Source: Roseateles sp.
GTDB taxonomy: Bacteria > Pseudomonadota > Gammaproteobacteria > Burkholderiales > Burkholderiaceae_C
DNA length: 64,000 bases
Assembly: GCA_015657635.1 (NCBI GenBank)
Contig: JACDQM010000128.1
Span: 1 to 64,000 of the forward strand
Direction: 5' to 3'
Notes under the pieces: generated by a model
Database searches by the model: none
Seen by the model: the letters and a program-made list of their open reading frames with translations, nothing else
Told to the model about the DNA's origin: nothing
In this document: positions 1 to 64,000 of the stretch, piece after piece
Layout of the letters: each line of letters opens with the position of its first letter
How positions within the stretch are numbered: the first letter of the stretch is position 1
Program-made: the position numbers and the translations under genes

Positions 1-1554
<1,554 letters not shown>

Positions 1555-1661
1555 GGGTGACCGAAAACGCGGCTTGAGACGAAGTCACAAGCTGCACACG
1601 TATCTGGACAACTTGTAATCCACCGACCCAAAGGCGTCACTGACACGGCGCCGCAGGTGAC

Positions 1662-1687
1662 AAAGGGCTGGCTCTGCCAGCCCTTTT
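1662..1687 (+). terminator. intrinsic terminator of rpoD
   Basis: The arms AAAGGGCTGGC (1662-1672) and GCCAGCCCTTT (1676-1686) pair perfectly over 11 bp around a TCT loop, and the 3' arm runs into TTTT. It lies about 110 bases after the rpoD stop. It also argues that the next gene does not start at the in-frame ATG at 1691, directly behind the hairpin. Confidence 0.85.
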
Positions 1688-1801
1688 CCTTTGGGCCAAG
1701 CCTTTGCAGCAATCCCGCCCTTCTCCGCGTTTACTCGCCCGGAAACTGTCACTTGCCGCGGCTACACTGAGAACTGCTTCACGATCTGCCCTTTCTTGCC
1801 C

Positions 1802-2770
1802 ATGACCCACATCCGGGAACGCACCGTCTTGTTTGCCGATTTGCGTGGCAGCACGGCGCTTTTCGAGACTTTGGGCAATGCCGAGGCCACAGCCGTGGTC
1901 ACCCACACCGTGGGTCAGATCGGCAAGGCGGTCAGCGATTGCAGCGGCATGCTGATCAAGACCCTGGGCGACGGCCTGATGGCGGTCTTTGACTCACCGC
2001 GCGATGGTGTGAAGTCCGCCATCCGCATGCATGAAATCCTCGAACGCATGGTTGCCAAGGGCCGGCCGCAAGCCTCGTCGCCCAGCCTGAGGGCGCTGCG
2101 TATGCAGGTGGCTCTCGCGCGCGGTGAGGTGGTTGAGATGAGCGGCGACTGCTTCGGCGATGCCGTCAATGTGGCCGCGCGCCTGCTGGACCATGCGGGC
2201 GACAACGAAACCCTGGTCACGGCCGAAGTCCTCGCCGGCCTGCCGAGCACGCAGAAACTGCGTTTTCGCAGCCTGGACCGCATCACCGTGCGTGGCCGCG
2301 TCGAGCCGGTTCATGTGTATGTGCTGGACAAGCCCAACCAGGGTGACCCCGTCGCCACGCAGTTCGGTGAAGTCAGGCAGGACAGCATCGATCCCGACGG
2401 CATCCGCCTGATCTGGATGGATCTGGACCGCGTCTTCGACATCGCGAGCATGCCCATCGTGCTGGGTCGCAGCGTGCAGGCCACCTACTGCATCACCGAT
2501 GGCCGTGTGTCGCGTTCGCATGCACGCATCGACTGGCACGGCGGCTCCTTCTCGCTGACCGACCTCAGCTACAACGGCACCTATGTGCGCTTTGGTGGCG
2601 CGGGCGACATCATCAGCCTGCGCCGTGGCAGTTGCACGCTGCATGGCAGCGGCATCATCGGCCTGGGTGGCTCGCCCATTGGCGGCGGGTCGCCGACCGT
2701 CAGCTTCGAGGTGCTGCACTTCGCCGATACCGAGCCCCTGCTGTCCGGATCCAGCCGCGGCGCCCTCTGA
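1802..2770 (+). CDS. class III adenylate/guanylate cyclase with C-terminal FHA domain
   Basis: The predicted 322-residue soluble protein joins two signalling modules. Residues 8-175 are a class III nucleotide cyclase domain. The two metal-binding aspartates are D13 (FADLRGSTAL) and D57 (TLGDGLMAVF), K53 fits the purine-contacting lysine, and N123 and R127 in GDAVNVAARL fit the transition-state pair, so it looks catalytically complete. Residues 218-290 form an FHA domain with GR (222-223), SRSH (237-240) and NGT (258-260), which in this fold reads phosphothreonine. There is no membrane segment or signal peptide. I chose the ATG at 1802 over the in-frame ATG at 1691, because the latter follows the rpoD terminator and its extra 37 residues do not belong to the cyclase fold. 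hemH begins 28 bases after the stop, so the two may be cotranscribed. Whether the product is cAMP or cGMP cannot be told here. Confidence 0.9.
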   Translation: MTHIRERTVLFADLRGSTALFETLGNAEATAVVTHTVGQIGKAVSDCSGMLIKTLGDGLMAVFDSPRDGVKSAIRMHEILERMVAKGRPQASSPSLRALRMQVALARGEVVEMSGDCFGDAVNVAARLLDHAGDNETLVTAEVLAGLPSTQKLRFRSLDRITVRGRVEPVHVYVLDKPNQGDPVATQFGEVRQDSIDPDGIRLIWMDLDRVFDIASMPIVLGRSVQATYCITDGRVSRSHARIDWHGGSFSLTDLSYNGTYVRFGGAGDIISLRRGSCTLHGSGIIGLGGSPIGGGSPTVSFEVLHFADTEPLLSGSSRGAL

Positions 2771-2798
2771 GTCTCTCTTCTCTCCGCTCCCCCTGCCC

Positions 2799-3893
2799 AT
2801 GCCACGTTTCCAGCCCGAAGCGCCCTATTCCCACGGCAGCGCCGCCAAGACCGCTGTGCTGCTGTGCAATCTCGGCACACCTGACGCGCCGACAGCCCCG
2901 GCACTGCGACGCTACCTTGGCCAGTTCCTGAGCGATCCGCGGGTGGTGGAAATCCCCAAGCTCGTCTGGCAGCTGATCCTGCACGGCATCATCCTGCGCG
3001 TGCGCCCCGCCAAATCGGCGGCCAAGTACGCGACCGTGTGGATGCCTGAGGGCTCGCCGCTGCGCGTCTGGACCGAGCGACAAGCCAAGCTGCTGCAAGG
3101 CTATCTGGGCGAGCGCGGCCACCAGCTGCTGGTCAAACCTGCGATGCGCTACGGCCAGCCGGCCATCGCCGACACGCTGAACCAGCTGCGCGCCGCAGGC
3201 GTCACGCGCGTGCTGGTGTTGCCGGCCTACCCGCAGTATTCCGGTGCCACGACGGCCAGCGTCATCGACGATGTCTCCCGCTGGGCGCTGCAGACCCGGC
3301 ACCTGCCCGAGCTGCGCTTCATCAACCGCTATCACGACGACCCCGGCTACATCGCCGCGCTGGCCGACAGCGTGCGCGCGCACTGGCAGCGCAACGGCCA
3401 GCCGGACTTGCTGGTGATGAGTTTTCACGGCATGCCCGAGCGCACCCTGCACCTGGGCGACCCTTACCACTGCGAGTGCCTGAAGACGGGCCGTCTGCTG
3501 GCCGAAGCCTTGGGCCTGAGCCGCGATCAGTATCTGGTCACCTTCCAGAGCCGCTTCGGCAAGGCCAAGTGGCTACAGCCCTATACCGAACCCACGCTGC
3601 GCGAGCGCGCCGCGGCCGGGCTGAAGAAGGTCGACCTGATCTGCCCTGGTTTCGCGGCCGACTGCCTGGAGACGCTGGAAGAAATCGCCCAGGAAGCCCG
3701 CGAGGCCTTTCTCGAAGCGGGCGGCAAGGAGTTCGCCTACATCCCTTGCCTGAATGACAGCGACGGCGGCATGCGCATGCTGGCCGATCTGGCCGAGCGC
3801 CACTTGCAAGGCTGGCCGACACGGCAGACGCCGGATGCCCAGGCGCTTGAGCAACAGCGTCAGCGCGCCTTGGCCATGGGCGCCACGGACTGA
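2799..3893 (+). CDS. hemH: ferrochelatase
   Basis: Ferrochelatase inserts ferrous iron into protoporphyrin IX, the last step of protoheme synthesis, at the inner face of the membrane. The 364-residue length is normal. The catalytic histidine lies in SFHGMPERTLHLGDPYHCEC, and the downstream block LVTFQSRFGKAKWLQPYTEP is the second conserved active-site region. The N-terminal AVLLCNLGTPDAP matches the family's opening strand. The frame is open well upstream, into the cyclase gene, but the family start and the ATG at 2799 agree. The gene converges on tctA. Its only upstream partner is the cyclase-FHA gene 28 bases away, and nothing shows that the two share a function. Confidence 0.96.
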   Translation: MPRFQPEAPYSHGSAAKTAVLLCNLGTPDAPTAPALRRYLGQFLSDPRVVEIPKLVWQLILHGIILRVRPAKSAAKYATVWMPEGSPLRVWTERQAKLLQGYLGERGHQLLVKPAMRYGQPAIADTLNQLRAAGVTRVLVLPAYPQYSGATTASVIDDVSRWALQTRHLPELRFINRYHDDPGYIAALADSVRAHWQRNGQPDLLVMSFHGMPERTLHLGDPYHCECLKTGRLLAEALGLSRDQYLVTFQSRFGKAKWLQPYTEPTLRERAAAGLKKVDLICPGFAADCLETLEEIAQEAREAFLEAGGKEFAYIPCLNDSDGGMRMLADLAERHLQGWPTRQTPDAQALEQQRQRALAMGATD

Positions 3894-3899
3894 GCAAGC

Positions 3900-3919
3900 G
3901 ACGGAGCCAGCGCTCCGTC
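3900..3919. terminator. inverted repeat between convergent hemH and tctA
   Basis: GACGGAG (3900-3906) and CTCCGTC (3913-3919) form a 7-bp stem with a six-base loop in the 44-base gap between two converging stops. There is no T-tract on either strand, so its use as a bidirectional terminator is only a suggestion. Confidence 0.4.
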
Positions 3920-3937
3920 ACCCCGATCCAGCCGGGT

Positions 3938-5425
3938 TCAGGCGCGGCGATGCCAGCGCAGCAGGCGTGGCGTGATCAGCACCAGCGCCACAACGATCAG
4001 CAGACCGAGCGACAGCGGGCGTTCCAGGAACACGCTCCAGCGCCCGTCACCGATGGCGATCGCATTGCGCATCTGTGCTTCGGCCAGGGGCCCCAGAATC
4101 ATGCCCACCACCACCGGCGCGGTCGGGAAGTCAAAGCGCCGCATCACCACGCCCAGCAGGCCGATGGCCAGCATCAGGTAGAGGTCGAAGGCGCTCTGGC
4201 GCATGCCATACACGCCCACCGTCGCGAAGATCAGGATGCCGGCGTAGAGCTGAGCCTTGGGAATCTTCAGCAACTTGACCCACAAGCCCACCATCGGCAG
4301 GTTCAAGACCAGCAGCATCACATTGCCAATGTAGAGCGAGGCAATCAAGGCCCACACCAAAGTTGATGAGGTCTGGAACAGCTGCGGACCGGCCTGGATG
4401 CCGTAGTTCTGCAGCGCGGACAACAGGATGGCTGCGGTCACCGAGGTGGGGATGCCCAGCGTCAGCAACGGCACCAATGTTGCCGTCACGGCCGAGTTGT
4501 TCGCCGCTTCCGGCCCGGCCACGCCCTCGATCGCGCCGCTGGTGCCGAACTCTTCCTTGTGCTTGGAGAGCTTGCGCTCGGTGGCATAACTCAGGAAGGT
4601 CGGGATCTCCGAGCCGCCGGCCGGGATGGTGCCGAAGGGGAAGCCGATGAAGGTGCCGCGCAGCCAGGCTGGCACCGAACGCCGCCATTCGCTGCGCGTC
4701 ATGTGCACACGGCTCATCTTGTTGAGGCTCTGCACACTGCGGCCTTCATACAAGGCGTTGTAGAGCGTCTCGCCCACCGCAAACAGGCCCACCGCGACCA
4801 GCACCACCTCGATGCCATCCATGAACTCCGGAATGCCGGCGGTGTAGCGCACCTGGGCCGTGATCTGGTCCAGGCCCACCAGGCCCATCGCCAAGCCGAT
4901 GAAGAGCGAGGTCAGACCGCGCAAGGTGCTCTGCCCCAGCACCGCACTGACGGTGGTGAAGGCCAGCAGCATCAGGCAGAAGTACTCCGGCGGCCCTAGC
5001 GTCACGGCGAATTCCGCCAGCACCGGCGCGAACAGCGTCACCAGCACAGTGGCGATGGTGCCGGCCACGAAGGAGCCGATCGCCGCCGTTGCCAGCGCCG
5101 CGCCAGCGCGCCCGCTCTTGGCCATCTTGAAGCCTTCCAGCGCCGTCACCATGGTGCCGGTCTCGCCGGGCGTGTTCAGCAGGATGGAGGTGGTGGAGCC
5201 GCCGTACATGGCGCCGTAGTAGATGCCGGCGAAGAAGATCATCGACGCGGTCGGATCGACCTGCGAAGTGATCGGCAGCAGCATGGCCACGGTCACCGCC
5301 GGGCCAAGACCGGGCAGCACGCCGATGGCCGTGCCCAAGGCACAGCCGACGAAGGCCCACAGCAGATTGATCGGTGTGCCGGCGGTCGCGAAGCCGCCCA
5401 GAAGTTGCGTCCAGAGATCGCCCAT
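3938..5425 (-). CDS. tctA: tripartite tricarboxylate transporter, large permease TctA
   Basis: TctA is the large, roughly 12-helix membrane subunit of the three-part carboxylate transporters fed by a periplasmic binding protein. The 495-residue length fits. The family's glycine-rich segment [20 protein letters not shown] lies near residue 40, and [18 protein letters not shown] is another signature loop. I start at the ATG at 5425 because GAGGAGGG stands 9 bases upstream; the 12-residue longer reading would overlap tctB. The tctB stop lies 13 bases upstream, inside the ribosome-binding region, so coupling is likely. Substrate specificity (citrate or another carboxylate) cannot be read from the permease. 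Confidence 0.95.
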
Positions 5426-5438
5426 TGCCAAGCCCTCC

Positions 5439-5960
5439 TCAGATCCAGCCGCCAGGCGCAAGGCTTGGCAGGTTGATGGCCAACAGCTTGGTGAACAGCC
5501 AGAACACCGGCGCTGCGATCAGCATGCCGGTGACGGCATCTAGCGCCAGCTGGCGCCCGCCGCCGCCGGCCTTGCCTTCGGCCAGGCGCAGGCCGCGCAC
5601 GGCCAGCACAAAACACAGGGTGCAGGACAGCACAAAGCCGATGTGCGTGATCAGGCTGGCATTGGCCACCACGGCGCCCACCACCCACGCTGCCGACTTC
5701 CAGTCCGCCCGCTCCGCACCTGATGGTGTTTCCATCTGCCGGAAGCCGCCGCTGAGCGACTCGCGGATCAGCCACAAGCCGCAAACGATCAAGGCCGCGG
5801 ACACCAGCCAGGGCAAGGCATTCGGGCCAACGCCGGAGTAGCCCGCCTCGGCGGGAATGGACATCGCGCCGACGGCCATGACGAAGCCGATCAGCAGGGC
5901 ACCCACGCCCACCAAGGTCTGGTAGGGATAGGAGGACGAACGCGGGGCGGACTCGCTCAT
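5439..5960 (-). CDS. tctB: tripartite tricarboxylate transporter, small permease TctB
   Basis: TctB is the small, four-helix membrane subunit that works with TctA. The 173-residue protein shows hydrophobic segments at about residues 16-36, 49-65, 92-120 and 137-160, with a charged stretch between the second and third. I use the ATG at 5960 because GGAG stands 6 bases before it; a GTG four codons upstream is possible. The gene lies between tctC and tctA in the usual C-B-A order. A hairpin in the tctC-tctB gap probably lowers its expression relative to the binding protein. Confidence 0.92.
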
Positions 5961-6001
5961 GGGCGTCTCCACAGTACAGGTTCAAGGGGGGCGAGAAGCA
6001 A

Positions 6002-6028
6002 AGAGGCCGGCAGTTGCAGCCGGCCTCT
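6002..6028 (-). terminator. hairpin between tctC and tctB (partial terminator)
   Basis: AGAGGCCGGC (6002-6011) and GCCGGCCTCT (6019-6028) pair perfectly over 10 bp with a 7-base loop. Read on the minus strand it follows tctC and is trailed by TTTGCTTCTC. A partial terminator or RNA-stabilising hairpin here would give more binding protein than permease, as is common in such operons. Confidence 0.65.
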
Positions 6029-6048
6029 CGGGGGAGCGCAGCCGTCGC

Positions 6049-7008
6049 TCAGATCATTCCGGACTTCACCATCACGGCACGCAACATCGCGAACTCCTGG
6101 TCGACGAAGTCGTGGAAGGCCTTGCCCGTCATCAGCGCCGGCGTCCAGCCGTTCTTCTCCAGCGACTCGAGCCAGCTCTTGTTGCGGAACACGCTGGTGA
6201 TCATGTCGGTCAAAGCCTTCTGCTGCGCGGGGCTGATGCCAGGGGCCGCGTAGACGCCGCGCCAGTTGCCGATCTCGACGTTGTAGCCCAGCTCCTTGAG
6301 CGTCGGGATGTCCAGGCCCTTCAGCCGGGTCGGCGAAGTCACGGCAATCGGGCGCATCTTGCCGCTCTCGATGTATTGCTGGAACTCGCTGTAGCCGCTG
6401 CCACCCACCGTCACATTGCCACCCAGGATTGCGGCCGTGGCCTCGCCACCGCCACGGAAGGGCACGTAGTTGATCTTGGCCGCGTCAACGCCCGCCTCGC
6501 GGGCCAGCATGGCGGCCGCGATGTGTTCGGTCGAGCCGCGCGAGCCGCCGCCCCACTTGACGCTGGCCGGGTCCTTCTTCAGCTGCTCGATCACGTCCTT
6601 CATGGTCTTCAGCGGCGACGCCGCCGGCAGCACGAAGACGTTGTACTCGCTGGTCAGGCGCGCAATCGGCGTGGCCTGGCTCAGCGTCACCGGTGGCTTG
6701 CCAGTGATGATGCCGCCCAGCATCACCGCACCCATCACCATCAGTGCATTCGGATCGCCCTTGCTGGCGTTGACGAACTGAGACAGGCCGATGGCGCCGG
6801 CAGCGCCGCCCTTGTTCTCGTAGGTCACGGAAGACGCCAGGCCCGCGTCCTGCAGCGCCTTGCCCAAGGCGCGACCGGTGGTGTCCCAGCCGCCGCCCGG
6901 GTTGGCCGGAATCATCATCTTCACATTGCCGGCAGCCTGAGCCGACAGGGGAAGGGCCGAAGCGGCCGCAGCCGCCAGCAGAGTCTTGAGGAATTCGTCG
7001 CGACGCAT
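6049..7008 (-). CDS. tctC: tripartite tricarboxylate transporter substrate-binding protein TctC
   Basis: This is the extracytoplasmic solute receptor of the Tct system. The 319-residue protein begins with a cleavable signal peptide (a charged MRRDEFLK, a hydrophobic alanine/leucine core, then a cut near SAQAA-GN at residues 24-27). The twin arginine followed by DEFLK resembles a Tat signal but lacks the exact spacing. NPGGGWDTTGRALGKAL is the family's ligand loop, and NKGGAAGAIG is the second conserved block. AAGGAG stands 9 bases before the ATG. The gene opens the tctCBA operon and faces tctDE, whose regulators in this arrangement usually control it. The ligand is unknown; the family includes citrate, tartrate, terephthalate and many orphan receptors. 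Confidence 0.94.
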   Translation of the reverse strand: MRRDEFLKTLLAAAAASALPLSAQAAGNVKMMIPANPGGGWDTTGRALGKALQDAGLASSVTYENKGGAAGAIGLSQFVNASKGDPNALMVMGAVMLGGIITGKPPVTLSQATPIARLTSEYNVFVLPAASPLKTMKDVIEQLKKDPASVKWGGGSRGSTEHIAAAMLAREAGVDAAKINYVPFRGGGEATAAILGGNVTVGGSGYSEFQQYIESGKMRPIAVTSPTRLKGLDIPTLKELGYNVEIGNWRGVYAAPGISPAQQKALTDMITSVFRNKSWLESLEKNGWTPALMTGKAFHDFVDQEFAMLRAVMVKSGMI

Positions 7009-7126
7009 GACGCTTGTCTCCTTGTTGTGAATTGAATGCCCGCATCCTCGCCGTCGACGCTGTCAGTCGGCTGTCCGGCAGCCTAGGGGAAATGCTAGGT
7101 CCGCGACAGCCCTAGACTCGCTGCCC
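7009..7126. promoter_or_regulatory. divergent tctC/tctD control region with CCTAG repeats
   Basis: The 118-base gap must hold both promoters. CCTAG (7082-7086) and CTAGG (7095-7099) form an inverted repeat with 8 bases between arms, and CCTAG recurs at 7111-7115, a possible response-regulator site. TAGACT (7113-7118) looks like a -10 box only 8 bases before the tctD ATG, so tctD mRNA may be leaderless. No good -35 hexamer is visible, as expected of an activated promoter. Confidence 0.45.
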
Positions 7127-7807
7127 ATGAAACTGCTTTTGGTTGAGGACGACGCGGCCATGCGGCTGAGCCTGACGCGCAGCTTCGAGCGACGCGGCTT
7201 GCAAGTGCTGGCGGTCGATTGCGGCGCGGCAGCGTTGGAGCGCTGGCCGCAATGGAAGCCTGACGTCGTAGTGCTGGACTTGAGCCTGCCCGATATCGAC
7301 GGCCTGGACGTGCTGGGCCGCGCCCGCGCCCAGGGGCTGAAGAGCCCGGTGCTGATCCTCACAGCACGTGGCACGGTCGGCGACCGCATCCTCGGGCTCA
7401 ATGTCGGCGCCGACGACTACCTGCCCAAGCCTTTCGATCTGGATGAACTGATGGCACGCCTGCAGGCCCTGGGCCGGCGCTCCGGCGCCAGCGCCGGCAG
7501 CGGCACCGCAACGAGCGCCAGCTTCTGCGGCATGCGGGTCGAGAGCGAGAGTGGCGCCGTCTATCACGAAGGCGAGGTGCTGGAGCTCGCGCCCCGCGAG
7601 AGCGCACTGTTGCGCGCCCTGCTCGCCCGTCCGGGCCACGCGATCGCCAAGGAGCGCCTGTTCGAGCTGGTGTTCCCCGGCCAGGCCGAGGTTCAGCTGG
7701 AGGCGATCGAGGTGGTGGCTTATCGGCTGCGCAAGCGTATCGCCCACACCGGCGCCCAGTTGGTGACGCTGCGCGGACTGGGCTACCTGCTGAAGGCCCA
7801 AACGTGA
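7127..7807 (+). CDS. tctD: response regulator TctD, OmpR family
   Basis: This is the DNA-binding half of a two-component system next to the tricarboxylate transporter. The receiver domain (residues 1-118) shows the acidic pocket VEDD, the phospho-acceptor aspartate in VVLDLSLPD at about residue 51, the threonine in LILTARG and the lysine in LPKPFDLDEL. Residues 130-225 are a winged-helix output domain (LAPRESALLRALL ... VEVVAYRLRKRI ... LRGLGYLL). The 226-residue length is typical. The stop overlaps the tctE start in GTGA, so the pair is translationally coupled. Control of tctCBA is inferred from the divergent layout and the known TctDE systems. Confidence 0.93.
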   Translation: MKLLLVEDDAAMRLSLTRSFERRGLQVLAVDCGAAALERWPQWKPDVVVLDLSLPDIDGLDVLGRARAQGLKSPVLILTARGTVGDRILGLNVGADDYLPKPFDLDELMARLQALGRRSGASAGSGTATSASFCGMRVESESGAVYHEGEVLELAPRESALLRALLARPGHAIAKERLFELVFPGQAEVQLEAIEVVAYRLRKRIAHTGAQLVTLRGLGYLLKAQT

Positions 7808-9237
7808 GCGCGCCACGCCCCAGCTCGCTGCGCCGGCGCTTGACACTGGGCATCCTGCTGCCGGTGATCGTGCTGATCGGCTTCAACACCTGGAGCCTGT
7901 ACCAGCAGGCCCTGAAGGCGGCCGACACCGCCTACGACCGGACTCTGCTGGCCTCGGCCAAATCGATCGGCGAATTGCTGGAGGTCAGCGACGACGGCCA
8001 GCAAGCCCGGCTGCGCGCCACCGTGCTGTACTCAGCGCTGGAGCCCTTCGAAGCCGACAACCGCAGCCGCATCTACTACCGCGTCAGCGGCTTCGAGGGC
8101 GAGATGGTGTCGGGCTTCCCCGATCTGCCGGTCTGGCGCGGCGAGCTGCCGAGCACCGGTCCCTATGCGGCCCTGGTCAGCTTCTACGACGACCATTACC
8201 GCGGCGAACCGGTGCGCGTGGCGGTGCTGCTGCAGCCGGTGGCCGGCGTGGCGGGCCAGGGCATGGCCACCATCCAGGTGGCCGAGACGCTGGAGCTGCG
8301 CCACACGCTGGCGCGCCAGATCCTCACCGAGACGCTGTGGCGCCAGGCCCTGCTGGTGCTGGTGATCGTGGCGGTGGTGGTGGTGGTGGTGCAGCGTGCC
8401 ACCGGGCCGGTGCGCCGACTCTCGGCGCAGCTGCGCGAGCGCACCGAAGGCGATCTGTCGCCGGTGGATGCACCGGACGCACCGCGCGAATGGGTGCCGC
8501 TGGTCGAGGCCACCAACCAGGTGGTGGAACGGCTGCGCCAGTTGCTGGACTATCAGAAGCGCTTTGTGCGCGACGCCTCGCATCAGCTGAAGACGCCGCT
8601 GGCGGTGCTGAAAACCCAGGTGCAGAGCGCACGCCAGGGCGATGTGGAACCGATGCAGGCGCTGGCCGAGATTGCCACCACGGTGGACCGCGCCACCCAG
8701 GTGGCCAACCAGATGCTGGCGCTGGCCAAGGTCGAGCAGTTGCGCCAGCAAGTCGACGAGATGCCGCTGCAGGACTGGGCCGAGGTGACCCGCGCCGTCG
8801 CCCTGGATCTGGCCCCGCTGATTGCCGAAGCGCAGCTGGACTTCGACCTTGATGTGCAGCCCGCGCCGGTGCGCAGCCATGAATGGGCGCTGCGCGAACT
8901 GACCCGCAACCTGCTTCACAACGCCATTCAGCACACGCGCCAGCGCCTGCTGATCCGGCTGCATGTGGACGAGCAGGTGGCGGTGCTGACCGTCTCGGAT
9001 GACGGGCCGGGCCTGAGCAGCGAGCAGCAATCCCGCTTGTTTCTGCCCTTTGCAGCGGGCTCGCCCCAGGGGGGGTCGGGATTGGGCCTAGCGATCTGTC
9101 ATGGCATCGTGCAGTCGCTACGGGGCAGCATCACGCTGAGCAACCACGTGGCCGAGCGTGCCGGGGCCCAGGCTGTCACCGGTCTGGACGCAAGGGTCAG
9201 CCTGCCGCTGGCCAGCGCGGCGAAAATGCCGGCATGA
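7804..9237 (+). CDS. tctE: sensor histidine kinase TctE
   Basis: This is the membrane sensor partner of TctD. Two membrane segments, at about residues 12-30 and 181-198, enclose a roughly 150-residue periplasmic region of the two-component-kinase N-terminal type. HAMP-like residues 200-245 follow. The phospho-accepting H260 lies in RDASHQLKTPLAVLK. The ATPase carries the N box (RNLLHNAIQHT), DDGPGLS and GSGLGLAICHGIV. The 477-residue length is normal. Translation starts at a GTG that overlaps the tctD stop, and its own stop overlaps the hslR start in ATGA. The stimulus is presumably the carried carboxylate or a transporter state, which is inference. Confidence 0.93.
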   Translation: MSAPRPSSLRRRLTLGILLPVIVLIGFNTWSLYQQALKAADTAYDRTLLASAKSIGELLEVSDDGQQARLRATVLYSALEPFEADNRSRIYYRVSGFEGEMVSGFPDLPVWRGELPSTGPYAALVSFYDDHYRGEPVRVAVLLQPVAGVAGQGMATIQVAETLELRHTLARQILTETLWRQALLVLVIVAVVVVVVQRATGPVRRLSAQLRERTEGDLSPVDAPDAPREWVPLVEATNQVVERLRQLLDYQKRFVRDASHQLKTPLAVLKTQVQSARQGDVEPMQALAEIATTVDRATQVANQMLALAKVEQLRQQVDEMPLQDWAEVTRAVALDLAPLIAEAQLDFDLDVQPAPVRSHEWALRELTRNLLHNAIQHTRQRLLIRLHVDEQVAVLTVSDDGPGLSSEQQSRLFLPFAAGSPQGGSGLGLAICHGIVQSLRGSITLSNHVAERAGAQAVTGLDARVSLPLASAAKMPA

Positions 9238-9650
9238 ACAAGGCACTTCCTGGCCCCGTGCGGCTGGACAAATGGCTGTGGGCGGCGCGTTTCTACAAGA
9301 CGCGTGCGCTGGCGGTTGACGAGATCGGCAAGGGCCGGGTGCAGGTCAATGGCCAGGACGCCAAGCCCTCGCGCGAAGTCAGGGTTGGCGATCTGCTGCG
9401 ACTGCGGCAGGGCCCGGTCGAGCGCGAAGTCCAGGTACTGGCCCTCAGCCATGTGCGCGGACCTGCACCAGTGGCTCAGGCGCTGTATGCGGAAACGCCG
9501 GAAAGCAGCGCGGCCCGCGAGAAGGCGGCCGAGGCCCGCCGCCTGGCGCCTGAACCGGCCCAGACCATCACGCAGGGCCGCCCCACCAAGCAGGACCGGC
9601 GGCGCCTGTCCGAGTGGGACCGCTGGTCGGCCAGCGCCGACCCGGACTGA
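9234..9650 (+). CDS. hslR: S4-domain RNA-binding heat-shock protein 15 (HslR)
   Basis: HslR binds stalled 50S subunits carrying a peptidyl-tRNA and helps recycle them after heat stress. The S4 fold begins at VRLDKWLWAARFYKTRALAV (residues 8-27) and continues through GKGRVQVNGQDAKPS and GDLLRLR. A charged C-terminal tail ends in QDRRRLSEWDRW. The 138-residue length is close to that of E. coli HslR. The start ATG overlaps the tctE stop by 4 bases, while grpE begins 105 bases later behind its own sigma-32 promoter. It therefore looks cotranslated with the sensor kinase, not driven by the heat-shock promoter, although read-through into grpE is possible. Confidence 0.9.
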   Translation: MNKALPGPVRLDKWLWAARFYKTRALAVDEIGKGRVQVNGQDAKPSREVRVGDLLRLRQGPVEREVQVLALSHVRGPAPVAQALYAETPESSAAREKAAEARRLAPEPAQTITQGRPTKQDRRRLSEWDRWSASADPD

Positions 9651-9702
9651 GCTTGGCTGCCGGCAGCGGGTTTGCCCCGATGCCGGATGCCACAATCCCC
9701 CT

Positions 9703-9730
9703 CTTGAAAACCAGGGCATGGCCCCCATCT
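9703..9730 (+). promoter_or_regulatory. sigma-32 (RpoH) heat-shock promoter of grpE
   Basis: CTTGAAA (9703-9709), a 13-base spacer and CCCCATCT (9723-9730) match the RpoH consensus CTTGAAA-N11-16-CCCCATNT at every fixed position. Transcription would begin about 20 bases before the grpE ATG. Confidence 0.93.
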
Positions 9731-9755
9731 CGCTGCCATTGCCCAATCAAGCATC

Positions 9756-10280
9756 ATGACGACAGAGCACATCCCCACTCCGCAAGACAGCCCGTCCAGC
9801 GCCGAAGCGCCGGCCCAGAACCTGACGCCCGAAGCCCGGATTGCCGAGCTTGAGGGCCGCTTGGCCGAGATGTCGGACGCCTACCTCCGCGCCAAGGCCG
9901 AGGTGGAGAACATCCGCCGCCGCGCCGAGGATGAGATGAGCAAGGCCCGCAAGTTCGCCGTCGAAGGCTTCGCTGAAGCGATGCTGCCGGTGATGGACAG
10001 CATGGAGGCCGCCATTGCCACGCCAGATGCCAAGGTTGAGACGGTGCTGGAGGGCGTGCATGCCACCAAGCGCCAACTCGCTGCCGCACTGGAGCGCAAC
10101 AAGGTGCTGGAGATCAACCCGGCCCCGGGCGCGAAGTTCGATCCGCACCAGCACCAGGCCATCTCGATGGTGCCGGCCGATCAGGAGGCCAATACCGTGG
10201 TGGCCGTGCTGCAGAAGGGCTACTCGATCGCCGAACGCGTGCTGCGCCCGGCCCTGATCACGGTCGCTGCGCCAAAGTAA
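9756..10280 (+). CDS. grpE: GrpE nucleotide exchange factor
   Basis: GrpE releases ADP from DnaK and resets the Hsp70 cycle in the cytoplasm. The 174-residue protein starts with a disordered, polar stretch. A long dimerising helix follows ([20 protein letters not shown], then [15 protein letters not shown]), and a compact beta domain ends it ([20 protein letters not shown] ... [19 protein letters not shown]). The start at 9756 is the first ATG in frame. The gene sits directly behind a consensus sigma-32 promoter and 81 bases before dnaK. Confidence 0.97.
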
Positions 10281-10297
10281 TTCACAGGTCGCTGCCC

Positions 10298-10325
10298 CTT
10301 GAAAGTCAGCGACTTATCCACATTT
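10298..10325 (+). promoter_or_regulatory. second sigma-32-type promoter before dnaK, overlapping a DnaA box
   Basis: CTTGAAA (10298-10304), 13 bases and CCACATTT (10318-10325) match the RpoH consensus with one mismatch in the -10 part. The perfect DnaA-box sequence TTATCCACA occupies 10314-10322 and overlaps the -10 element. This promoter would let dnaK-dnaJ be induced without grpE. Confidence 0.75.
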
Positions 10326-10361
10326 CTTAGAACAACGAAACCAATCTCCTGGAGTTAGAAC

Positions 10362-12314
<1,953 letters not shown>

Positions 12315-12325
12315 GACGTCCTGCA

Positions 12326-12353
12326 TGACGCGTCGGCTTCGGCCGATGCGTCA
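12326..12353 (+). other. UUCG-capped hairpin between dnaK and dnaJ
   Basis: TGACGCGTCGGC (12326-12337), the loop TTCG and GCCGATGCGTCA (12342-12353) form a 12-bp stem with a single G-U wobble and an extra-stable UUCG tetraloop. No T-tract follows, so it is better read as an mRNA-stability or partial-termination element, which would lower dnaJ output relative to dnaK. Confidence 0.75.
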
Positions 12354-12431
12354 CCGCCGCCGCGCCCGAGCTCGAGGAATCGCCCCGAAAAGCTCAGCGC
12401 GGCGCAATTGTTTGAAAGTCCGGAATACCTC

Positions 12432-13577
12432 ATGGCAAAGCGCGACTACTACGAAGTTCTTGGCCTGGCCAAGACTGCCAGCGAAGAAGAGATCAAGAAG
12501 GCCTACCGCAAACTGGCCATGAAGTTTCACCCGGACCGCAATCAGGGTGAAGGCGCCAAGGCTGCGGAGGAGAAGTTCAAGGAGGCCAAAGAGGCCTACG
12601 AGATGCTGTCCGATGCGCAAAAACGCGCGGCTTACGACCAGCATGGCCATGCCGGCGTCGACCCCAATATGGCGGGCCGCGGCGGGCCGGGCGGAGAAGG
12701 CTTCGGCGGCTTTGCCGAGGCCTTTGGCGACATCTTTGGCGACATCTTTGGCGGCGCCGGTGGCGCACGCCGTGGCGCGGGTGGCCAGCAGGTCTACCGC
12801 GGCAGCGACCTCTCCTATGCGATGGAGATCACGCTGGAAGAAGCCGCTCGTGGCAAGGAAACCCAGATCCGCATCCCCTCGTGGGAGGGCTGCGAGACCT
12901 GCAGCGGCAGCGGCGCCAAGCCTGGCACCAGCGCCAAGAGTTGCGGCTCCTGCGGCGGCACCGGCACGGTGCACATGCGCCAGGGCTTCTTCTCGGTGCA
13001 GCAGACCTGCCCGCACTGCCAGGGCACCGGCAAGATCATTCCCGACCCCTGCACGGCCTGCAATGGCCAGGGCAAGATCAAGAAGAGCAAGACGCTGGAA
13101 GTCAAGATTCCGGCCGGCATCAACGAAGGCATGCGCATCCGTTCGGCCGGCAACGGCGAGCCGGGCGTCAACGGCGGGCCGTCGGGCGATCTCTACATCG
13201 AGATCCGCATCAAGCAGCACGAGATCTTCGAGCGCGATGGCGACGACCTGCACTGCACGATGCCGGTGGGCATGACCACCGCAGCGCTGGGCGGCACGAT
13301 CGAGGTGCCGACACTGGGCGGCAAGGCCGAGATCGAACTGCCCGAGGGCTCACAGCATGGCAAGACCTTCCGCCTGCGCGGCAAGGGCATCAAAGGCGTG
13401 CGCTCCAGCTACCCCGGCGATCTCTACTGCCACATCAGCATCGAGACCCCGGTCAAGCTGACCGAGCACCAGCGCAAGCTGCTCAAAGAGCTGGACAAGA
13501 GCTTCCGCGATGGCGGCGAGCGCCACTCGCCGAACGCAAAAAGCTGGACGGATCGCGTCAAGGATCTGTTCAAGTAA
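12432..13577 (+). CDS. dnaJ: chaperone DnaJ (Hsp40)
   Basis: DnaJ delivers unfolded clients to DnaK and stimulates its ATPase. Residues 1-70 are the J domain with the HPD tripeptide in [16 protein letters not shown] glycine/phenylalanine-rich linker follows ([17 protein letters not shown]). The zinc domain has all four CxxCxGxG repeats: [24 protein letters not shown] and CTACNGQG. The C-terminal substrate domains end at KDLFK. The 381-residue length fits type I DnaJ. I take the ATG at 12432 ([14 protein letters not shown]), not the 8-residue longer frame. It completes the heat-shock block begun at grpE. Confidence 0.98.
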
Positions 13578-13608
13578 CGCGCAGAATTACCGGAAAGCGC
13601 CTGTTCGA

Positions 13609-13627
13609 CGCGCCCATCGCTGGCGCG
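13609..13627 (+). terminator. weak hairpin after dnaJ
   Basis: CGCGCC (13609-13614) and GGCGCG (13622-13627) form a 6-bp stem about 30 bases after the dnaJ stop, with no clear T-tract. The rest of the 174-base gap to the next gene shows nothing else I can support except GGAG (13743-13746), the ribosome-binding site of that gene. Confidence 0.3.
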
Positions 13628-13751
13628 GAGTTCTAAAGTTCGATCTGAATTCGGTCGAAGAGCCGATGGTGAGAATCTCTAGACAACAGCGCTCGACCGG
13701 CCCGGCTCCTCAACGCAGTCTCCAGCCTACGGTTGAGGCAATGGAGCCCAT

Positions 13752-15380
13752 ATGCGCGTGATGGAAAGCGGCCTGGACAACGCCAGCGCCCTCATCATCG
13801 ACAGCAATGCCAGTTCGCGCAGCTTGCTGGCGGCCCAGTTGCGCGAACTGGGCGTCGCCAGCGTGCGGCAAACCACGCGCGTGCGAGATGCGCGGGTCAT
13901 CCTGGAGCACACCGCCTACGACATCGTGCTGTGCGACTACCACTTCGATGGCAGCGAACTGTCTGGCCAGGACCTGCTCGATGAGTTGCGCCGCGAGCAA
14001 TTGCTGCCCTATTCCACCGTCTTCGTGATGGTGACGGGCGAGGCCTCGTACTCGGCCGTGGCCGAGGCGGCGGAGGCCGCGCTCGACGCCTACCTGATCA
14101 AGCCCTACACCTCCGCCTCACTGTCGGACCGGCTGGCGCATGCCCGTCAGCGCAAGCGCATCCTGAAGAACATCTTCGATGCAATCGAGGCCCAGGACTT
14201 CGAGACCGCAGCCAATCTGTGCCTGAAGCGCTTCGAGGAAAAGGGCAAGTACTGGCTCTATGCCGCGCGCATCGGCGCCGAGCTCATGTTGCGGCTGAAT
14301 CGCCATGCCGATGCCCGCACCCTCTACGAAGCCATCATCGAGGCGCGCACCGTGCCTTGGGCCAGGCTGGGTGTGGCCCGCAGCGAACTGGCGGCCGGCA
14401 ACACCACCGCCGCGCGTCGCACGCTGGAAACGCTGATCGGCGAGGTGCCCGACTACGCGGACTCCTATGACGTGATGGGCCGCATGCAGATGGACCAGGG
14501 CGAGATCGCCGAGGCGCTGGCCACCTACCGCATCGCCACCAAGCTGACTCCGGGATGCCTGCTGCGCGGTCAGCGGGCTGGCACGCTCGCCTTCTACATG
14601 GGCGAGCGCGCCGAGGCGCTGAAGTTGCTTGAGAGCACCATGGCCAACGGCCTGCGCTCCAAGCTCTTCGACATGCTGACCCTGGTGCTGATCGGCCTGA
14701 TGCGCTTCGACGCCCGCGACAGCAAAGGGCTACGCTATGCGCACGAGTCCATGCTGCAAGAGATCGAGCGCCAGCCCGACTCAGCACGGATCCGGCGCTT
14801 CGGCTTGGTCTTCCAAGGCTTGCGAGGCCTCAGCGAGCACAAGATCGCCAGCGCTCTCGAAGCGGCGCGCAAACTCAGCGCCGAGTTCGACGCGCCGGAC
14901 TTCGACCTCGAAGCTGCGAGCTTGCTGCTCGGCTTGTGGATCCGCCTGGCGCGCCAGGCCATCCAGCTGGATGAGATGGACTCGCTGCTGAAGAAGATGG
15001 GGCTGCGCTACTGCACCACCAAGTCCAGCACCGAGATCCTGATCGCCATGACCGAGGGCAACGAGGAAGCATCGACCAGCCTGCGCGATAGCCATGTGCA
15101 AGTCTTCGGCATCGCCGAGACGGCGATGCGCCACTCGATGCGAGGCGGCGCCGAAACCGCGGTGCGTCTACTGATCGAGCAAGGCGAGCAGACGCGTAAC
15201 GCCAAGCTGATCGATATGGCCAGCCTGGTGCTCAAGCGCCACCACGACAAGATCGCGCACGCCGACGAACTGCAAAGCAAAGTCGTCGAGTTGCAGGAGC
15301 TTCATGTGCTGCCGCTAGGCGGTGCCGCGACCCGTATCGGCCAAACCCGGGCCGCAGGCGGACTGGCGCTGCGGACCTGA
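13752..15380 (+). CDS. response regulator receiver protein with helical-repeat (TPR-like) C-terminus
   Basis: The 542-residue protein starts with a CheY-like receiver domain. It shows D17 in the acidic pocket, phospho-acceptor D62 in VLCDYHFDGSEL, T95 in MVTGEASYS and K117 in LIKPYT. There is no DNA-binding or enzyme output. Residues 135-520 are a long all-helical region with repeat-like segments (ANLCLKRFEEKGKYWLYAAR, ARLGVARSELAAGNTTAARR, DSYDVMGRMQMDQGEIAEAL) that read as tetratricopeptide repeats in their first third. It may therefore signal through protein contacts. GGAG lies 5 bases before the ATG. No sensor kinase is adjacent. Proteins of this build are known in proteobacteria, but I cannot name a process for it. 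Confidence 0.85.
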   Translation: MRVMESGLDNASALIIDSNASSRSLLAAQLRELGVASVRQTTRVRDARVILEHTAYDIVLCDYHFDGSELSGQDLLDELRREQLLPYSTVFVMVTGEASYSAVAEAAEAALDAYLIKPYTSASLSDRLAHARQRKRILKNIFDAIEAQDFETAANLCLKRFEEKGKYWLYAARIGAELMLRLNRHADARTLYEAIIEARTVPWARLGVARSELAAGNTTAARRTLETLIGEVPDYADSYDVMGRMQMDQGEIAEALATYRIATKLTPGCLLRGQRAGTLAFYMGERAEALKLLESTMANGLRSKLFDMLTLVLIGLMRFDARDSKGLRYAHESMLQEIERQPDSARIRRFGLVFQGLRGLSEHKIASALEAARKLSAEFDAPDFDLEAASLLLGLWIRLARQAIQLDEMDSLLKKMGLRYCTTKSSTEILIAMTEGNEEASTSLRDSHVQVFGIAETAMRHSMRGGAETAVRLLIEQGEQTRNAKLIDMASLVLKRHHDKIAHADELQSKVVELQELHVLPLGGAATRIGQTRAAGGLALRT

Positions 15381-15433
15381 AAGCCTGCGGGCCGCTAGGG
15401 CCGCCGGTCTTCAGCACACACATCGCTTTCAGG
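15376..15433. terminator. long-looped inverted repeat between convergent genes
   Basis: CCTGAAAGC (15376-15384) and GCTTTCAGG (15425-15433) pair perfectly over 9 bp with a GC-rich 40-base loop. The left arm includes the stop of the receiver protein. It fills most of the gap between two converging genes and could act in both directions; no T-tract supports this. Confidence 0.4.
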
Positions 15434-15458
15434 CTCAGCCGCCTCGGCGACTGACCGC

Positions 15459-16592
15459 TCAGAACAGTTCGCCCTGCTCCGCCACAGCGCCGGGTCGACG
15501 GAACTGGCTGAGATCCAGCTCGACTCGCTGCCGATTCAGGCCGAAGCGCGCGCAGGCCTTGCGCATGCGCTGCGACATGAGCTCGGCCCACAAACCCTCG
15601 CCCCGCATTCGCGAGCCGAAGCGCGGATCGTTGTCGCGACCGCCGCGCAGATCATGCAGCCTTGCCATCACACGCTCAGCCTTGTCTGGCGCGTGCTGCT
15701 GCAACCAGTCCTTGAACAGCGGACTCACCTCCCAAGGCAGTCGCAGCGGAATGCTGAAAGCCGATCGGGCCCCGGCCTCAGCGGCAGCTTCAAGAATGCG
15801 TTCGAGCTCGGGCTCGTTCAGGAAGGGAATCAGCGGCGACACGCTGACCCCGACAGGCACGCCGGCCTCGACCAGGGTCTTGATGGTGCGCAGGCGCCGG
15901 TGCGGCGCGGCGGCCCGGGGCTCAAGCGCGCGGGCCAGATGCGGGTCCAGCGTGGTGATCGACACATAGACGGCCGCCTGCTTGCGCGCCGCCATCGGCG
16001 CGATCAGGTCGAGGTCGCGCTCGATGCCGGAAGACTTGGTCACCACCGAAAATGCATGCTCGCATTCGGCCAGCAACTCGACGATGCGGCGCGTGATGCG
16101 CAGCCCCCGTTCCACGGGCTGGTAGGCGTCGGTTGCCGTGCCCAAGCAAAGCAGGCGCGGCTTGTATCCGGGCTTGCTCAAGGCCTCGCGCAGCCGCTCC
16201 GGTGCATTCATCTTGGCGATGATGCGGGTCTCGAAATCGAGGCCGGGTGACATGTTCAGGTAGCTGTGAGTCGGTCGGGCGAAGCAATAAATGCAGCCGT
16301 GCTCACAGCCTCGGTAGGGATTGATGGAAACGTCGAAGCTGATGTCCGGTGACTGGTTGGTCGAGAGGATGGACTTGGCCTGCTCCTCGATGATCTGCGT
16401 CACTGGCGGAAGATGCTCCTCACTCGCCTCTTGCTGCAGCGAACCCCAGCCATCATCGAACTGCTCGCGCAGGTCCTTGCTGAAGCGATGCTTGATGGCC
16501 CAGGCACTGCCGCGACCTTTGAGTGCGTCGGGCCGGACATAGAGCGGCTGGGCCAGGGCCGGATTGGCTTGGGTGCTGGGTTTGACAGGCAT
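15459..16592 (-). CDS. PA0069-family radical SAM protein, SOS-controlled
   Basis: The 377-residue protein has the radical SAM cluster motif CEHGCIYC in NPYRGCEHGCIYCFARPTHS near residue 95, followed by the family's HSYLNMSPGLDFETRI. It belongs to the SplB-like group named after Pseudomonas PA0069. SplB is the spore photoproduct lyase, so a DNA-repair role is possible but unproven for this family. A near-perfect LexA box covers the bases immediately before the start codon. There is no ribosome-binding site, and the likely -10 box (TATAAA within the LexA box) ends about 8 bases before the ATG, so the transcript is probably leaderless. It is divergent from a secreted serine hydrolase. Confidence 0.9.
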   Translation of the reverse strand: MPVKPSTQANPALAQPLYVRPDALKGRGSAWAIKHRFSKDLREQFDDGWGSLQQEASEEHLPPVTQIIEEQAKSILSTNQSPDISFDVSINPYRGCEHGCIYCFARPTHSYLNMSPGLDFETRIIAKMNAPERLREALSKPGYKPRLLCLGTATDAYQPVERGLRITRRIVELLAECEHAFSVVTKSSGIERDLDLIAPMAARKQAAVYVSITTLDPHLARALEPRAAAPHRRLRTIKTLVEAGVPVGVSVSPLIPFLNEPELERILEAAAEAGARSAFSIPLRLPWEVSPLFKDWLQQHAPDKAERVMARLHDLRGGRDNDPRFGSRMRGEGLWAELMSQRMRKACARFGLNRQRVELDLSQFRRPGAVAEQGELF

Positions 16593-16611
16593 ACTGTATT
16601 TTTATACAGCC
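16592..16611. promoter_or_regulatory. LexA (SOS) box at the radical SAM gene start
   Basis: TACTGTATTTTTATACAGCC fits CTGT-N8-ACAG with the AT-rich core expected of a gammaproteobacterial/betaproteobacterial LexA site. It differs from the classical TACTGT-ATATATAT-ACAGTA only in the middle and the last two bases. It covers the probable -10 box and abuts the start codon, a perfect place for repression. Confidence 0.9.
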
Positions 16612-16684
16612 CCAGAAAATACACCAGACTGATTCCATCGAGCCGGAGCCAAAATCCCCGCCTTCGCCTGAAGGGACTCGCCCG

Positions 16685-18520
16685 ATGAAAAATCGAATCC
16701 TCGCCTGGACAGCATCGGCGCTGCTGGCCATGCAACTGGGCAACGCGCTTGCCAGCCCGCAATTGCCGCCAGCGCGCTTCAGCGATCCGGAGCGCCTCCC
16801 ACGACTGCTGAAGGCGCTGCCGCAGATCGAGCAGATGATGCGCGACCGCATGCAGGACGCGGGCATCCCCGGCCTCGCCTTCGGCATCGTCATCGACGGC
16901 GAGCCAGTGCTGCTGAAGGGCCTGGGCCTGCGCGACCAGGCAGGCCATGCGGTGGATGCCGACACTGTGTTCCGTATCGCTTCAATGACCAAGAGCTTCA
17001 CTGGCCTCGGCATCTTGAAGCTGCGTGACGCGGGCCGCTTGCGCCTCGATGACCCGGTCTCGCTACACCTGCCCGAGCTGGCGCGCTGGCAGGCGCCGAC
17101 GCGTGACTCGGGGCCCATCACCATCCGCCAGTTGCTCGCCCACCTCGGTGGTCTGCCCGAGGACAACCCCTATGGCGACCGCGTCCTCGACATCTCGCCA
17201 CGCGACTTCTCGGCTTGGCTGGCCAAGGGCGTGCCCTTCTCGACGGCGCCGGGCAGCCGCTTCGAGTATTCCAACCTCGGCTTCATGATCCTTGGACAGG
17301 TCATCACGAAGACCTCGGGGCGGCCGTACCAGCAATACATCCGCGAGGAGATCCTGCGACCGCTGGGCATGAAAGCGAGCAGTTGGGACCCGGCCGAGGT
17401 GCCGCGCGAGCAATTGGCCCTGGGCTATCGCAAGGACGGCGACAAGCTCGCGGCGGAGCCGATGCTGGCCGACGGCATGGGCGGCGCCATGGGTGGCCTG
17501 CTGACCAGCGCCCGCGACCTCTCGCGCTATGTGGCGATGATGCTCTCGGCCTTCCCGCCGCGCGACGATGCCGAAACCTCACCCGTGCTACGCCATACGC
17601 TGCGCGAGATGCAGTCCGGCCTCGGCACGCCGGCGATCTCGGCGATGCGCCCGCTGGCAGGCGGTCCGCTGAATGCGCGCGCCCGCAACTACGGCTTCGG
17701 CCTCGGTGCCACCGACGACTGCCGCTGGGGCACCGAGCTCGCCCACTCGGGCGGCCTGCCCGGCTTCGGCTCCCACATGGTGTGGCTACCCGAGCGCGGC
17801 GTCGGCGTGTTCGTGATGGCCAACCTGACCTATGCGCCGGCCGGCGGCCTCGCTCGCCAGGCGCTGCAGCTGCTGCTCGACACCGGCGCGCTGCAGGCTC
17901 GAGAGGCCCAGCCCTCGCCCGCCTTGCTGCGCGTTGCTGAAGAAACGGCAAGCCTGGTCGACCACTGGAGCGACGCACGAGCCGAGGCCCTGGCGGCCTT
18001 CAACCTTTTCCTCGACCGCCCGCTGGGCAAGCGCCGCAGCGAGATTGCTGCCCTGCGCGAAGGCATGGGCAGCTGCAAGTTCGGATCGTTCAAGGCCCAG
18101 AACGCAATGCGCGGCAAGCTGCGCATCGCCTGCGAGCAGGGTTGGATCGATGCAACGATGATGCTCGCACCGACCGATCCACCGCTGATCCAGCACCTGG
18201 ACATGCAGGCCACGCGGTCGGCTTCGGGTGAGCTCATCGAACTGGCCCGTGCACTGACCCGCGCGCACGCCAACGGCGGCAATGATCTGCGCCTGGCGCC
18301 CGCGCTGCGCCGCGCCGACCTGGCCATTGCCATGCAGGCGAATCATCAGGTGCATGGGGCCTGCACGGTGGGCGAGCAGATCAGTGGAGACGGCAAGACC
18401 GGAGCGCGCTTCAAGCTGGCCTGCGAGCGCGGCGGCGCCGAGCTGAGCCTGGGCGTCGAGTCCGGGCGGCTGAGCCGGGCCCGCTTCAGCGAGCCCGACG
18501 GCGGCAGCTGCATGCCCTGA
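16685..18520 (+). CDS. secreted serine hydrolase, class C beta-lactamase/DD-peptidase fold
   Basis: The 611-residue protein begins with a signal peptide (MKNRILAWTASALLAMQLGN, cut near ALAS). The serine-hydrolase fold shows the nucleophile motif SMTK (S100-K103), YSN (195-197) and HSGG near residue 355 in place of the KTG box, the pattern of beta-lactamase-family esterases and D-aminopeptidases. Residues from about 400 to 611 form an extra C-terminal domain with five cysteines (GSCKFGS, IACEQG, GACTVG, LACERG, GSCMP) that I do not recognise. Substrate is unknown: peptide, ester or cell-wall fragment. Its start is 93 bases from the divergent radical SAM gene, so the LexA box may touch its promoter too, but no -10 or -35 is obvious. 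Confidence 0.87.
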   Translation: MKNRILAWTASALLAMQLGNALASPQLPPARFSDPERLPRLLKALPQIEQMMRDRMQDAGIPGLAFGIVIDGEPVLLKGLGLRDQAGHAVDADTVFRIASMTKSFTGLGILKLRDAGRLRLDDPVSLHLPELARWQAPTRDSGPITIRQLLAHLGGLPEDNPYGDRVLDISPRDFSAWLAKGVPFSTAPGSRFEYSNLGFMILGQVITKTSGRPYQQYIREEILRPLGMKASSWDPAEVPREQLALGYRKDGDKLAAEPMLADGMGGAMGGLLTSARDLSRYVAMMLSAFPPRDDAETSPVLRHTLREMQSGLGTPAISAMRPLAGGPLNARARNYGFGLGATDDCRWGTELAHSGGLPGFGSHMVWLPERGVGVFVMANLTYAPAGGLARQALQLLLDTGALQAREAQPSPALLRVAEETASLVDHWSDARAEALAAFNLFLDRPLGKRRSEIAALREGMGSCKFGSFKAQNAMRGKLRIACEQGWIDATMMLAPTDPPLIQHLDMQATRSASGELIELARALTRAHANGGNDLRLAPALRRADLAIAMQANHQVHGACTVGEQISGDGKTGARFKLACERGGAELSLGVESGRLSRARFSEPDGGSCMP

Positions 18521-18538
18521 TCACAGGGCGTGTCAAAC

Positions 18539-20497
18539 TTAGGTTAGCAAGCCTGCTTCAACCAGGAAACGCGACGGCAATTGCGGATCGAAGCTGATCG
18601 TCAGGCGCTGGCGCGCCCGCGTCATCGCCACGTAGAGCAGGTTGCGATTTTCGGCAGCGCCGGTCTCGCCGACGAACTCGCCCCGGCTGAGGTGCGGGAT
18701 CACAACATGGTCGAACTCCAGGCCCTTGGCGGCCTCGATGCTGGACAGCGTCACGCGCGGCTGCCCCCGCTGGCGTTGCTGCAAATGGGCCAGCGCATGC
18801 AGCAGCTGGAAGGCGTCGGCCACGCTGGTGTCCTCGGCCAGCACCAGTTGCACCAGCTGGGCGATGTTGTCACGCACCTGCAAGATGTCCTCGCGGCGGA
18901 CCAGCACGGCGCGCGCCAGCCCTGCCGGATCGAGCGCCTGCATGAAGCCCTGCGAGAAGGCGCGCAGGCCGCCGCTGCGGAGCAGTTCCATCGCCGCCTG
19001 CAAGCGGGGCAAGGCAAAGGCCGAGGCCGTGCGCAGCACCTGGTTGGCGATGAAGTCGCGCATGCCATCAGGCGGTGCGGCCGCCTCTTCAATCGCGCGG
19101 CGCTGCGCGGTCACTGCATCGACATGGCGCAGCTCGGTGCTGTCGATCCAGGCGCCACTGAACAGCATCAAGGCCTCCAGCACCTGGGCGCGTTGCGCCT
19201 TGTCGGCAAAGCCCGAGTAATCGTCGACGCTGAAGGCCTGCAGACCACGCACCAGCAGCACCTCACGGCGTTGCAGAAAGGGTCGCAGGTCTTGCATCGC
19301 GTAGGCAATGCCCAGTTTCAAAAGCTCTCGCTCGATCAGCACGGACTGAGAAGGCCGGCGCAGCAGCAGGCGCAGCTCCTGATGCTCAGACTGGGCAAGA
19401 TGTTCCTGCGCCAGCCGCGCCATCAGCTGGGCTTGCAGCGCAGTGGATTCGGCCGGCAGCAAGCGGACCTCGGTGGCACGCGCACCCGCCACCGCATAGG
19501 GCTTGCGGGCCAGCGCTCCAGCGGCCTCGGCGAGCGCTGCACCAAAGCGATGACTGGCCGTCAGCGGCAGGCGCAGCGGCGGGCCGATCTCGCGCTCGAA
19601 ATGCTCGCCCATGAAACCGGCCTCGGCGGCGGCCTGCGAATGGATGACCTGGTCACGGTCGCCAACGCCGACAAAGGCAGCGCGGCGGTTGTGCTGCAAC
19701 AGCGCCTTCAGCACGGTGAACATCGCACGGTTGGTGTCGTGCATTTCGTCGACAACGACCAGGGCCAGGCCGAGATCCAGCGGCGAGGCATCGACCGTTG
19801 CCAGACCCTCTTCGCTGAGCAAGGTGCGAGCCAGGTCATAGCAGGCATCGCCTTCATAGCGGAAGGCTGGATGGTCCGGATGCCCGCCCCGGCGTATCGC
19901 CTCGTAGGCGCCGCGCACACGCAGCGTGAAGTAGTCGCAGAGCAGGTCCTCGGCCTGCGCGGGGCTGGCCGTGCCCTCCCAGGCTTGCTGCTCGATGCGC
20001 AGTCCACCCTTGAGCACGGCGAAGGATTGCAGCAGCCCTTCGACCAGAGCCTCGGACGGCGCGGTCACGGCCAGTTCGTCTGGATAGCGCTCGTCGGGCC
20101 AGCTCTGCGCTCGCTCGATGGCGCGCAGCACGTAGGGCCGCACCTGCTCCAGGCTGCTCAATTGCTGGACACCAGGGCCTTCGATAGCCTTCAAGACCTC
20201 GGCGCTGAAGGACTCGAACGTGTGGATGCGCAGCGCCGCGATCTGCGCGGGCTCGACGCCGATCAGGCGCAGCTGCGTCTGCAGGGCCTGGACAGCCGGC
20301 GCCGTGTAGGTCAGCGCCAGCACCATCGCGGGGCTGGCGCCGCGCTGCAGGGCCTGGGCGATCCGCAGGGCCAGCGAGGTGGTCTTGGCCGCACCGGCAT
20401 TGGCCTCGATCAGCAGGTGGCGCGCGCGCGTGGTCTGGATGAGCAGCTGCTCGCTGCTCGGGCGTATCGCCGCGGAGACAAAGACGGTGTCGGACAT
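18539..20497 (-). CDS. UvrD/Rep-like superfamily I helicase with altered Walker A
   Basis: The 652-residue protein carries the SF1 motif series: motif I EANAGAAKTT (31-40), motif Ia LALTYTAPAVQALQ, motif II VVVDEMHD (D250, E251), motif III VGVGDRDQVIHS, motif V SSIEAAKGLEFDHVVIP and motif VI LLYVAMTRARQRL. Motif I has alanine where almost all UvrD proteins have glycine (GxGKT), while the lysine and threonine remain. The DNA-binding 2B domain is short, so the protein is smaller than UvrD (about 720). GTG at 20500 and ATG at 20497 are adjacent starts and I use ATG. It lies 25 bases behind dnaB and probably shares its transcript. DNA repair or restart is the likely area; the exact job is not known. 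Confidence 0.85.
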   Translation of the reverse strand: MSDTVFVSAAIRPSSEQLLIQTTRARHLLIEANAGAAKTTSLALRIAQALQRGASPAMVLALTYTAPAVQALQTQLRLIGVEPAQIAALRIHTFESFSAEVLKAIEGPGVQQLSSLEQVRPYVLRAIERAQSWPDERYPDELAVTAPSEALVEGLLQSFAVLKGGLRIEQQAWEGTASPAQAEDLLCDYFTLRVRGAYEAIRRGGHPDHPAFRYEGDACYDLARTLLSEEGLATVDASPLDLGLALVVVDEMHDTNRAMFTVLKALLQHNRRAAFVGVGDRDQVIHSQAAAEAGFMGEHFEREIGPPLRLPLTASHRFGAALAEAAGALARKPYAVAGARATEVRLLPAESTALQAQLMARLAQEHLAQSEHQELRLLLRRPSQSVLIERELLKLGIAYAMQDLRPFLQRREVLLVRGLQAFSVDDYSGFADKAQRAQVLEALMLFSGAWIDSTELRHVDAVTAQRRAIEEAAAPPDGMRDFIANQVLRTASAFALPRLQAAMELLRSGGLRAFSQGFMQALDPAGLARAVLVRREDILQVRDNIAQLVQLVLAEDTSVADAFQLLHALAHLQQRQRGQPRVTLSSIEAAKGLEFDHVVIPHLSRGEFVGETGAAENRNLLYVAMTRARQRLTISFDPQLPSRFLVEAGLLT

Positions 20498-20522
20498 CAC
20501 TGCGTCCAGAGGGCGCAGTCCA

Positions 20523-21941
20523 TCAGTAGTCGGAACCGGCTGGGCTCACATAGCCGGGCGCCAGGTTCTCAAACTTGGTGTGCATGCGCTGGAAGGCCAG
20601 CTTCACCGTGCCGACCGGGCCGTTACGCTGCTTGGCAATGATGATCTCGGCGACACCCGGCTCCTTGCACTCGTCCTTGGTGTAGTACTCGTCGCGGTAG
20701 ATGAACATGATGATGTCCGCATCCTGCTCGATCGCGCCTGACTCGCGCAGGTCGGACATCATCGGTCGCTTGTCAGGGCGCGTTTCCACCGAGCGGTTGA
20801 GCTGGGACAGCGCAATCACCGGGCACTTCAACTCCTTGGCCAGGGCCTTCAGTCCGCGCGAGATCTCGCCGATGACGGTGGCGCGGTTCTCTTCGTTACT
20901 GCCGCCGTTGCCGCTCATCAGCTGCAGGTAGTCGATGATGATCAGGCCCAGCTGGCCGCTGATGCGGGCCTGGCGCCGCGCACGGGCCCGCACCTCGGAG
21001 GGGCTGAGGCCCGGGCTTTCGTCGATGTAGATATGGGCCTTGCCGAGCTTGTCGACGGCTTCGGACAAACGGCCCCATTCGTCGTCGTTCAGACGGCCCA
21101 GGCGCAGGCGGCTCTGATCGATGCGCCCGACCGAACCGACCATACGCAAGGCCAGCTGGGCCGCACCCATTTCCATGGAGTAGATGACCACCGGCAGGCC
21201 TTCGTCGATCGCGACGTTTTCGCCGATGTTGACCACGAATGCGGTCTTGCCCATGGAGGGGCGTGCCGCCAGGATGATCAGGTCGCCAGGCTGGAAGCCG
21301 GCGGTCATATTGTCGAGGTCGTAGAAGCCAGTCCGCACGCCGGTCACATCCTCGGCGCCGTTCTCGGCAAGCTCGTTGACGCGGTCGATCAGGGCCACGA
21401 CCAGGTTGTCCATGCTCTGGAAACCCTGTCCGCCCTTGTTGCCTTCCTCGTTGATGCGAAAGATCTTGCCCTCGGCCTCGTCAACGATGTCCTTCACCGC
21501 CCGCCCCTGCGGGTTCATGGCCGCGCTGGCGATCTCATCACTGGCGGCGACCAGCTTGCGCAGGACCGCACGCTCTCGCACGATTTCCGCATAACGCCGT
21601 AAATTGGCGGCACTCGGCACGCTCTGAGCCAGGGCGTTCAGATAGGGCAAACCGCCGCAGTCCTCGGCCTTGCCCAGCGAGGTCAGCTCCTCGAACACGG
21701 TCACCACGTCAGCCGGCTTGCCGGTGTTGATCAGCTTGCCGACGGCAGCAAAGATCTGCTTGTGCTCGAAGCGATAGAAGTCGGTATCGGTCAACAGGTC
21801 GCCAGCGCGGTCCCAGGCGCTGTTGTCGATCAGCAGGCCGCCCAGCACGCTTTGTTCGGCTTCCACCGAATGCGGCGGCACGCGCAGGCGGGCCACTTCG
21901 TCATCGGTACCGGAGGAGGAAGAGGAGAAGATCGCTGACAT
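20523..21941 (-). CDS. dnaB: replicative DNA helicase DnaB
   Basis: DnaB is the hexameric 5'-3' helicase that unwinds the fork. The N-terminal domain (VPPHSVEAEQSVLGGLLIDN onwards) mediates contacts with primase and the loader. The RecA-type motor carries the Walker A AARPSMGKTAFVVNI and Walker B LGLIIIDYLQLM. RESGAIEQDADIIMFIYRDE is the family's C-terminal signature. I use the ATG at 21941 (472 residues); a TTG 24 bases upstream is also in frame but would overlap DnaA-box-like sequences. It follows the rpsF-priB-rpsR-rplI operon, separated by a terminator hairpin. Confidence 0.98.
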   Translation of the reverse strand: MSAIFSSSSSGTDDEVARLRVPPHSVEAEQSVLGGLLIDNSAWDRAGDLLTDTDFYRFEHKQIFAAVGKLINTGKPADVVTVFEELTSLGKAEDCGGLPYLNALAQSVPSAANLRRYAEIVRERAVLRKLVAASDEIASAAMNPQGRAVKDIVDEAEGKIFRINEEGNKGGQGFQSMDNLVVALIDRVNELAENGAEDVTGVRTGFYDLDNMTAGFQPGDLIILAARPSMGKTAFVVNIGENVAIDEGLPVVIYSMEMGAAQLALRMVGSVGRIDQSRLRLGRLNDDEWGRLSEAVDKLGKAHIYIDESPGLSPSEVRARARRQARISGQLGLIIIDYLQLMSGNGGSNEENRATVIGEISRGLKALAKELKCPVIALSQLNRSVETRPDKRPMMSDLRESGAIEQDADIIMFIYRDEYYTKDECKEPGVAEIIIAKQRNGPVGTVKLAFQRMHTKFENLAPGYVSPAGSDY

Positions 21942-21944
21942 CGC

Positions 21945-21965
21945 TGTGGACAACCCTGGGGACAA
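21945..21965 (-). promoter_or_regulatory. two DnaA-box-like 9-mers before dnaB
   Basis: On the minus strand TTGTCCACA (21945-21953) and TTGTCCCCA (21957-21965) are tandem copies 12 bases apart, one and two mismatches from TTATCCACA. They sit 4-24 bases before the dnaB ATG. Affinity would be low and the match may be chance. Confidence 0.35.
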
Positions 21966-22007
21966 GCAGGGGGTACTGATTGAACAATATCAGACCCCAG
22001 AAACGAC

Positions 22008-22040
22008 GAAGCCGACACCCGGAATGCAGGCGTCGGCTTC
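22008..22040 (-). terminator. terminator hairpin after rplI
   Basis: GAAGCCGAC (22008-22016) and GTCGGCTTC (22032-22040) pair over 9 bp, with two more G-C pairs after a mismatch. Read on the minus strand the hairpin follows rplI by about 40 bases and is trailed by GTCGTTTCT. It probably ends the ribosomal-protein operon before dnaB. Confidence 0.65.
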
Positions 22041-22080
22041 TTGGATCTAAGCAGCCACAGGGGCTGCTGACCATTGGGGC

Positions 22081-22533
22081 TTACTCGGCCTCGGCAACCA
22101 CCTGAACCGAGACTTCCACCACCACGTCGGTGTGCGGAGCCACGTTCACAGGGAACTCGCCCACAGCCTTCAGCGGGCCATTCGGCATGCGGATCTGAGC
22201 CTTGGCGATCGCGAAACCCATCTTCGTCAGGGCTTCAGCGATGTCAGCGTTGGTGACCGAGCCGAACAGGCGGCCGTCCACGCCAGCCTTCTGGCTGATG
22301 CGCACGGTCTTGCCGGTCAGGCTTTCGCCCAGAGTCTGGGCAGCAGCCAGCTTTTCAGCGGCAGCCTTTTCGAGCTCAGCACGGCGGGCTTCGAATTCCT
22401 TGATCGCGGACTCAGTGGCACGGCGTGCCTGCTTGGTCGGGATCAGGAAGTTGCGAGCGTAGCCGTCCTTGACCTTGACGACATCGCCCAGGTTGCCAAG
22501 GTTGGCCACTTTTTCAAGCAGGATGATTTGCAT
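22081..22533 (-). CDS. rplI: 50S ribosomal protein L9
   Basis: L9 bridges the L1 stalk region and neighbouring ribosomes. The 150-residue protein shows the conserved N-terminal domain [32 protein letters not shown]-type opening (residues 1-32), the long connecting helix and the C-terminal rRNA-binding domain ending in [11 protein letters not shown] take the ATG at 22533, where the family starts; the longer frame runs into rpsR. GAGGAG lies about 10 bases upstream. It is the last gene of the rpsF operon. Confidence 0.97.
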
Positions 22534-22546
22534 GACGTGTGACTCC

Positions 22547-22837
22547 TCAGACCTTGTGCTGGTCGCTGTACGGCAGCATGGCCAGGAAGCGAGCACGCTT
22601 GATGGCGACAGTCAGCTGACGCTGGAAGAAAGCGCGCGTGCCGGTCAGGCGAGCGGGCGTGATCTTGCCGTTTTCACCGACGAAATCGCGCAGCGTGTCG
22701 ATGTCCTTGTAATCGATCTGCTCAACACCGGCGACGGTGAAGCGGCAGAAACGCTTACGGCGGAACAGCAGAGATTGTTGGTTGCGCTTGGGCTTCTTGT
22801 CTTTGGAGAAGCGACCTTTACCACGTGGCGGGGGCAT
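22547..22837 (-). CDS. rpsR: 30S ribosomal protein S18
   Basis: S18 forms a heterodimer with S6 on the platform of the 30S subunit. The 96-residue protein has the family core [19 protein letters not shown] and [20 protein letters not shown], and ends in the basic [12 protein letters not shown] segment. The N-terminus is basic and proline-rich, a little longer than in E. coli. GAGG precedes the ATG. The S6:S18 dimer is also the likely repressor of this operon through the leader hairpin. Confidence 0.97.
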
Positions 22838-22854
22838 CGTAGACCTCTTTCAAT

Positions 22855-23202
22855 TCAATCCGGGTTCTTCGAACAATCAGGTGCGGGGCTGGACGTCAGA
22901 GCCGTGATGTGAAAAATCACTCCACGACCATTGCGCATGGCGGCAAGGAAACCTGAAAACAGGGCATTTCCTCCAACGCCAAGCGCCTGTACGCGCTTGC
23001 AGATCTCACCGATTGCCACAGCCTTGATCTCCATCGAGACCTTGCGGGGCTTGCCTGCCTCTTGCACCTGGGATTCATGCTTCAAGCTGAAATCCAGGGC
23101 CGTCTGGCCGGCCGGCGTGTATCTGATCAGTCCCAGCTCCAGCAACTGTGCCTGCAAAACCAGTTGATTCAACCGGCTTGCGTCAGCAGCGCCAGAGCTC
23201 AC
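22855..23202 (-). CDS. priB: primosomal replication protein N (PriB)
   Basis: PriB is a small single-strand DNA-binding OB-fold protein that helps PriA restart stalled forks. The 115-residue protein shows NQLVLQAQLLELGLIRYTPAG, DFSLKHESQVQEAGKPRKVS and a C-terminal GFLAAMRNGRGVIFHITAL, matching the family. Translation probably starts at GTG 23202; the next methionine lies beyond the first strands. It sits between rpsF and rpsR, the conserved placement, with only 6 bases after the rpsF stop. Confidence 0.93.
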   Translation of the reverse strand: MSSGAADASRLNQLVLQAQLLELGLIRYTPAGQTALDFSLKHESQVQEAGKPRKVSMEIKAVAIGEICKRVQALGVGGNALFSGFLAAMRNGRGVIFHITALTSSPAPDCSKNPD

Positions 23203-23208
23203 CAGCTC

Positions 23209-23571
23209 TTAGGCGTTGGCGTCCTGAGGCGCCTTGCGGGCCTCTTCACGCTCGACGGCCTTCATCATCACCGACGGCGTGGTCTCAGCCTTGGGCTTGA
23301 CCACAGTCAGGTGGCGCAGCACGGCGTCGTTGAAACGGAAGCCGGTCTCGAGCTCAGCCAGGGTTTCCTTGCTGCACTCGATGTTCAGGCACAGGTAGTG
23401 CGCCTTGGCCAGCTTCTGGATCAGGTAGGCCAGTTGGCGGCGGCCCCAATCTTCGACGCGATGGACCGCACCACCACCGGTGGTGATCAGGCCCTTGTAA
23501 CGCTCCAGCATGGCCGGAACCTGTTCGCTTTGATCCGGATGGATCAGCAGAACGATCTCGTAATGACGCAT
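23209..23571 (-). CDS. rpsF: 30S ribosomal protein S6
   Basis: S6 binds 16S rRNA together with S18. The 120-residue protein begins [20 protein letters not shown] and contains [20 protein letters not shown] and [14 protein letters not shown], all family marks; the C-terminal tail is rich in charged residues and alanine. AAGGAG lies 5 bases before the ATG at 23571, which settles the start against a GTG two codons upstream. It leads the operon rpsF-priB-rpsR-rplI. Confidence 0.97.
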
Positions 23572-23598
23572 AAACACTCCTTGTGGGTTCCAGGTCTC

Positions 23599-23625
23599 GC
23601 GCCAGCCGGAGGATTCCTGCTGCGC
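23599..23625 (-). promoter_or_regulatory. S6:S18-type autoregulatory leader hairpin of rpsF
   Basis: On the minus strand the 27 bases read GCGC-AGC-AGG-AAT-CCT-CCG-GCT-G-GCGC. AGG pairs with CCT, AGC with GCT and GCGC with GCGC, leaving a three-base CCG bulge and one extra G. A hairpin with a bulged CCG is the binding motif of the S6:S18 dimer described for rpsF leaders. It ends 27 bases before the rpsF ATG, a good place to block translation. Confidence 0.75.
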
Positions 23626-23686
23626 TCCACCCGAGGAAGCCGCCCCACAGCGTCAAAGTCGTGGGTACGGCAAGGGAAAGCCCGCG

Positions 23687-23692
23687 ATTGTA
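23687..23692 (-). promoter_or_regulatory. candidate -10 box of the rpsF operon
   Basis: TACAAT on the minus strand is one mismatch from TATAAT and lies about 115 bases before the rpsF ATG, leaving room for a roughly 110-base leader. TGGCTC, 17 bases upstream, is only a poor -35 match. Confidence 0.4.
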
Positions 23693-23747
23693 GCGCCAGA
23701 AGGAGAATTGAGCCAGAACTATGTTCAGCAGCCAGCACCAAGCCCGT

Positions 23748-25847
23748 TCACGGCCGCGGCGGGCTGTGCAATCGATCCACCAGCGCAGCTTGCGTGCCGC
23801 GTGTTGGCGGCGTCAGAAGACTGACCAAGACAATTGCAGCAAAGCTGGCTGGCACGCCAAAAAGGCCTGCCGAGATCGGCTGTATGCCCCACCAAAGCTC
23901 TGGAACTCCGCTCAGTCCGAGGGCCGATCGCAGCCAGGGCTGCGTAACCGCCATGTAGTAGGCGGTCAAGCCCATGCCCACCAGCATGCCCGCCAGTGCG
24001 CCCCATCGATTTGCACGTTTCCAGAACACACCCAGCACCAGGACGGGAAACAATGCCGCCCCTGCGAAGGAGAATGCCGCCGCCACCAGGAACAAGATGT
24101 CCGCCGGCTTCTGCGCAGCCACCGCTGCTGCAGCCAGCGCTGTGAGCATCAGCAAGGCCTTCGAGATGGTGACCCGCGTCCCGGTTGTCGCCGTCGGATT
24201 GATGACGCGGTAATAGACGTCGTGGGACAGTGCTGCCGAAATGGTCAGCAGCAGTCCGTCGGCTGTCGACAGTGCGGCAGCCAAGCCCCCGGCCGCCACC
24301 ATGCCCGACACCACGTAAGGCAGGCCCGCGAGTTCCGGCGTGGCCAGCATCACGATGTCGCCGCCGATGCTCATCTCGCCCAATTGCAGAATGCCGTCGC
24401 CGTTGATGTCACTGACCGACAGCAAAGCCGGATCAACGCGCGCCCACTGGGCAATCCAGGAGGGAAGCTGATTGAACGGCGTCCCCACAAGGGTGCCGAA
24501 CACCTCGAACTTCACCATCACGGCCAGTGCCGGCGCGGTGATGTAGAGCAGGCCGATGAAGAGCAGCGACCAGCCGACCGACTCGCGTGCCTCCCGCACC
24601 GATGGTGTGGTGTAGAAGCGCGTCAGGATGTGCGGCAATCCGGCGGTTCCCACCATCAGGCAGAACACCAGCGCCAGGAAATTGCGCCTGGATTCGTCGA
24701 AGGCCCGCTGCTCGGCCGGCGTGCCGTCCGGATCACCGGCAAACTGCTGCGCATGCGGCGGCATGCCAGCCAGCGGCTTGGCCCGAGCCTCATCGCTCGC
24801 CTTCTGGCGCTGCCACAGTTCACGGGCTTCATCGACCGTGCGCGGCATCAGGGCGAGCCGCTTCTCGGCCGCCTGGATCTGCGCCAGAGGCGCGTCTTCC
24901 GCCTTGAGCCGGGCCACCTGCCGCTGCGCTTCGAGCCGCTCATGGGCGAGCGCCGTCGGCACGTCCTCAAGCTTGCGGCCCAGCGCCTGCGCCCGCGCCT
25001 GCAGCACTTCGATGACCTCCAGCTCCTTGGGGTCAACGGCCAGGCCTCGCTCCAAGTCGGCGATCTTCTGAACCTGGTAGCCGTATACCGCCTGAGGCAG
25101 GGGCGACCCGGTCTGCTTGACCGACAGCCACACCACCGGCGCAAGATAGGCGACGATCAAAATGATGTACTGCGCCACCTGGGTCCAGGTCACGGCGCGC
25201 ATGCCCCCCAGGAACGAGCAAACCAGCACGCCGCCCAGACCGACGAACACACCGATCTCGAAGGTCAGGCCGGACAGCCGCGTCGTGATGAGCCCGATGC
25301 CATAGATCTGGGCCACGACATAGATGAAGGAGCAGAGGACGGCCGCGAACGCCGCCATCAGGCGCACCGCGTGACTGCCGTAGCGATCACCCAGAAAGTC
25401 AGGCACGGTGAACTGGCCGAATTGCCTCAGATAAGGCGCCAGGCCCAGCGCAACCAGGCAGAAACCGCCGGTCCAGCCCAGCACGAAGGCCAATCCCCCA
25501 TAGCCTGACAGGTAGAGCGTGCCGGCCATGCCAATGAAGGAGGCCGCACTCATCCAGTCCGCACCACTGGCCATGCCGTTGTAGATCGCCGGGACACGGC
25601 GGCCGGCAACGTAGTACTCGGACGCATCCGTCGTGCGGCTCAGCACCCCGATGCACGCGTAGACGGCAACCGTGGCGAACAAGAAGCTGAAGCCGATCCA
25701 CGACTTGGACATGCCCATGCGTTCAAGCATGGCAAGCACCAGCACGAACACGGCGAAGCCCAGCGAGTACCAAGCGTAGATGCGATTGAGCTTGGACTTC
25801 AGGCTGCGGTTTGCGGGGGCGACAGGGACGGTCTTCTTTCTGGCCAC
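23748..25847 (-). CDS. VC_2705-family sodium:solute symporter with an EF-hand-like loop
   Basis: This inner-membrane transporter of the SSS family (699 residues) probably uses sodium to import a small carboxylate such as acetate. Family marks are SEYYVAGRRVPAIYNGMASG, DWMSAASFIGMAG and the later GGLAAALSTADGLLLTISAA. Between membrane segments it carries a charged, helical insert (about residues 255-385, rich in A, E, R and Q). A 12-residue loop, DINGDGILQLGE (480-491), fits a canonical calcium-binding EF-hand loop. The start is GTG 25847 with GGGAG 8 bases upstream. The small DUF4212 partner usually encoded before such genes is missing here. The 176-base gap to rpsF holds only the rpsF promoter and leader. 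Confidence 0.88.
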   Translation of the reverse strand: MARKKTVPVAPANRSLKSKLNRIYAWYSLGFAVFVLVLAMLERMGMSKSWIGFSFLFATVAVYACIGVLSRTTDASEYYVAGRRVPAIYNGMASGADWMSAASFIGMAGTLYLSGYGGLAFVLGWTGGFCLVALGLAPYLRQFGQFTVPDFLGDRYGSHAVRLMAAFAAVLCSFIYVVAQIYGIGLITTRLSGLTFEIGVFVGLGGVLVCSFLGGMRAVTWTQVAQYIILIVAYLAPVVWLSVKQTGSPLPQAVYGYQVQKIADLERGLAVDPKELEVIEVLQARAQALGRKLEDVPTALAHERLEAQRQVARLKAEDAPLAQIQAAEKRLALMPRTVDEARELWQRQKASDEARAKPLAGMPPHAQQFAGDPDGTPAEQRAFDESRRNFLALVFCLMVGTAGLPHILTRFYTTPSVREARESVGWSLLFIGLLYITAPALAVMVKFEVFGTLVGTPFNQLPSWIAQWARVDPALLSVSDINGDGILQLGEMSIGGDIVMLATPELAGLPYVVSGMVAAGGLAAALSTADGLLLTISAALSHDVYYRVINPTATTGTRVTISKALLMLTALAAAAVAAQKPADILFLVAAAFSFAGAALFPVLVLGVFWKRANRWGALAGMLVGMGLTAYYMAVTQPWLRSALGLSGVPELWWGIQPISAGLFGVPASFAAIVLVSLLTPPTRGTQAALVDRLHSPPRP

Positions 25848-25934
25848 GCGCTAGTCTCTCCCGACGGAGCGTCAAGGGGCACCCGGGCTTGTACGGGCAG
25901 CAGCACCCCACTCAGGATGCACTGAGATGACAAA

Positions 25935-25952
25935 GGCCCGCCGCAGCGGGCC
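25935..25952 (-). terminator. terminator-like hairpin between ppsA and the symporter
   Basis: GGCCCGC (25935-25941) and GCGGGCC (25946-25952) form a 7-bp GC stem with a 4-base loop. On the minus strand it is followed by TTTGTC. It lies about 170 bases after the ppsA stop and 88 bases before the symporter start. Confidence 0.65.
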
Positions 25953-26001
25953 CTCGCCTTGCTACCGGTGCTTAGCCTTGCAGGCCGCACCGGCCGCGGC
26001 T

Positions 26002-26105
26002 GGTCCTTCGCCAGGCGTCGGGCCAACCGCAGGGCTGAGCCCGGACTGGGGCCGTCCTGAGGACGGGCCCAGCCTGGCGAAGGCCCAAGCCCTCTGGGCT
26101 TGGGC
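26002..26105 (-). repeat. stacked inverted repeats behind ppsA
   Basis: Three stems lie within 104 bases. The outer arms at 26002-26016 and 26072-26086 pair at 14 of 15 positions and enclose a second stem (26048-26057 with 26061-26070, one mismatch). A third, GCCCAAGCCC (26083-26092) and GGGCTTGGGC (26096-26105), is a perfect 10-bp stem with a TCT loop that competes with the outer arm. No gene is visible in the 275-base gap. It may be a REP-like element, an mRNA-stabilising 3' end or a small RNA. Confidence 0.7.
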
Positions 26106-26122
26106 TGGTCTTCGGTCGCGGC

Positions 26123-28531
26123 TCAGCGCTTGGCCAGGCGTTGCCAGGTTTCGATGACCGTGTCCGGATTCAGCGAGATCGACACAATGCCTTCTTCGGC
26201 CAGCCAGTCGGCAAAATCCGGGTGATCACTGGGGCCTTGGCCGCAGATGCCGATGTACTTGCCGGTCGCGCGGCACGCGGTAATGGCGCGCGAGATCAAG
26301 GCCTTGACGGCAGGATCGCGCTCATCGAAATCACCAGCCAGCTGCTCCAGGCCCGAGTCGCGATCCAGGCCCAGGGTCAGCTGGGTCAGGTCATTGGAGC
26401 CGATCGACATGCCGTCGAAATGCTCCAGGAAAGACTCGGCCAGGATGGCGTTGCTGGGCACCTCGCACATCATGATGATGCGCAGGCCATCTTGCCCGCC
26501 GGTCGCGGCGCGCTTGAGGCCACGCTCGGCCAGCATGCTGACCACCCGTTCGGCCTGCCGCACGGTGCGCACAAAGGGCACCATGATCTCGACGTTGGTC
26601 AGGCCCATGTCATTGCGCACGCGCTTGAGGGCCTCGCACTCCATCGCAAAGGCATCCGAGAACTCGCCGCTGATGTAGCGCGAAGCACCACGGAAGCCCA
26701 GCATCGGGTTCTCTTCATCGGGCTCATAGCGCGAGCCTCCGATCAGCTTGCGGTACTCGTTGCTCTTGAAGTCCGACAGACGCACGATCACCGGGCGCGG
26801 GAAGAAGGCGGCCGCAATGGTCGCGATGCCCTCCACCAGCTTGTCCACGTAGAAGGCTCGCGGCGAGGCATGACCTCGCGCCACCGACTCAACCGCCTTC
26901 TTCAGGTCGGCATCGATGTTCGGATAGTCCAGGATCGCCTTCGGGTGGACGCCGATATTGTTGTTGATGATGAACTCAAGACGCGCCAGGCCCACGCCTG
27001 CGCTGGGCATCTGGGCGAAGTTGAAGGCCAGCTGCGGATTGCCGACGTTCATCATGATCTTGATCGGGCAATAGGGCAGTTCGCCGCGGTGCACCTCGCT
27101 GACCTCGGTCTCCAGCAGGCCGTCGTAGATGTGGCCGGTGTCGCCCTCGGAGCAGGCCACCGTGACCAACTGGCCGTCCTTCAGCGTTTCGGTGGCGTCA
27201 CCGCAACCGACCACCGCCGGGATACCCAGCTCGCGCGCGATGATGGCAGCGTGGCAGGTGCGTCCGCCACGGTTGGTGACGATGGCGGCGGCGCGCTTCA
27301 TCACCGGCTCCCAATTCGGGTCGGTCATGTCGGTCACCAGCACATCGCCGGGCTGCACTCGGTCCATCTCGGCAATGCTGTGGACGATGCGCACCGGGCC
27401 GGTACCGATCTTCTGACCGATGGCGCGGCCCTCGGCCAGCACGGCGCTGTGGCCCTTGAGCTTGTAGCTGTGCTCGACCTGGCCTTCCGCCTGGCTCTTC
27501 ACGGTCTCGGGACGCGCTTGCAGGATGTAGAGCTTGCCGTCGATACCGTCGCGGCCCCATTCGATGTCCATCGGGCGGCCGTAGTGCTGCTCGATGATCA
27601 AGGCATAACGGGCCAGTTCAATGACCTCATCGTCCAGCAGCGAGTAGCGGTTACGCGCCTCCGGCACCGTGTCCACGGTCTTCACCAGCTTGCCGCTTGA
27701 AGCCTTCTCTTCCGGCGTGGAAAACTCCATGCGGATCAACTTGGAGCCGAGGTTGCGGCGGATGATGGGCAGCTTGCCGCGCTGCAGCGCCGGCTTGTGC
27801 ACATAGAACTCGTCCGGATTCACCGCGCCCTGCACCACCGTCTCGCCCAGGCCGTAGCTGGAGGTGATGAAGACCACATCCTTGAAGCCGCTCTCAGTGT
27901 CAATGGTGAACATCACACCAGCCGAGCCCAGGTCGGAGCGCACCATGCGCTGCACGCCGGCCGACAGTGCCACTTCACTGTGCGCGAAGCCCTTGTGCAC
28001 GCGGTAGCTGATCGCGCGGTCGTTGTAGAGGGACGCAAAGACCTCCTTCATCTTGTGCAGCACTTCCTCGATGCCATGCACGTTCAGAAAGGTCTCCTGC
28101 TGGCCGGCGAAGGAAGCGTCGGGCAGGTCTTCAGCGGTCGCCGACGAGCGCACCGCAAAGGTTGCATCCGGGTTGTCAGCCGTCAGCTTTGCAAAGGAGC
28201 TGCGGATCTGCGCCTCGAGGTCAGCCGGGAAAGGCTGCGCCTCCAGCCAGCCGCGGATCTCGGCACCGGCCTCGGCCAGTGCACGCACATCGTCGGTATT
28301 CAGTGTGGACAGTCGTGCAGCAATCCGCTCATCCAGCCCCTCGTACTTGAGGAACTCGCGGAAGGCATGGGCGGTGGTCGCAAAGCCGCCAGGCACTCGC
28401 ACGCCCGAAGCGTCAAGTTGCGAGATCATTTCGCCGAGGCTGGCGTTCTTGCCGCCAACCACCTCGACGTCCGACATTCTCAGATTCTCAAAGGGGACGA
28501 CCAGGGCGGTCGGCTCGAAGCGAGAAGACAT
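26123..28531 (-). CDS. ppsA: phosphoenolpyruvate synthase
   Basis: PpsA makes PEP, AMP and phosphate from pyruvate and ATP, the first step of gluconeogenesis from three-carbon acids. The 802-residue protein has the ATP-grasp domain first ([19 protein letters not shown], then [20 protein letters not shown]). The swivelling phosphohistidine domain carries the catalytic histidine in [20 protein letters not shown]. The PEP/pyruvate barrel ends it ([15 protein letters not shown]-like segment, then [19 protein letters not shown]). The frame is open far upstream, but the family start is the ATG at 28531 ([17 protein letters not shown]). The divergent ppsR encodes its kinase/pyrophosphorylase. Confidence 0.97.
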
Positions 28532-28567
28532 GGGAAAACTCCGTGATGTTGAAAAACTGGGGTTCCC

Positions 28568-28593
28568 GATGCTCGCCTCACAGGCGCAGCATC
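28568..28593 (-). promoter_or_regulatory. hairpin in the ppsA leader
   Basis: GATGCT-CGCCT (28568-28578), a CAC loop, AGGCG (28582-28586), one bulged C and AGCATC (28588-28593) form an 11-bp stem. It stands 37-62 bases before the ppsA ATG. The rest of the 201-base ppsA-ppsR gap shows only a weak ppsR -10. A leader hairpin could affect ppsA translation or mRNA decay. Confidence 0.5.
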
Positions 28594-28699
28594 CACGACA
28601 CGCAGCACTGTCCGGCCATTTCTGGATTCTTGTCTGAGGCTGGGGGCTGGCATCGTTTGTCGAGGGTTGCTTGCAGGGAATTCTACGGGCAAGCCCACT

Positions 28700-28705
28700 T
28701 ATGAT
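28700..28705 (+). promoter_or_regulatory. candidate -10 box of ppsR
   Basis: TATGAT is one mismatch from TATAAT and would start transcription about 20 bases before the ppsR ATG at 28733. No acceptable -35 hexamer is seen 16-18 bases upstream. Confidence 0.35.
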
Positions 28706-28732
28706 GCTTAAAGACTCCTGAGCAGCCCGACC

Positions 28733-29554
28733 ATGCATCATCGCACCGTGTACTTTGTCTCGGACGGCACTGGCATCACCGCCGAAACCTTCGGCAACTC
28801 GATCCTGGCCCAGTTTCCAGCCAAGCCACGCCATGTCCGCCGCCCCTTCATCGATAGTGCCGAAAAGGCCTATGCCCTGGTGCGCGAAATCAACGAGACC
28901 GGCGAACGCGAAGGCGCGCGCGCCATCGTCTTCGCCACCCTGGTTGACCGCGAGGTGCTGCACATCGTGCGCGAGCACTGCAAAGGCAAGGTGCTGGACA
29001 TGTTCGGCACCTTCATCGAACCGCTGGAGGAAGAGTTCGCGGTCAAGAGCAATCACCGCGTCGGCCGCTTCTCCGATGTGGCACGCAGCCAGGAGTATCA
29101 CGACCGCATCGAGGCGATCAACTTCTCGCTGGCGCATGACGATGGCCAATCGGCCCGCAACCTGGCCGCGGCGGACGTGATCCTGGTCGGCGTGAGCCGC
29201 TGCGGCAAGACGCCAACTTCGCTGTACCTGGCGATGCAGCATGGCATCAAGGCCGCCAACTACCCGCTGATCCCGGACGACTTCGAACGCAACAAGCTGC
29301 CCAGCGCGCTGATCGAACACCGGCGCAAATGCTTCGGCCTGACCATCGACCCCGAACGCCTCTCGCAGATCCGCAACGAACGCCGCCCCGGCAGCAAATA
29401 CGCCGCCATCGAGAACTGCCGCTACGAGGTCAATGAAGCCGAAGCCATGATGAAGCGCGACGGCATCGCCTGGCTGTCGTCCACGCACAAGTCCATCGAA
29501 GAGATCGCGACCACCATCCTGCGCGACATCCGACCGGATCGGCTGATCTACTGA
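28733..29554 (+). CDS. ppsR: PEP synthase regulatory protein (bifunctional kinase/pyrophosphorylase)
   Basis: PpsR inactivates PEP synthase by ADP-dependent phosphorylation of a threonine next to the catalytic histidine, and reactivates it by phosphorolysis. The 273-residue protein shows the family opening [20 protein letters not shown], the P-loop [11 protein letters not shown] near residue 157 and the conserved [20 protein letters not shown]. It is divergent from ppsA, the usual placement. An EamA transporter starts one base after its stop and is probably cotranscribed. Confidence 0.96.
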
Positions 29555-29555
29555 C

Positions 29556-30434
29556 ATGCCGGCGACGGCGCTTGCGCTGGTGCTGTGCGCGGCACTGCTG
29601 CATGCGCTGTGGAACCTCGCCGCCAAGAAGGCCGGCGGCAACCATCACTTTGTGCTGGCCTGCGCGCTCGCGGTCAGCCTGCTTTGGGCGCCGCTGGCCC
29701 TGGGGCTGGGGTGGGCTGAATTGCGCCAGTGGCCTTCCGCCGCTTGGATCGCCGTGCTGGCCAGCGCGATCCTGCATCTGCTCTATTTCAATGCCCTGCT
29801 CGCCGGCTACCGCGCTTCGGATCTGAGCGTCGTCTACCCTGTGGCGCGCGGCAGCGCACCGGCGATTTCAGCGCTGGCTGCCATCCTGCTGCTGAATGAG
29901 CGGCCTGGCTGGGCAGGCGCGATCGGGCTCATCGCCGTGGTTTCCGGCATCGTTTTGATCGCGGCCGGTCCGGAACTATGGCGCCGAAGCGATGACCTGC
30001 AGGCACGCGCTCGACGCCGTCTTGGCCTAGCCTGGGGGGCACTGACTGGCCTGCTGATTGCGAGCTATACGGTGATTGATGGCTATGCCGTCAAGATCTT
30101 GCTCCTGTCGCCGCTGCTGCTGGACTGGGTCTGCAATGTGATTCGCGTGCCTTTCGCCATGCCTGCCGTGTGGCGCGACCGCAGCGGCTTCCTGCCTGCG
30201 CTGCGCCAGCAATGGCCGTATGTGCTGGTCATCGCCATCTTCGCGCCGCTGGGCTACATCCTGGTGCTGTACGCCATGCAGTTGGCGCCCTTGTCGCGCG
30301 TGGCGCCGGCCCGCGAGCTGTCGATGCTGGTAGCTGCGCTGCTCGCCGGTCAGCTCTTGAAGGAAGGTGACAGAGCCTCAAGGCTGCTTGGCGCGGCCTG
30401 CATCGCCTGCGGCGTGATCGCGCTGACGCTCTAG
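29556..30434 (+). CDS. EamA-family (DMT) membrane transporter
   Basis: The 292-residue hydrophobic protein has about ten membrane segments in two repeated halves, the plan of the drug/metabolite transporter superfamily. The first half ends at [20 protein letters not shown], the typical fourth-helix motif, and the second half repeats it as [33 protein letters not shown] near the start is common in this subgroup. It begins one base after ppsR. Its stop TAG overlaps the stop of the converging methyltransferase in the shared CTAG. The substrate cannot be predicted. Confidence 0.88.
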
Positions 30435-31207
30435 CTGAGCCGCTGCCGCGCGCTCTCGTAAAGGCAGATCGCCGCGGCCGCGCCGACGTTGAGCGACTCC
30501 TCGCCGCCCGGCTGCGGAATGCCCACGGTCAGCGTGCAGCGCTGCATCAAGTCAGGTTGCACGCCCTGCCCCTCGTGACCCATCACCCAGGCGCAGGGGC
30601 TGGGCAGCCGCAGCTGATGCAGCTGCTTGTCGGCGTGCGAGCTGGTCGCCACCAAAGGCAGCTGCAGCGCATCCAGATCCTCAGGCGCCAGGCCCTCGAC
30701 CAGATGCAGGCCGAAGTGCGCGCCCATGCCGGCGCGCAACACCTTAGGACTCCACAGCGCTGCCGTGCCCTTGAGCGCCAGCACCTGGCGAAAGCCCATC
30801 GCCGCCGCGCTGCGCAGGATGGTGCCCACATTGCCGGCGTCCTGCAGTCGGTCCAGCACCACCGAATCCTGCCCAGGCAGCAAGGCACGACCGGCATCGA
30901 GCGGCACCTCGAAGCCCAGCTGCGCCGGCGACTCCAGCCCACTGATGCTCTTGAACAATGCCACCGGCACGACCAGCACCTTGGGCGCCGCATCGGCCAG
31001 CATGCGCAGCGCAGGTTCGGCCATGGCAGCCTCGGTGATCACCGCCAGGCTCACCGCATGGCCTCGCTGCAGGCAGGCGCGCATCAGGTGATCACCCTCC
31101 AGCCACACCGTGCCCAGCTTGCGGTAGGCGCTGCCATCCTGGCTGAGCTTGCGCAGGCGCTGCAGCACCGGGTTGTCGCGCGAGCTGATGTGAAGAAGCT
31201 GAGTCAT
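30431..31207 (-). CDS. TrmH/SpoU-family RNA 2'-O-methyltransferase
   Basis: This 258-residue SPOUT enzyme methylates a ribose in rRNA or tRNA using S-adenosylmethionine bound in a knotted C-terminal fold. Motif 1 is [20 protein letters not shown], motif 2 VMGHEGQGV and motif 3 [20 protein letters not shown]. The N-terminal 90 residues are a substrate-binding domain ([15 protein letters not shown]). The start ATG at 31207 overlaps the rnhB stop in ATGA; the open frame further upstream crosses rnhB and is not coding. The target nucleotide is unknown. It ends the long envelope operon. Confidence 0.9.
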
Positions 31208-31809
31208 CGCGTGTTCTCCAGCAGCTGGCGCACCGGCCCGAAGCTGCGCCGGTGCCAGGCCGTGACGCCATGCTTGCGCAGCGCCTGCAGGTGTTCGGGC
31301 GAGGGATAGCCCTTGTGCTTGGCGAAGCCGTACTCGGGATGCAGCTCGTGCACCGCCAGACATTGCCGATCGCGCGTGACCTTGGCCAGGATCGAGGCTG
31401 CCGAGATTGCCTGCACCTTTGAATCCCCTTTGACGATGGCCTCGGCCGGAATCTTCAGCACCGGCAGGCGGTTGCCGTCCACCAGCACCTTGGCAGGCTT
31501 GAGACGCAGGCCCTCGACGGCACGGCGCATTGCCAGCAGCGTGGCCTGCAGGATATTGAGCGCGTCGATTTCCTCGACGCTGGCCTCGGCGATGCAGCAG
31601 CACAGTGCCTTGGCGCGGATCTCGTCGAACAGGCGCTCGCGCTTCTTCTCGGTCAGCACCTTGGAATCCGCCAAGCCCTTGATCGGGTGCAGATCGTCGA
31701 GGATGACCGCCGCCGCGACAACCGGGCCAGCCAAGGGGCCGCGGCCGGCCTCGTCCACGCCGGCCATCAAACCGGGCACGTCCCAGGACAGGCCCAGCTG
31801 CTCAGGCAC
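31204..31809 (-). CDS. rnhB: ribonuclease HII
   Basis: RNase HII removes single ribonucleotides and RNA primers from DNA. The protein shows [21 protein letters not shown] with the catalytic D-E pair, [20 protein letters not shown], and the third and fourth acidic sites in [10 protein letters not shown] and [10 protein letters not shown] start at GTG 31809, which gives 201 residues and about 15 residues before AGVDE as in E. coli; an ATG at 31833 and one at 31767 are alternatives. The GTG overlaps the end of lpxB by 8 bases. lpxB-rnhB adjacency is conserved in proteobacteria. Confidence 0.93.
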
Positions 31810-32950
31810 GGCCGAGGACTTGCGCGATCGCATCGGCAGCCACCTGCGCCGTGTTGCGGCGCAGGAGTTCATGTTGTTCGGCAAAGCGTGACTGCACGCG
31901 CTGGTAGCGCGCACTGTCGTCCAGCCAGGCGAGTCCTTCGCGTGCCAGCGCTTCAGGCGTGCAGGCATCCTGCAGCAACTCAGGCACCAGGAACTCGCGC
32001 GCCAGCACATTCGGCAAGCCGACCCAGGGCTGATAGCGCTTGTCCTTCATGCGCCACCAGTTCAGCGCATGCATGCGGTAGGCAATCACCATCGGGCGTT
32101 TGAACAGGGCTGCTTCCAGCGTGGCCGTGCCGCTGGCGACGAGCGTCACATCGCAGGCAGCCAGGGCCTCGTGCGATTTTCCGTCCAGTAGCGCCAAGGG
32201 GAGCTCGGGTGCGCAGGCTGCCACCATCGGTGTTAGCAAATCGCGCAGACCTGGGGCCACCGGCATCACGAAGCGCAGCCCAGGCCTGGCTTGATGCATC
32301 AAGACGGCAGCGCGCAGCAGCGGTTCGGCGATGTAGCGCACCTCGCTCTTGCGGCTCCCCGGCAGCAGCGCGATCACCGTATCGGACTCGCCCAGTCCCA
32401 ACAGTGCACGGCTGGCCGCCTTGGGCGGCTCCATCGGAATGGCATCGGCCAGCGGATGGCCGACATAGGTGGCGGCAATGCCGGCCTCCTGCAGCAGCGC
32501 CGGCTCGAACGGGAACAGGCACAGCACATGATCGGCCGAGCGGCGGATCTTCTGCACGCGCTCGGCGCGCCAGGCCCAGATCGAGGGGCAGACGAAATGG
32601 ATGGTCTTCACACCCGCCTCGCGCAGCTGGGCCTCGAGCGTGAAATTGAAGTCCGGCGCATCAATGCCGATGAAAGCGTCGGGCTTGTCCGCCAGCAGCC
32701 GCGCCGCCAGCTGGCGCCGAATGCCGAGAATTTCGCGCAAGTGCAGCAGCGCATCGACGTAGCCGAACACCGACAGCTTGTGATGCGGCCACCAAGCCTC
32801 AAAGTCCTGGGCGGCCATGCGCGGCCCGCCGATGCCCTGGGCTTGCAGAGAAGGCCAGCGCTGCCGCAGCCCGGCCAGCAGCAGGCCGGCCAGCAGATCA
32901 CCGGAGGCCTCGCCGGCCACCATGCCGAAGCGGGGCGCGGTGTCTTGCAT
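31802..32950 (-). CDS. lpxB: lipid-A-disaccharide synthase
   Basis: LpxB joins UDP-2,3-diacylglucosamine and lipid X to form the lipid A disaccharide at the inner membrane surface. The 382-residue protein has the family opening [18 protein letters not shown], the segment [20 protein letters not shown], the conserved [20 protein letters not shown] and the [11 protein letters not shown] block. It lies between lpxA and rnhB in the standard gene order. Confidence 0.97.
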
Positions 32951-32955
32951 GGGGC

Positions 32956-33744
32956 TCAGCGGATGATGCCGCGCGTTGCGGTGGCCAGGAAGTCCAGCAC
33001 CAGCGTGATGGTGTCCGCTGCCTCAGGCATGCTGCCGCGCAAGGTTTCCATCTCCATTCGCGCCTGGTCCAGCGTCAGGCCGCGGCGGTAGATGATGCGG
33101 TACATCTGCTTGACCGCATTGAGCTGCGCCGGGCTGAATCCGCGGCGCTTCAGGCCTTCCACATTGAAGCCCTTGGCCTCGGCTGTGTTGCCGCTGGCCA
33201 TCACGAAGGGCGGCAGATCCTGGAACAGGATCGAACCCATGGCGGTCATGCTGTGCGCGCCGATGTGCACGAACTGATGCACCACCGTGAAGCCGCCCAG
33301 GATCGCCCAGTCGCCCACATGCACATGGCCGGCCAGCTGCGCGTTGTTGGCGAAGATGGTCTTGTTGCCCACCTTGCAGTCATGCGCCAGATGGACATAG
33401 GCCATCATCCAGTTGTCGTCACCCAGGCGGGTCAGCCCGTCGTCCTGCGTGGTGCCGCGGTTGAAGGTGCAGAACTCGCGGATCGTGTTGCGGTCGCCGA
33501 TCTCCAGCCGCGTAGGCTCGCCGGCGTACTTCTTGTCCTGCGGCGCAGCGCCGATGGAGCAGAACTGGAAGATCTTGTTGTCGCGGCCGATGCGGGTCGG
33601 GCCCTGCAACACGCAATGGGCGCCGACGCTCGTGCCCTCACCGATGCTGACATCGGGGCCGATCACGGTGTAGGGGCCGACTTCCACATTGGCGCCAAGC
33701 TCGGCCTTGGGGTCGATCAGCGCGGTCGGATGAATCAGTGCCAT
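32956..33744 (-). CDS. lpxA: UDP-N-acetylglucosamine acyltransferase
   Basis: LpxA adds a hydroxyacyl chain to UDP-GlcNAc, the first step of lipid A synthesis. The 262 residues equal the E. coli length. The hexapeptide repeats form a left-handed beta helix ([20 protein letters not shown] ... [20 protein letters not shown]). The catalytic histidine lies in [15 protein letters not shown]. The frame extends 19 codons upstream, but the family starts at the ATG at 33744. It lies directly before lpxB and behind fabZ. Confidence 0.97.
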
Positions 33745-33773
33745 CGCTTGCTTGCTCCTGCCCGTTTTCTCAC

Positions 33774-34217
33774 TCAGCTCTCGACGCGGCGCATGGTGCA
33801 CAGCAGCTCGGCCTCGCAGGCCAGCTCTTCGCCCACATAGGCACGGCCGGTGAACTTGTAGATCGAGGCCTTGGCACGATCCAGCGTGACGTCCAGCACC
33901 AGCTGATCACCCGGCTCGACCGGGCGCTTGAAGCGGGCCGCGTCGATGCCGGCGAAGTAGACCACCGACTTGTCGTCGAGCTCAATGCCCTGGCTGACCA
34001 GCGTCAGCACCGTGGCAGCCTGCGCCATCGCCTCAAGGATCAGCACGCCCGGCATCACCGGACGGTGCGGGAAGTGGCCGGTGAAGTGCGGCTCGTTGAT
34101 GGTGACGTTCTTCAGGGCGCGGATGCGCTTGCCCATCTCCAGCTCGATGACGCGGTCCACCAGCAGGATGGGATAGCGGTGCGGGAGCTTCTTCAGAATC
34201 TGGTGGATATCCATCAT
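33774..34217 (-). CDS. fabZ: 3-hydroxyacyl-ACP dehydratase FabZ
   Basis: FabZ dehydrates 3-hydroxyacyl-ACP in fatty-acid elongation and competes with LpxA for the hydroxyacyl substrate, so its place in the lpx cluster balances phospholipid and lipid A. The catalytic histidine and glutamate lie in [20 protein letters not shown]. The N-terminal [15 protein letters not shown] is typical. The protein is 147 residues from the ATG at 34217; a second ATG follows at once. It starts 3 bases after the lpxD stop. Confidence 0.97.
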
Positions 34218-34219
34218 GG

Positions 34220-35257
34220 TCACAATTTCTTTTCCAGCGCTTTCAGGCGCTCGCGCAGGCTATAGAGCTGGCGCAGAGTGGCGGCATTCTTCTCCCAGCT
34301 CGCATTGTCGTCGAAGGGGAAGACGCCGGTGTACTGGCCCGGCTTGGCAATCGAGCGCGTGATCAGCGTGCAGGCCGAGATGTGCACGTGGTCGGCGATC
34401 TGCAGATGGCCCACGATGCTGGCAGCGCCACCGACCGTGCAATGCGCGCCGATGCGAGTGCTGCCGGCGATCGCGACGCAGCCCGCGATGGCGGTGTGGG
34501 CGCCGATCCGCACGTTGTGGCCGACCTGGATCAGGTTGTCGAGCTTCACGCCATCGGCAATCACGGTATCGCCCAGCGCCCCGCGGTCGATGCAGGTGTT
34601 GGCGCCGATTTCGACATCGTCACCGATCTGCACCGCACCCAGCTGCTCGATCTTTTCCCAGCGGCCTCCGTCGGCCGACTTCACCGGCGCAAAGCCGAAG
34701 CCGTCGGCACCAATCACCGCGCCGCTGTGGATGATGCAGCGCGCGCCGATGCGGCTGTCGAAGCCGACCGTCACCCGCGCGGCCAAGCGCGTGCCGGCGC
34801 CGATTTGCGAGTCTCGCTCGATCACACAATGTGGGCCGATGCGTGCGCCGGCACCGACCGCCACGCCGGCCTCGATCACCGCCAGCGCACCGACGTCAAC
34901 GCCCTCGCCCAGCACTGCGCTGGCGTCGATCACGGCCGACGGGTGGATGCGCGGCGTGGCTTGCGGGCGCACGCGCGCAGCCCACCACTGCGTCAGTCGG
35001 GCAAAGTACAGATACGGGTCAGGCGTGACGATGGCTGCACCGCGCGCCGAGGCCGTTTCGGCAAATGCCGGCGCGACGATGACACAGGCCGCCGCAGTGC
35101 CCTGCAGCTGCGACTGGTAGCGCACATTGGAGAGGAAGCTCAGAGTGCCTGAGTCCGCCCCCTCCAGCGGGCCCAGCCGCGTGATCTCGATTTCGGAGGC
35201 ACCAACAAGATCGCCGCCCAAGGCGGCGATCACATCGGCGAGCGTGATGCGGCTCAC
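34220..35257 (-). CDS. lpxD: UDP-3-O-(3-hydroxyacyl)glucosamine N-acyltransferase
   Basis: LpxD adds the second hydroxyacyl chain in lipid A synthesis. The 345-residue protein has an N-terminal uridine-binding domain ([14 protein letters not shown]), then hexapeptide repeats. The catalytic histidine lies in [20 protein letters not shown]. The C-terminal helix ([18 protein letters not shown]) completes the family pattern. The start is GTG and overlaps the skp stop in GTGA. Confidence 0.97.
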
Positions 35258-35760
35258 TTCTGCGCGTTGAGCGCGTCGATCACCTTCTTGGTGATGTCCA
35301 CGCGGTTGCTGGCCATGATGGCCTCTTGCACGATCAGGTCGTACTTCTCGGCGTCGAAGATCTGCTTGATCACGCGGTTGGCGCGCTCGACCAGCGCACC
35401 CAGTTCTTCATTCTTGCGCTGGTTCAGGTCTTCGCGGAGTTCGCGTCCCTTGCGCTGCAACTCGCGATCACGGTCGATCACGTCGCGCTGGCGGCGGTTG
35501 CGCTCAGCCTCAGACAGCGTCGGCGCTTCCTTTTCCAGTTTCTCAGCCGCGGCACGCAGCTTGTTCTCCTGGTCCTTGAATTCCTTCTCGCGCTTGCTGA
35601 ACTCGGTCTCCAGCTTCAGTTGCGCTGCCTTGGCCATATTGGCCTCGCGCATCACGACCTCGCTGTTGACATAGCCGATCTTCAACTCCTGGGCCTGAAC
35701 AGCCACGGCCGAGGTGCACACCAGGGCGGCCATTGCCACCGTCTTCAACAGCTTGCTCAT
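35254..35760 (-). CDS. skp: periplasmic chaperone Skp/OmpH
   Basis: Skp holds unfolded outer-membrane proteins in the periplasm on their way to BamA. The 168-residue protein has a signal peptide ([20 protein letters not shown], cut near VQA-QE). A short beta core ([16 protein letters not shown]) encloses a long charged coiled coil (about residues 45-125), which forms the jellyfish arms. It lies between bamA and lpxD, the standard order, and is coupled to lpxD by a 4-base overlap. Confidence 0.93.
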
Positions 35761-35762
35761 AG

Positions 35763-38084
35763 TCAGAATGCAGTCCCGATCTGGAATTGGAATTTCTCGA
35801 TTCTATCCGTTGGCTTTTTCCGCAAGGGCGTGCCAAAGCTCAGCTTCAACGGCCCCATCGGCGACATCCAGCTCAGGCCGATACCGGCCGACACGCGCAG
35901 GGAGTCGAGGTTCACGGATTCAAACGAGCTCTTGGTGTTCCACACGTTGCCGGCATCGACAAAGCCGAACAGGCGGAACGACTTGTCATTGCCGCTGCCT
36001 GGCACAGGAACGTAAAGCTCAGCGTTGGCGTTGACACGCAGATTGCCGCCGGAATAGGAGCCGGTCGGATCCACTGGGCCCAGCGAGTTCGATTCGAACA
36101 CCCGCACCGAACCCAGGCCGCCAGCGTAGAAGTTCTTGAAGATCGGATAGCTGCGGCCACCCAGACCGGAGCCGACACCGAGCTCGCCGTTCACCATCAG
36201 CGAAAACTTGTTGTTGGCGCTGAGCGGGAAGTACTGCTGGTACTGCAGATTGGCTCGAGCGTAGCGTGCGTCGCCAAACAGGCTGGACTCGAGGTTGACC
36301 CGCTGGTAGCGGCCTGCGCTCGGCGACAGCACGCTGTCGCGGCTGTCGCGCTGCCAACCCAACGTCAGCGGGAAGGAGTTGCTGCGGTCACCGAACTCGT
36401 TGAAGTAGCGCTTGTAGCTCAGCGGCACGCCGACGTTGGTGCTGATCGAGGTGCGCTCGGCACCGAGGCCGAAGAACACCGTATCAACCTCGGAGAACGG
36501 CACGCCGAAACGAATCGTGCCGCCATAGGAGGCCAAGGAATAGACCTCGCCCAGGGTGTTCAGCGGCTTGGTGGTGCGGTAGAACACATCCAGCGCACGC
36601 GACACACCGTCGACCGTGAAATAGGGATCAACCGTGCTGAGCGCGACCTGGCGGCCGGTCTTGGCCGTGTTGAGCTCGATGCCCAGGTAATTGCCCGAGC
36701 CGAAGACGTTGTCCTGCTTGATCGAGCCCTGAAGCGACAGTTTCTGCGCGCTGGAGTAGCCCGCGCCCACCATGATGTTGCCGGTCGGCCGCTCTTCAAC
36801 GGTGATGGTCACATCCACCTGGTCCTGCGCGCCCGGCACCTCGCTGGTGTCGATATTGACTTCCTTGAAGTAGCCCAGGCGCTCGACGCGGTCACGCGAA
36901 GCCTTGATGCGCTGACCGTCATACCAGGCGGACTCGAACTGGCGGAACTCGCGACGGATCACTTCGTCACGGGTGCGTGTGTTGCCGGAAACGATGACAC
37001 GGCGCACATAGACGCGGCGCTGCGGCTCGGCAAAGAAGGTCACCGCCACCTGACCGGTGGCGCGATCGATCTCGGGGCGGCTCTCGACGCGCGCGAAGGC
37101 ATAGCCGTAGGTGCCATAAAGGTCGTTGAAGGAGCGTGTGGTCTGGGCCACTGCCTCGCCCCGGTACGCTTCGCCCGGCTTCAGCGCCACCAGGCGCTTG
37201 AAATCTTCTTCGCGCCCCAGGTATTCGCCTTCGAGCTTGACCGCAGTCACCGTGTAGGGCTGACCCTCGCTGATGGTGATGGCGATGTTGATGCTCTGCT
37301 TGTCCGGCGAGATCGTCACCTGGGTGGAGGTGACATTGAACTCAAGATAGCCGCGGTTCAGATAGAAAGAGCGGATGGTCTCGATATCGGCATTCAGCTT
37401 GGCGCGCGAATAGCGGTCCGTCTTGGTGTACCAGGTCAGCCAGCCGCTGGTGGTCTGTTCCAGCAGACCCAGCAGCGTGCCTTCCGAGACGGCCTTCGTG
37501 CCCAGAATGCGGATCTCGCCAATCTTGGCGGGTTCGCCCTCGGTGACCGTGAAGCTGACGTTGACCCGGTTGCGCTCCAGCGGCGTGATCGTCGTCGTCA
37601 CCTCGGCGCCGTACATGCTGCGGGTCAGGTACTGGCGCTTGAGCTCCTGCTCGGCGCGATCAGCCAAGGCCTTGTCGAAAGGCTTGCCTTCGCCGATGCC
37701 CACATCCTTCAGCGACTTGGACAGGGCTTCGGTGTCGAACTCCTTCAGGCCGACGAAACTCACATTCGCGATGGTGGGGCGCTCCTCGATGATCACCACC
37801 ACGGCGCCGCCGTCGATGCTCAGACGCACGTCCTTGAACAAGCCGGTGGCGAACAATGCGCGCAGCGCAGCCGCGCCCTTGTCGTCGTTGTAGGTATCGC
37901 CGATGCGGAAGGGCAGCGACGCGAACACCGTACCGGGGTCGGTACGCTGCAGGCCTTCGACACGGATGTCCTTCAACACGAAGGGATCGACGGCCCAGGC
38001 GGCGCCCGACTGCAGCGCAGCGGCAAGCGCCAGCATCAGGAAAGACGGACGCAGGGGCGCGGACTTGCGATGACTAGAGGACAT
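35763..38084 (-). CDS. bamA: outer-membrane protein assembly factor BamA
   Basis: BamA is the beta-barrel core of the machine that folds outer-membrane proteins. The 773-residue protein starts with a signal peptide (cut near AAWA-VD, about residue 32). Five POTRA domains follow from FVLKDIRVEGLQRTDPGTVF to about residue 430. The 16-strand barrel ends with a terminal aromatic (FQFQIGTAF). The barrel loop 6 VRGF-type motif appears as VRVFESNSLGP. The gap to rseP is 13 bases and to skp 2 bases, so all are cotranscribed. Confidence 0.97.
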   Translation of the reverse strand: MSSSHRKSAPLRPSFLMLALAAALQSGAAWAVDPFVLKDIRVEGLQRTDPGTVFASLPFRIGDTYNDDKGAAALRALFATGLFKDVRLSIDGGAVVVIIEERPTIANVSFVGLKEFDTEALSKSLKDVGIGEGKPFDKALADRAEQELKRQYLTRSMYGAEVTTTITPLERNRVNVSFTVTEGEPAKIGEIRILGTKAVSEGTLLGLLEQTTSGWLTWYTKTDRYSRAKLNADIETIRSFYLNRGYLEFNVTSTQVTISPDKQSINIAITISEGQPYTVTAVKLEGEYLGREEDFKRLVALKPGEAYRGEAVAQTTRSFNDLYGTYGYAFARVESRPEIDRATGQVAVTFFAEPQRRVYVRRVIVSGNTRTRDEVIRREFRQFESAWYDGQRIKASRDRVERLGYFKEVNIDTSEVPGAQDQVDVTITVEERPTGNIMVGAGYSSAQKLSLQGSIKQDNVFGSGNYLGIELNTAKTGRQVALSTVDPYFTVDGVSRALDVFYRTTKPLNTLGEVYSLASYGGTIRFGVPFSEVDTVFFGLGAERTSISTNVGVPLSYKRYFNEFGDRSNSFPLTLGWQRDSRDSVLSPSAGRYQRVNLESSLFGDARYARANLQYQQYFPLSANNKFSLMVNGELGVGSGLGGRSYPIFKNFYAGGLGSVRVFESNSLGPVDPTGSYSGGNLRVNANAELYVPVPGSGNDKSFRLFGFVDAGNVWNTKSSFESVNLDSLRVSAGIGLSWMSPMGPLKLSFGTPLRKKPTDRIEKFQFQIGTAF

Positions 38085-38097
38085 GCGGAATAGAGAG

Positions 38098-39477
38098 TCA
38101 GTGCAGACCCAGCTGGCGGGCCAGGTCGTTGGAAAGGGCCAAAGCCATCAGCAGAAACAAAATCAGCGCACCTGCGCGCTGCAAATGTCTGAGCCACCAT
38201 TCCGAGACGGGGCGGCCGGTCAGACCCTCGAAAAGATAATACATCAGGTGTCCACCATCGAGCATCGGCAGCGGCAGCAGGTTCAGCACACCGAGGCTGA
38301 CGCTGACCAGGGCCAGAAAGCTCAGATAGGCGGTGAGCCCGAGGCGCGCGGACTGACCCGCGTAGTCGGCGATGGTGATGGGGCCGCTGAGATTCTTCAG
38401 CGACGCTTCGCCAACCAGCATGCGACCAACGACTTTCAGCGTCATGGTCGACACCTCCCAGGTGCGCTGGGCGCCGAGGCCGATCGATTCAAACGGGCCG
38501 TGGCTGACCTTGACCAGCGCCGGCGGCGCGCCCACCATGGCCTCGATGCGGCCGAAGCGCTGCCCGGCTTCGTTGACCTGGCGCGGACGGACAACGAAGG
38601 TCAAGACCTGACCCGCGCGCTCGACTTGCCACTGCATCGGCAGCGCCGAGTCGCCGTCGCGACCCGAGGCGCGGATGCGTTCGCGCAGTGCGGCGGCATC
38701 GCTCACCAGCTGACCGTCAACGCTGATGACCCGGTCGCCCGCCAGCAGTCCAGCAGCAGCGGCAGCCCCGCCAGCTGATATCTGACCCAGCACGGGCTCG
38801 CTGAACGGCGAGCCCATGCCCAGCTTGCGAAGCAATGCGGCATCGAGATCGCGACCGCCCAACTGGTCGGTGTCGAGCAACAACTCGCGCCGCCGATGGC
38901 CCGCCTCATCGCTGACGCTCAGGTGCAGCTTGCGCCCCTCGCTGACCGCTTGCGTCAGCTGCCAGCGCAGCTGCGGCAGCGACTGGATCTCGGTCCAGTT
39001 CTGCCCGTCGGCTGAACTCGCCTGCACCCAGTCGCCGGCACGCAGACCAGCCCGCTCGGCCACGCTGCCGGCCAGGGGCGTACCGAGCACAGCCTTGGGT
39101 TCGTCGACCCCGATCCAGTTCACCGCCGCAAACAACAGGATGGCGAGCACGAAGTTGGCGACCGGCCCGGCCGCGACGATGGCGGCGCGCTGGCGCAGCG
39201 GCCGGTTGTTGAAGGCCTGCTCGCGAAGTTCCGGCGGCACCGGCCCTTCCCGCTCATCCAGCATGCGCACATAGCCCCCCAAGGGCAGCAGGCTGAGCGT
39301 GAACTCGGTCGAGTCAGCGTCTTTCTGGCGGCGCCAGATCACGCGGCCGAAGCCGACCGAGAAGCGCAGCACCTTGACACCACAGGCACGCGCCACGCGG
39401 TAGTGGCCCCATTCATGGACCACGATCAGCACACCGAGTGCCAGAACAAACGCCAGTGCGGTACTCAGCAAGGACAT
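38098..39477 (-). CDS. rseP: RIP zinc metalloprotease RseP
   Basis: RseP is the site-2 membrane protease that cuts the anti-sigma factor of the envelope stress response and clears signal peptides. The 459-residue protein has HEWGH in LIVVHEWGHYRVARACGVKV at the first membrane helix. Two periplasmic PDZ domains lie in the middle (GLLAGDRVISVDGQLVSDAA is the second). The third zinc ligand lies in LPLPMLDGGHLMYYLFEGLT. It lies before bamA and behind dxr, as in most proteobacteria. Confidence 0.96.
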   Translation of the reverse strand: MSLLSTALAFVLALGVLIVVHEWGHYRVARACGVKVLRFSVGFGRVIWRRQKDADSTEFTLSLLPLGGYVRMLDEREGPVPPELREQAFNNRPLRQRAAIVAAGPVANFVLAILLFAAVNWIGVDEPKAVLGTPLAGSVAERAGLRAGDWVQASSADGQNWTEIQSLPQLRWQLTQAVSEGRKLHLSVSDEAGHRRRELLLDTDQLGGRDLDAALLRKLGMGSPFSEPVLGQISAGGAAAAAGLLAGDRVISVDGQLVSDAAALRERIRASGRDGDSALPMQWQVERAGQVLTFVVRPRQVNEAGQRFGRIEAMVGAPPALVKVSHGPFESIGLGAQRTWEVSTMTLKVVGRMLVGEASLKNLSGPITIADYAGQSARLGLTAYLSFLALVSVSLGVLNLLPLPMLDGGHLMYYLFEGLTGRPVSEWWLRHLQRAGALILFLLMALALSNDLARQLGLH

Positions 39478-39490
39478 GGCCTGCCCCGAC

Positions 39491-40696
39491 TCAAGCGCGC
39501 AGCCGCTGCATCAGCGTCTGCGCGTGGCGGCGCGCCCGGGCATCCAGCGCCAGCAGCCCCTCGACGCTGTCGCACTCGCCGGCTTCAGGCTGCAGCGTTT
39601 GCATGCACTCGCGATTCAGCTGGGAAATCTGGTCGAAGCGCAGGCTGCCCGCCAGGAATGCAGCCACGGCCTCCTCGTTGGCGGCGTTGAGCACGGCCGT
39701 CGAACCCTCGGCCGCGCGCAGCGCCTGCCAGGACAGATGCAGTCCGGGGAAGCGGCGCTCGTCAGCGTCCTCAAACGTCAGTGTCGGCTTGGCCAGGAAA
39801 TCCAAGGTCTGCGCGCCGCTCTCGATCCGCTCGGGGAAGGACAGTCCATAGGCGATCGGCACGCGCATGTCCGGCGTGCCCAGCTGGGCCAGCACCGACT
39901 TGTCGCGGCAGACCACCATCGAGTGGATGATGCTCTGCGGGTGGATCACCACCTTGATCTGTTCGGGTGTCAACCCGAACAGCCAGCGCGCTTCGATCAC
40001 CTCCAGCGCCTTGTTCATCATGGTGGCCGAGTCGACCGAGATCTTGCGCCCCATCACCCAGTTCGGATGCGCACAGGCCTGCTCGGGCGTGACCTCGCCC
40101 AGCGTGGCCGGATCGCGCAGGCGGAAAGGGCCACCGGATGCCGTCAGCACGATATGGTCGACGCGCTGGTGCCAGGTCTTCCGGTCCTCGGGCAGGCACT
40201 GGAAGATGGCTGAATGCTCGCTGTCGATGGGCAGCAGCGTGGCACCGCCCTCCTCCACCGCCCGCATGAACAGCGCACCACCGACCACCAGCGCCTCCTT
40301 GTTGGCCAGCAGCAGCTTTTTGCCCGCGCGCGCCGCTGCCAGACAGGGCTCAAGCCCGGCCGCGCCCACGATCGCCGCCATCACCACATCGACATCCGGA
40401 TGCGCTGCAATGGTCGCCAGGCTGTGCGCGCCGTCCAGCACCTCGGTACTCAGGCCGCGCTCGCGCAGCCCAACACGCAGCTGCGCCGCAAGACCAGCAT
40501 CTGGAAGCACCGCATAACGCGGCTTGTACGCAGCACATTGCTGCAGCAGATCGTCGACCCGGCTCATCGCGCTGAGCGCGAAGACTTCATAGCGCTCAGG
40601 GTGGCGCGCCAGCACGTCCAGGGTATTGCCACCGATGGAACCGGTGGAGCCCAGCACGCAGACCCGCTGCGGACGGCCAGAAGGAGAACTGATCAT
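39491..40696 (-). CDS. dxr: 1-deoxy-D-xylulose 5-phosphate reductoisomerase
   Basis: Dxr makes 2-C-methyl-D-erythritol 4-phosphate with NADPH, the committed step of the non-mevalonate isoprenoid pathway; uppS nearby uses the end products. The 401-residue protein has the NADPH motif VCVLGSTGSIGGNTLDVLAR, the metal and substrate loop LLPIDSEHSAIFQCLP and the flexible ASGGPFRLRDPATL. It overlaps cdsA by ATGA. Confidence 0.97.
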   Translation of the reverse strand: MISSPSGRPQRVCVLGSTGSIGGNTLDVLARHPERYEVFALSAMSRVDDLLQQCAAYKPRYAVLPDAGLAAQLRVGLRERGLSTEVLDGAHSLATIAAHPDVDVVMAAIVGAAGLEPCLAAARAGKKLLLANKEALVVGGALFMRAVEEGGATLLPIDSEHSAIFQCLPEDRKTWHQRVDHIVLTASGGPFRLRDPATLGEVTPEQACAHPNWVMGRKISVDSATMMNKALEVIEARWLFGLTPEQIKVVIHPQSIIHSMVVCRDKSVLAQLGTPDMRVPIAYGLSFPERIESGAQTLDFLAKPTLTFEDADERRFPGLHLSWQALRAAEGSTAVLNAANEEAVAAFLAGSLRFDQISQLNRECMQTLQPEAGECDSVEGLLALDARARRHAQTLMQRLRA

Positions 40697-41544
40697 CGGA
40701 GAAAGCCACCCAATCCACTCAGAGCCAGCGCCAGCGGAAACACCGGCAGCAAGGCATCGACACGGTCCAGCACGCCGCCATGCCCGGGCAGCAGGCCGCT
40801 GCTGTCCTTGGCACCGGCCGCGCGCTTGATCAGCGATTCGAACAGGTCACCGACCACGCTCATCGCCGACAGGAACAATAGACTCAGCACGCCGACAAAG
40901 CCGCCTTGCTTGAGCAAAAGAAAGTAAAGGCTGGGCGAGTCGACCTGAAGATGCCTGTCGATGCCATAAGCCCAAGCCAGCGCCAGCAGCAGCACGCCGG
41001 CCATGCCGCTCCAGACGCCTTCCCAGCTCTTGCCAGGACTGATGGCCGGAGCCAGCTTGCGCCGCCCGAAGGTCTTGCCGCCAAAATAGGCCGCGATGTC
41101 GGCCACCCAGACCAAGCAGAAGATCGACAGCAGGAAGTTGATGCCCAGCGTCTTGGCCTGCGCCATGGCCAGCCAGGCAGCCCAGAGCGCCACCGCACCG
41201 AGCAGCAGGCGGATCAGGCGCGGCGTATGCGGCCAGGCGGCAGGCCCGCCACGCAGCGCATAGGCACCGCCCAGCACCCACACCAGGGCCGCCACCCACC
41301 AGCACCAGGCCGGCGGCGCTGTCATCCCCAGGGCCCAGAGTGTGACGCCGCAGGCCGCGGCAATCCCGGCGCCATAGACCAGCGCAGCAGCACCCGGCGC
41401 CGCATTGAGCCGGGCCCACTCCCAGCCGGCAGCGGCAATCATGACCAAGGTCAGAGCCGCGAACGGCCAGGGTGAGCTCGCAAACAACGCCGGCAGCAGA
41501 ACGGCCAGCAGGACGAGGGCGGTGATGATGCGCTGCTTCAGCAT
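40693..41544 (-). CDS. cdsA: phosphatidate cytidylyltransferase
   Basis: CdsA makes CDP-diacylglycerol from phosphatidate and CTP, the entry to all phospholipids. The 283-residue protein has about eight membrane segments, an arginine-lysine rich N-terminus and the family signature near its end, SAMSVVGDLFESLIKRAAGA followed by KDSSGLLPGHGGVLDRVDA. The order uppS-cdsA-dxr is conserved. The stop overlaps the dxr start in ATGA. Confidence 0.96.
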   Translation of the reverse strand: MLKQRIITALVLLAVLLPALFASSPWPFAALTLVMIAAAGWEWARLNAAPGAAALVYGAGIAAACGVTLWALGMTAPPAWCWWVAALVWVLGGAYALRGGPAAWPHTPRLIRLLLGAVALWAAWLAMAQAKTLGINFLLSIFCLVWVADIAAYFGGKTFGRRKLAPAISPGKSWEGVWSGMAGVLLLALAWAYGIDRHLQVDSPSLYFLLLKQGGFVGVLSLLFLSAMSVVGDLFESLIKRAAGAKDSSGLLPGHGGVLDRVDALLPVFPLALALSGLGGFLR

Positions 41545-41556
41545 GCGTGCACCGCC

Positions 41557-42306
41557 CTATGCATCGGCCAGAGCCGGAACAGCATCCTTGACCCCGCCGA
41601 AGCGGCGATCGCGTTCGCGGAAAGCCTGGATCGCCGCATCGAGTTGCGCTTCACCGAATTCGGGCCACAGGCAGTCAGAGAACACGAACTCGGTATAGGC
41701 CGCCTGCCAGAGCAGGAAGTTGCTGATGCGCACTTCGCCGCCGGTGCGGATGAACAGGTCCGGGTCGGGCGCATAGCTCATGGCCATGAATTCACTGAGC
41801 TTGGCTTCGGTCAGCTCGGCGGGTGCGACGCCGGCCTGCATGGCCGCCTTGCAGGCCTGCACGATGTCCCAGCGGCCACCGTAGTTGAAGGCCACGTTGA
41901 GCGTCAGCTTGGTGTTGTGACGGGTGGCCGCCTCGGCTTCGTTCCAGGCATTGCGCAGCTTCTCCGACACCGCGTCGCGGTCGCCGACGATGCGGATACG
42001 CACGCCCATGGCCCCCATGCGCGCCAGATAGCGCGACACCGCGGCCAGCACCAGGCCCATCAGGCCCGACACCTCATCGCTAGGCCGCTTCCAGTTCTCG
42101 CTGGAGAAGGCAAAGACGGTCAGGTACTCGATCTCGCGGTCGATGCAGGCCTGCACGATCTTGACCAGCGCATCGACACCTTGCTTGTGGCCGAAGAAGC
42201 GCGGCAGGAAGCGCTTCTTGGCCCAGCGGCCATTGCCGTCCATCACGATGGCCACGTGGCGCGGCATCGTGGCCGCGGTCTTGGTCACGGCAGCGCTTCC
42301 GCTCAA
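41557..42306 (-). CDS. uppS: undecaprenyl diphosphate synthase
   Basis: UppS builds the C55 lipid carrier for peptidoglycan and O-antigen by adding isopentenyl units in cis. The diphosphate-binding motif [14 protein letters not shown] carries the catalytic aspartate, and [11 protein letters not shown] and [20 protein letters not shown] are further family marks. I use a TTG start at 42306 that overlaps the frr stop in TTGA (249 residues); an ATG at 42267 would still leave the whole catalytic domain, so the start is uncertain. It links frr with the envelope genes. Confidence 0.95.
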
Positions 42307-42863
42307 ACCGCCATGATCTCGGCTTCCTTGCCGGAGATCAGCTTGTCGATCTCGGCAATGACGCGGTCCGTCAGCTTCTGGACTTCGTCGAGGCTGCGGC
42401 GCTCGTCGTCTTCACCGATTTCCTTGTCCTTGAGCAGTTTCTTGGCCTGTTCATTGGCATCGCGGCGCAGATTGCGCACCGCCACCTTGGCGTCCTCGCC
42501 GGCGTTGCGCACGACCTTGGTCAGATCCTTGCGGCGCTCTTCCGTCAGCGGCGGCATCGGCACGCGAATCAAGTCACCCTGCGCAGACGGGTTCAGACCC
42601 AGATCCGACTCGCGGATCGCGCGCTCGATCTTGGCGCCCATGCCCTTTTCCCAGGGCTGGACGCTGATGGTGCGGGCGTCCAGCAGGCTGACGTTGGCGA
42701 CCTGCGAGATCGGCACGAGCGAGCCGTAGTAGTCGACCTGGACCTGATCCAGGATGCCCGGGTGGGCACGGCCGGTACGGATCTTCTGCAACTCGCTCTT
42801 GAAGGATTCCACCGACTTGGCCATCTTCGCTTCGGCCGTCTTCTTGATGTCTGCAATGCTCAT
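42303..42863 (-). CDS. frr: ribosome recycling factor
   Basis: RRF with EF-G splits ribosomes after termination. The 186-residue length fits, and family segments are [40 protein letters not shown] and the C-terminal helix [20 protein letters not shown]. It follows pyrH by 56 bases and overlaps the uppS start codon by 4 bases. Confidence 0.98.
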
Positions 42864-42919
42864 GGTGATTGCCTTGATTGCTCGTCTGATTGCGTCTCTT
42901 GTCTAACGCCGGTCCACGC

Positions 42920-43630
42920 TCAGACGTGGACCAGGGTTCCCTCGTCCTCGCCCATAACGACTCGCTTGAGCGCGCCGGGCTTGAAAATGCTGAACACCTT
43001 GATCGGCAGCTTCTGGTCGCGGCATAGCGCGAAGGCCGTGGCATCCAGCACCTGAAGATTCTTGGTGATGGCCTCGTCGAAGCTGATGCGCGCGTAGCGC
43101 GTCGCGGTCGGATCCTTCTTGGGATCAGCCGTGTAGACCCCGTCCACCTTGGTGGCCTTCAGCACGATCTCGGCGCCGATCTCGGCACCGCGCAGGGCTG
43201 CCGCCGTGTCGGTGGTGAAGAAGGGGTTGCCGGTGCCGGCCGCGAAGATCACGACCTTGCCCTCTTCCAGGTACTGCAGCGCCTTGGGGCGCACATAGGG
43301 CTCGACCACCTGCTCGATGGCGATGGCCGACATCACGCGCGCCGTCATGCCTTCCTGGCGCATCGTGTCGGCCAGCGCCAGCGAGTTCATCACGGTCGCC
43401 AGCATGCCCATGTAGTCAGCGGTCGCACGGTCCATGCCCACCGAGCCGCCAGCCACGCCGCGGAAGATGTTGCCGCCTCCGATCACGACAGCCACCTCCA
43501 CACCCAGTTGCGTGACCTCCTGGATCTCTTGCACCATGCGCACGATGGTCGCGCGGTTGATGCCGTAAGAGTCGTCGCCCATCAGGGCTTCACCAGAGAG
43601 TTTCAGCAGGATGCGTTTGTGCGCGGGCAT
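42920..43630 (-). CDS. pyrH: UMP kinase
   Basis: PyrH phosphorylates UMP to UDP for nucleic acid and sugar-nucleotide synthesis. The 236-residue protein of the amino-acid-kinase fold shows [55 protein letters not shown] and the uridylate-binding [19 protein letters not shown] stands 6 bases before the ATG. A terminator hairpin separates it from tsf, so it may have its own promoter in the 125-base gap, though none is clear. Confidence 0.97.
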
Positions 43631-43709
43631 TCTTACCTCGTTTTATCAATTGGGGGTGGGCTCCGCGATCAACCGGCCTCGTGGGCCAGTCACCGCGGGC
43701 ACAAGTGTA

Positions 43710-43730
43710 AAGGGCGCCAGTGGCGCCCTT
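43710..43730 (-). terminator. terminator after tsf
   Basis: AAGGGCGCC (43710-43718) and GGCGCCCTT (43722-43730) pair over 9 bp with an AGT loop. On the minus strand it follows the tsf stop by about 25 bases and is trailed by TACACTTG, a weak T-tract. It probably separates rpsB-tsf from pyrH, at least in part. Confidence 0.7.
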
Positions 43731-43755
43731 GTTCAGTGCTTGAAGCGCCGGGGGC

Positions 43756-44652
43756 TCACTGGCCCTTGGCAGCGGCGACCTGGGCAGCCACTTCGGCGGC
43801 GAAGTCGTCAACCTTCTTCTCGATGCCTTCGCCGACCACGTACAGGGTGAAGCTCTTCACCGTCGTGGCCTTGTCCTTCAGCATGGCAGCCACCGTCTGC
43901 TTGCCGTCGGCAGCCTTGACGAAGACTTGATCCAGCAACGAGACCTCCTTCAGGTACTTCTGCACCGAGCCTTCGACCATCTTGGCGATGATGTCGGCCG
44001 GCTTGCCGGACTCGGCAGCCTTCTCTTCAGCGATCTTGCGCTCCTTGGCGACCAGCTCGGCCGGCACTTCGGCGCTGGACAGCGCGGCCGGCTTCATGGC
44101 GGCCACGTGCATCGCAACGTCCTTAGCCGCCACGTCGTCACCGTCGAACTCGACCATCACGCCGATGCGGGTGCCGTGCAGATAGGACGCCAGCTTGGCA
44201 CCCGACGCATAGCGCTTGAAGCGGCGGATCGTCATGTTCTCGCCGATCTTGCCGATCAGGCCCTTGCGCACGTCTTCCACGGTCGGGCCGAAGCCTTCTT
44301 GCGACAGCGGCAGCGCCGAGAGCGCTTCGACGGAAGCCGGGTTCTGCTCGGCGACCAGGCCGGCCAGCGCGTTCACGAAGGCCAGGAAGGCATCGTTCTT
44401 GGACACGAAGTCGGTTTCGCAGTTGACTTCGATCAGCGCGCCAGTCGTGCCCACGACGGCAGCAGCGACCACGCCTTCAGCCGTCACGCGCGAGGCGGCC
44501 TTGCCAGCCTTGTTGCCCAGCTTGACGCGCAGGATCTCTTCGGCACGGCCCATGTCGCCTTCGGCCTCAGTCAGAGCCTTCTTGCACTCCATCATCGGTG
44601 CATCAGTGCGGGCGCGCAGCTCAGCCACCATGCTTGCGGTAATTGCAGCCAT
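43756..44652 (-). CDS. tsf: translation elongation factor Ts
   Basis: EF-Ts recharges EF-Tu with GTP. The 298-residue protein begins [20 protein letters not shown], continues with the conserved [20 protein letters not shown] and contains [11 protein letters not shown] near residue 82, the family signature. I use the ATG at 44652 with GGAG upstream, not the longer TTG frame. It is the second gene of the rpsB-tsf pair, behind an attenuator hairpin. Confidence 0.98.
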
Positions 44653-44717
44653 TTCAATCTCCGGTTTGCAGCGGAGCCGGCCACAGCCGACTCCAGTCAA
44701 ATTTCGTATCAGCTTTG

Positions 44718-44743
44718 AAAAAAAGGGGCTGAATCAGCCCCTT
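44718..44743 (-). terminator. intrinsic terminator/attenuator between rpsB and tsf
   Basis: AAGGGGCTG (44723-44731) and CAGCCCCTT (44735-44743) pair over 9 bp with an AAT loop, and the minus-strand transcript then runs through seven T (44724-44718). This is the best-looking intrinsic terminator in the window, yet it lies inside an operon, so it must be leaky for tsf expression unless tsf has its own promoter. Confidence 0.85.
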
Positions 44744-44762
44744 CGTTCCGGGTGCCTGAGGA

Positions 44763-45509
44763 TCAAGCGCCTTCGTTGACCTCGACGAACTCGTCGCCGT
44801 CAGCAGCCACAGCCTGCACCAACTCATTGGTGGCGTTGGCACGGCCTTCCAGCACGGCGTCAGCCACAGCCTTGGCGTACAGCGCCACAGCCTTGGCCGA
44901 GTCATCGTTGCCCGGGATGATGTAGTCGATGCCTTCGGGCGAGTGGTTGGTGTCAACCACGCCGATCACCGGAATGCCCAGCTTCTTGGCTTCAGCGACA
45001 GCAATCTTGTGATAGCCGACGTCGATCACGAAGATGGCGTCCGGCAGCGCGGTCATGTCCTGGATGCCGCCGATGTTCTTTTCCAGCTTGGCGATGTCGC
45101 GCTGGAACAGCAGGGCTTCCTTCTTGATGGCCGGCTGGGTGCCAGCTTCGACTTGAGCCTGCATGTCCTTCAGGTTCTTCAGCGAACCCTTGACCGTCTT
45201 GAAGTTGGTCATCATGCCGCCCAGCCAACGCGAGTCGACGTAAGGCATGCCGGCGCGCTGGGCTTCCAGGGCCACCACTTCGCGGGCTTGGCGCTTGGTG
45301 CCGATCATCAGGATCGTGCCGCGCTTGGCAGCCAACTGGCGCACGAACTTCATCGCTTCCTCGAACTTCGGCAGCGTCTTTTCGAGGTTGATGATGTGAA
45401 TCTTGTTGCGATGGCCGTAAATGAAGGGGGCCATCTTGGGGTTCCAGAAGCGGGTCTGGTGACCAAAGTGGACACCTGCTTCCAGCATTTCGCGCATCGT
45501 GACGGACAT
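44763..45509 (-). CDS. rpsB: 30S ribosomal protein S2
   Basis: S2 joins late in 30S assembly. The 248-residue protein begins [20 protein letters not shown] and contains [35 protein letters not shown] and [19 protein letters not shown], all family marks. The frame is open much further upstream, but the family starts at the ATG at 45509, with GGAG 8 bases before it. A long leader precedes it. Confidence 0.98.
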
Positions 45510-45675
45510 GTAGTAACTCCGAAGGTTGGTTCTAAAATCCGGCCTGAATCGCGTAGGTCTTGAATGCATGGAAGACCACAGCGCGACACCTTTCAGAAGC
45601 CGGTTTGCGATTTGTTCTGCAAGAAACGCCAAGGCCAAAAAGGCCCAGCGCACCCGGCAAAACCCAAAGAGTATA
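45510..45675 (-). promoter_or_regulatory. rpsB leader and candidate promoter
   Basis: TATACT on the minus strand (45670-45675), preceded by TG as an extended -10, would give an rpsB leader of about 150 bases. Such long leaders hold the S2 autoregulation site in other proteobacteria. The sequence contains a GGCC-TTTTT-GGCC stem. The same GTATAC (45671-45676) could serve the divergent amidase gene. The -35 region is poor on both strands. Confidence 0.45.
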
Positions 45676-45683
45676 CAACACCC

Positions 45684-47044
45684 ATGCACCATGACCTGTG
45701 CGGCGCCCTCACCCAACTTCGAGATGGCAGCACCACGGCCAGCGCATTGATGGGCCTCAGCCAGGCTGCAGCCCGCAGCGAGGCGGCGCGCCATGTCTTT
45801 GTCCGAGACTTCTTCCCGCAGGCCACTGCCGCTGCGGATGCCGCCGACACCCAACTGCGGGCCGGCGCGCCGCTGCAGCGACTGGGCGGCTTGGCGATCA
45901 GTATCAAGGACCTGTTCGACGTTGCAGGACAGCCGACCACCGCCGCCTCCGCATCACGCCATGACGCACCCTTGGCCGGTGAAGATGCGCTCGCGGTCTC
46001 ACGTCTGCGCCGCGCCGGCGCCGCACTGATCGGCCACACCAATATGAGCGAGTTCGCCTTCTCAGGGCTCGGACTCAATCCGCACCACGGCACGCCGCTC
46101 AACCCGGTCTGCTTGGCGCTGGATGGCAAGGCACGCATCCCCGGTGGCTCGACATCGGGCGGTGCCGTGAGCGTGGCCATCGGAGCGGCCTGGGCCGCGC
46201 TGGGCTCGGACACTGGCGGCTCGATCCGCATCCCGGCGGCGCTGCAGGGACTGGTGGGCTTCAAGAACACCGCCCGGCTCACACCCGCAATTGGCAGCCT
46301 GCCGCTTTCGCAGACGCTGGACACGGTCTGCGCCGTCACCCGCTCAGTCCGGGATGCCGTCCTGCTCCACGAGGTGTTGAGCGATGCGCCGGTCAGGCTT
46401 TCAAGGCGCCCGTTGAGTGCGGCACGGCTTGGCATTCCCGCGCAGCTGCTCGAAGGGATGGACCCGACCGTGGCGCACGCCTTCGAGCGCAGCGTCAGAG
46501 CCTTGCGCGAAGCAGGCGTGCGCATCGAGCCGGTGGACTTGCCGATCGCTGAGATGGCCAATCTGCAGGCGCAAGGCGGGTTTGCTGCGGCCGAGAGCTG
46601 GGCTTGGCATCGCCACGCCTTGCAAGACCGCGAACCGCTCTATGACCCGCGCGTGGCGCTGCGCATCCGCCGCGCGCCGCCATCAGCGCCGCAGACTACA
46701 TCGATCTGCATGCCGCTCGCCAGGCCTGGATCGCGCGCATGGCGCATTCGATGCAAGGCCTTGATGCACTGCTCTGCCCGACCGTTCCAACGGTCGCCCC
46801 TGAAATCGGGCCGCTGCTGAGCAGCGATGAAGCCTTCCTCGCCACCAATGCACTGATGCTGCGCAACACCTCGCTGATCAATATGCTCGACGGCTGCTCG
46901 ATCAGCCTGCCCTGCCACGCGCCTGGTGAGATGCCAGTCGGCCTGATGCTGTCCAGCAGCGCGCTGCAAGACGAGGCGCTGCTCACGCTGGCCTTGCAGG
47001 TCGAGCAGACACTGGCCCCGATCACGCGGAACGGGGAGCGCTGA
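45684..47044 (+). pseudogene. amidase, broken by a single-base frameshift
   Basis: The gene encodes an amidase-signature enzyme that hydrolyses an amide. The Ser-cisSer-Lys triad is visible: K in [11 protein letters not shown], the cis-serine in PGGSTSGGAVSVAIG, and the nucleophile in GSDTGGSIRIPAALQG. In the starting frame the protein leaves the family pattern after VALRIRR and ends at 46820. The expected ending (AISAADYIDLHAARQAWIAR ... LLTLALQVEQTLAP) continues in another frame to 47044. Loss of one base, probably a G in the GC run at 46671-46678, explains this. The C-terminal half still looks constrained, and the following gene starts one base after 47044. The change is therefore either recent or a sequencing error. 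Confidence 0.85.
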
Positions 47045-47045
47045 G

Positions 47046-48389
47046 ATGCGGGTGGCAGTTATCGGCGCCGGCATCGTCGGCGTCAGCACAGCGTACGAGC
47101 TCGCGGCCGACGGTCATGAAGTGGCCGTGTTCGAGCGCGGCGGCAGCGTTGCCGCCGAGGGCAGTTTTGCCAATGGCGGCGTGATCGCGCCAGGCGCATG
47201 CGTGGCTTGGCCGAACGGGGGCGCCTTCGGTGGCGGTTTGGGCGGCCTGTTCGGCCAGGCGGCAAGGGCTCATCTCGGCGGCCCGCTGCTCGCCCGGCTG
47301 GCCTGGTCCCTGAGCGCATGGCGCCACGCCCGGTCAGACACCGCCTCGCTGCGCGCACGCAGTCTGCTGGCACTGGCCACCCACAGCCAGAGTCAGCTGC
47401 AAGGCCTGCGCCGCAACCTCGGCCTCGACTACGAGCACACGCAAGGCCACTTGCTGCTGTTGCGCAGCGCCAAGGACCTTGCTGCACTGAAGCCCGCACT
47501 GGAACTGCTCGATCAGCTCGGCGTCGCCCATCAACTGCTCGACCCGGCCCGATGCCTTCGAGCCGAGCCCGGCCTCAATCCGGAGACCGGGCTGCATGCT
47601 GGCGTGCTGCTTGGCCAGGCTGAGGTCGGGAACTGCCGGCAGTTGGCGCTGCTGCTGCGACAGGAAGCCCAGCGGCTGGGCGCGCGCTTTCGCTTTCACA
47701 CCCAGGTGATGCGCATCGACGCCGGCACACAACCGCAGCTGCTGCACGCCTACGCGCCACCCGAGCCCGGGTCGACAGCCTTGCGCGATGCCGCGGCCAG
47801 CGCCGGCGGCCCCGACACGCAGGCCATGCCGAGCGAACCCGCGCTGGAGCGCTTCGATGCCATCGTCGTCTGCGCTGCGGCTGCTTCGGCCGGCCTGCTG
47901 GCGCCCCTGGGCGTGAAGCTGCCGCTGGCCGCGGTGCACGGCGTCTCGCTCACCGCCCCATTGCGCCAGATCGAAGCCCACCCAGACTTCGGGCCTCGCG
48001 CATGCGTGCAGGATTCGCGCTTTCGCGTGACGATCAGCCGGATCGGCCAGCGCGTGCGGGTCAGCGGCGGCGCAGCCCTGGGCAAGGCCGAGCAGATCGG
48101 TCCGCGCGTTGACGAGATGCTGCACCGCGTGCTGCACGACTGGTTTCCCGGCGCCACCCAAGGCGGCACGGTGCAACGCTGGGTCGGTGCCCGCTCCGCG
48201 GTGCCGGACGGACTGCCCTTGCTGGGCAGCAGCGGCCTGCCCGGGCTCTGGCTCAACTGCGGCCATGGCAATCAAGGCTGGGCGCTGGCCTGTGGATCGG
48301 CCCGCGTGCTGGCCGATCAGCTGAGCGGCCGGCAAGCAGCCGTCGAAGCCGGCGCACTGCAAGCGCTGTCGCCCGGCCGCTTGCGCTAA
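47046..48389 (+). CDS. FAD-dependent D-amino-acid dehydrogenase-like oxidoreductase
   Basis: The 447-residue protein is a DadA-like flavoenzyme that would oxidise a D-amino acid or similar secondary amine to its imino acid and pass electrons to the membrane chain. The FAD-binding Rossmann motif is VAVIGAGIVGVSTAYELAAD at the very start, followed by FERGGSVAAEGSFANGGVIA. The C-terminal GARSAVPDGLPLLGSSGLPG and NCGHGNQGWALACGSA complete the family pattern. It starts one base after the amidase reading frame, so the two likely form an operon for a nitrogen compound. The substrate is not known; a glycine oxidase-type role is the main alternative. Confidence 0.88.
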   Translation: MRVAVIGAGIVGVSTAYELAADGHEVAVFERGGSVAAEGSFANGGVIAPGACVAWPNGGAFGGGLGGLFGQAARAHLGGPLLARLAWSLSAWRHARSDTASLRARSLLALATHSQSQLQGLRRNLGLDYEHTQGHLLLLRSAKDLAALKPALELLDQLGVAHQLLDPARCLRAEPGLNPETGLHAGVLLGQAEVGNCRQLALLLRQEAQRLGARFRFHTQVMRIDAGTQPQLLHAYAPPEPGSTALRDAAASAGGPDTQAMPSEPALERFDAIVVCAAAASAGLLAPLGVKLPLAAVHGVSLTAPLRQIEAHPDFGPRACVQDSRFRVTISRIGQRVRVSGGAALGKAEQIGPRVDEMLHRVLHDWFPGATQGGTVQRWVGARSAVPDGLPLLGSSGLPGLWLNCGHGNQGWALACGSARVLADQLSGRQAAVEAGALQALSPGRLR

Positions 48390-48398
48390 TCTGCGGCC

Positions 48399-49916
48399 AT
48401 GCGCCGACTTCTGCCCAGCCTGCACAACCTGCCCCTGCACACCGCCGCCAGCAGCCGTGCCATCGAAGCCCATGCCCAGGCAAACCTGCCTGCTCATGCG
48501 CTGATGGCCAGGGCCGGGCTGGCGCTGGCCAAGCTGGCTGCCGCACTGGCGCCGCATCAGCGTCTCATCTGGGTGGCCTGCGGTCCGGGCAACAACGGCG
48601 GCGACGGGCTGCTCGCCGCGACATGGCTGCACAAAGCGGGTTTCCCGGTTCAGGTCAGCCTCATCCGCAGTGAGGTCGCGCCGCCAGTGGATGCCGCCTG
48701 GGCGCTGGGCGAAGCGCGCGGCGCCGGCGTTCCGATCACAGCTGATTTGCCGAACTGCAAGCCAGGCTTGCTGATGGACGCATTGCTGGGCCTGGGCAGC
48801 AACCGCGCGCCGGAGGGCCAGATCGCCGACTGGATTCGATTCATCAACAGCCAGGCAGCGCCGGTGCTGGCCGTCGACCTGCCCACCGGCCTGCACTGCG
48901 ACACGGGGCAAAGACTTGGCGACTCGATCGTCCGTGCCACCCACTGCCTGACCCTGCTGACGCTGAAGCCAGGGCTCTTCACCGCGCTAGGCCGCGAATA
49001 CTGCGGCGAGTTGTGGGCCGACGACCTCGACTGCCAAGCCGAAGCGCCTGCGGATGCCTGGCTGCTGGGGCGGGACAGCTTGGCTGCTGTCCAGCGCCCG
49101 CCCCTTGCCAGCGCCCACAAAGGCAGCCATGGCGATGTGCTGGTGATTGGCGGCGCCGCCGGCATGCATGGCGCGGCCAGTCTGGCGGCCGAGAGCGCTC
49201 TCGCCGTGGGTGCCGGCCGCGTCTACCTGAGCCCGCTGGATCCGCTGACCCCCGCGGACGCCACGCGCGCCGAGCTGATGCACCGGCCCTTGGAACAACT
49301 CAAGGAGCGCGACACGTGGCGCTCGCACAGCGTGGTGGCAGGCTGCGGCGGTGGCGCGGCCATCGCCGCAGTTCTGCCGCCCCTGCTTGAGCATGCCGAA
49401 CGCCTGGTGCTGGACGCCGATGGGCTGAATGCGCTTGCCGCAGACGCGACCCTGCAAAGCTTGCTGCGCGAACGCCGCGAGCACGGCCTGCGCACCATAC
49501 TGACACCGCATCCGCTGGAGGCGGCACGGCTGCTCGGCAGCACCAGCGCGAACGTGCAGGCGGACCGCCTGGCGGCGGCAAAAATGCTGAGTCAGCGCTT
49601 CGACTGCACCGTGTTGCTCAAAGGCTCAGGCTCAGTGATCGCCAGCCCAGACCGCCGTCCAGCCATCAACAGCAGCGGCGGCCCAGCCCTTGCGACCGCC
49701 GGCACCGGCGACGTGCTGGCGGGCTGGCTGGGCGGCCTTTGGGCCCGCCACGGCGACACGCCTGAGCATGAGCTGGCTTGTGCAGCCGCCCACTGGCACG
49801 GCCTGGCCGGCGACCAGCAGGCAACAGCCGGCCCGCTGCGGGCCGGCGATCTCATCGAAGCGATGCACGCGCTTCACGCCTGCGCGACGGCGAGCCGCGC
49901 AGCAGTCCCGGTCTAG
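48399..49916 (+). CDS. nnr: bifunctional NAD(P)H-hydrate epimerase/dehydratase
   Basis: Nnr repairs NAD(P)H hydrates made by heat or side reactions. Residues 1-220 are the epimerase (YjeF N-terminal) domain with ACGPGNNGGDGLLAATWL and DALLGLGSNRAPEGQIADWI. Residues 230-500 are the dehydratase of ribokinase fold with HKGSHGDVLVIGGAAGMHGA, VLDADGLNALA, LTPHPLEAARLLG and the GGPALATAGTGDVLAGWLGG phosphate loop. The 505-residue length is usual. It starts 9 bases after the oxidoreductase, so it may share the operon, and it converges on rnr with a 12-base gap. Confidence 0.95.
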   Translation: MRRLLPSLHNLPLHTAASSRAIEAHAQANLPAHALMARAGLALAKLAAALAPHQRLIWVACGPGNNGGDGLLAATWLHKAGFPVQVSLIRSEVAPPVDAAWALGEARGAGVPITADLPNCKPGLLMDALLGLGSNRAPEGQIADWIRFINSQAAPVLAVDLPTGLHCDTGQRLGDSIVRATHCLTLLTLKPGLFTALGREYCGELWADDLDCQAEAPADAWLLGRDSLAAVQRPPLASAHKGSHGDVLVIGGAAGMHGAASLAAESALAVGAGRVYLSPLDPLTPADATRAELMHRPLEQLKERDTWRSHSVVAGCGGGAAIAAVLPPLLEHAERLVLDADGLNALAADATLQSLLRERREHGLRTILTPHPLEAARLLGSTSANVQADRLAAAKMLSQRFDCTVLLKGSGSVIASPDRRPAINSSGGPALATAGTGDVLAGWLGGLWARHGDTPEHELACAAAHWHGLAGDQQATAGPLRAGDLIEAMHALHACATASRAAVPV

Positions 49917-49928
49917 GGGCCTGCCAGC

Positions 49929-52253
49929 TCAGCGACGCTTGCGGCTGCGCGATTCCGCCGACTTGGCCACGCTCTGCGCGGCGGACTTGCCAGCCGTCTT
50001 TCCACCCTGCTTGCGCGCCGCGGTGCGGGCAGCCTTGATGGGGTGTTCAGAGGCTCCAGCGGCCGCTGGCTTGCTCCCGTCAGCACGTTTGCGCCCTGCC
50101 TTCGCTTCGCGATCCTGGCGCCGCACACGATCTAGCGCAGCGACGGCCGAATCGGAGTCGACCGCCTGCCCCGTCTTGTCACGGTGCACGCGCGCCGGAC
50201 CGCGAGCGTCCGTCTGCTCCAGGCCGTCTCGAATCAGGCGGAAGTCGATCTTGCGCCCGTCCAGATCCACGCGACTCACCTGCACCCGGACGCGAGCGCC
50301 GGTGGCGTAGCGAATGCCGGTGCGCTCCCCACGAAGTTCCTGGCGCACCTCATCGAAGCGGTGGTATTCGCCACCCAACTCGGTGATGTGGATCAGCCCT
50401 TCAACATAGAGTGCATCAAGCTGAACAAACAGGCCGAAGCTGGTGACGGCGCTAACCGTTCCGCTGAACTCCTCGCCCAGATGTTCGCGCATATAGCGGC
50501 ACTTGAGCCAGGCCTCGACATCCCGAGAAGCCTCGTCAGCCCGACGCTCGTTGGCACTGCAATGCGCGCCCGCAACCTCCCAGCGCTCGAGCTCGGTGCT
50601 GGCTTCGGCCGGGTTGATCGGCTTGGCGCGCCCCGGACGCTTGGCCGGCATCGGCACCTGCATCTTGGTCGCGTCGAGCTGGTAACGCTTGCCGCCCAGC
50701 ATGGCCTTGATGACGCGATGCACGAGCAGATCGGGATAGCGCCGGATGGGGCTGGTGAAGTGGGTGTAGGCCGGGTAGGCCAGACCGAAGTGACCGGCAT
50801 TGGCCGAGGTGTAGATGGCTTGCTGCATCGAGCGCAGCAGCATGCTGTGGATCTGCGTGGCGTCGGGCCGCTCCTTGGTGGCTGCAGCAATGGCCTGGTA
50901 CTCACCCGGCTTGGGGTCGTCGCTCAGCCCCAAGCCCAGCCCCAGCGCACGCAGGTAGGCCTGCAGCGCCGTGCGCTTCTCGGGCGTCGGCCCCTCGTGC
51001 ACCCGGAACAAGGCGTGGTGCTTGCCGCCCTCGATGAAGTCGGCGGCACAGACGTTGGCGGCCAGCATCGCTTCTTCGATCAAGCGGTGCGCCTCGTTGC
51101 GGGTGCGCGGCACGATCTTCTCGATCCGACCGTTGTCGTCGCAGACGATCTGCGTCTCGGTGGTTTCGAAATCCACGGCGCCGCGCCTCTTGCGATGATC
51201 CAGCAGCGCGCGGTAGACCTCGTGCAGATGCAGCAGATGCGGCACCAGGTCGCGCCGCTTCGCGGCTTCCGGCCCATGCGTGTTGGCAAGGACCGCAGCC
51301 ACCTCGTTATAGGTCAGCCGTGCATGGGAGCAAATGACCGCCGGATAGAACTGGTAGGCACGCGTCTCACCTTCAGCGTCGATCAGCATGTCGCACACCA
51401 TCGACAGCCGGTCCTCATGGGGATTGAGGGAGCACAGGCCGTTGGACAGCTTCTCCGGCAGCATCGGGATGACCCGGCGCGGGAAGTAGACCGAGGTTGC
51501 GCGCTCGTAGGCATCGAGGTCCAGCGGCTCCCCTGGCTTCACGTAATGGCTGACGTCGGCAATGGCCACCAGCAGGCGCCAGCCGGTGAAGGCTGTCTTG
51601 CCCCGCCCCTGCTTGTGCGGCTCACAATAGACGGCGTCATCGAAATCCCGCGCGTCCTCGCCGTCAATCGTCAGCAGCGGCACATCGCGCAGATCGATGC
51701 GCTGCTTGAGGTCGATTGCCCGCAAGCGCTCCGGCAGCTTCGCCGCCTGCGCCTGGGTCTCGGCACTGAAGCGATGCGGGACATCGTACTTGCGCACCGC
51801 GATCTCGATCTCCATGCCCGGGTCGTCAATCTCGCCGAGCACCTCAACGACGCGTCCGACCGGCTGCGAATAGAGCGATGGCGGCTCGGTCAACTCGACC
51901 GCAACCACCTGGCCTGCCGTCGCATTGGCAATGCCGTTCTTCGGGATCAGGATGTCCTGCCCCATGCGCTTGTCCTCTGGCGCAACCAGCCAGATACCCG
52001 ATTCCAGCAGCAAGCGCCCGATGATGGGTCGCTTCTTGCGCTCCAGAATCTCAAGCACGCGCCCTTCCGGCCGGCCGCGTTTGTCATAACGCACGATACG
52101 CACGCGCAGGCGATCGCCATGCATCACCGGGTGCATTTCCTGGGAGGACAGGTAGATGTCCGACTGCCCGTCGTCGGGCACGAGGAATCCGTGCCCATCC
52201 CGATGCCCCTGCACCTGTCCTTCGACCTCGCTGAGCAATGCTCCCTGGGCCAC
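49929..52253 (-). CDS. rnr: ribonuclease R
   Basis: RNase R is a processive 3'-5' exonuclease that digests structured RNA and works in rRNA quality control and tmRNA decay. The 774-residue protein has cold-shock domains (EGQVQGHRDGHGFLVPDDGQ first), the RNB catalytic domain with ARDFDDAVYCEP, and a C-terminal S1 domain (FSGTVSAVTSFGLFVQLDAL). A lysine/arginine/alanine-rich tail ends in SRSRKRR. The start is uncertain: I use GTG 52253, and TTG 52238 with GGGAG just before it is the rival. The frame stays open through the tRNA gene upstream, which cannot be coding. Compared with E. coli it lacks the N-terminal helix-turn-helix. Confidence 0.95.
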   Translation of the reverse strand: MAQGALLSEVEGQVQGHRDGHGFLVPDDGQSDIYLSSQEMHPVMHGDRLRVRIVRYDKRGRPEGRVLEILERKKRPIIGRLLLESGIWLVAPEDKRMGQDILIPKNGIANATAGQVVAVELTEPPSLYSQPVGRVVEVLGEIDDPGMEIEIAVRKYDVPHRFSAETQAQAAKLPERLRAIDLKQRIDLRDVPLLTIDGEDARDFDDAVYCEPHKQGRGKTAFTGWRLLVAIADVSHYVKPGEPLDLDAYERATSVYFPRRVIPMLPEKLSNGLCSLNPHEDRLSMVCDMLIDAEGETRAYQFYPAVICSHARLTYNEVAAVLANTHGPEAAKRRDLVPHLLHLHEVYRALLDHRKRRGAVDFETTETQIVCDDNGRIEKIVPRTRNEAHRLIEEAMLAANVCAADFIEGGKHHALFRVHEGPTPEKRTALQAYLRALGLGLGLSDDPKPGEYQAIAAATKERPDATQIHSMLLRSMQQAIYTSANAGHFGLAYPAYTHFTSPIRRYPDLLVHRVIKAMLGGKRYQLDATKMQVPMPAKRPGRAKPINPAEASTELERWEVAGAHCSANERRADEASRDVEAWLKCRYMREHLGEEFSGTVSAVTSFGLFVQLDALYVEGLIHITELGGEYHRFDEVRQELRGERTGIRYATGARVRVQVSRVDLDGRKIDFRLIRDGLEQTDARGPARVHRDKTGQAVDSDSAVAALDRVRRQDREAKAGRKRADGSKPAAAGASEHPIKAARTAARKQGGKTAGKSAAQSVAKSAESRSRKRR

Positions 52254-52255
52254 GC

Positions 52256-52285
52256 TTGCGGTCTTAACGTTTTTGATGATAGAAT
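52256..52285 (+). promoter_or_regulatory. promoter of tRNA-Leu
   Basis: TTGCGG (52256-52261), an 18-base spacer and TAGAAT (52280-52285) place a transcription start about 44 bases before the tRNA. It also overlaps the region just upstream of the rnr start on the other strand. Confidence 0.55.
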
Positions 52286-52335
52286 CCTTGTCTTTCCTGA
52301 ACGGCCAAGTTTGATTTTTCAGCCTTGGACACCTT

Positions 52336-52420
<85 letters not shown>

Positions 52421-52429
52421 TATTCGATG

Positions 52430-52460
52430 AAAGGCCAGCATTTGCGTGCTGGCCTTTTTT
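52430..52460 (+). terminator. intrinsic terminator of tRNA-Leu
   Basis: AAAGGCCAGCA (52430-52440) and TGCTGGCCTTT (52447-52457) form a perfect 11-bp stem with a 6-base loop and a run of six T ending at 52460, ten bases after the tRNA. Confidence 0.92.
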
Positions 52461-52506
52461 CATTCTGCGTTGAACTTCTTCGCCACCTGCCTGCAGCGCA
52501 ACGATA

Positions 52507-52540
52507 CCGCAAGCCCGCCCACTGGGGTCAGGCCTTGCGG
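52507..52540 (-). terminator. weak inverted repeat after the phosphoribosyltransferase
   Basis: CCGCAAG (52507-52513) and CTTGCGG (52534-52540) pair over 7 bp around a 20-base loop, 15 bases beyond the stop of the minus-strand gene. No T-tract is present. Confidence 0.3.
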
Positions 52541-52554
52541 AGCCAGCGGCCTGC

Positions 52555-53076
52555 TCAGACCGCAAACTTCTTGGCCAATGCGTCGGGTCGCAGGTTGTCG
52601 TATTCCTCAAACGGCTGGTGAATCCACGGACTGGTTTCCAGCATGTCCACGTAATAGTCCGGCGTGTAGCTGGACACGCCCTTGGTCCAGATGACCGCCG
52701 AGCGCAATTCCGCGATGGCGGGCATGCCGCGCAGGCGCTCAACCACCGCCTTCAAGGTGACGCCGGAATCAGCCAGATCGTCGACCAGGAGCACGCGCCC
52801 CGCCAGCTCGCCCTTGGGCATGGTGATGTACTTGGCAATGTCCAGACGCCCCTGAATCGTGCCGGCTTCGGCACGATAGGAACTCGTGGACATGATGCCC
52901 AGCGGCTTGTCGAACACGCGCGACAGCACGTCGCCAGGGCGCATGCCGCCACGGGCGAGGCAAAGGATCTGGTCGAACTCCCACCCCGATGCATGGATCT
53001 TCAGCGCCAGGCGCTCGATCAGCAGGTGGTACTCGTCCCAGGACACATACAGATGCTTGCCGTCGTCGGTCAACAT
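52555..53076 (-). CDS. purine phosphoribosyltransferase (Gpt-like)
   Basis: The 173-residue type I phosphoribosyltransferase would salvage a purine base with PRPP. The PRPP-binding loop is VLLVDDLADSGVTLKAVVER, and ILCLARGGMRPGDVLSRVFD is the pyrophosphate loop. The length and the adjacency to purA suggest hypoxanthine, guanine or xanthine as substrate, but this cannot be settled from the sequence. I use the ATG at 53076 (MLTDDGKHLYVSWDEYHLLI); the frame upstream overlaps purA. It ends the hisS-to-purA string. Confidence 0.88.
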   Translation of the reverse strand: MLTDDGKHLYVSWDEYHLLIERLALKIHASGWEFDQILCLARGGMRPGDVLSRVFDKPLGIMSTSSYRAEAGTIQGRLDIAKYITMPKGELAGRVLLVDDLADSGVTLKAVVERLRGMPAIAELRSAVIWTKGVSSYTPDYYVDMLETSPWIHQPFEEYDNLRPDALAKKFAV

Positions 53077-53107
53077 AGTCTCAATCTCCAAATCCGCCCC
53101 GATGAAA

Positions 53108-54490
<1,383 letters not shown>

Positions 54491-55654
54491 TCAGAGCGCG
54501 CGCACCACCCACTGATCGCCGACGCGCGCCAGTTCGCGGTCGCAGTCGAATTCGTCACCTTCGTGCTCGTGCCCAGGCAGCACGCACACCACGGTCTCAC
54601 CCAGCTCGCGCAGACGGCGCACCGCAGCACGCAGCCCGGAGTCCTCGCCCCAAGGCGCACGCACCGCGGCCCGCAGCGGCGTTTCCGGGATCAAGGCGAC
54701 CAAGGCCTTCAAGTCCAGGCTGAAGCCCACCGCCGGACGCCGACGGCCAAACACCGCACCGACCTCGTCATAGCGTCCGCCGCGAAGCACCGCATCGCTG
54801 GAGCCCTCGGCGTAGAGCGCAAAGCGGACGCCGCTGTAGTAGGCATAGCCACTCAGGTCAGCCAGGTCGAACCCGAGGCGAGCCTCAGCCTGTGTCTGGC
54901 CGAGGTGATTGAAGAGCCATTGCAGATCGTCGAGCGCCGCGCTGATGACCGCATTCTTCGGCAGGCACTCGCGTGCGCTCGCCAACACCTCCGCCCCTCC
55001 GTAAAGGGTCAGAAGGGCATGCAGCCCCTGCTTCGCTGCGCCCGGCAGATCGGCCGACAGCAAGGCCAGCTGACCCGCGTCCTTGGCCGCAAGTGCCGTC
55101 ACCAGATCGGCCAGCAAAGCTGGCGGCAGCTGCAGATCGCCCAGCACGCCCCTGACGAGACGCGCGTCACCCATGTCCATCACGACACCCGTCAAACCGG
55201 CGCGCTTCAAAGCATCAAGCGCCAGCTCCTGCACTTCCAGGTCGGCTTCCAGGCCGGCATGGCCATAGATTTCAACGCCGAACTGCAGCGGCTCGCGGGT
55301 CGACTGCATGCCGGATGGCCGGGTGTGCACCACAGGCCCGCAATAGCAAAGCCGGGTCACGCCAGCACGGTTGAGCAGGTGCGCGTCGATGCGCGCCACC
55401 TGAGGCGTCGTGTCCGCACGCAGTCCGAGGCTGCGGCCAGACAACTGATCGACCAACTTGAACGTCTTCAGGTCAAGCTCGCGGCCGGTACCCGAGAGCA
55501 AGGACTCCAGGTGCTCCAGCAGAGGAGGCATGACGAGCTCGCAGCCATAGCTGCGCGCCATATCCAGCAGGTCGCGACGCAACTCTTCGATGCGACGAGC
55601 CTGGGAAGGCAGGACGTCAGCGATGTGCTCGGGCAGCAGCCAAGCAGAGGTCAT
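54491..55654 (-). CDS. hisZ: ATP phosphoribosyltransferase regulatory subunit HisZ
   Basis: HisZ is a histidyl-tRNA-synthetase-like protein without aminoacylation that is required by the short form of HisG for the first step of histidine synthesis. The 387-residue protein shows [20 protein letters not shown], the class II motif-like [18 protein letters not shown] and [15 protein letters not shown]. Its presence predicts a short hisG elsewhere in the genome. A true hisS lies about 7 kb away in the same string. Confidence 0.95.
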
Positions 55655-55681
55655 GGACGTAAGGACGCGGTTAAAAACGGC

Positions 55682-55687
55682 ATTGTA
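55682..55687 (-). promoter_or_regulatory. candidate -10 box of hisZ-purA
   Basis: TACAAT on the minus strand lies 28 bases before the hisZ ATG. The 127-base gap from the DUF2065 gene also holds the perfect palindrome CGCGGCGCCGCG (55721-55732). No good -35 is seen, so the promoter is tentative. Confidence 0.4.
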
Positions 55688-55781
55688 CCGGGCATGCGCC
55701 GCAGATTCGGCAGCATGCGTCGCGGCGCCGCGCCAATTGCCACCCCTCAGGGCGACTTGTCAGCGCCAAGTCAACGCTGAT

Positions 55782-55970
55782 TCAGGCCCACAGCAGCCAG
55801 AGGGACAACAGGCCGAGCAAGGAACTGGCCAGACCGATGAATCGGATCTGGCCGTCAGAGAAAGTCAGCAGCCGCTGAAAGACCTCGCGCCACGCGGACG
55901 GACTGAGAAGCGGCATCAGCCCTTCAATCACCAGCATCAGCGCCAATGCGGCCAGCAGCGTCTCAGTCAC
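55782..55970 (-). CDS. small DUF2065 membrane protein
   Basis: The 62-residue protein has two membrane helices (about residues 4-22 and 42-60) joined by the polar SPSAWREVFQRLLTFSDGQI, the DUF2065 pattern. The start is GTG 55970. It sits between hflC and hisZ, where this family is regularly found, and it probably acts in the membrane near HflKC. No function is established to my knowledge. Confidence 0.88.
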   Translation of the reverse strand: MTETLLAALALMLVIEGLMPLLSPSAWREVFQRLLTFSDGQIRFIGLASSLLGLLSLWLLWA

Positions 55971-55987
55971 GGACAGACCACGCCGAC

Positions 55988-56878
55988 TTACTTGCTCTTG
56001 GCCGGTGCGGCAGGGCCGCCGCCACGCATCGCTTTGAAGAAGTCACTGTTCGGGTCGACCACCATCACGTCCGACTTGTTGCGGAAGCTGGCGCGATAGG
56101 CCTCGAGCGAGCGATAGAACTGCGCGAATTGCGGGTCGCGACCGAAGGCTTCGGCAAACAAGGCGGAAGCACGGGCATCGCCTTCACCCTTGACCTTCTG
56201 GGCTTCGCGATACGCCTCGGCGACGATGACTTCACGCTGGCGGTCTGCATCAGCGCGGATCTTCTCGCCTTCCGCACCACCGGTCGAGCGCAGTTCGTTG
56301 GCCACACGCTGGCGCTCGGACTTCATGCGGTTGTAGACCGCCTCGGTGATGTTGGCCGAGAAGTCCACGCGTTTGATGCGCACATCGACGATCTCGATGC
56401 CGAACTCCTTGGCTTCGTCAGCCAGACGCGCGCGCACATCATTCATCACCTTCTCGCGCTCGGTCGCCAGCACGGCACGGACGGTGCGCTTGGTCACTTC
56501 TTCGTTGAGTGCGGCCTGCACGATGGGGCTCAGGCGATTCTCGATATTGCGAATATCGACGCCGCTGTTGCGAATGAACTGGCGCGGCTCCGAGATGCGC
56601 CACTTGACCAGCCAGTCGATCACCAGACTCTTCTTCTCGGCGGTGAAGATGGGCCGGGTCTCCGGGCTGTCGAGGGTCTGCATGCGCCGGTCGAGGAACA
56701 CGACGTTCTGGAACGGCGGCGGCATCTTGAACTTCAGGCCGGGCTCGGTGACCACTTCCTTGATTTCACCCAAGGCGTAGATCACGGCGAACTGACGCTG
56801 GTCGACGATGAAGAGTGTCGAGCTGGCAACCATGAAGGCGATCAGCGCGCCGATGACAATGGGGGCGATACGGTTCAT
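55988..56878 (-). CDS. hflC: HflC, FtsH-protease modulator
   Basis: HflC and HflK form a large periplasmic SPFH cage around the membrane protease FtsH and limit its attack on membrane proteins. The 296-residue protein has one N-terminal membrane helix (IAPIVIGALIAFMVASSTLF) and then the SPFH domain with its charged helical region (NELRSTGGAEGEKIRADADR). The C-terminus ends in alanine/proline/lysine. I use the ATG at 56878 with AAGGA about 11 bases upstream; ATG 56890 and TTG 56899 are possible. It follows hflK with a gap of 17 bases. Confidence 0.95.
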   Translation of the reverse strand: MNRIAPIVIGALIAFMVASSTLFIVDQRQFAVIYALGEIKEVVTEPGLKFKMPPPFQNVVFLDRRMQTLDSPETRPIFTAEKKSLVIDWLVKWRISEPRQFIRNSGVDIRNIENRLSPIVQAALNEEVTKRTVRAVLATEREKVMNDVRARLADEAKEFGIEIVDVRIKRVDFSANITEAVYNRMKSERQRVANELRSTGGAEGEKIRADADRQREVIVAEAYREAQKVKGEGDARASALFAEAFGRDPQFAQFYRSLEAYRASFRNKSDVMVVDPNSDFFKAMRGGGPAAPAKSK

Positions 56879-56895
56879 TTTGATCGTCATCCTTC

Positions 56896-58212
56896 TCAAC
56901 GGCCGTCGCGGTCACGGCTGCGCGAACCATCGCGCGAACGCACATCAGTCACACCACTGGCCGGGCCACTCTCAGGCACGCTGGTGGCGGGCACGGGAGA
57001 ACTGGCCGTCACCGTGCCGCTGCTGGTCTGCTGGATGAGCTTGTCCAGCGGCAGGTACAGCAGATTGGAGCCATTGCGGCTGTCCACCATCACTTTGCTC
57101 ACGTTCGAGTAGACCTGCTGCATGGTGTCGATATAGAGGCGGTCGCGCGTGACGGCCGGCGCCTTCTGATACTCGGTCAGCACGCTCTTGAAACGCTGCG
57201 CATCACCCTCTGCCTGCGCCACGACCCGCGCCTTGTAGGCTTCGGACTCTTCGCGCAGGCGTGCGGCCGTACCCTGAGCCTTGGGGATCACGTCGTTGGC
57301 GTAGGCCTGGCCCTCGTTCTTCAGACGCTCGCGGTCGGCGCCCGCCTTGACCGCATCATCGAAGGACGCCTGCACCTGCTCGGGCGCCTGCACGCTCTGC
57401 ACGTTGATGTTGGAGATCAGCACGCCGGCCTTGAGCCTGTCCATCTGCGCCTGCACGGATTTCATCAGCTCCGTCGCGATGGCATCGCGCTGCTCGTACA
57501 GCACCGAATCCATCACGCTCTTGCCGACGATTTCACGCACCGCCGACTCGGCCGCCTGCACCACGGCTTCCCCGGGGCTGCGGTTCTCGAACAGGTAGTC
57601 GCGCGCGTCTTTCAGGCGGTATTGCACCGTGAAGCGGATGTCGACGATGTTCTCGTCCTGCGTCAGCATGGACGAATCGCGCAGGCCCGTGGCAGGCACC
57701 ACCGCATTGCGGCCGACCTCCACCGAGCGCAGCTGCGTGACCGGAACGGTCTCGTTGGCCTGGAAGGGATAAGGCAGGCGCCACTGGAAGCCCGCGTCCA
57801 CCGTCTTGCTGTACTTGCCGAACGAGGTGATGACCGCCTGCTCGCCTTCCTGCACGATGAAGAAGCCGCTGCCCAACCAGCCCAGCACCACCACCGCGCC
57901 GATCAGGCCAGCGCCGATACCGGCGCTCTTCATGTCGGGCTGGAAATTGCCGCCGCCATTGCCCTGCCCACCGCCCTGGCCGCCCCCGCCTTTGCTGCCG
58001 CCGAACATCCCGGACAGCTTGCGGTTGAAATCGCGCCAGAGCTCGTCGAGATCGGGCGGGCCTTCGTTGCGGCCGTTGTTCAGATGGCGGCCGCCGCGCC
58101 AGGGCATGGCGGCAATCATCCCGGCGAACAGGGCTCTCGCAGCCCCCGCCAGGGCCGTCAGCCCCTGCTGGGGAGCAGCCGTGCCCATGGACTCAATCTT
58201 GTTCATGCTCAT
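56896..58212 (-). CDS. hflK: HflK, FtsH-protease modulator
   Basis: HflK is the partner of HflC. The 438-residue protein has a glycine-rich, disordered N-terminus (GGGQGGGQGNGGGNF near residue 80), one membrane helix (GAGLIGAVVVLGWLGSGFFI), the SPFH domain and a long charged coiled coil (TAARLREESEAYKARVVAQA). The C-terminus is a serine/arginine/aspartate tail (SRDGSRSRDRDGR). ATG 58206 has better ribosome-binding spacing than ATG 58212, so the first two residues are uncertain. hflX ends 6 bases upstream. Confidence 0.95.
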   Translation of the reverse strand: MSMNKIESMGTAAPQQGLTALAGAARALFAGMIAAMPWRGGRHLNNGRNEGPPDLDELWRDFNRKLSGMFGGSKGGGGQGGGQGNGGGNFQPDMKSAGIGAGLIGAVVVLGWLGSGFFIVQEGEQAVITSFGKYSKTVDAGFQWRLPYPFQANETVPVTQLRSVEVGRNAVVPATGLRDSSMLTQDENIVDIRFTVQYRLKDARDYLFENRSPGEAVVQAAESAVREIVGKSVMDSVLYEQRDAIATELMKSVQAQMDRLKAGVLISNINVQSVQAPEQVQASFDDAVKAGADRERLKNEGQAYANDVIPKAQGTAARLREESEAYKARVVAQAEGDAQRFKSVLTEYQKAPAVTRDRLYIDTMQQVYSNVSKVMVDSRNGSNLLYLPLDKLIQQTSSGTVTASSPVPATSVPESGPASGVTDVRSRDGSRSRDRDGR

Positions 58213-58218
58213 GACCTG

Positions 58219-59436
58219 TCATTCACTCAATGGTTGTAGCGCGCCATCGTCAGATGGCGCCAAATCCTCAGCCTTCAAGTCCGGCAATTCAACGCCCTGC
58301 GCTCGCATCGCCTCAACGATCTGGCTGCGCAACAGTTCCAGGCCGCTGCCCTCGACGGCGCTGACAAACACGCGCGGCACGCGCACGCCGCCAGGACGCT
58401 CGATCCAGTCCATAGGGCTGCGCGGGCGCTGGTTCTCAGCCAACAGATCCTGTTTGTTGTACACAAGAATCTGCGGAATGCCCTCAGCGCCGATTTCATC
58501 CAGCACGCGCTCGACCTCGACCATCTGCTCATCCAGTTGCGGCGAAGCCGCATCCACCACATGCAGCAGCAGATCGGCCTCGGCCGCTTCCTGCAGCGTC
58601 GCCTTGAAGGCGGCGACCAGCTTGTGGGGCAGATCACGGATGAAGCCCACGGTATCCGAGAGCGACACGCTCTGGCGCGCCTCCTCCAGGTATAGCGAAC
58701 GCGTCGTGGTATCCAGCGTGGCGAACAGCTGGTTGGCCGCGTAAGCCCGCGCTTTCACCAGCGCATTGAACAGCGTGGACTTGCCCGCATTGGTGTAGCC
58801 GACCAGCGAAACACGGAACACCGCATTGCGCTCGCGCGCACGGCGCTGCGTGCTGCGTTGGCGCTGCACCTTCTTCAGCCGTTCCTTGGTGACCTTGATG
58901 CGGTCATCGATCATGCGGCGGTCCAGCTCGATCTGTGCCTCGCCAGGACCGCCACGCATGCCGATGCCGCCGCTCTGGCGCTCCAGGTGGCTCCAGCGCC
59001 GCACCAGGCGTGTGGCCAGGTATTGCAGACGCGCCAGCTCGACCTGCAGCTTGCCCTCGTGGCTCTTGGCACGCGCGGCAAAGATCTCCAGGATCAGCGC
59101 GGTGCGGTCGGCCACCGGCACGCCCAGCACACGTTCCAGATTGCGCTGCTGAGCCGGCGAGATCGCCTGATCGAACAGCACCGTGTGGGCTTCATGCGCC
59201 TGCACCAACAGCTTGATCTCATCCGCCTTGCCGGAGCCGACAAACAGAGCGGCGTCAGGAGCCTGCCGACGCGCCACAACACGTGCGACCGGTGTGTCAC
59301 CAGCCGATTCGGCCAGCAAGGCCAGTTCGTCGAGTGTCGGGTCGAAAGTCGAACCACGGCCGAAGTCGACGCCCACAAGAATGGCGCGCGCCGCCTCGGA
59401 GGGCGGCGACGTCTGGGGGGAATGGGCGGAACTCAA
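58219..59436 (-). CDS. hflX: ribosome-associated GTPase HflX
   Basis: HflX binds the large subunit and splits stalled or heat-damaged ribosomes. The 405-residue protein has the HflX-specific domain (LFVGSGKADEIKLLVQAHEA, then GGIGMRGGPGEAQIELDRRM). The GTPase carries the P-loop LVGYTNAGKSTLFNAL, switch DTVGFIRDLPH and the base-specific NKQD in LVYNKQDLL. The likely start is TTG 59436, 34 bases after hfq, with no strong ribosome-binding site, so coupling to hfq expression is possible. Confidence 0.95.
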   Translation of the reverse strand: MSSAHSPQTSPPSEAARAILVGVDFGRGSTFDPTLDELALLAESAGDTPVARVVARRQAPDAALFVGSGKADEIKLLVQAHEAHTVLFDQAISPAQQRNLERVLGVPVADRTALILEIFAARAKSHEGKLQVELARLQYLATRLVRRWSHLERQSGGIGMRGGPGEAQIELDRRMIDDRIKVTKERLKKVQRQRSTQRRARERNAVFRVSLVGYTNAGKSTLFNALVKARAYAANQLFATLDTTTRSLYLEEARQSVSLSDTVGFIRDLPHKLVAAFKATLQEAAEADLLLHVVDAASPQLDEQMVEVERVLDEIGAEGIPQILVYNKQDLLAENQRPRSPMDWIERPGGVRVPRVFVSAVEGSGLELLRSQIVEAMRAQGVELPDLKAEDLAPSDDGALQPLSE

Positions 59437-59470
59437 GGTCTTGCGGCAGGGGCGAGGATGCCCGTGGCGA

Positions 59471-59719
59471 TCAAGAGGGCTCGCCGCCGCCGCTCTCGGC
59501 TGCGTGGAAATTCACCGCACGACCGGGCACGACGGTGGAGATGGCATGCTTGTAGACCATCTGTGTCACGGTGTTGCGCAGCAGGACCACATACTGGTCA
59601 AAGGACTCGATATGACCTTGCAGCTTGATGCCGTTGACCAGATAGATCGAGACCGGCACATGTTCCTTGCGCAGCAGGTTCAGAAAAGGATCTTGCAAGA
59701 GTTGTCCTTTGTTGCTCAC
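59471..59719 (-). CDS. hfq: RNA chaperone Hfq
   Basis: Hfq is the ring-shaped Sm-like protein that pairs small RNAs with mRNAs. The 82-residue protein has Sm1 ([20 protein letters not shown], then DQYVVLLRN) and the Sm2 signature [11 protein letters not shown]. The start is GTG 59719 ([20 protein letters not shown]), with GGAG 9 bases upstream; the ATG frame 45 bases upstream adds residues foreign to the family. The tail is short and glycine-rich. The der-hfq-hflX order is conserved. Confidence 0.97.
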
Positions 59720-59771
59720 GATATTTGCTCCGTGTTGAGTGAGTGGGTGACTCGGTTTCGGCACCTTAACA

Positions 59772-59805
59772 CAGGGCCATGCGCCCTGCTGCCGCAGGGC
59801 TGCGG
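59772..59805 (-). terminator. two hairpins between der and hfq
   Basis: CCGCA/TGCGG (59792-59796 with 59801-59805) and CAGGGC/GCCCTG (59772-59777 with 59783-59788) follow the der stop directly. The second is trailed by TGTTAAGG on the minus strand. They may be a partial terminator or an hfq leader structure. Confidence 0.4.
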
Positions 59806-59807
59806 AC

Positions 59808-61139
59808 TTACTCGTCCTTGAAAGGGTTCTTGGACGAGCGCAATTCGATACGCAGCGGCGTTCCCACCAACTTGTAGTGGGCGCGGATGCGGGCTTCCAG
59901 ATAGCGCTTGTAGACCTCGGTGACGCCTTCCAGCGAGTTGCCGTGGATCACGACGATGGGCGGATTCATGCCGCCCTGGTGGGCATAGCGCAGCTTGGGG
60001 CGGAAGTGGCCGCTGCGCTTGGGCGTCTGGTGCTCGACCGCTTCCTGGATCAGGCGGGTCAACACCGGCGTGGTCATCTTTTTGTAGGCCGAGGAATAGG
60101 CATCAGCCATCGCCGTCCACAACGGACCCAGGCCTTGGCGCTTGAGCGCCGAGATGTGGTGCACCGGTGCGAACTTCAGGAATGCCAGGCGATGCTCGAT
60201 CGAGCGCGCCAGTTGCTCGCGCTGGTAGCTGTCGATCGCATCCCACTTGTTGACCGCCAGCACCACGGCGCGGCCGCTTTCAAGGATGTAGCCGGCAATA
60301 TGCGCGTCCTGATCGGTCACGCCCTGCGTCGCATCCAGCAAGAGCAACACCACATGCGCATCGGCAATGGCCTGCAGGGTCTTGACGACCGAGAACTTCT
60401 CGATCGCCTCGAACACCTTGCCCTTGCGACGCAGGCCGGCGGTATCGATCAGCTGGAACTTCTGCCCATTGCGCTCGAAGTCCACGGCGATCGCGTCACG
60501 CGTGGTGCCGGGCATGTCGAAGGCCACCAGGCGCTCCTCGCCCAGCCAGGTGTTGATCAGCGTGCTCTTGCCCACATTGGGGCGGCCGGCCACCGCCAGG
60601 CGGATCACGCCTTCGTGCTCTTCTTCGGCGGGCTCGTTCTCGTCCGATTGGAACGGCTCCAGCACCGCCTCCAGCAGGCTGCGAATGCCCTGGCCGTGGG
60701 CGGCCGAGACCGGGTGCGGTTCGCCCATGCCCAACTCATGGAACTCGGCCAGCAGCGGCGAGTCGCTCATGCCCTCAGCCTTGTTGACCGCCAGGTGAAC
60801 GCGCTTGTTGGCCTGGCGCAGATATCGCGCAATGTCCTGATCCTGCCCCGACAGGCCGGTCCGCACATCGACGACGAAGATCACCGCATCCGCCTCGGCC
60901 ACGGCCTGGCGCGTCTGCTTGGCCATTTCCTTGACGATGCCCGTGGTGCTGTCCGGCTCGAAACCGCCCGTATCCACCACGATGAACTCACGGTCGCCCA
61001 GGCGACCGTCACCGTAGTGGCGGTCGCGCGTCAGACCGGCGAAATCCGCCACGATGGCGTCCCGGCTCTTGGTCATGCGGTTGAAAAGCGTGGACTTGCC
61101 CACATTGGGGCGTCCGACCAGGGCGATGACGGGTTTCAT
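59808..61139 (-). CDS. der: ribosome biogenesis GTPase Der (EngA)
   Basis: Der acts in 50S assembly and is the only family with two GTPase domains in tandem. The first opens at [20 protein letters not shown], the second at [20 protein letters not shown] with its switch [15 protein letters not shown]. The NKxD motifs are AVNKAEG (degenerate) and [12 protein letters not shown]-like domain ends the protein ([20 protein letters not shown]). The 443-residue length is short of E. coli (490) but usual for betaproteobacteria. Confidence 0.97.
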
Positions 61140-61179
61140 GTTCTTATTGTTCTCTCAGGGTCAAGTCGGTGCGGCCGCC

Positions 61180-62313
61180 TTACTGCGGCCGCATGGCATA
61201 GAGGCCACCCTTGCGGGTCACGACCAGCACCGTGTTGCCGATGGCGACTGGCGCCGCGTTGATTTCGGAGCCATCGGTAGGCAGACGAAGCAGGGTCTTG
61301 CCGGTGTCGCGTGCAAGGAAGTGCACATAGCCTTCGTAGTCGCCAAACACGACGGTGGCGCCCACCACAAGCGGTGCGCTCAGCTTGCGCTGGCTGAACT
61401 GCTCAGCGGTCCAGGCGACGTCGCCATTGGCGGTTTTCCACGCGGTGATGCGGTCCGACGCATCGGCACCGATCACGAAGTCGGCATCGCCACTGACACC
61501 CTGGCGGCCGGCGTTGTTACGGCTCCAGAGCATCGAGCCGCGCTCGGCATTGACACAGCCGACGGCCGACTGAAAAGCGCGGGCGCACAGCAGTTCGCCT
61601 TGCCGGTGCATGGGCGCCACCAGATCAGCCAGACGTTCCACCTCATTGGTGCCGCGCGGATTGGCCACATTGGCTTCCCAGCGCAGCGTGCCTCGCAGCG
61701 GGTCGACACCCGCCAGGCGGGGGCCCTGCCCCACCACCAGTGTGTCCTTGTAGGCTGCAATCACGCCCGGCTGCGACAGCGTGAGCGGCTCGCCGGGGCG
61801 GCGCAAATCCCACAGCCTACGTCCGTCGAGCGCGTCGAAAGCGAGCACGGCGCGGTCCACGGTCAGCACGAACACGCGCTCACCAGCAACCAGCGGCGCG
61901 GCAAACACGGGCGAATTCAAAGGCTTGCGCCACAGCGGCTTGCCGGCATCCAGCACCACCAGCTCATTGGCGCGCGTGACGACAGCTGCAAAGCGACCGT
62001 CGCTGCCCACACCAGCGGCCAGCTTGCCGACCGGCTCGCTGCGCCACAGCGTGGCGCCGGTGGACGCCTGCAGCGCCTGCACCACGCCATCACCGCCCGC
62101 GACGACAAACTGCTCGCCACGCGCGACCACGGACAGCGGGAAGCCCAGGCTCTCGACCTGGCTGTTCCAGACCACGCGCCCGGCGATCGATGGCGTGAAC
62201 GTCTCCAGGGGCGCCGGCTTGATGGTGGGCGCACTGCTGAAGATGGAGCAAGCCGACAGCGCCAGCGCGGCGCCGATGACGCTCAGCGAGTTGCGAAAGA
62301 CTGCAGTGTTCAC
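61180..62313 (-). CDS. bamB: outer-membrane assembly lipoprotein BamB
   Basis: BamB is a lipoprotein that assists BamA in outer-membrane protein folding. The 377-residue protein has a lipoprotein signal (VIGAALALSAC, the cysteine at about residue 22) and an eight-bladed beta-propeller with repeated G-[TA]-x-x-W units (ASTGATLWRSEPVG, DALDGRRLWDLRRPG, TANGDVAWTAEQFS). The start is GTG and overlaps the yfgM-like stop in GTGA. The der-bamB-yfgM-hisS order is standard. Confidence 0.95.
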   Translation of the reverse strand: MNTAVFRNSLSVIGAALALSACSIFSSAPTIKPAPLETFTPSIAGRVVWNSQVESLGFPLSVVARGEQFVVAGGDGVVQALQASTGATLWRSEPVGKLAAGVGSDGRFAAVVTRANELVVLDAGKPLWRKPLNSPVFAAPLVAGERVFVLTVDRAVLAFDALDGRRLWDLRRPGEPLTLSQPGVIAAYKDTLVVGQGPRLAGVDPLRGTLRWEANVANPRGTNEVERLADLVAPMHRQGELLCARAFQSAVGCVNAERGSMLWSRNNAGRQGVSGDADFVIGADASDRITAWKTANGDVAWTAEQFSQRKLSAPLVVGATVVFGDYEGYVHFLARDTGKTLLRLPTDGSEINAAPVAIGNTVLVVTRKGGLYAMRPQ

Positions 62314-62990
62314 GACTTGCCTCCCTTCGCCGCCGAGGCGGGCTGTTCCGGTGCCGCCACGCCCAGACTGGCCAGCTTGGCCTCGATCACACGACGGTAG
62401 TCCAACTTGGGATCCATCACGGCGTAGGCCTTCTGGTACTCAGCTTTGGCCTGATCAGGCTTGCCCGTCAGCAGGGCCAGATCGCCACGGCGGTCCGCCA
62501 CCAGGGCAGCGAACTCGATGCCCTTGACGCCGTCCAGCGTCTTGCCGGCCTCGTCATACTGCTTGGCATCCGTCTGGAGACCCGCCAGGCGCAGGCGTGC
62601 GATATCGCGGTACTCGGTCTCGGCTGCGCTTTCAGCAGCCCAGCTCAGGCTGGCGCGAGCGGCGTCGACCTGGTCCTTGTCGAGCTGCACCTTGGCTGCC
62701 AGCAAGGCAGCCTGTGCAGCGTAGGTGGTGCGCGGGAAGCGCTCCTTGAGGTCACCCAACACGCGGCCAGCCTTGTCGGCATCGCCGGCCTTGACGGCGC
62801 GGTCCAGCTCGTCATACATCGTGGCAGCCTTGACCGCCTGTTCACGCTGCCAATACTCCCAGCCCGTCCAGCCGGCAAAGGCCAGCAGGACCAGGGTCAG
62901 CACCCAGGTGATCGGGTTGCCGTAGCGCTTCCAGAAAGCCTTCAGCTGTTCCAGCTGTTCTTGTTCTTCGAGATCGAGATGCGACGCCAT
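62310..62990 (-). CDS. YfgM-like ancillary SecYEG/periplasmic repeat protein
   Basis: The 226-residue protein has a cytoplasmic N-terminus (MASHLDLEEQEQLEQLKAFW), one membrane helix at about residues 26-46 and a periplasmic helical-repeat domain with TPR-like segments. It ends in a flexible alanine/glycine/lysine tail. YfgM homologues bind the Sec translocon and PpiD. The place between hisS and bamB, and the shared overlap with bamB, support this identity. Confidence 0.88.
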   Translation of the reverse strand: MASHLDLEEQEQLEQLKAFWKRYGNPITWVLTLVLLAFAGWTGWEYWQREQAVKAATMYDELDRAVKAGDADKAGRVLGDLKERFPRTTYAAQAALLAAKVQLDKDQVDAARASLSWAAESAAETEYRDIARLRLAGLQTDAKQYDEAGKTLDGVKGIEFAALVADRRGDLALLTGKPDQAKAEYQKAYAVMDPKLDYRRVIEAKLASLGVAAPEQPASAAKGGKS

Positions 62991-63034
62991 GTGAAGCTTT
63001 GTGGGCTAGAGGTGTAAGGGGTAGAGAGCCGCGA

Positions 63035-64000
63035 TTATGCGTTGAGCAGCTCAGCTGCCCAGTCGGCCGCCGCATCCATGCGGCGGGTGTACTGTGCTGC
63101 GCCTTCGCTGCGCAGCGGCTTGATCGAGACCAGGCCCTGGGCCAACTCGTCATCGCCGAACACCAGCGCATAGGCAGCGCCGCTGGCGTCGGCCTTCTTG
63201 AATTGGGATTTCATGCTGGATTGGCCCGGATGCAGCACCACGCTGACGCCCGCGGCGCGCAACTCTTCGAGCGCCACCATCACCTGGGGCAGACCGTTGG
63301 CCGAGGGCACGACCGCGTAGGCATCGGGGGCCGGCGCAGCGGGCGCCACGCCCACCTCCTCCAGCAACAGCAGCATGCGCTCCATGCCCATGCCGAAGCC
63401 CACTGCCGGCGTGGCCTTGCCGCCCAGCTGCTCGATCAGGCCGTCGTAGCGACCGCCGCCACAGACCGTGCCCTGGGAGCCCAGCTTGTCGGTCACCCAC
63501 TCGAACACGGTGAGGTTGTAGTAGTCCAGACCGCGCACCAGGCGCGGATTGAGGGTGTAGGCAATGCCGGCCGCATCCAGGATGGCGCGCACACCGTTGA
63601 AATGCGCCAGCGAGGCCTCGCCCAGGAAGTCCAGCAGCTTGGGCGCTGCATTCGCCATGTCCTGCAGGGCCGGGTTCTTGGTGTCCAACACGCGCAGAGG
63701 ATTGGTGTACATGCGGCGCTGGCTGTCTTCGTCCAGCAGCGCCTTGTGCGCCTCCAGGTGGGCCACCAGGGCCTCGCGATGGGCGCGGCGCTCCTCGGGC
63801 GCGCCCAGGCAGTTCAGCTCCAGGCGTACATGCTCGCCGTCCTTCAGGCCCAGCTCGTGCAGCAGGCGGCTACCCAGCAGGATCACTTCCGCATCCACGT
63901 CCGGTCCGTGAAAGCCCAGAGCCTCGACGCCCATCTGGTGGAACTGGCGGTAGCGGCCCTTCTGCGGCTTCTCGCGGCGGAACATCGGGCCGAAGTAGTA
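63035..64000 (-). CDS. hisS: histidyl-tRNA synthetase, 5' end missing
   Basis: HisS charges tRNA-His. The reading frame is open to the right edge, and its first visible residues ([20 protein letters not shown]) are class II motif 2, so about 100 N-terminal residues lie outside. The histidine-specific [15 protein letters not shown], the motif [20 protein letters not shown] and the motif 3 [15 protein letters not shown] are present, then the anticodon-binding domain to LLNA. The stop lies 44 bases before the yfgM-like start. Confidence 0.97.

Follow-up and report, generated by a model that had tools for sequence, protein, structure and literature searches.

A LexA box on the start of a PA0069-family radical SAM gene whose predicted fold resembles spore photoproduct lyase

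The window analysed here, a stretch of 64,000 nucleotides from a Roseateles sp. contig, contains a radical SAM gene, a divergent serine hydrolase gene and a LexA box that reaches the start codon of the former (Table 1). The radical SAM protein scored 458.2 bits against NF033668 over residues 25-377 (curated cut-off 360) and matched PF04055 with an E-value of 2.8e-15, so that it belongs to the PA0069 family and to the radical SAM superfamily. NF033668 is a 'hypoth_equivalog' of NCBIfam; we found no difference between the window protein and the other members, and the family name gives no function. The CxxxCxxC motif was invariant across the 128 family members that we aligned. The AlphaFold2 model of the window protein was confident (pLDDT 91.7, pTM 0.89), and Pfam recognised no DNA-binding domain in the window protein or in the scanned relatives. 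PA0069 of P. aeruginosa itself is presumably a member of the LexA regulon.

Table 1. Features at the radical SAM locus of the window
Feature	Position	Strand	Basis or remark
Response regulator with TPR repeats	13752-15380	+	downstream of the radical SAM gene
PA0069-family radical SAM protein, 377 aa	15459..16592	-	NF033668, PF04055; cluster cysteines C96, C100, C103
LexA (SOS) box, TACTGTATTTTTATACAGCC	16592..16611	.	overlaps the radical SAM start codon by one base
Possible -10 hexamer TATAAA in the box	16601..16606	-	by eye
Serine hydrolase (beta-lactamase fold), divergent	16685..18520	+	PF00144 (Pfam); may share the operator
UvrD-like helicase gene	18539-20500	-	beyond the hydrolase

The first-pass annotation had described a nearly ideal SOS box directly on the start of a PA0069-family gene, and both the family assignment and the box hold: the site is an exact CTGTN8ACAG before the gene, in a putative promoter, and position 16592 is at once its end and the A of the ATG. 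No other exact CTGTN8ACAG than its core, CTGTATTTTTATACAG (16594-16609), occurs in the 64-kb window. When one mismatch was allowed, the window contained 10 matches compared with a mean of 20.5 in shuffled sequence, i.e. fewer than expected, so that only the exact site counts. In the whole genome (4.6 Mb in 191 contigs) the exact pattern occurred 20 times and the reversed control pattern 17 times. We scored 15 of these 20 sites, the other five having no locus, with a matrix made from 15 E. coli sites, and the box of the window came out on top (22.5). The recA gene of the same genome has one box (18.6), and lexA, whose product was recognised with 232 bits, has a tandem pair (17.8 and 16.9), indicating that this genome possesses a LexA system with a CTGT operator. 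We consider the radical SAM gene to be almost certainly under LexA control. A strong LexA box (20.2) was also present at an integron integrase-like gene of the same genome (contig C127 of G000; positions 1499-1518 of locus L014), the reading frame of which looks interrupted.

The distance from the box to the ATG in the window is too short for any ribosome-binding site, and the TATAAA hexamer within the box would put the RNA start near the ATG. Read by eye, these two features point to an mRNA that would be leaderless or nearly leaderless, with the operator lying over its start. Among 15 relatives whose starts we inspected, the ATG had an identical offset from the box in eight (L217, L218, L219, L220, L221, L222, L224 and L275), all of them near relatives of the window gene; one (L216) had no good box and the remaining six start further down. 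In the genes from Burkholderia, Caballeronia and Pseudomonas (L228, L234, L274, L282) the start lies 34-51 bases past the start of the box. One of the eight loci with the identical offset, L224, comes from a metagenome-assembled genome titled Myxococcales; its gene is 68% identical and has a CTGT box, and the locus is perhaps mis-binned betaproteobacterial DNA.

NF033668 was present in 102 of 274 genomes of a sample of the class (89 over the cut-off) and in 177 of 398 genomes of a sample of the phylum (171 over the cut-off). We surveyed the upstream DNA of 89 class loci (one of which, L105, had no upstream DNA), of 70 loci from other classes of the phylum, chosen from 112 over the cut-off as the 30 best-scoring and 40 picked by hand, and of 35 further beta- and gammaproteobacterial loci, which were hand-picked, with several from one family, and which make 42 of 59 together with 7 from the class sample. 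Judging from their origin (same phylum, other class) and from their type of box, the 70 loci are probably alphaproteobacterial. The first-pass annotation had proposed to look for LexA boxes before PA0069 homologues across proteobacteria, and such boxes were indeed there: the alphaproteobacterial operator GTTCN7GTTC in 63 of the 70 other-class loci (0.98 expected from shuffles), a CTGT box in 27 of the 35 beta/gamma loci (0.2 expected) and a CTGT box scoring above 11, always near the start, in 13 of the 89 class loci with the window included (0.28 expected). Thus the box is kept before orthologues, but in the even class sample it is absent from 75 of the 88 loci with upstream DNA; the CTGT scores in this sample were bimodal. 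In control tiles from the same loci, CTGT-type matches numbered 4 in 371 (class set) and 1 in 440 (beta/gamma set), and GTTC-type matches 4 in 726 (other-class set).

We also examined the best 80 of 564 named loci, a selection that leans to near relatives and in which the classes were assigned from the record titles. Sixty of these 80 had a box, 47 of the CTGT and 13 of the GTTC type; by group, a box was found in 41 of 47 betaproteobacteria, 4 of 4 Pseudomonas and 10 of 14 alphaproteobacteria, while none of the six Xanthomonadales among them had a CTGT, GTTC or TTAGTA-type box, the last being the motif presumed for the LexA of Xanthomonadales. In GC-rich tiles of the non-alphaproteobacterial sets, chance GTTC-type matches amounted to 6/371, 7/440 and 17/1252, the last compared with 2/1252 for the CTGT type, so that among the named loci a lone GTTC box counts for less than a CTGT box. 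All four further alphaproteobacterial plasmid records had a GTTC box, and one Aeromonas record had a CTGT box. Along a FastTree phylogeny with 276 rows the type of box changed at least 22 times, compared with a mean of 127 and a minimum of 115 after shuffling, indicating that it is inherited along the tree. The alphaproteobacterial type of box, GTTCN7GTTC, also stands before the PA0069-family gene of L272, a record titled Mycobacterium sp. KBS0706, in which either the organism name or the contig may be mistaken.

Is the box missing from the radical SAM gene where the LexA system itself uses no such operator? We compared recA in 12 genomes of the class sample with a box at the radical SAM gene (the genome of the window was left out) and in 18 without, two of which had no usable recA. 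A recA box was present in 8 of the 12 but in only 1 of the remaining 16 (Fisher p 0.0012; as the recA start was misplaced in G121 and G028, the latter count is 1/14 at best). In the four other box-bearing genomes (G128, G171, G155 and G266) no recA box was found in the 330 nt examined. As box-less radical SAM genes go together with box-less recA in this comparison of CTGT operators, it seems that the radical SAM gene does not escape the LexA system of its host but goes along with it.

A Foldseek search with the model placed six entries of spore photoproduct lyase on top (4FHC, 4FHE, 4FHF, 4FHG, 4K9R and 4RH0). With VIA-align 2 these entries gave Z 19.2-19.6 and rmsd 3.0-3.6 over 257-267 aligned residues; 4fhf was the best (Z 19.6, rmsd 3.2, 264 aligned), and the next entry had a Z of 14.9. 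The relation of the fold to SplB that the first-pass annotation had suggested is thus borne out for the predicted model. Below the lyase came radical SAM enzymes that act on peptides, proteins and cofactors (Z about 14-15), and RlmN, which acts on RNA, ranked 30th; in a viral structure library the best match carries no name. By sequence alone, no lyase came up in the PDB even at E-values up to 10. A profile comparison with seven lyase-family proteins, which stem from four genomes of one genus, gave 96.7% and an E-value of 4e-10. L298, the one of L298-L300 that was scanned by NCBIfam, scored 282 against TIGR04070 (cut-off 400), and L302 was nearer to TIGR03886. PF20903 was found in 4 of 200 proteobacterial genomes, all of one genus, and all four also hold a PA0069 gene.

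The window protein shares with spore photoproduct lyase the CxxxCxxC motif and, in the alignment, a tyrosine near the cluster, but it is 14% identical and, at E 0.001, had no match to PF20903 or TIGR04070. Weak PF20903 matches were present in 17 of the 128 family members (best E 9.8e-5), and weak TIGR04070 matches (E 1e-4 to 8e-4) in two of three further PA0069-family proteins that were scanned. The hydrogen donor of the solved lyase is the cysteine C140, and PDB titles name mutants of C140 and of Y98. In the profile alignment, with the cysteine placed through the 4fhc alignment, the donor aligns with T152 of the window protein, and its column contains no cysteine in 128 members (T, A, I, V, G, S, M, Y or P are found instead). 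The only cysteines invariant in the 128 are the three of the cluster. In the column of the lyase Y96 the tyrosine is invariant, whereas the column of Y98 holds F (77) or Y (51).

SOS control of a splB-type gene is already in print and is not new. In PMC3323433 (2012), splB is proposed to be under LexA in alpha- and betaproteobacteria, not in gammaproteobacteria, and is described as photoreactivation and as a homologue of B. subtilis SplB; in contrast, Pseudomonas and other gammaproteobacterial relatives carry the box in our survey. This 'splB' is like the window gene in its type of regulation and in its lineages, and would really be the PA0069 family. PMC8565304 (2021) places splB (COG1533) in LexA-like regulons of Bacteroidetes, PMC3765255 connects SOS operons with radical SAM proteins that are SplB-like, and PMC9380542 reports that vnz_31145 of Streptomyces venezuelae, listed there as a radical SAM protein, rose 19.97-fold after mitomycin C (RNA-seq) and had a LexA ChIP-seq peak of 1.31 with a box at -61. 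The word 'unexplored' in the first-pass annotation was therefore too strong as far as the regulation is concerned, given the proposals of 2012 and 2021 and the LexA-bound Streptomyces gene. Excerpts of PMC8508746 and PMC3925955 add nothing on the gene of the window. In the open-licence literature we found no paper on PA0069 with LexA and SOS, none on 'PA0069 family radical SAM', none on Rv2578c with DNA damage, and none that identifies the splB-like SOS gene of proteobacteria as a PA0069 family without the donor residue.

Could the box serve the divergent serine hydrolase, or be there by chance? The site ends only 74 bases before the hydrolase ATG. However, a tblastn search of the stretches around the relatives' genes (L176-L295) found no hydrolase at E 1e-8, while the box is kept at the radical SAM gene. 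L275, which is the nearest relative by the tree and 72% identical, has the UvrD-like gene directly beside the radical SAM gene, the hydrolase being absent from between them, and the box is present. We therefore ruled out an operator for the hydrolase as the main role of the box; a chance site was ruled out as well, the boxes being far above the expectations from shuffles and tiles. Either explanation is barely credible, and the box, as judged from these comparisons of loci, is that of the radical SAM gene. The other neighbours gave no operon partner that would point to DNA repair: after 34 of 161 loci without an assigned target ORF were dropped, each neighbour family was confined to 13 or fewer of the remaining 127, with crude ORF calling in GC-rich DNA. 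The response regulator was also found nearby in L275, L219, L221, L218 and L216. In nine loci (L146 and eight others) the DNA flanking the radical SAM gene, as far as it was fetched, holds a gene that by eye resembles a uracil-DNA glycosylase.

As to function, we lean slightly towards a LexA-controlled, lyase-like enzyme that would act on DNA damage other than the spore photoproduct. Function cannot be read from the fold alone, as radical SAM enzymes that work on peptides, proteins and RNA have the same core, and SOS regulons include genes other than repair enzymes. The enzyme might be SOS-controlled and act on RNA, on protein or on a small molecule in the damage response. This is rather unlikely: peptide, protein and cofactor enzymes follow the lyase among the structural matches, with RlmN further down, and Pfam recognised no DNA-binding domain, but spore photoproduct lyase, which acts on a DNA lesion, leads the fold comparison by about 5 Z units and the same family stands behind two LexA box sequences in different classes. 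It is still more improbable that the protein is a spore photoproduct lyase in function with another hydrogen donor. The common fold, the weak family matches of some relatives and the tyrosines aligned to Y96 and, in part, Y98 would fit such a role; the window protein itself has no match to the lyase families, the donor cysteine is missing from all 128 members, and the spore photoproduct arises mainly in the DNA of dry spores, a kind of spore that the lineages bearing PA0069 are not known to make.

For a lyase-like enzyme acting on another DNA lesion, the following course can be proposed. LexA bound to the box would cover the putative -10 hexamer and the start codon and shut transcription off, and upon DNA damage the RecA-driven cleavage of LexA would open the promoter, as expected from the box and the general SOS mechanism. 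By analogy with the superfamily, C96, C100 and C103 would hold a [4Fe-4S] cluster and SAM would be cleaved to the 5'-deoxyadenosyl radical. The enzyme would work alone, on the scaffold of spore photoproduct lyase, and most likely abstract a hydrogen from the base or the sugar of a damaged DNA nucleotide, by which the lesion would be reverted or processed. As the lyase donor cysteine is absent, the enzyme should depart from spore photoproduct repair in its lesion or in the quenching of the radical. Seen directly were the box, conserved in two operator spellings, the predicted fold, the cluster motif and the missing donor cysteine, and the regulatory step appears strongly supported by the sequences; induction, DNA as the substrate and reversal of the lesion are what we infer. 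Related to a known DNA-repair enzyme and keeping a damage switch in different spellings in many bacteria, the PA0069-family gene is a good candidate for an undescribed DNA-repair activity. A useful point in itself is that this conserved gene of the SOS response is no genuine lyase, and the name splB has hidden a candidate for a new lesion and a new chemistry.

The nearest other family is that of Rv2578c (NF038135). A Streptomyces member of it scored 242 bits against NF033668, which is under the PA0069 cut-off, and the window protein scored 214 in the Rv2578c family, compared with a cut-off of 430. Tentatively, PA0069 and Rv2578c could form one large SOS-controlled radical SAM group of Proteobacteria and Actinobacteria that reverses or processes a DNA lesion other than the spore photoproduct and quenches without a donor cysteine, i.e. 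a new direct-reversal repair under the name splB. Direct-reversal DNA repair enzymes are few, and a lyase fold without its key residue, behind unrelated LexA boxes in separate lineages, points to an undescribed lesion and chemistry. The motif GAACN4GTTC occurred within 60 nt of the start in two of five actinobacterial loci, a number that weighs little (exact in L296 and L336); L337 had one mismatch, and the motif was not found at L297 or at L335, which is from the same record as L336 and has a guessed start. In L296, from Streptomyces sp. BHT-5-2, the site (2342-2353, GAACATGTGTTC) lies 57 nt before the ATG of the Rv2578c-family gene.
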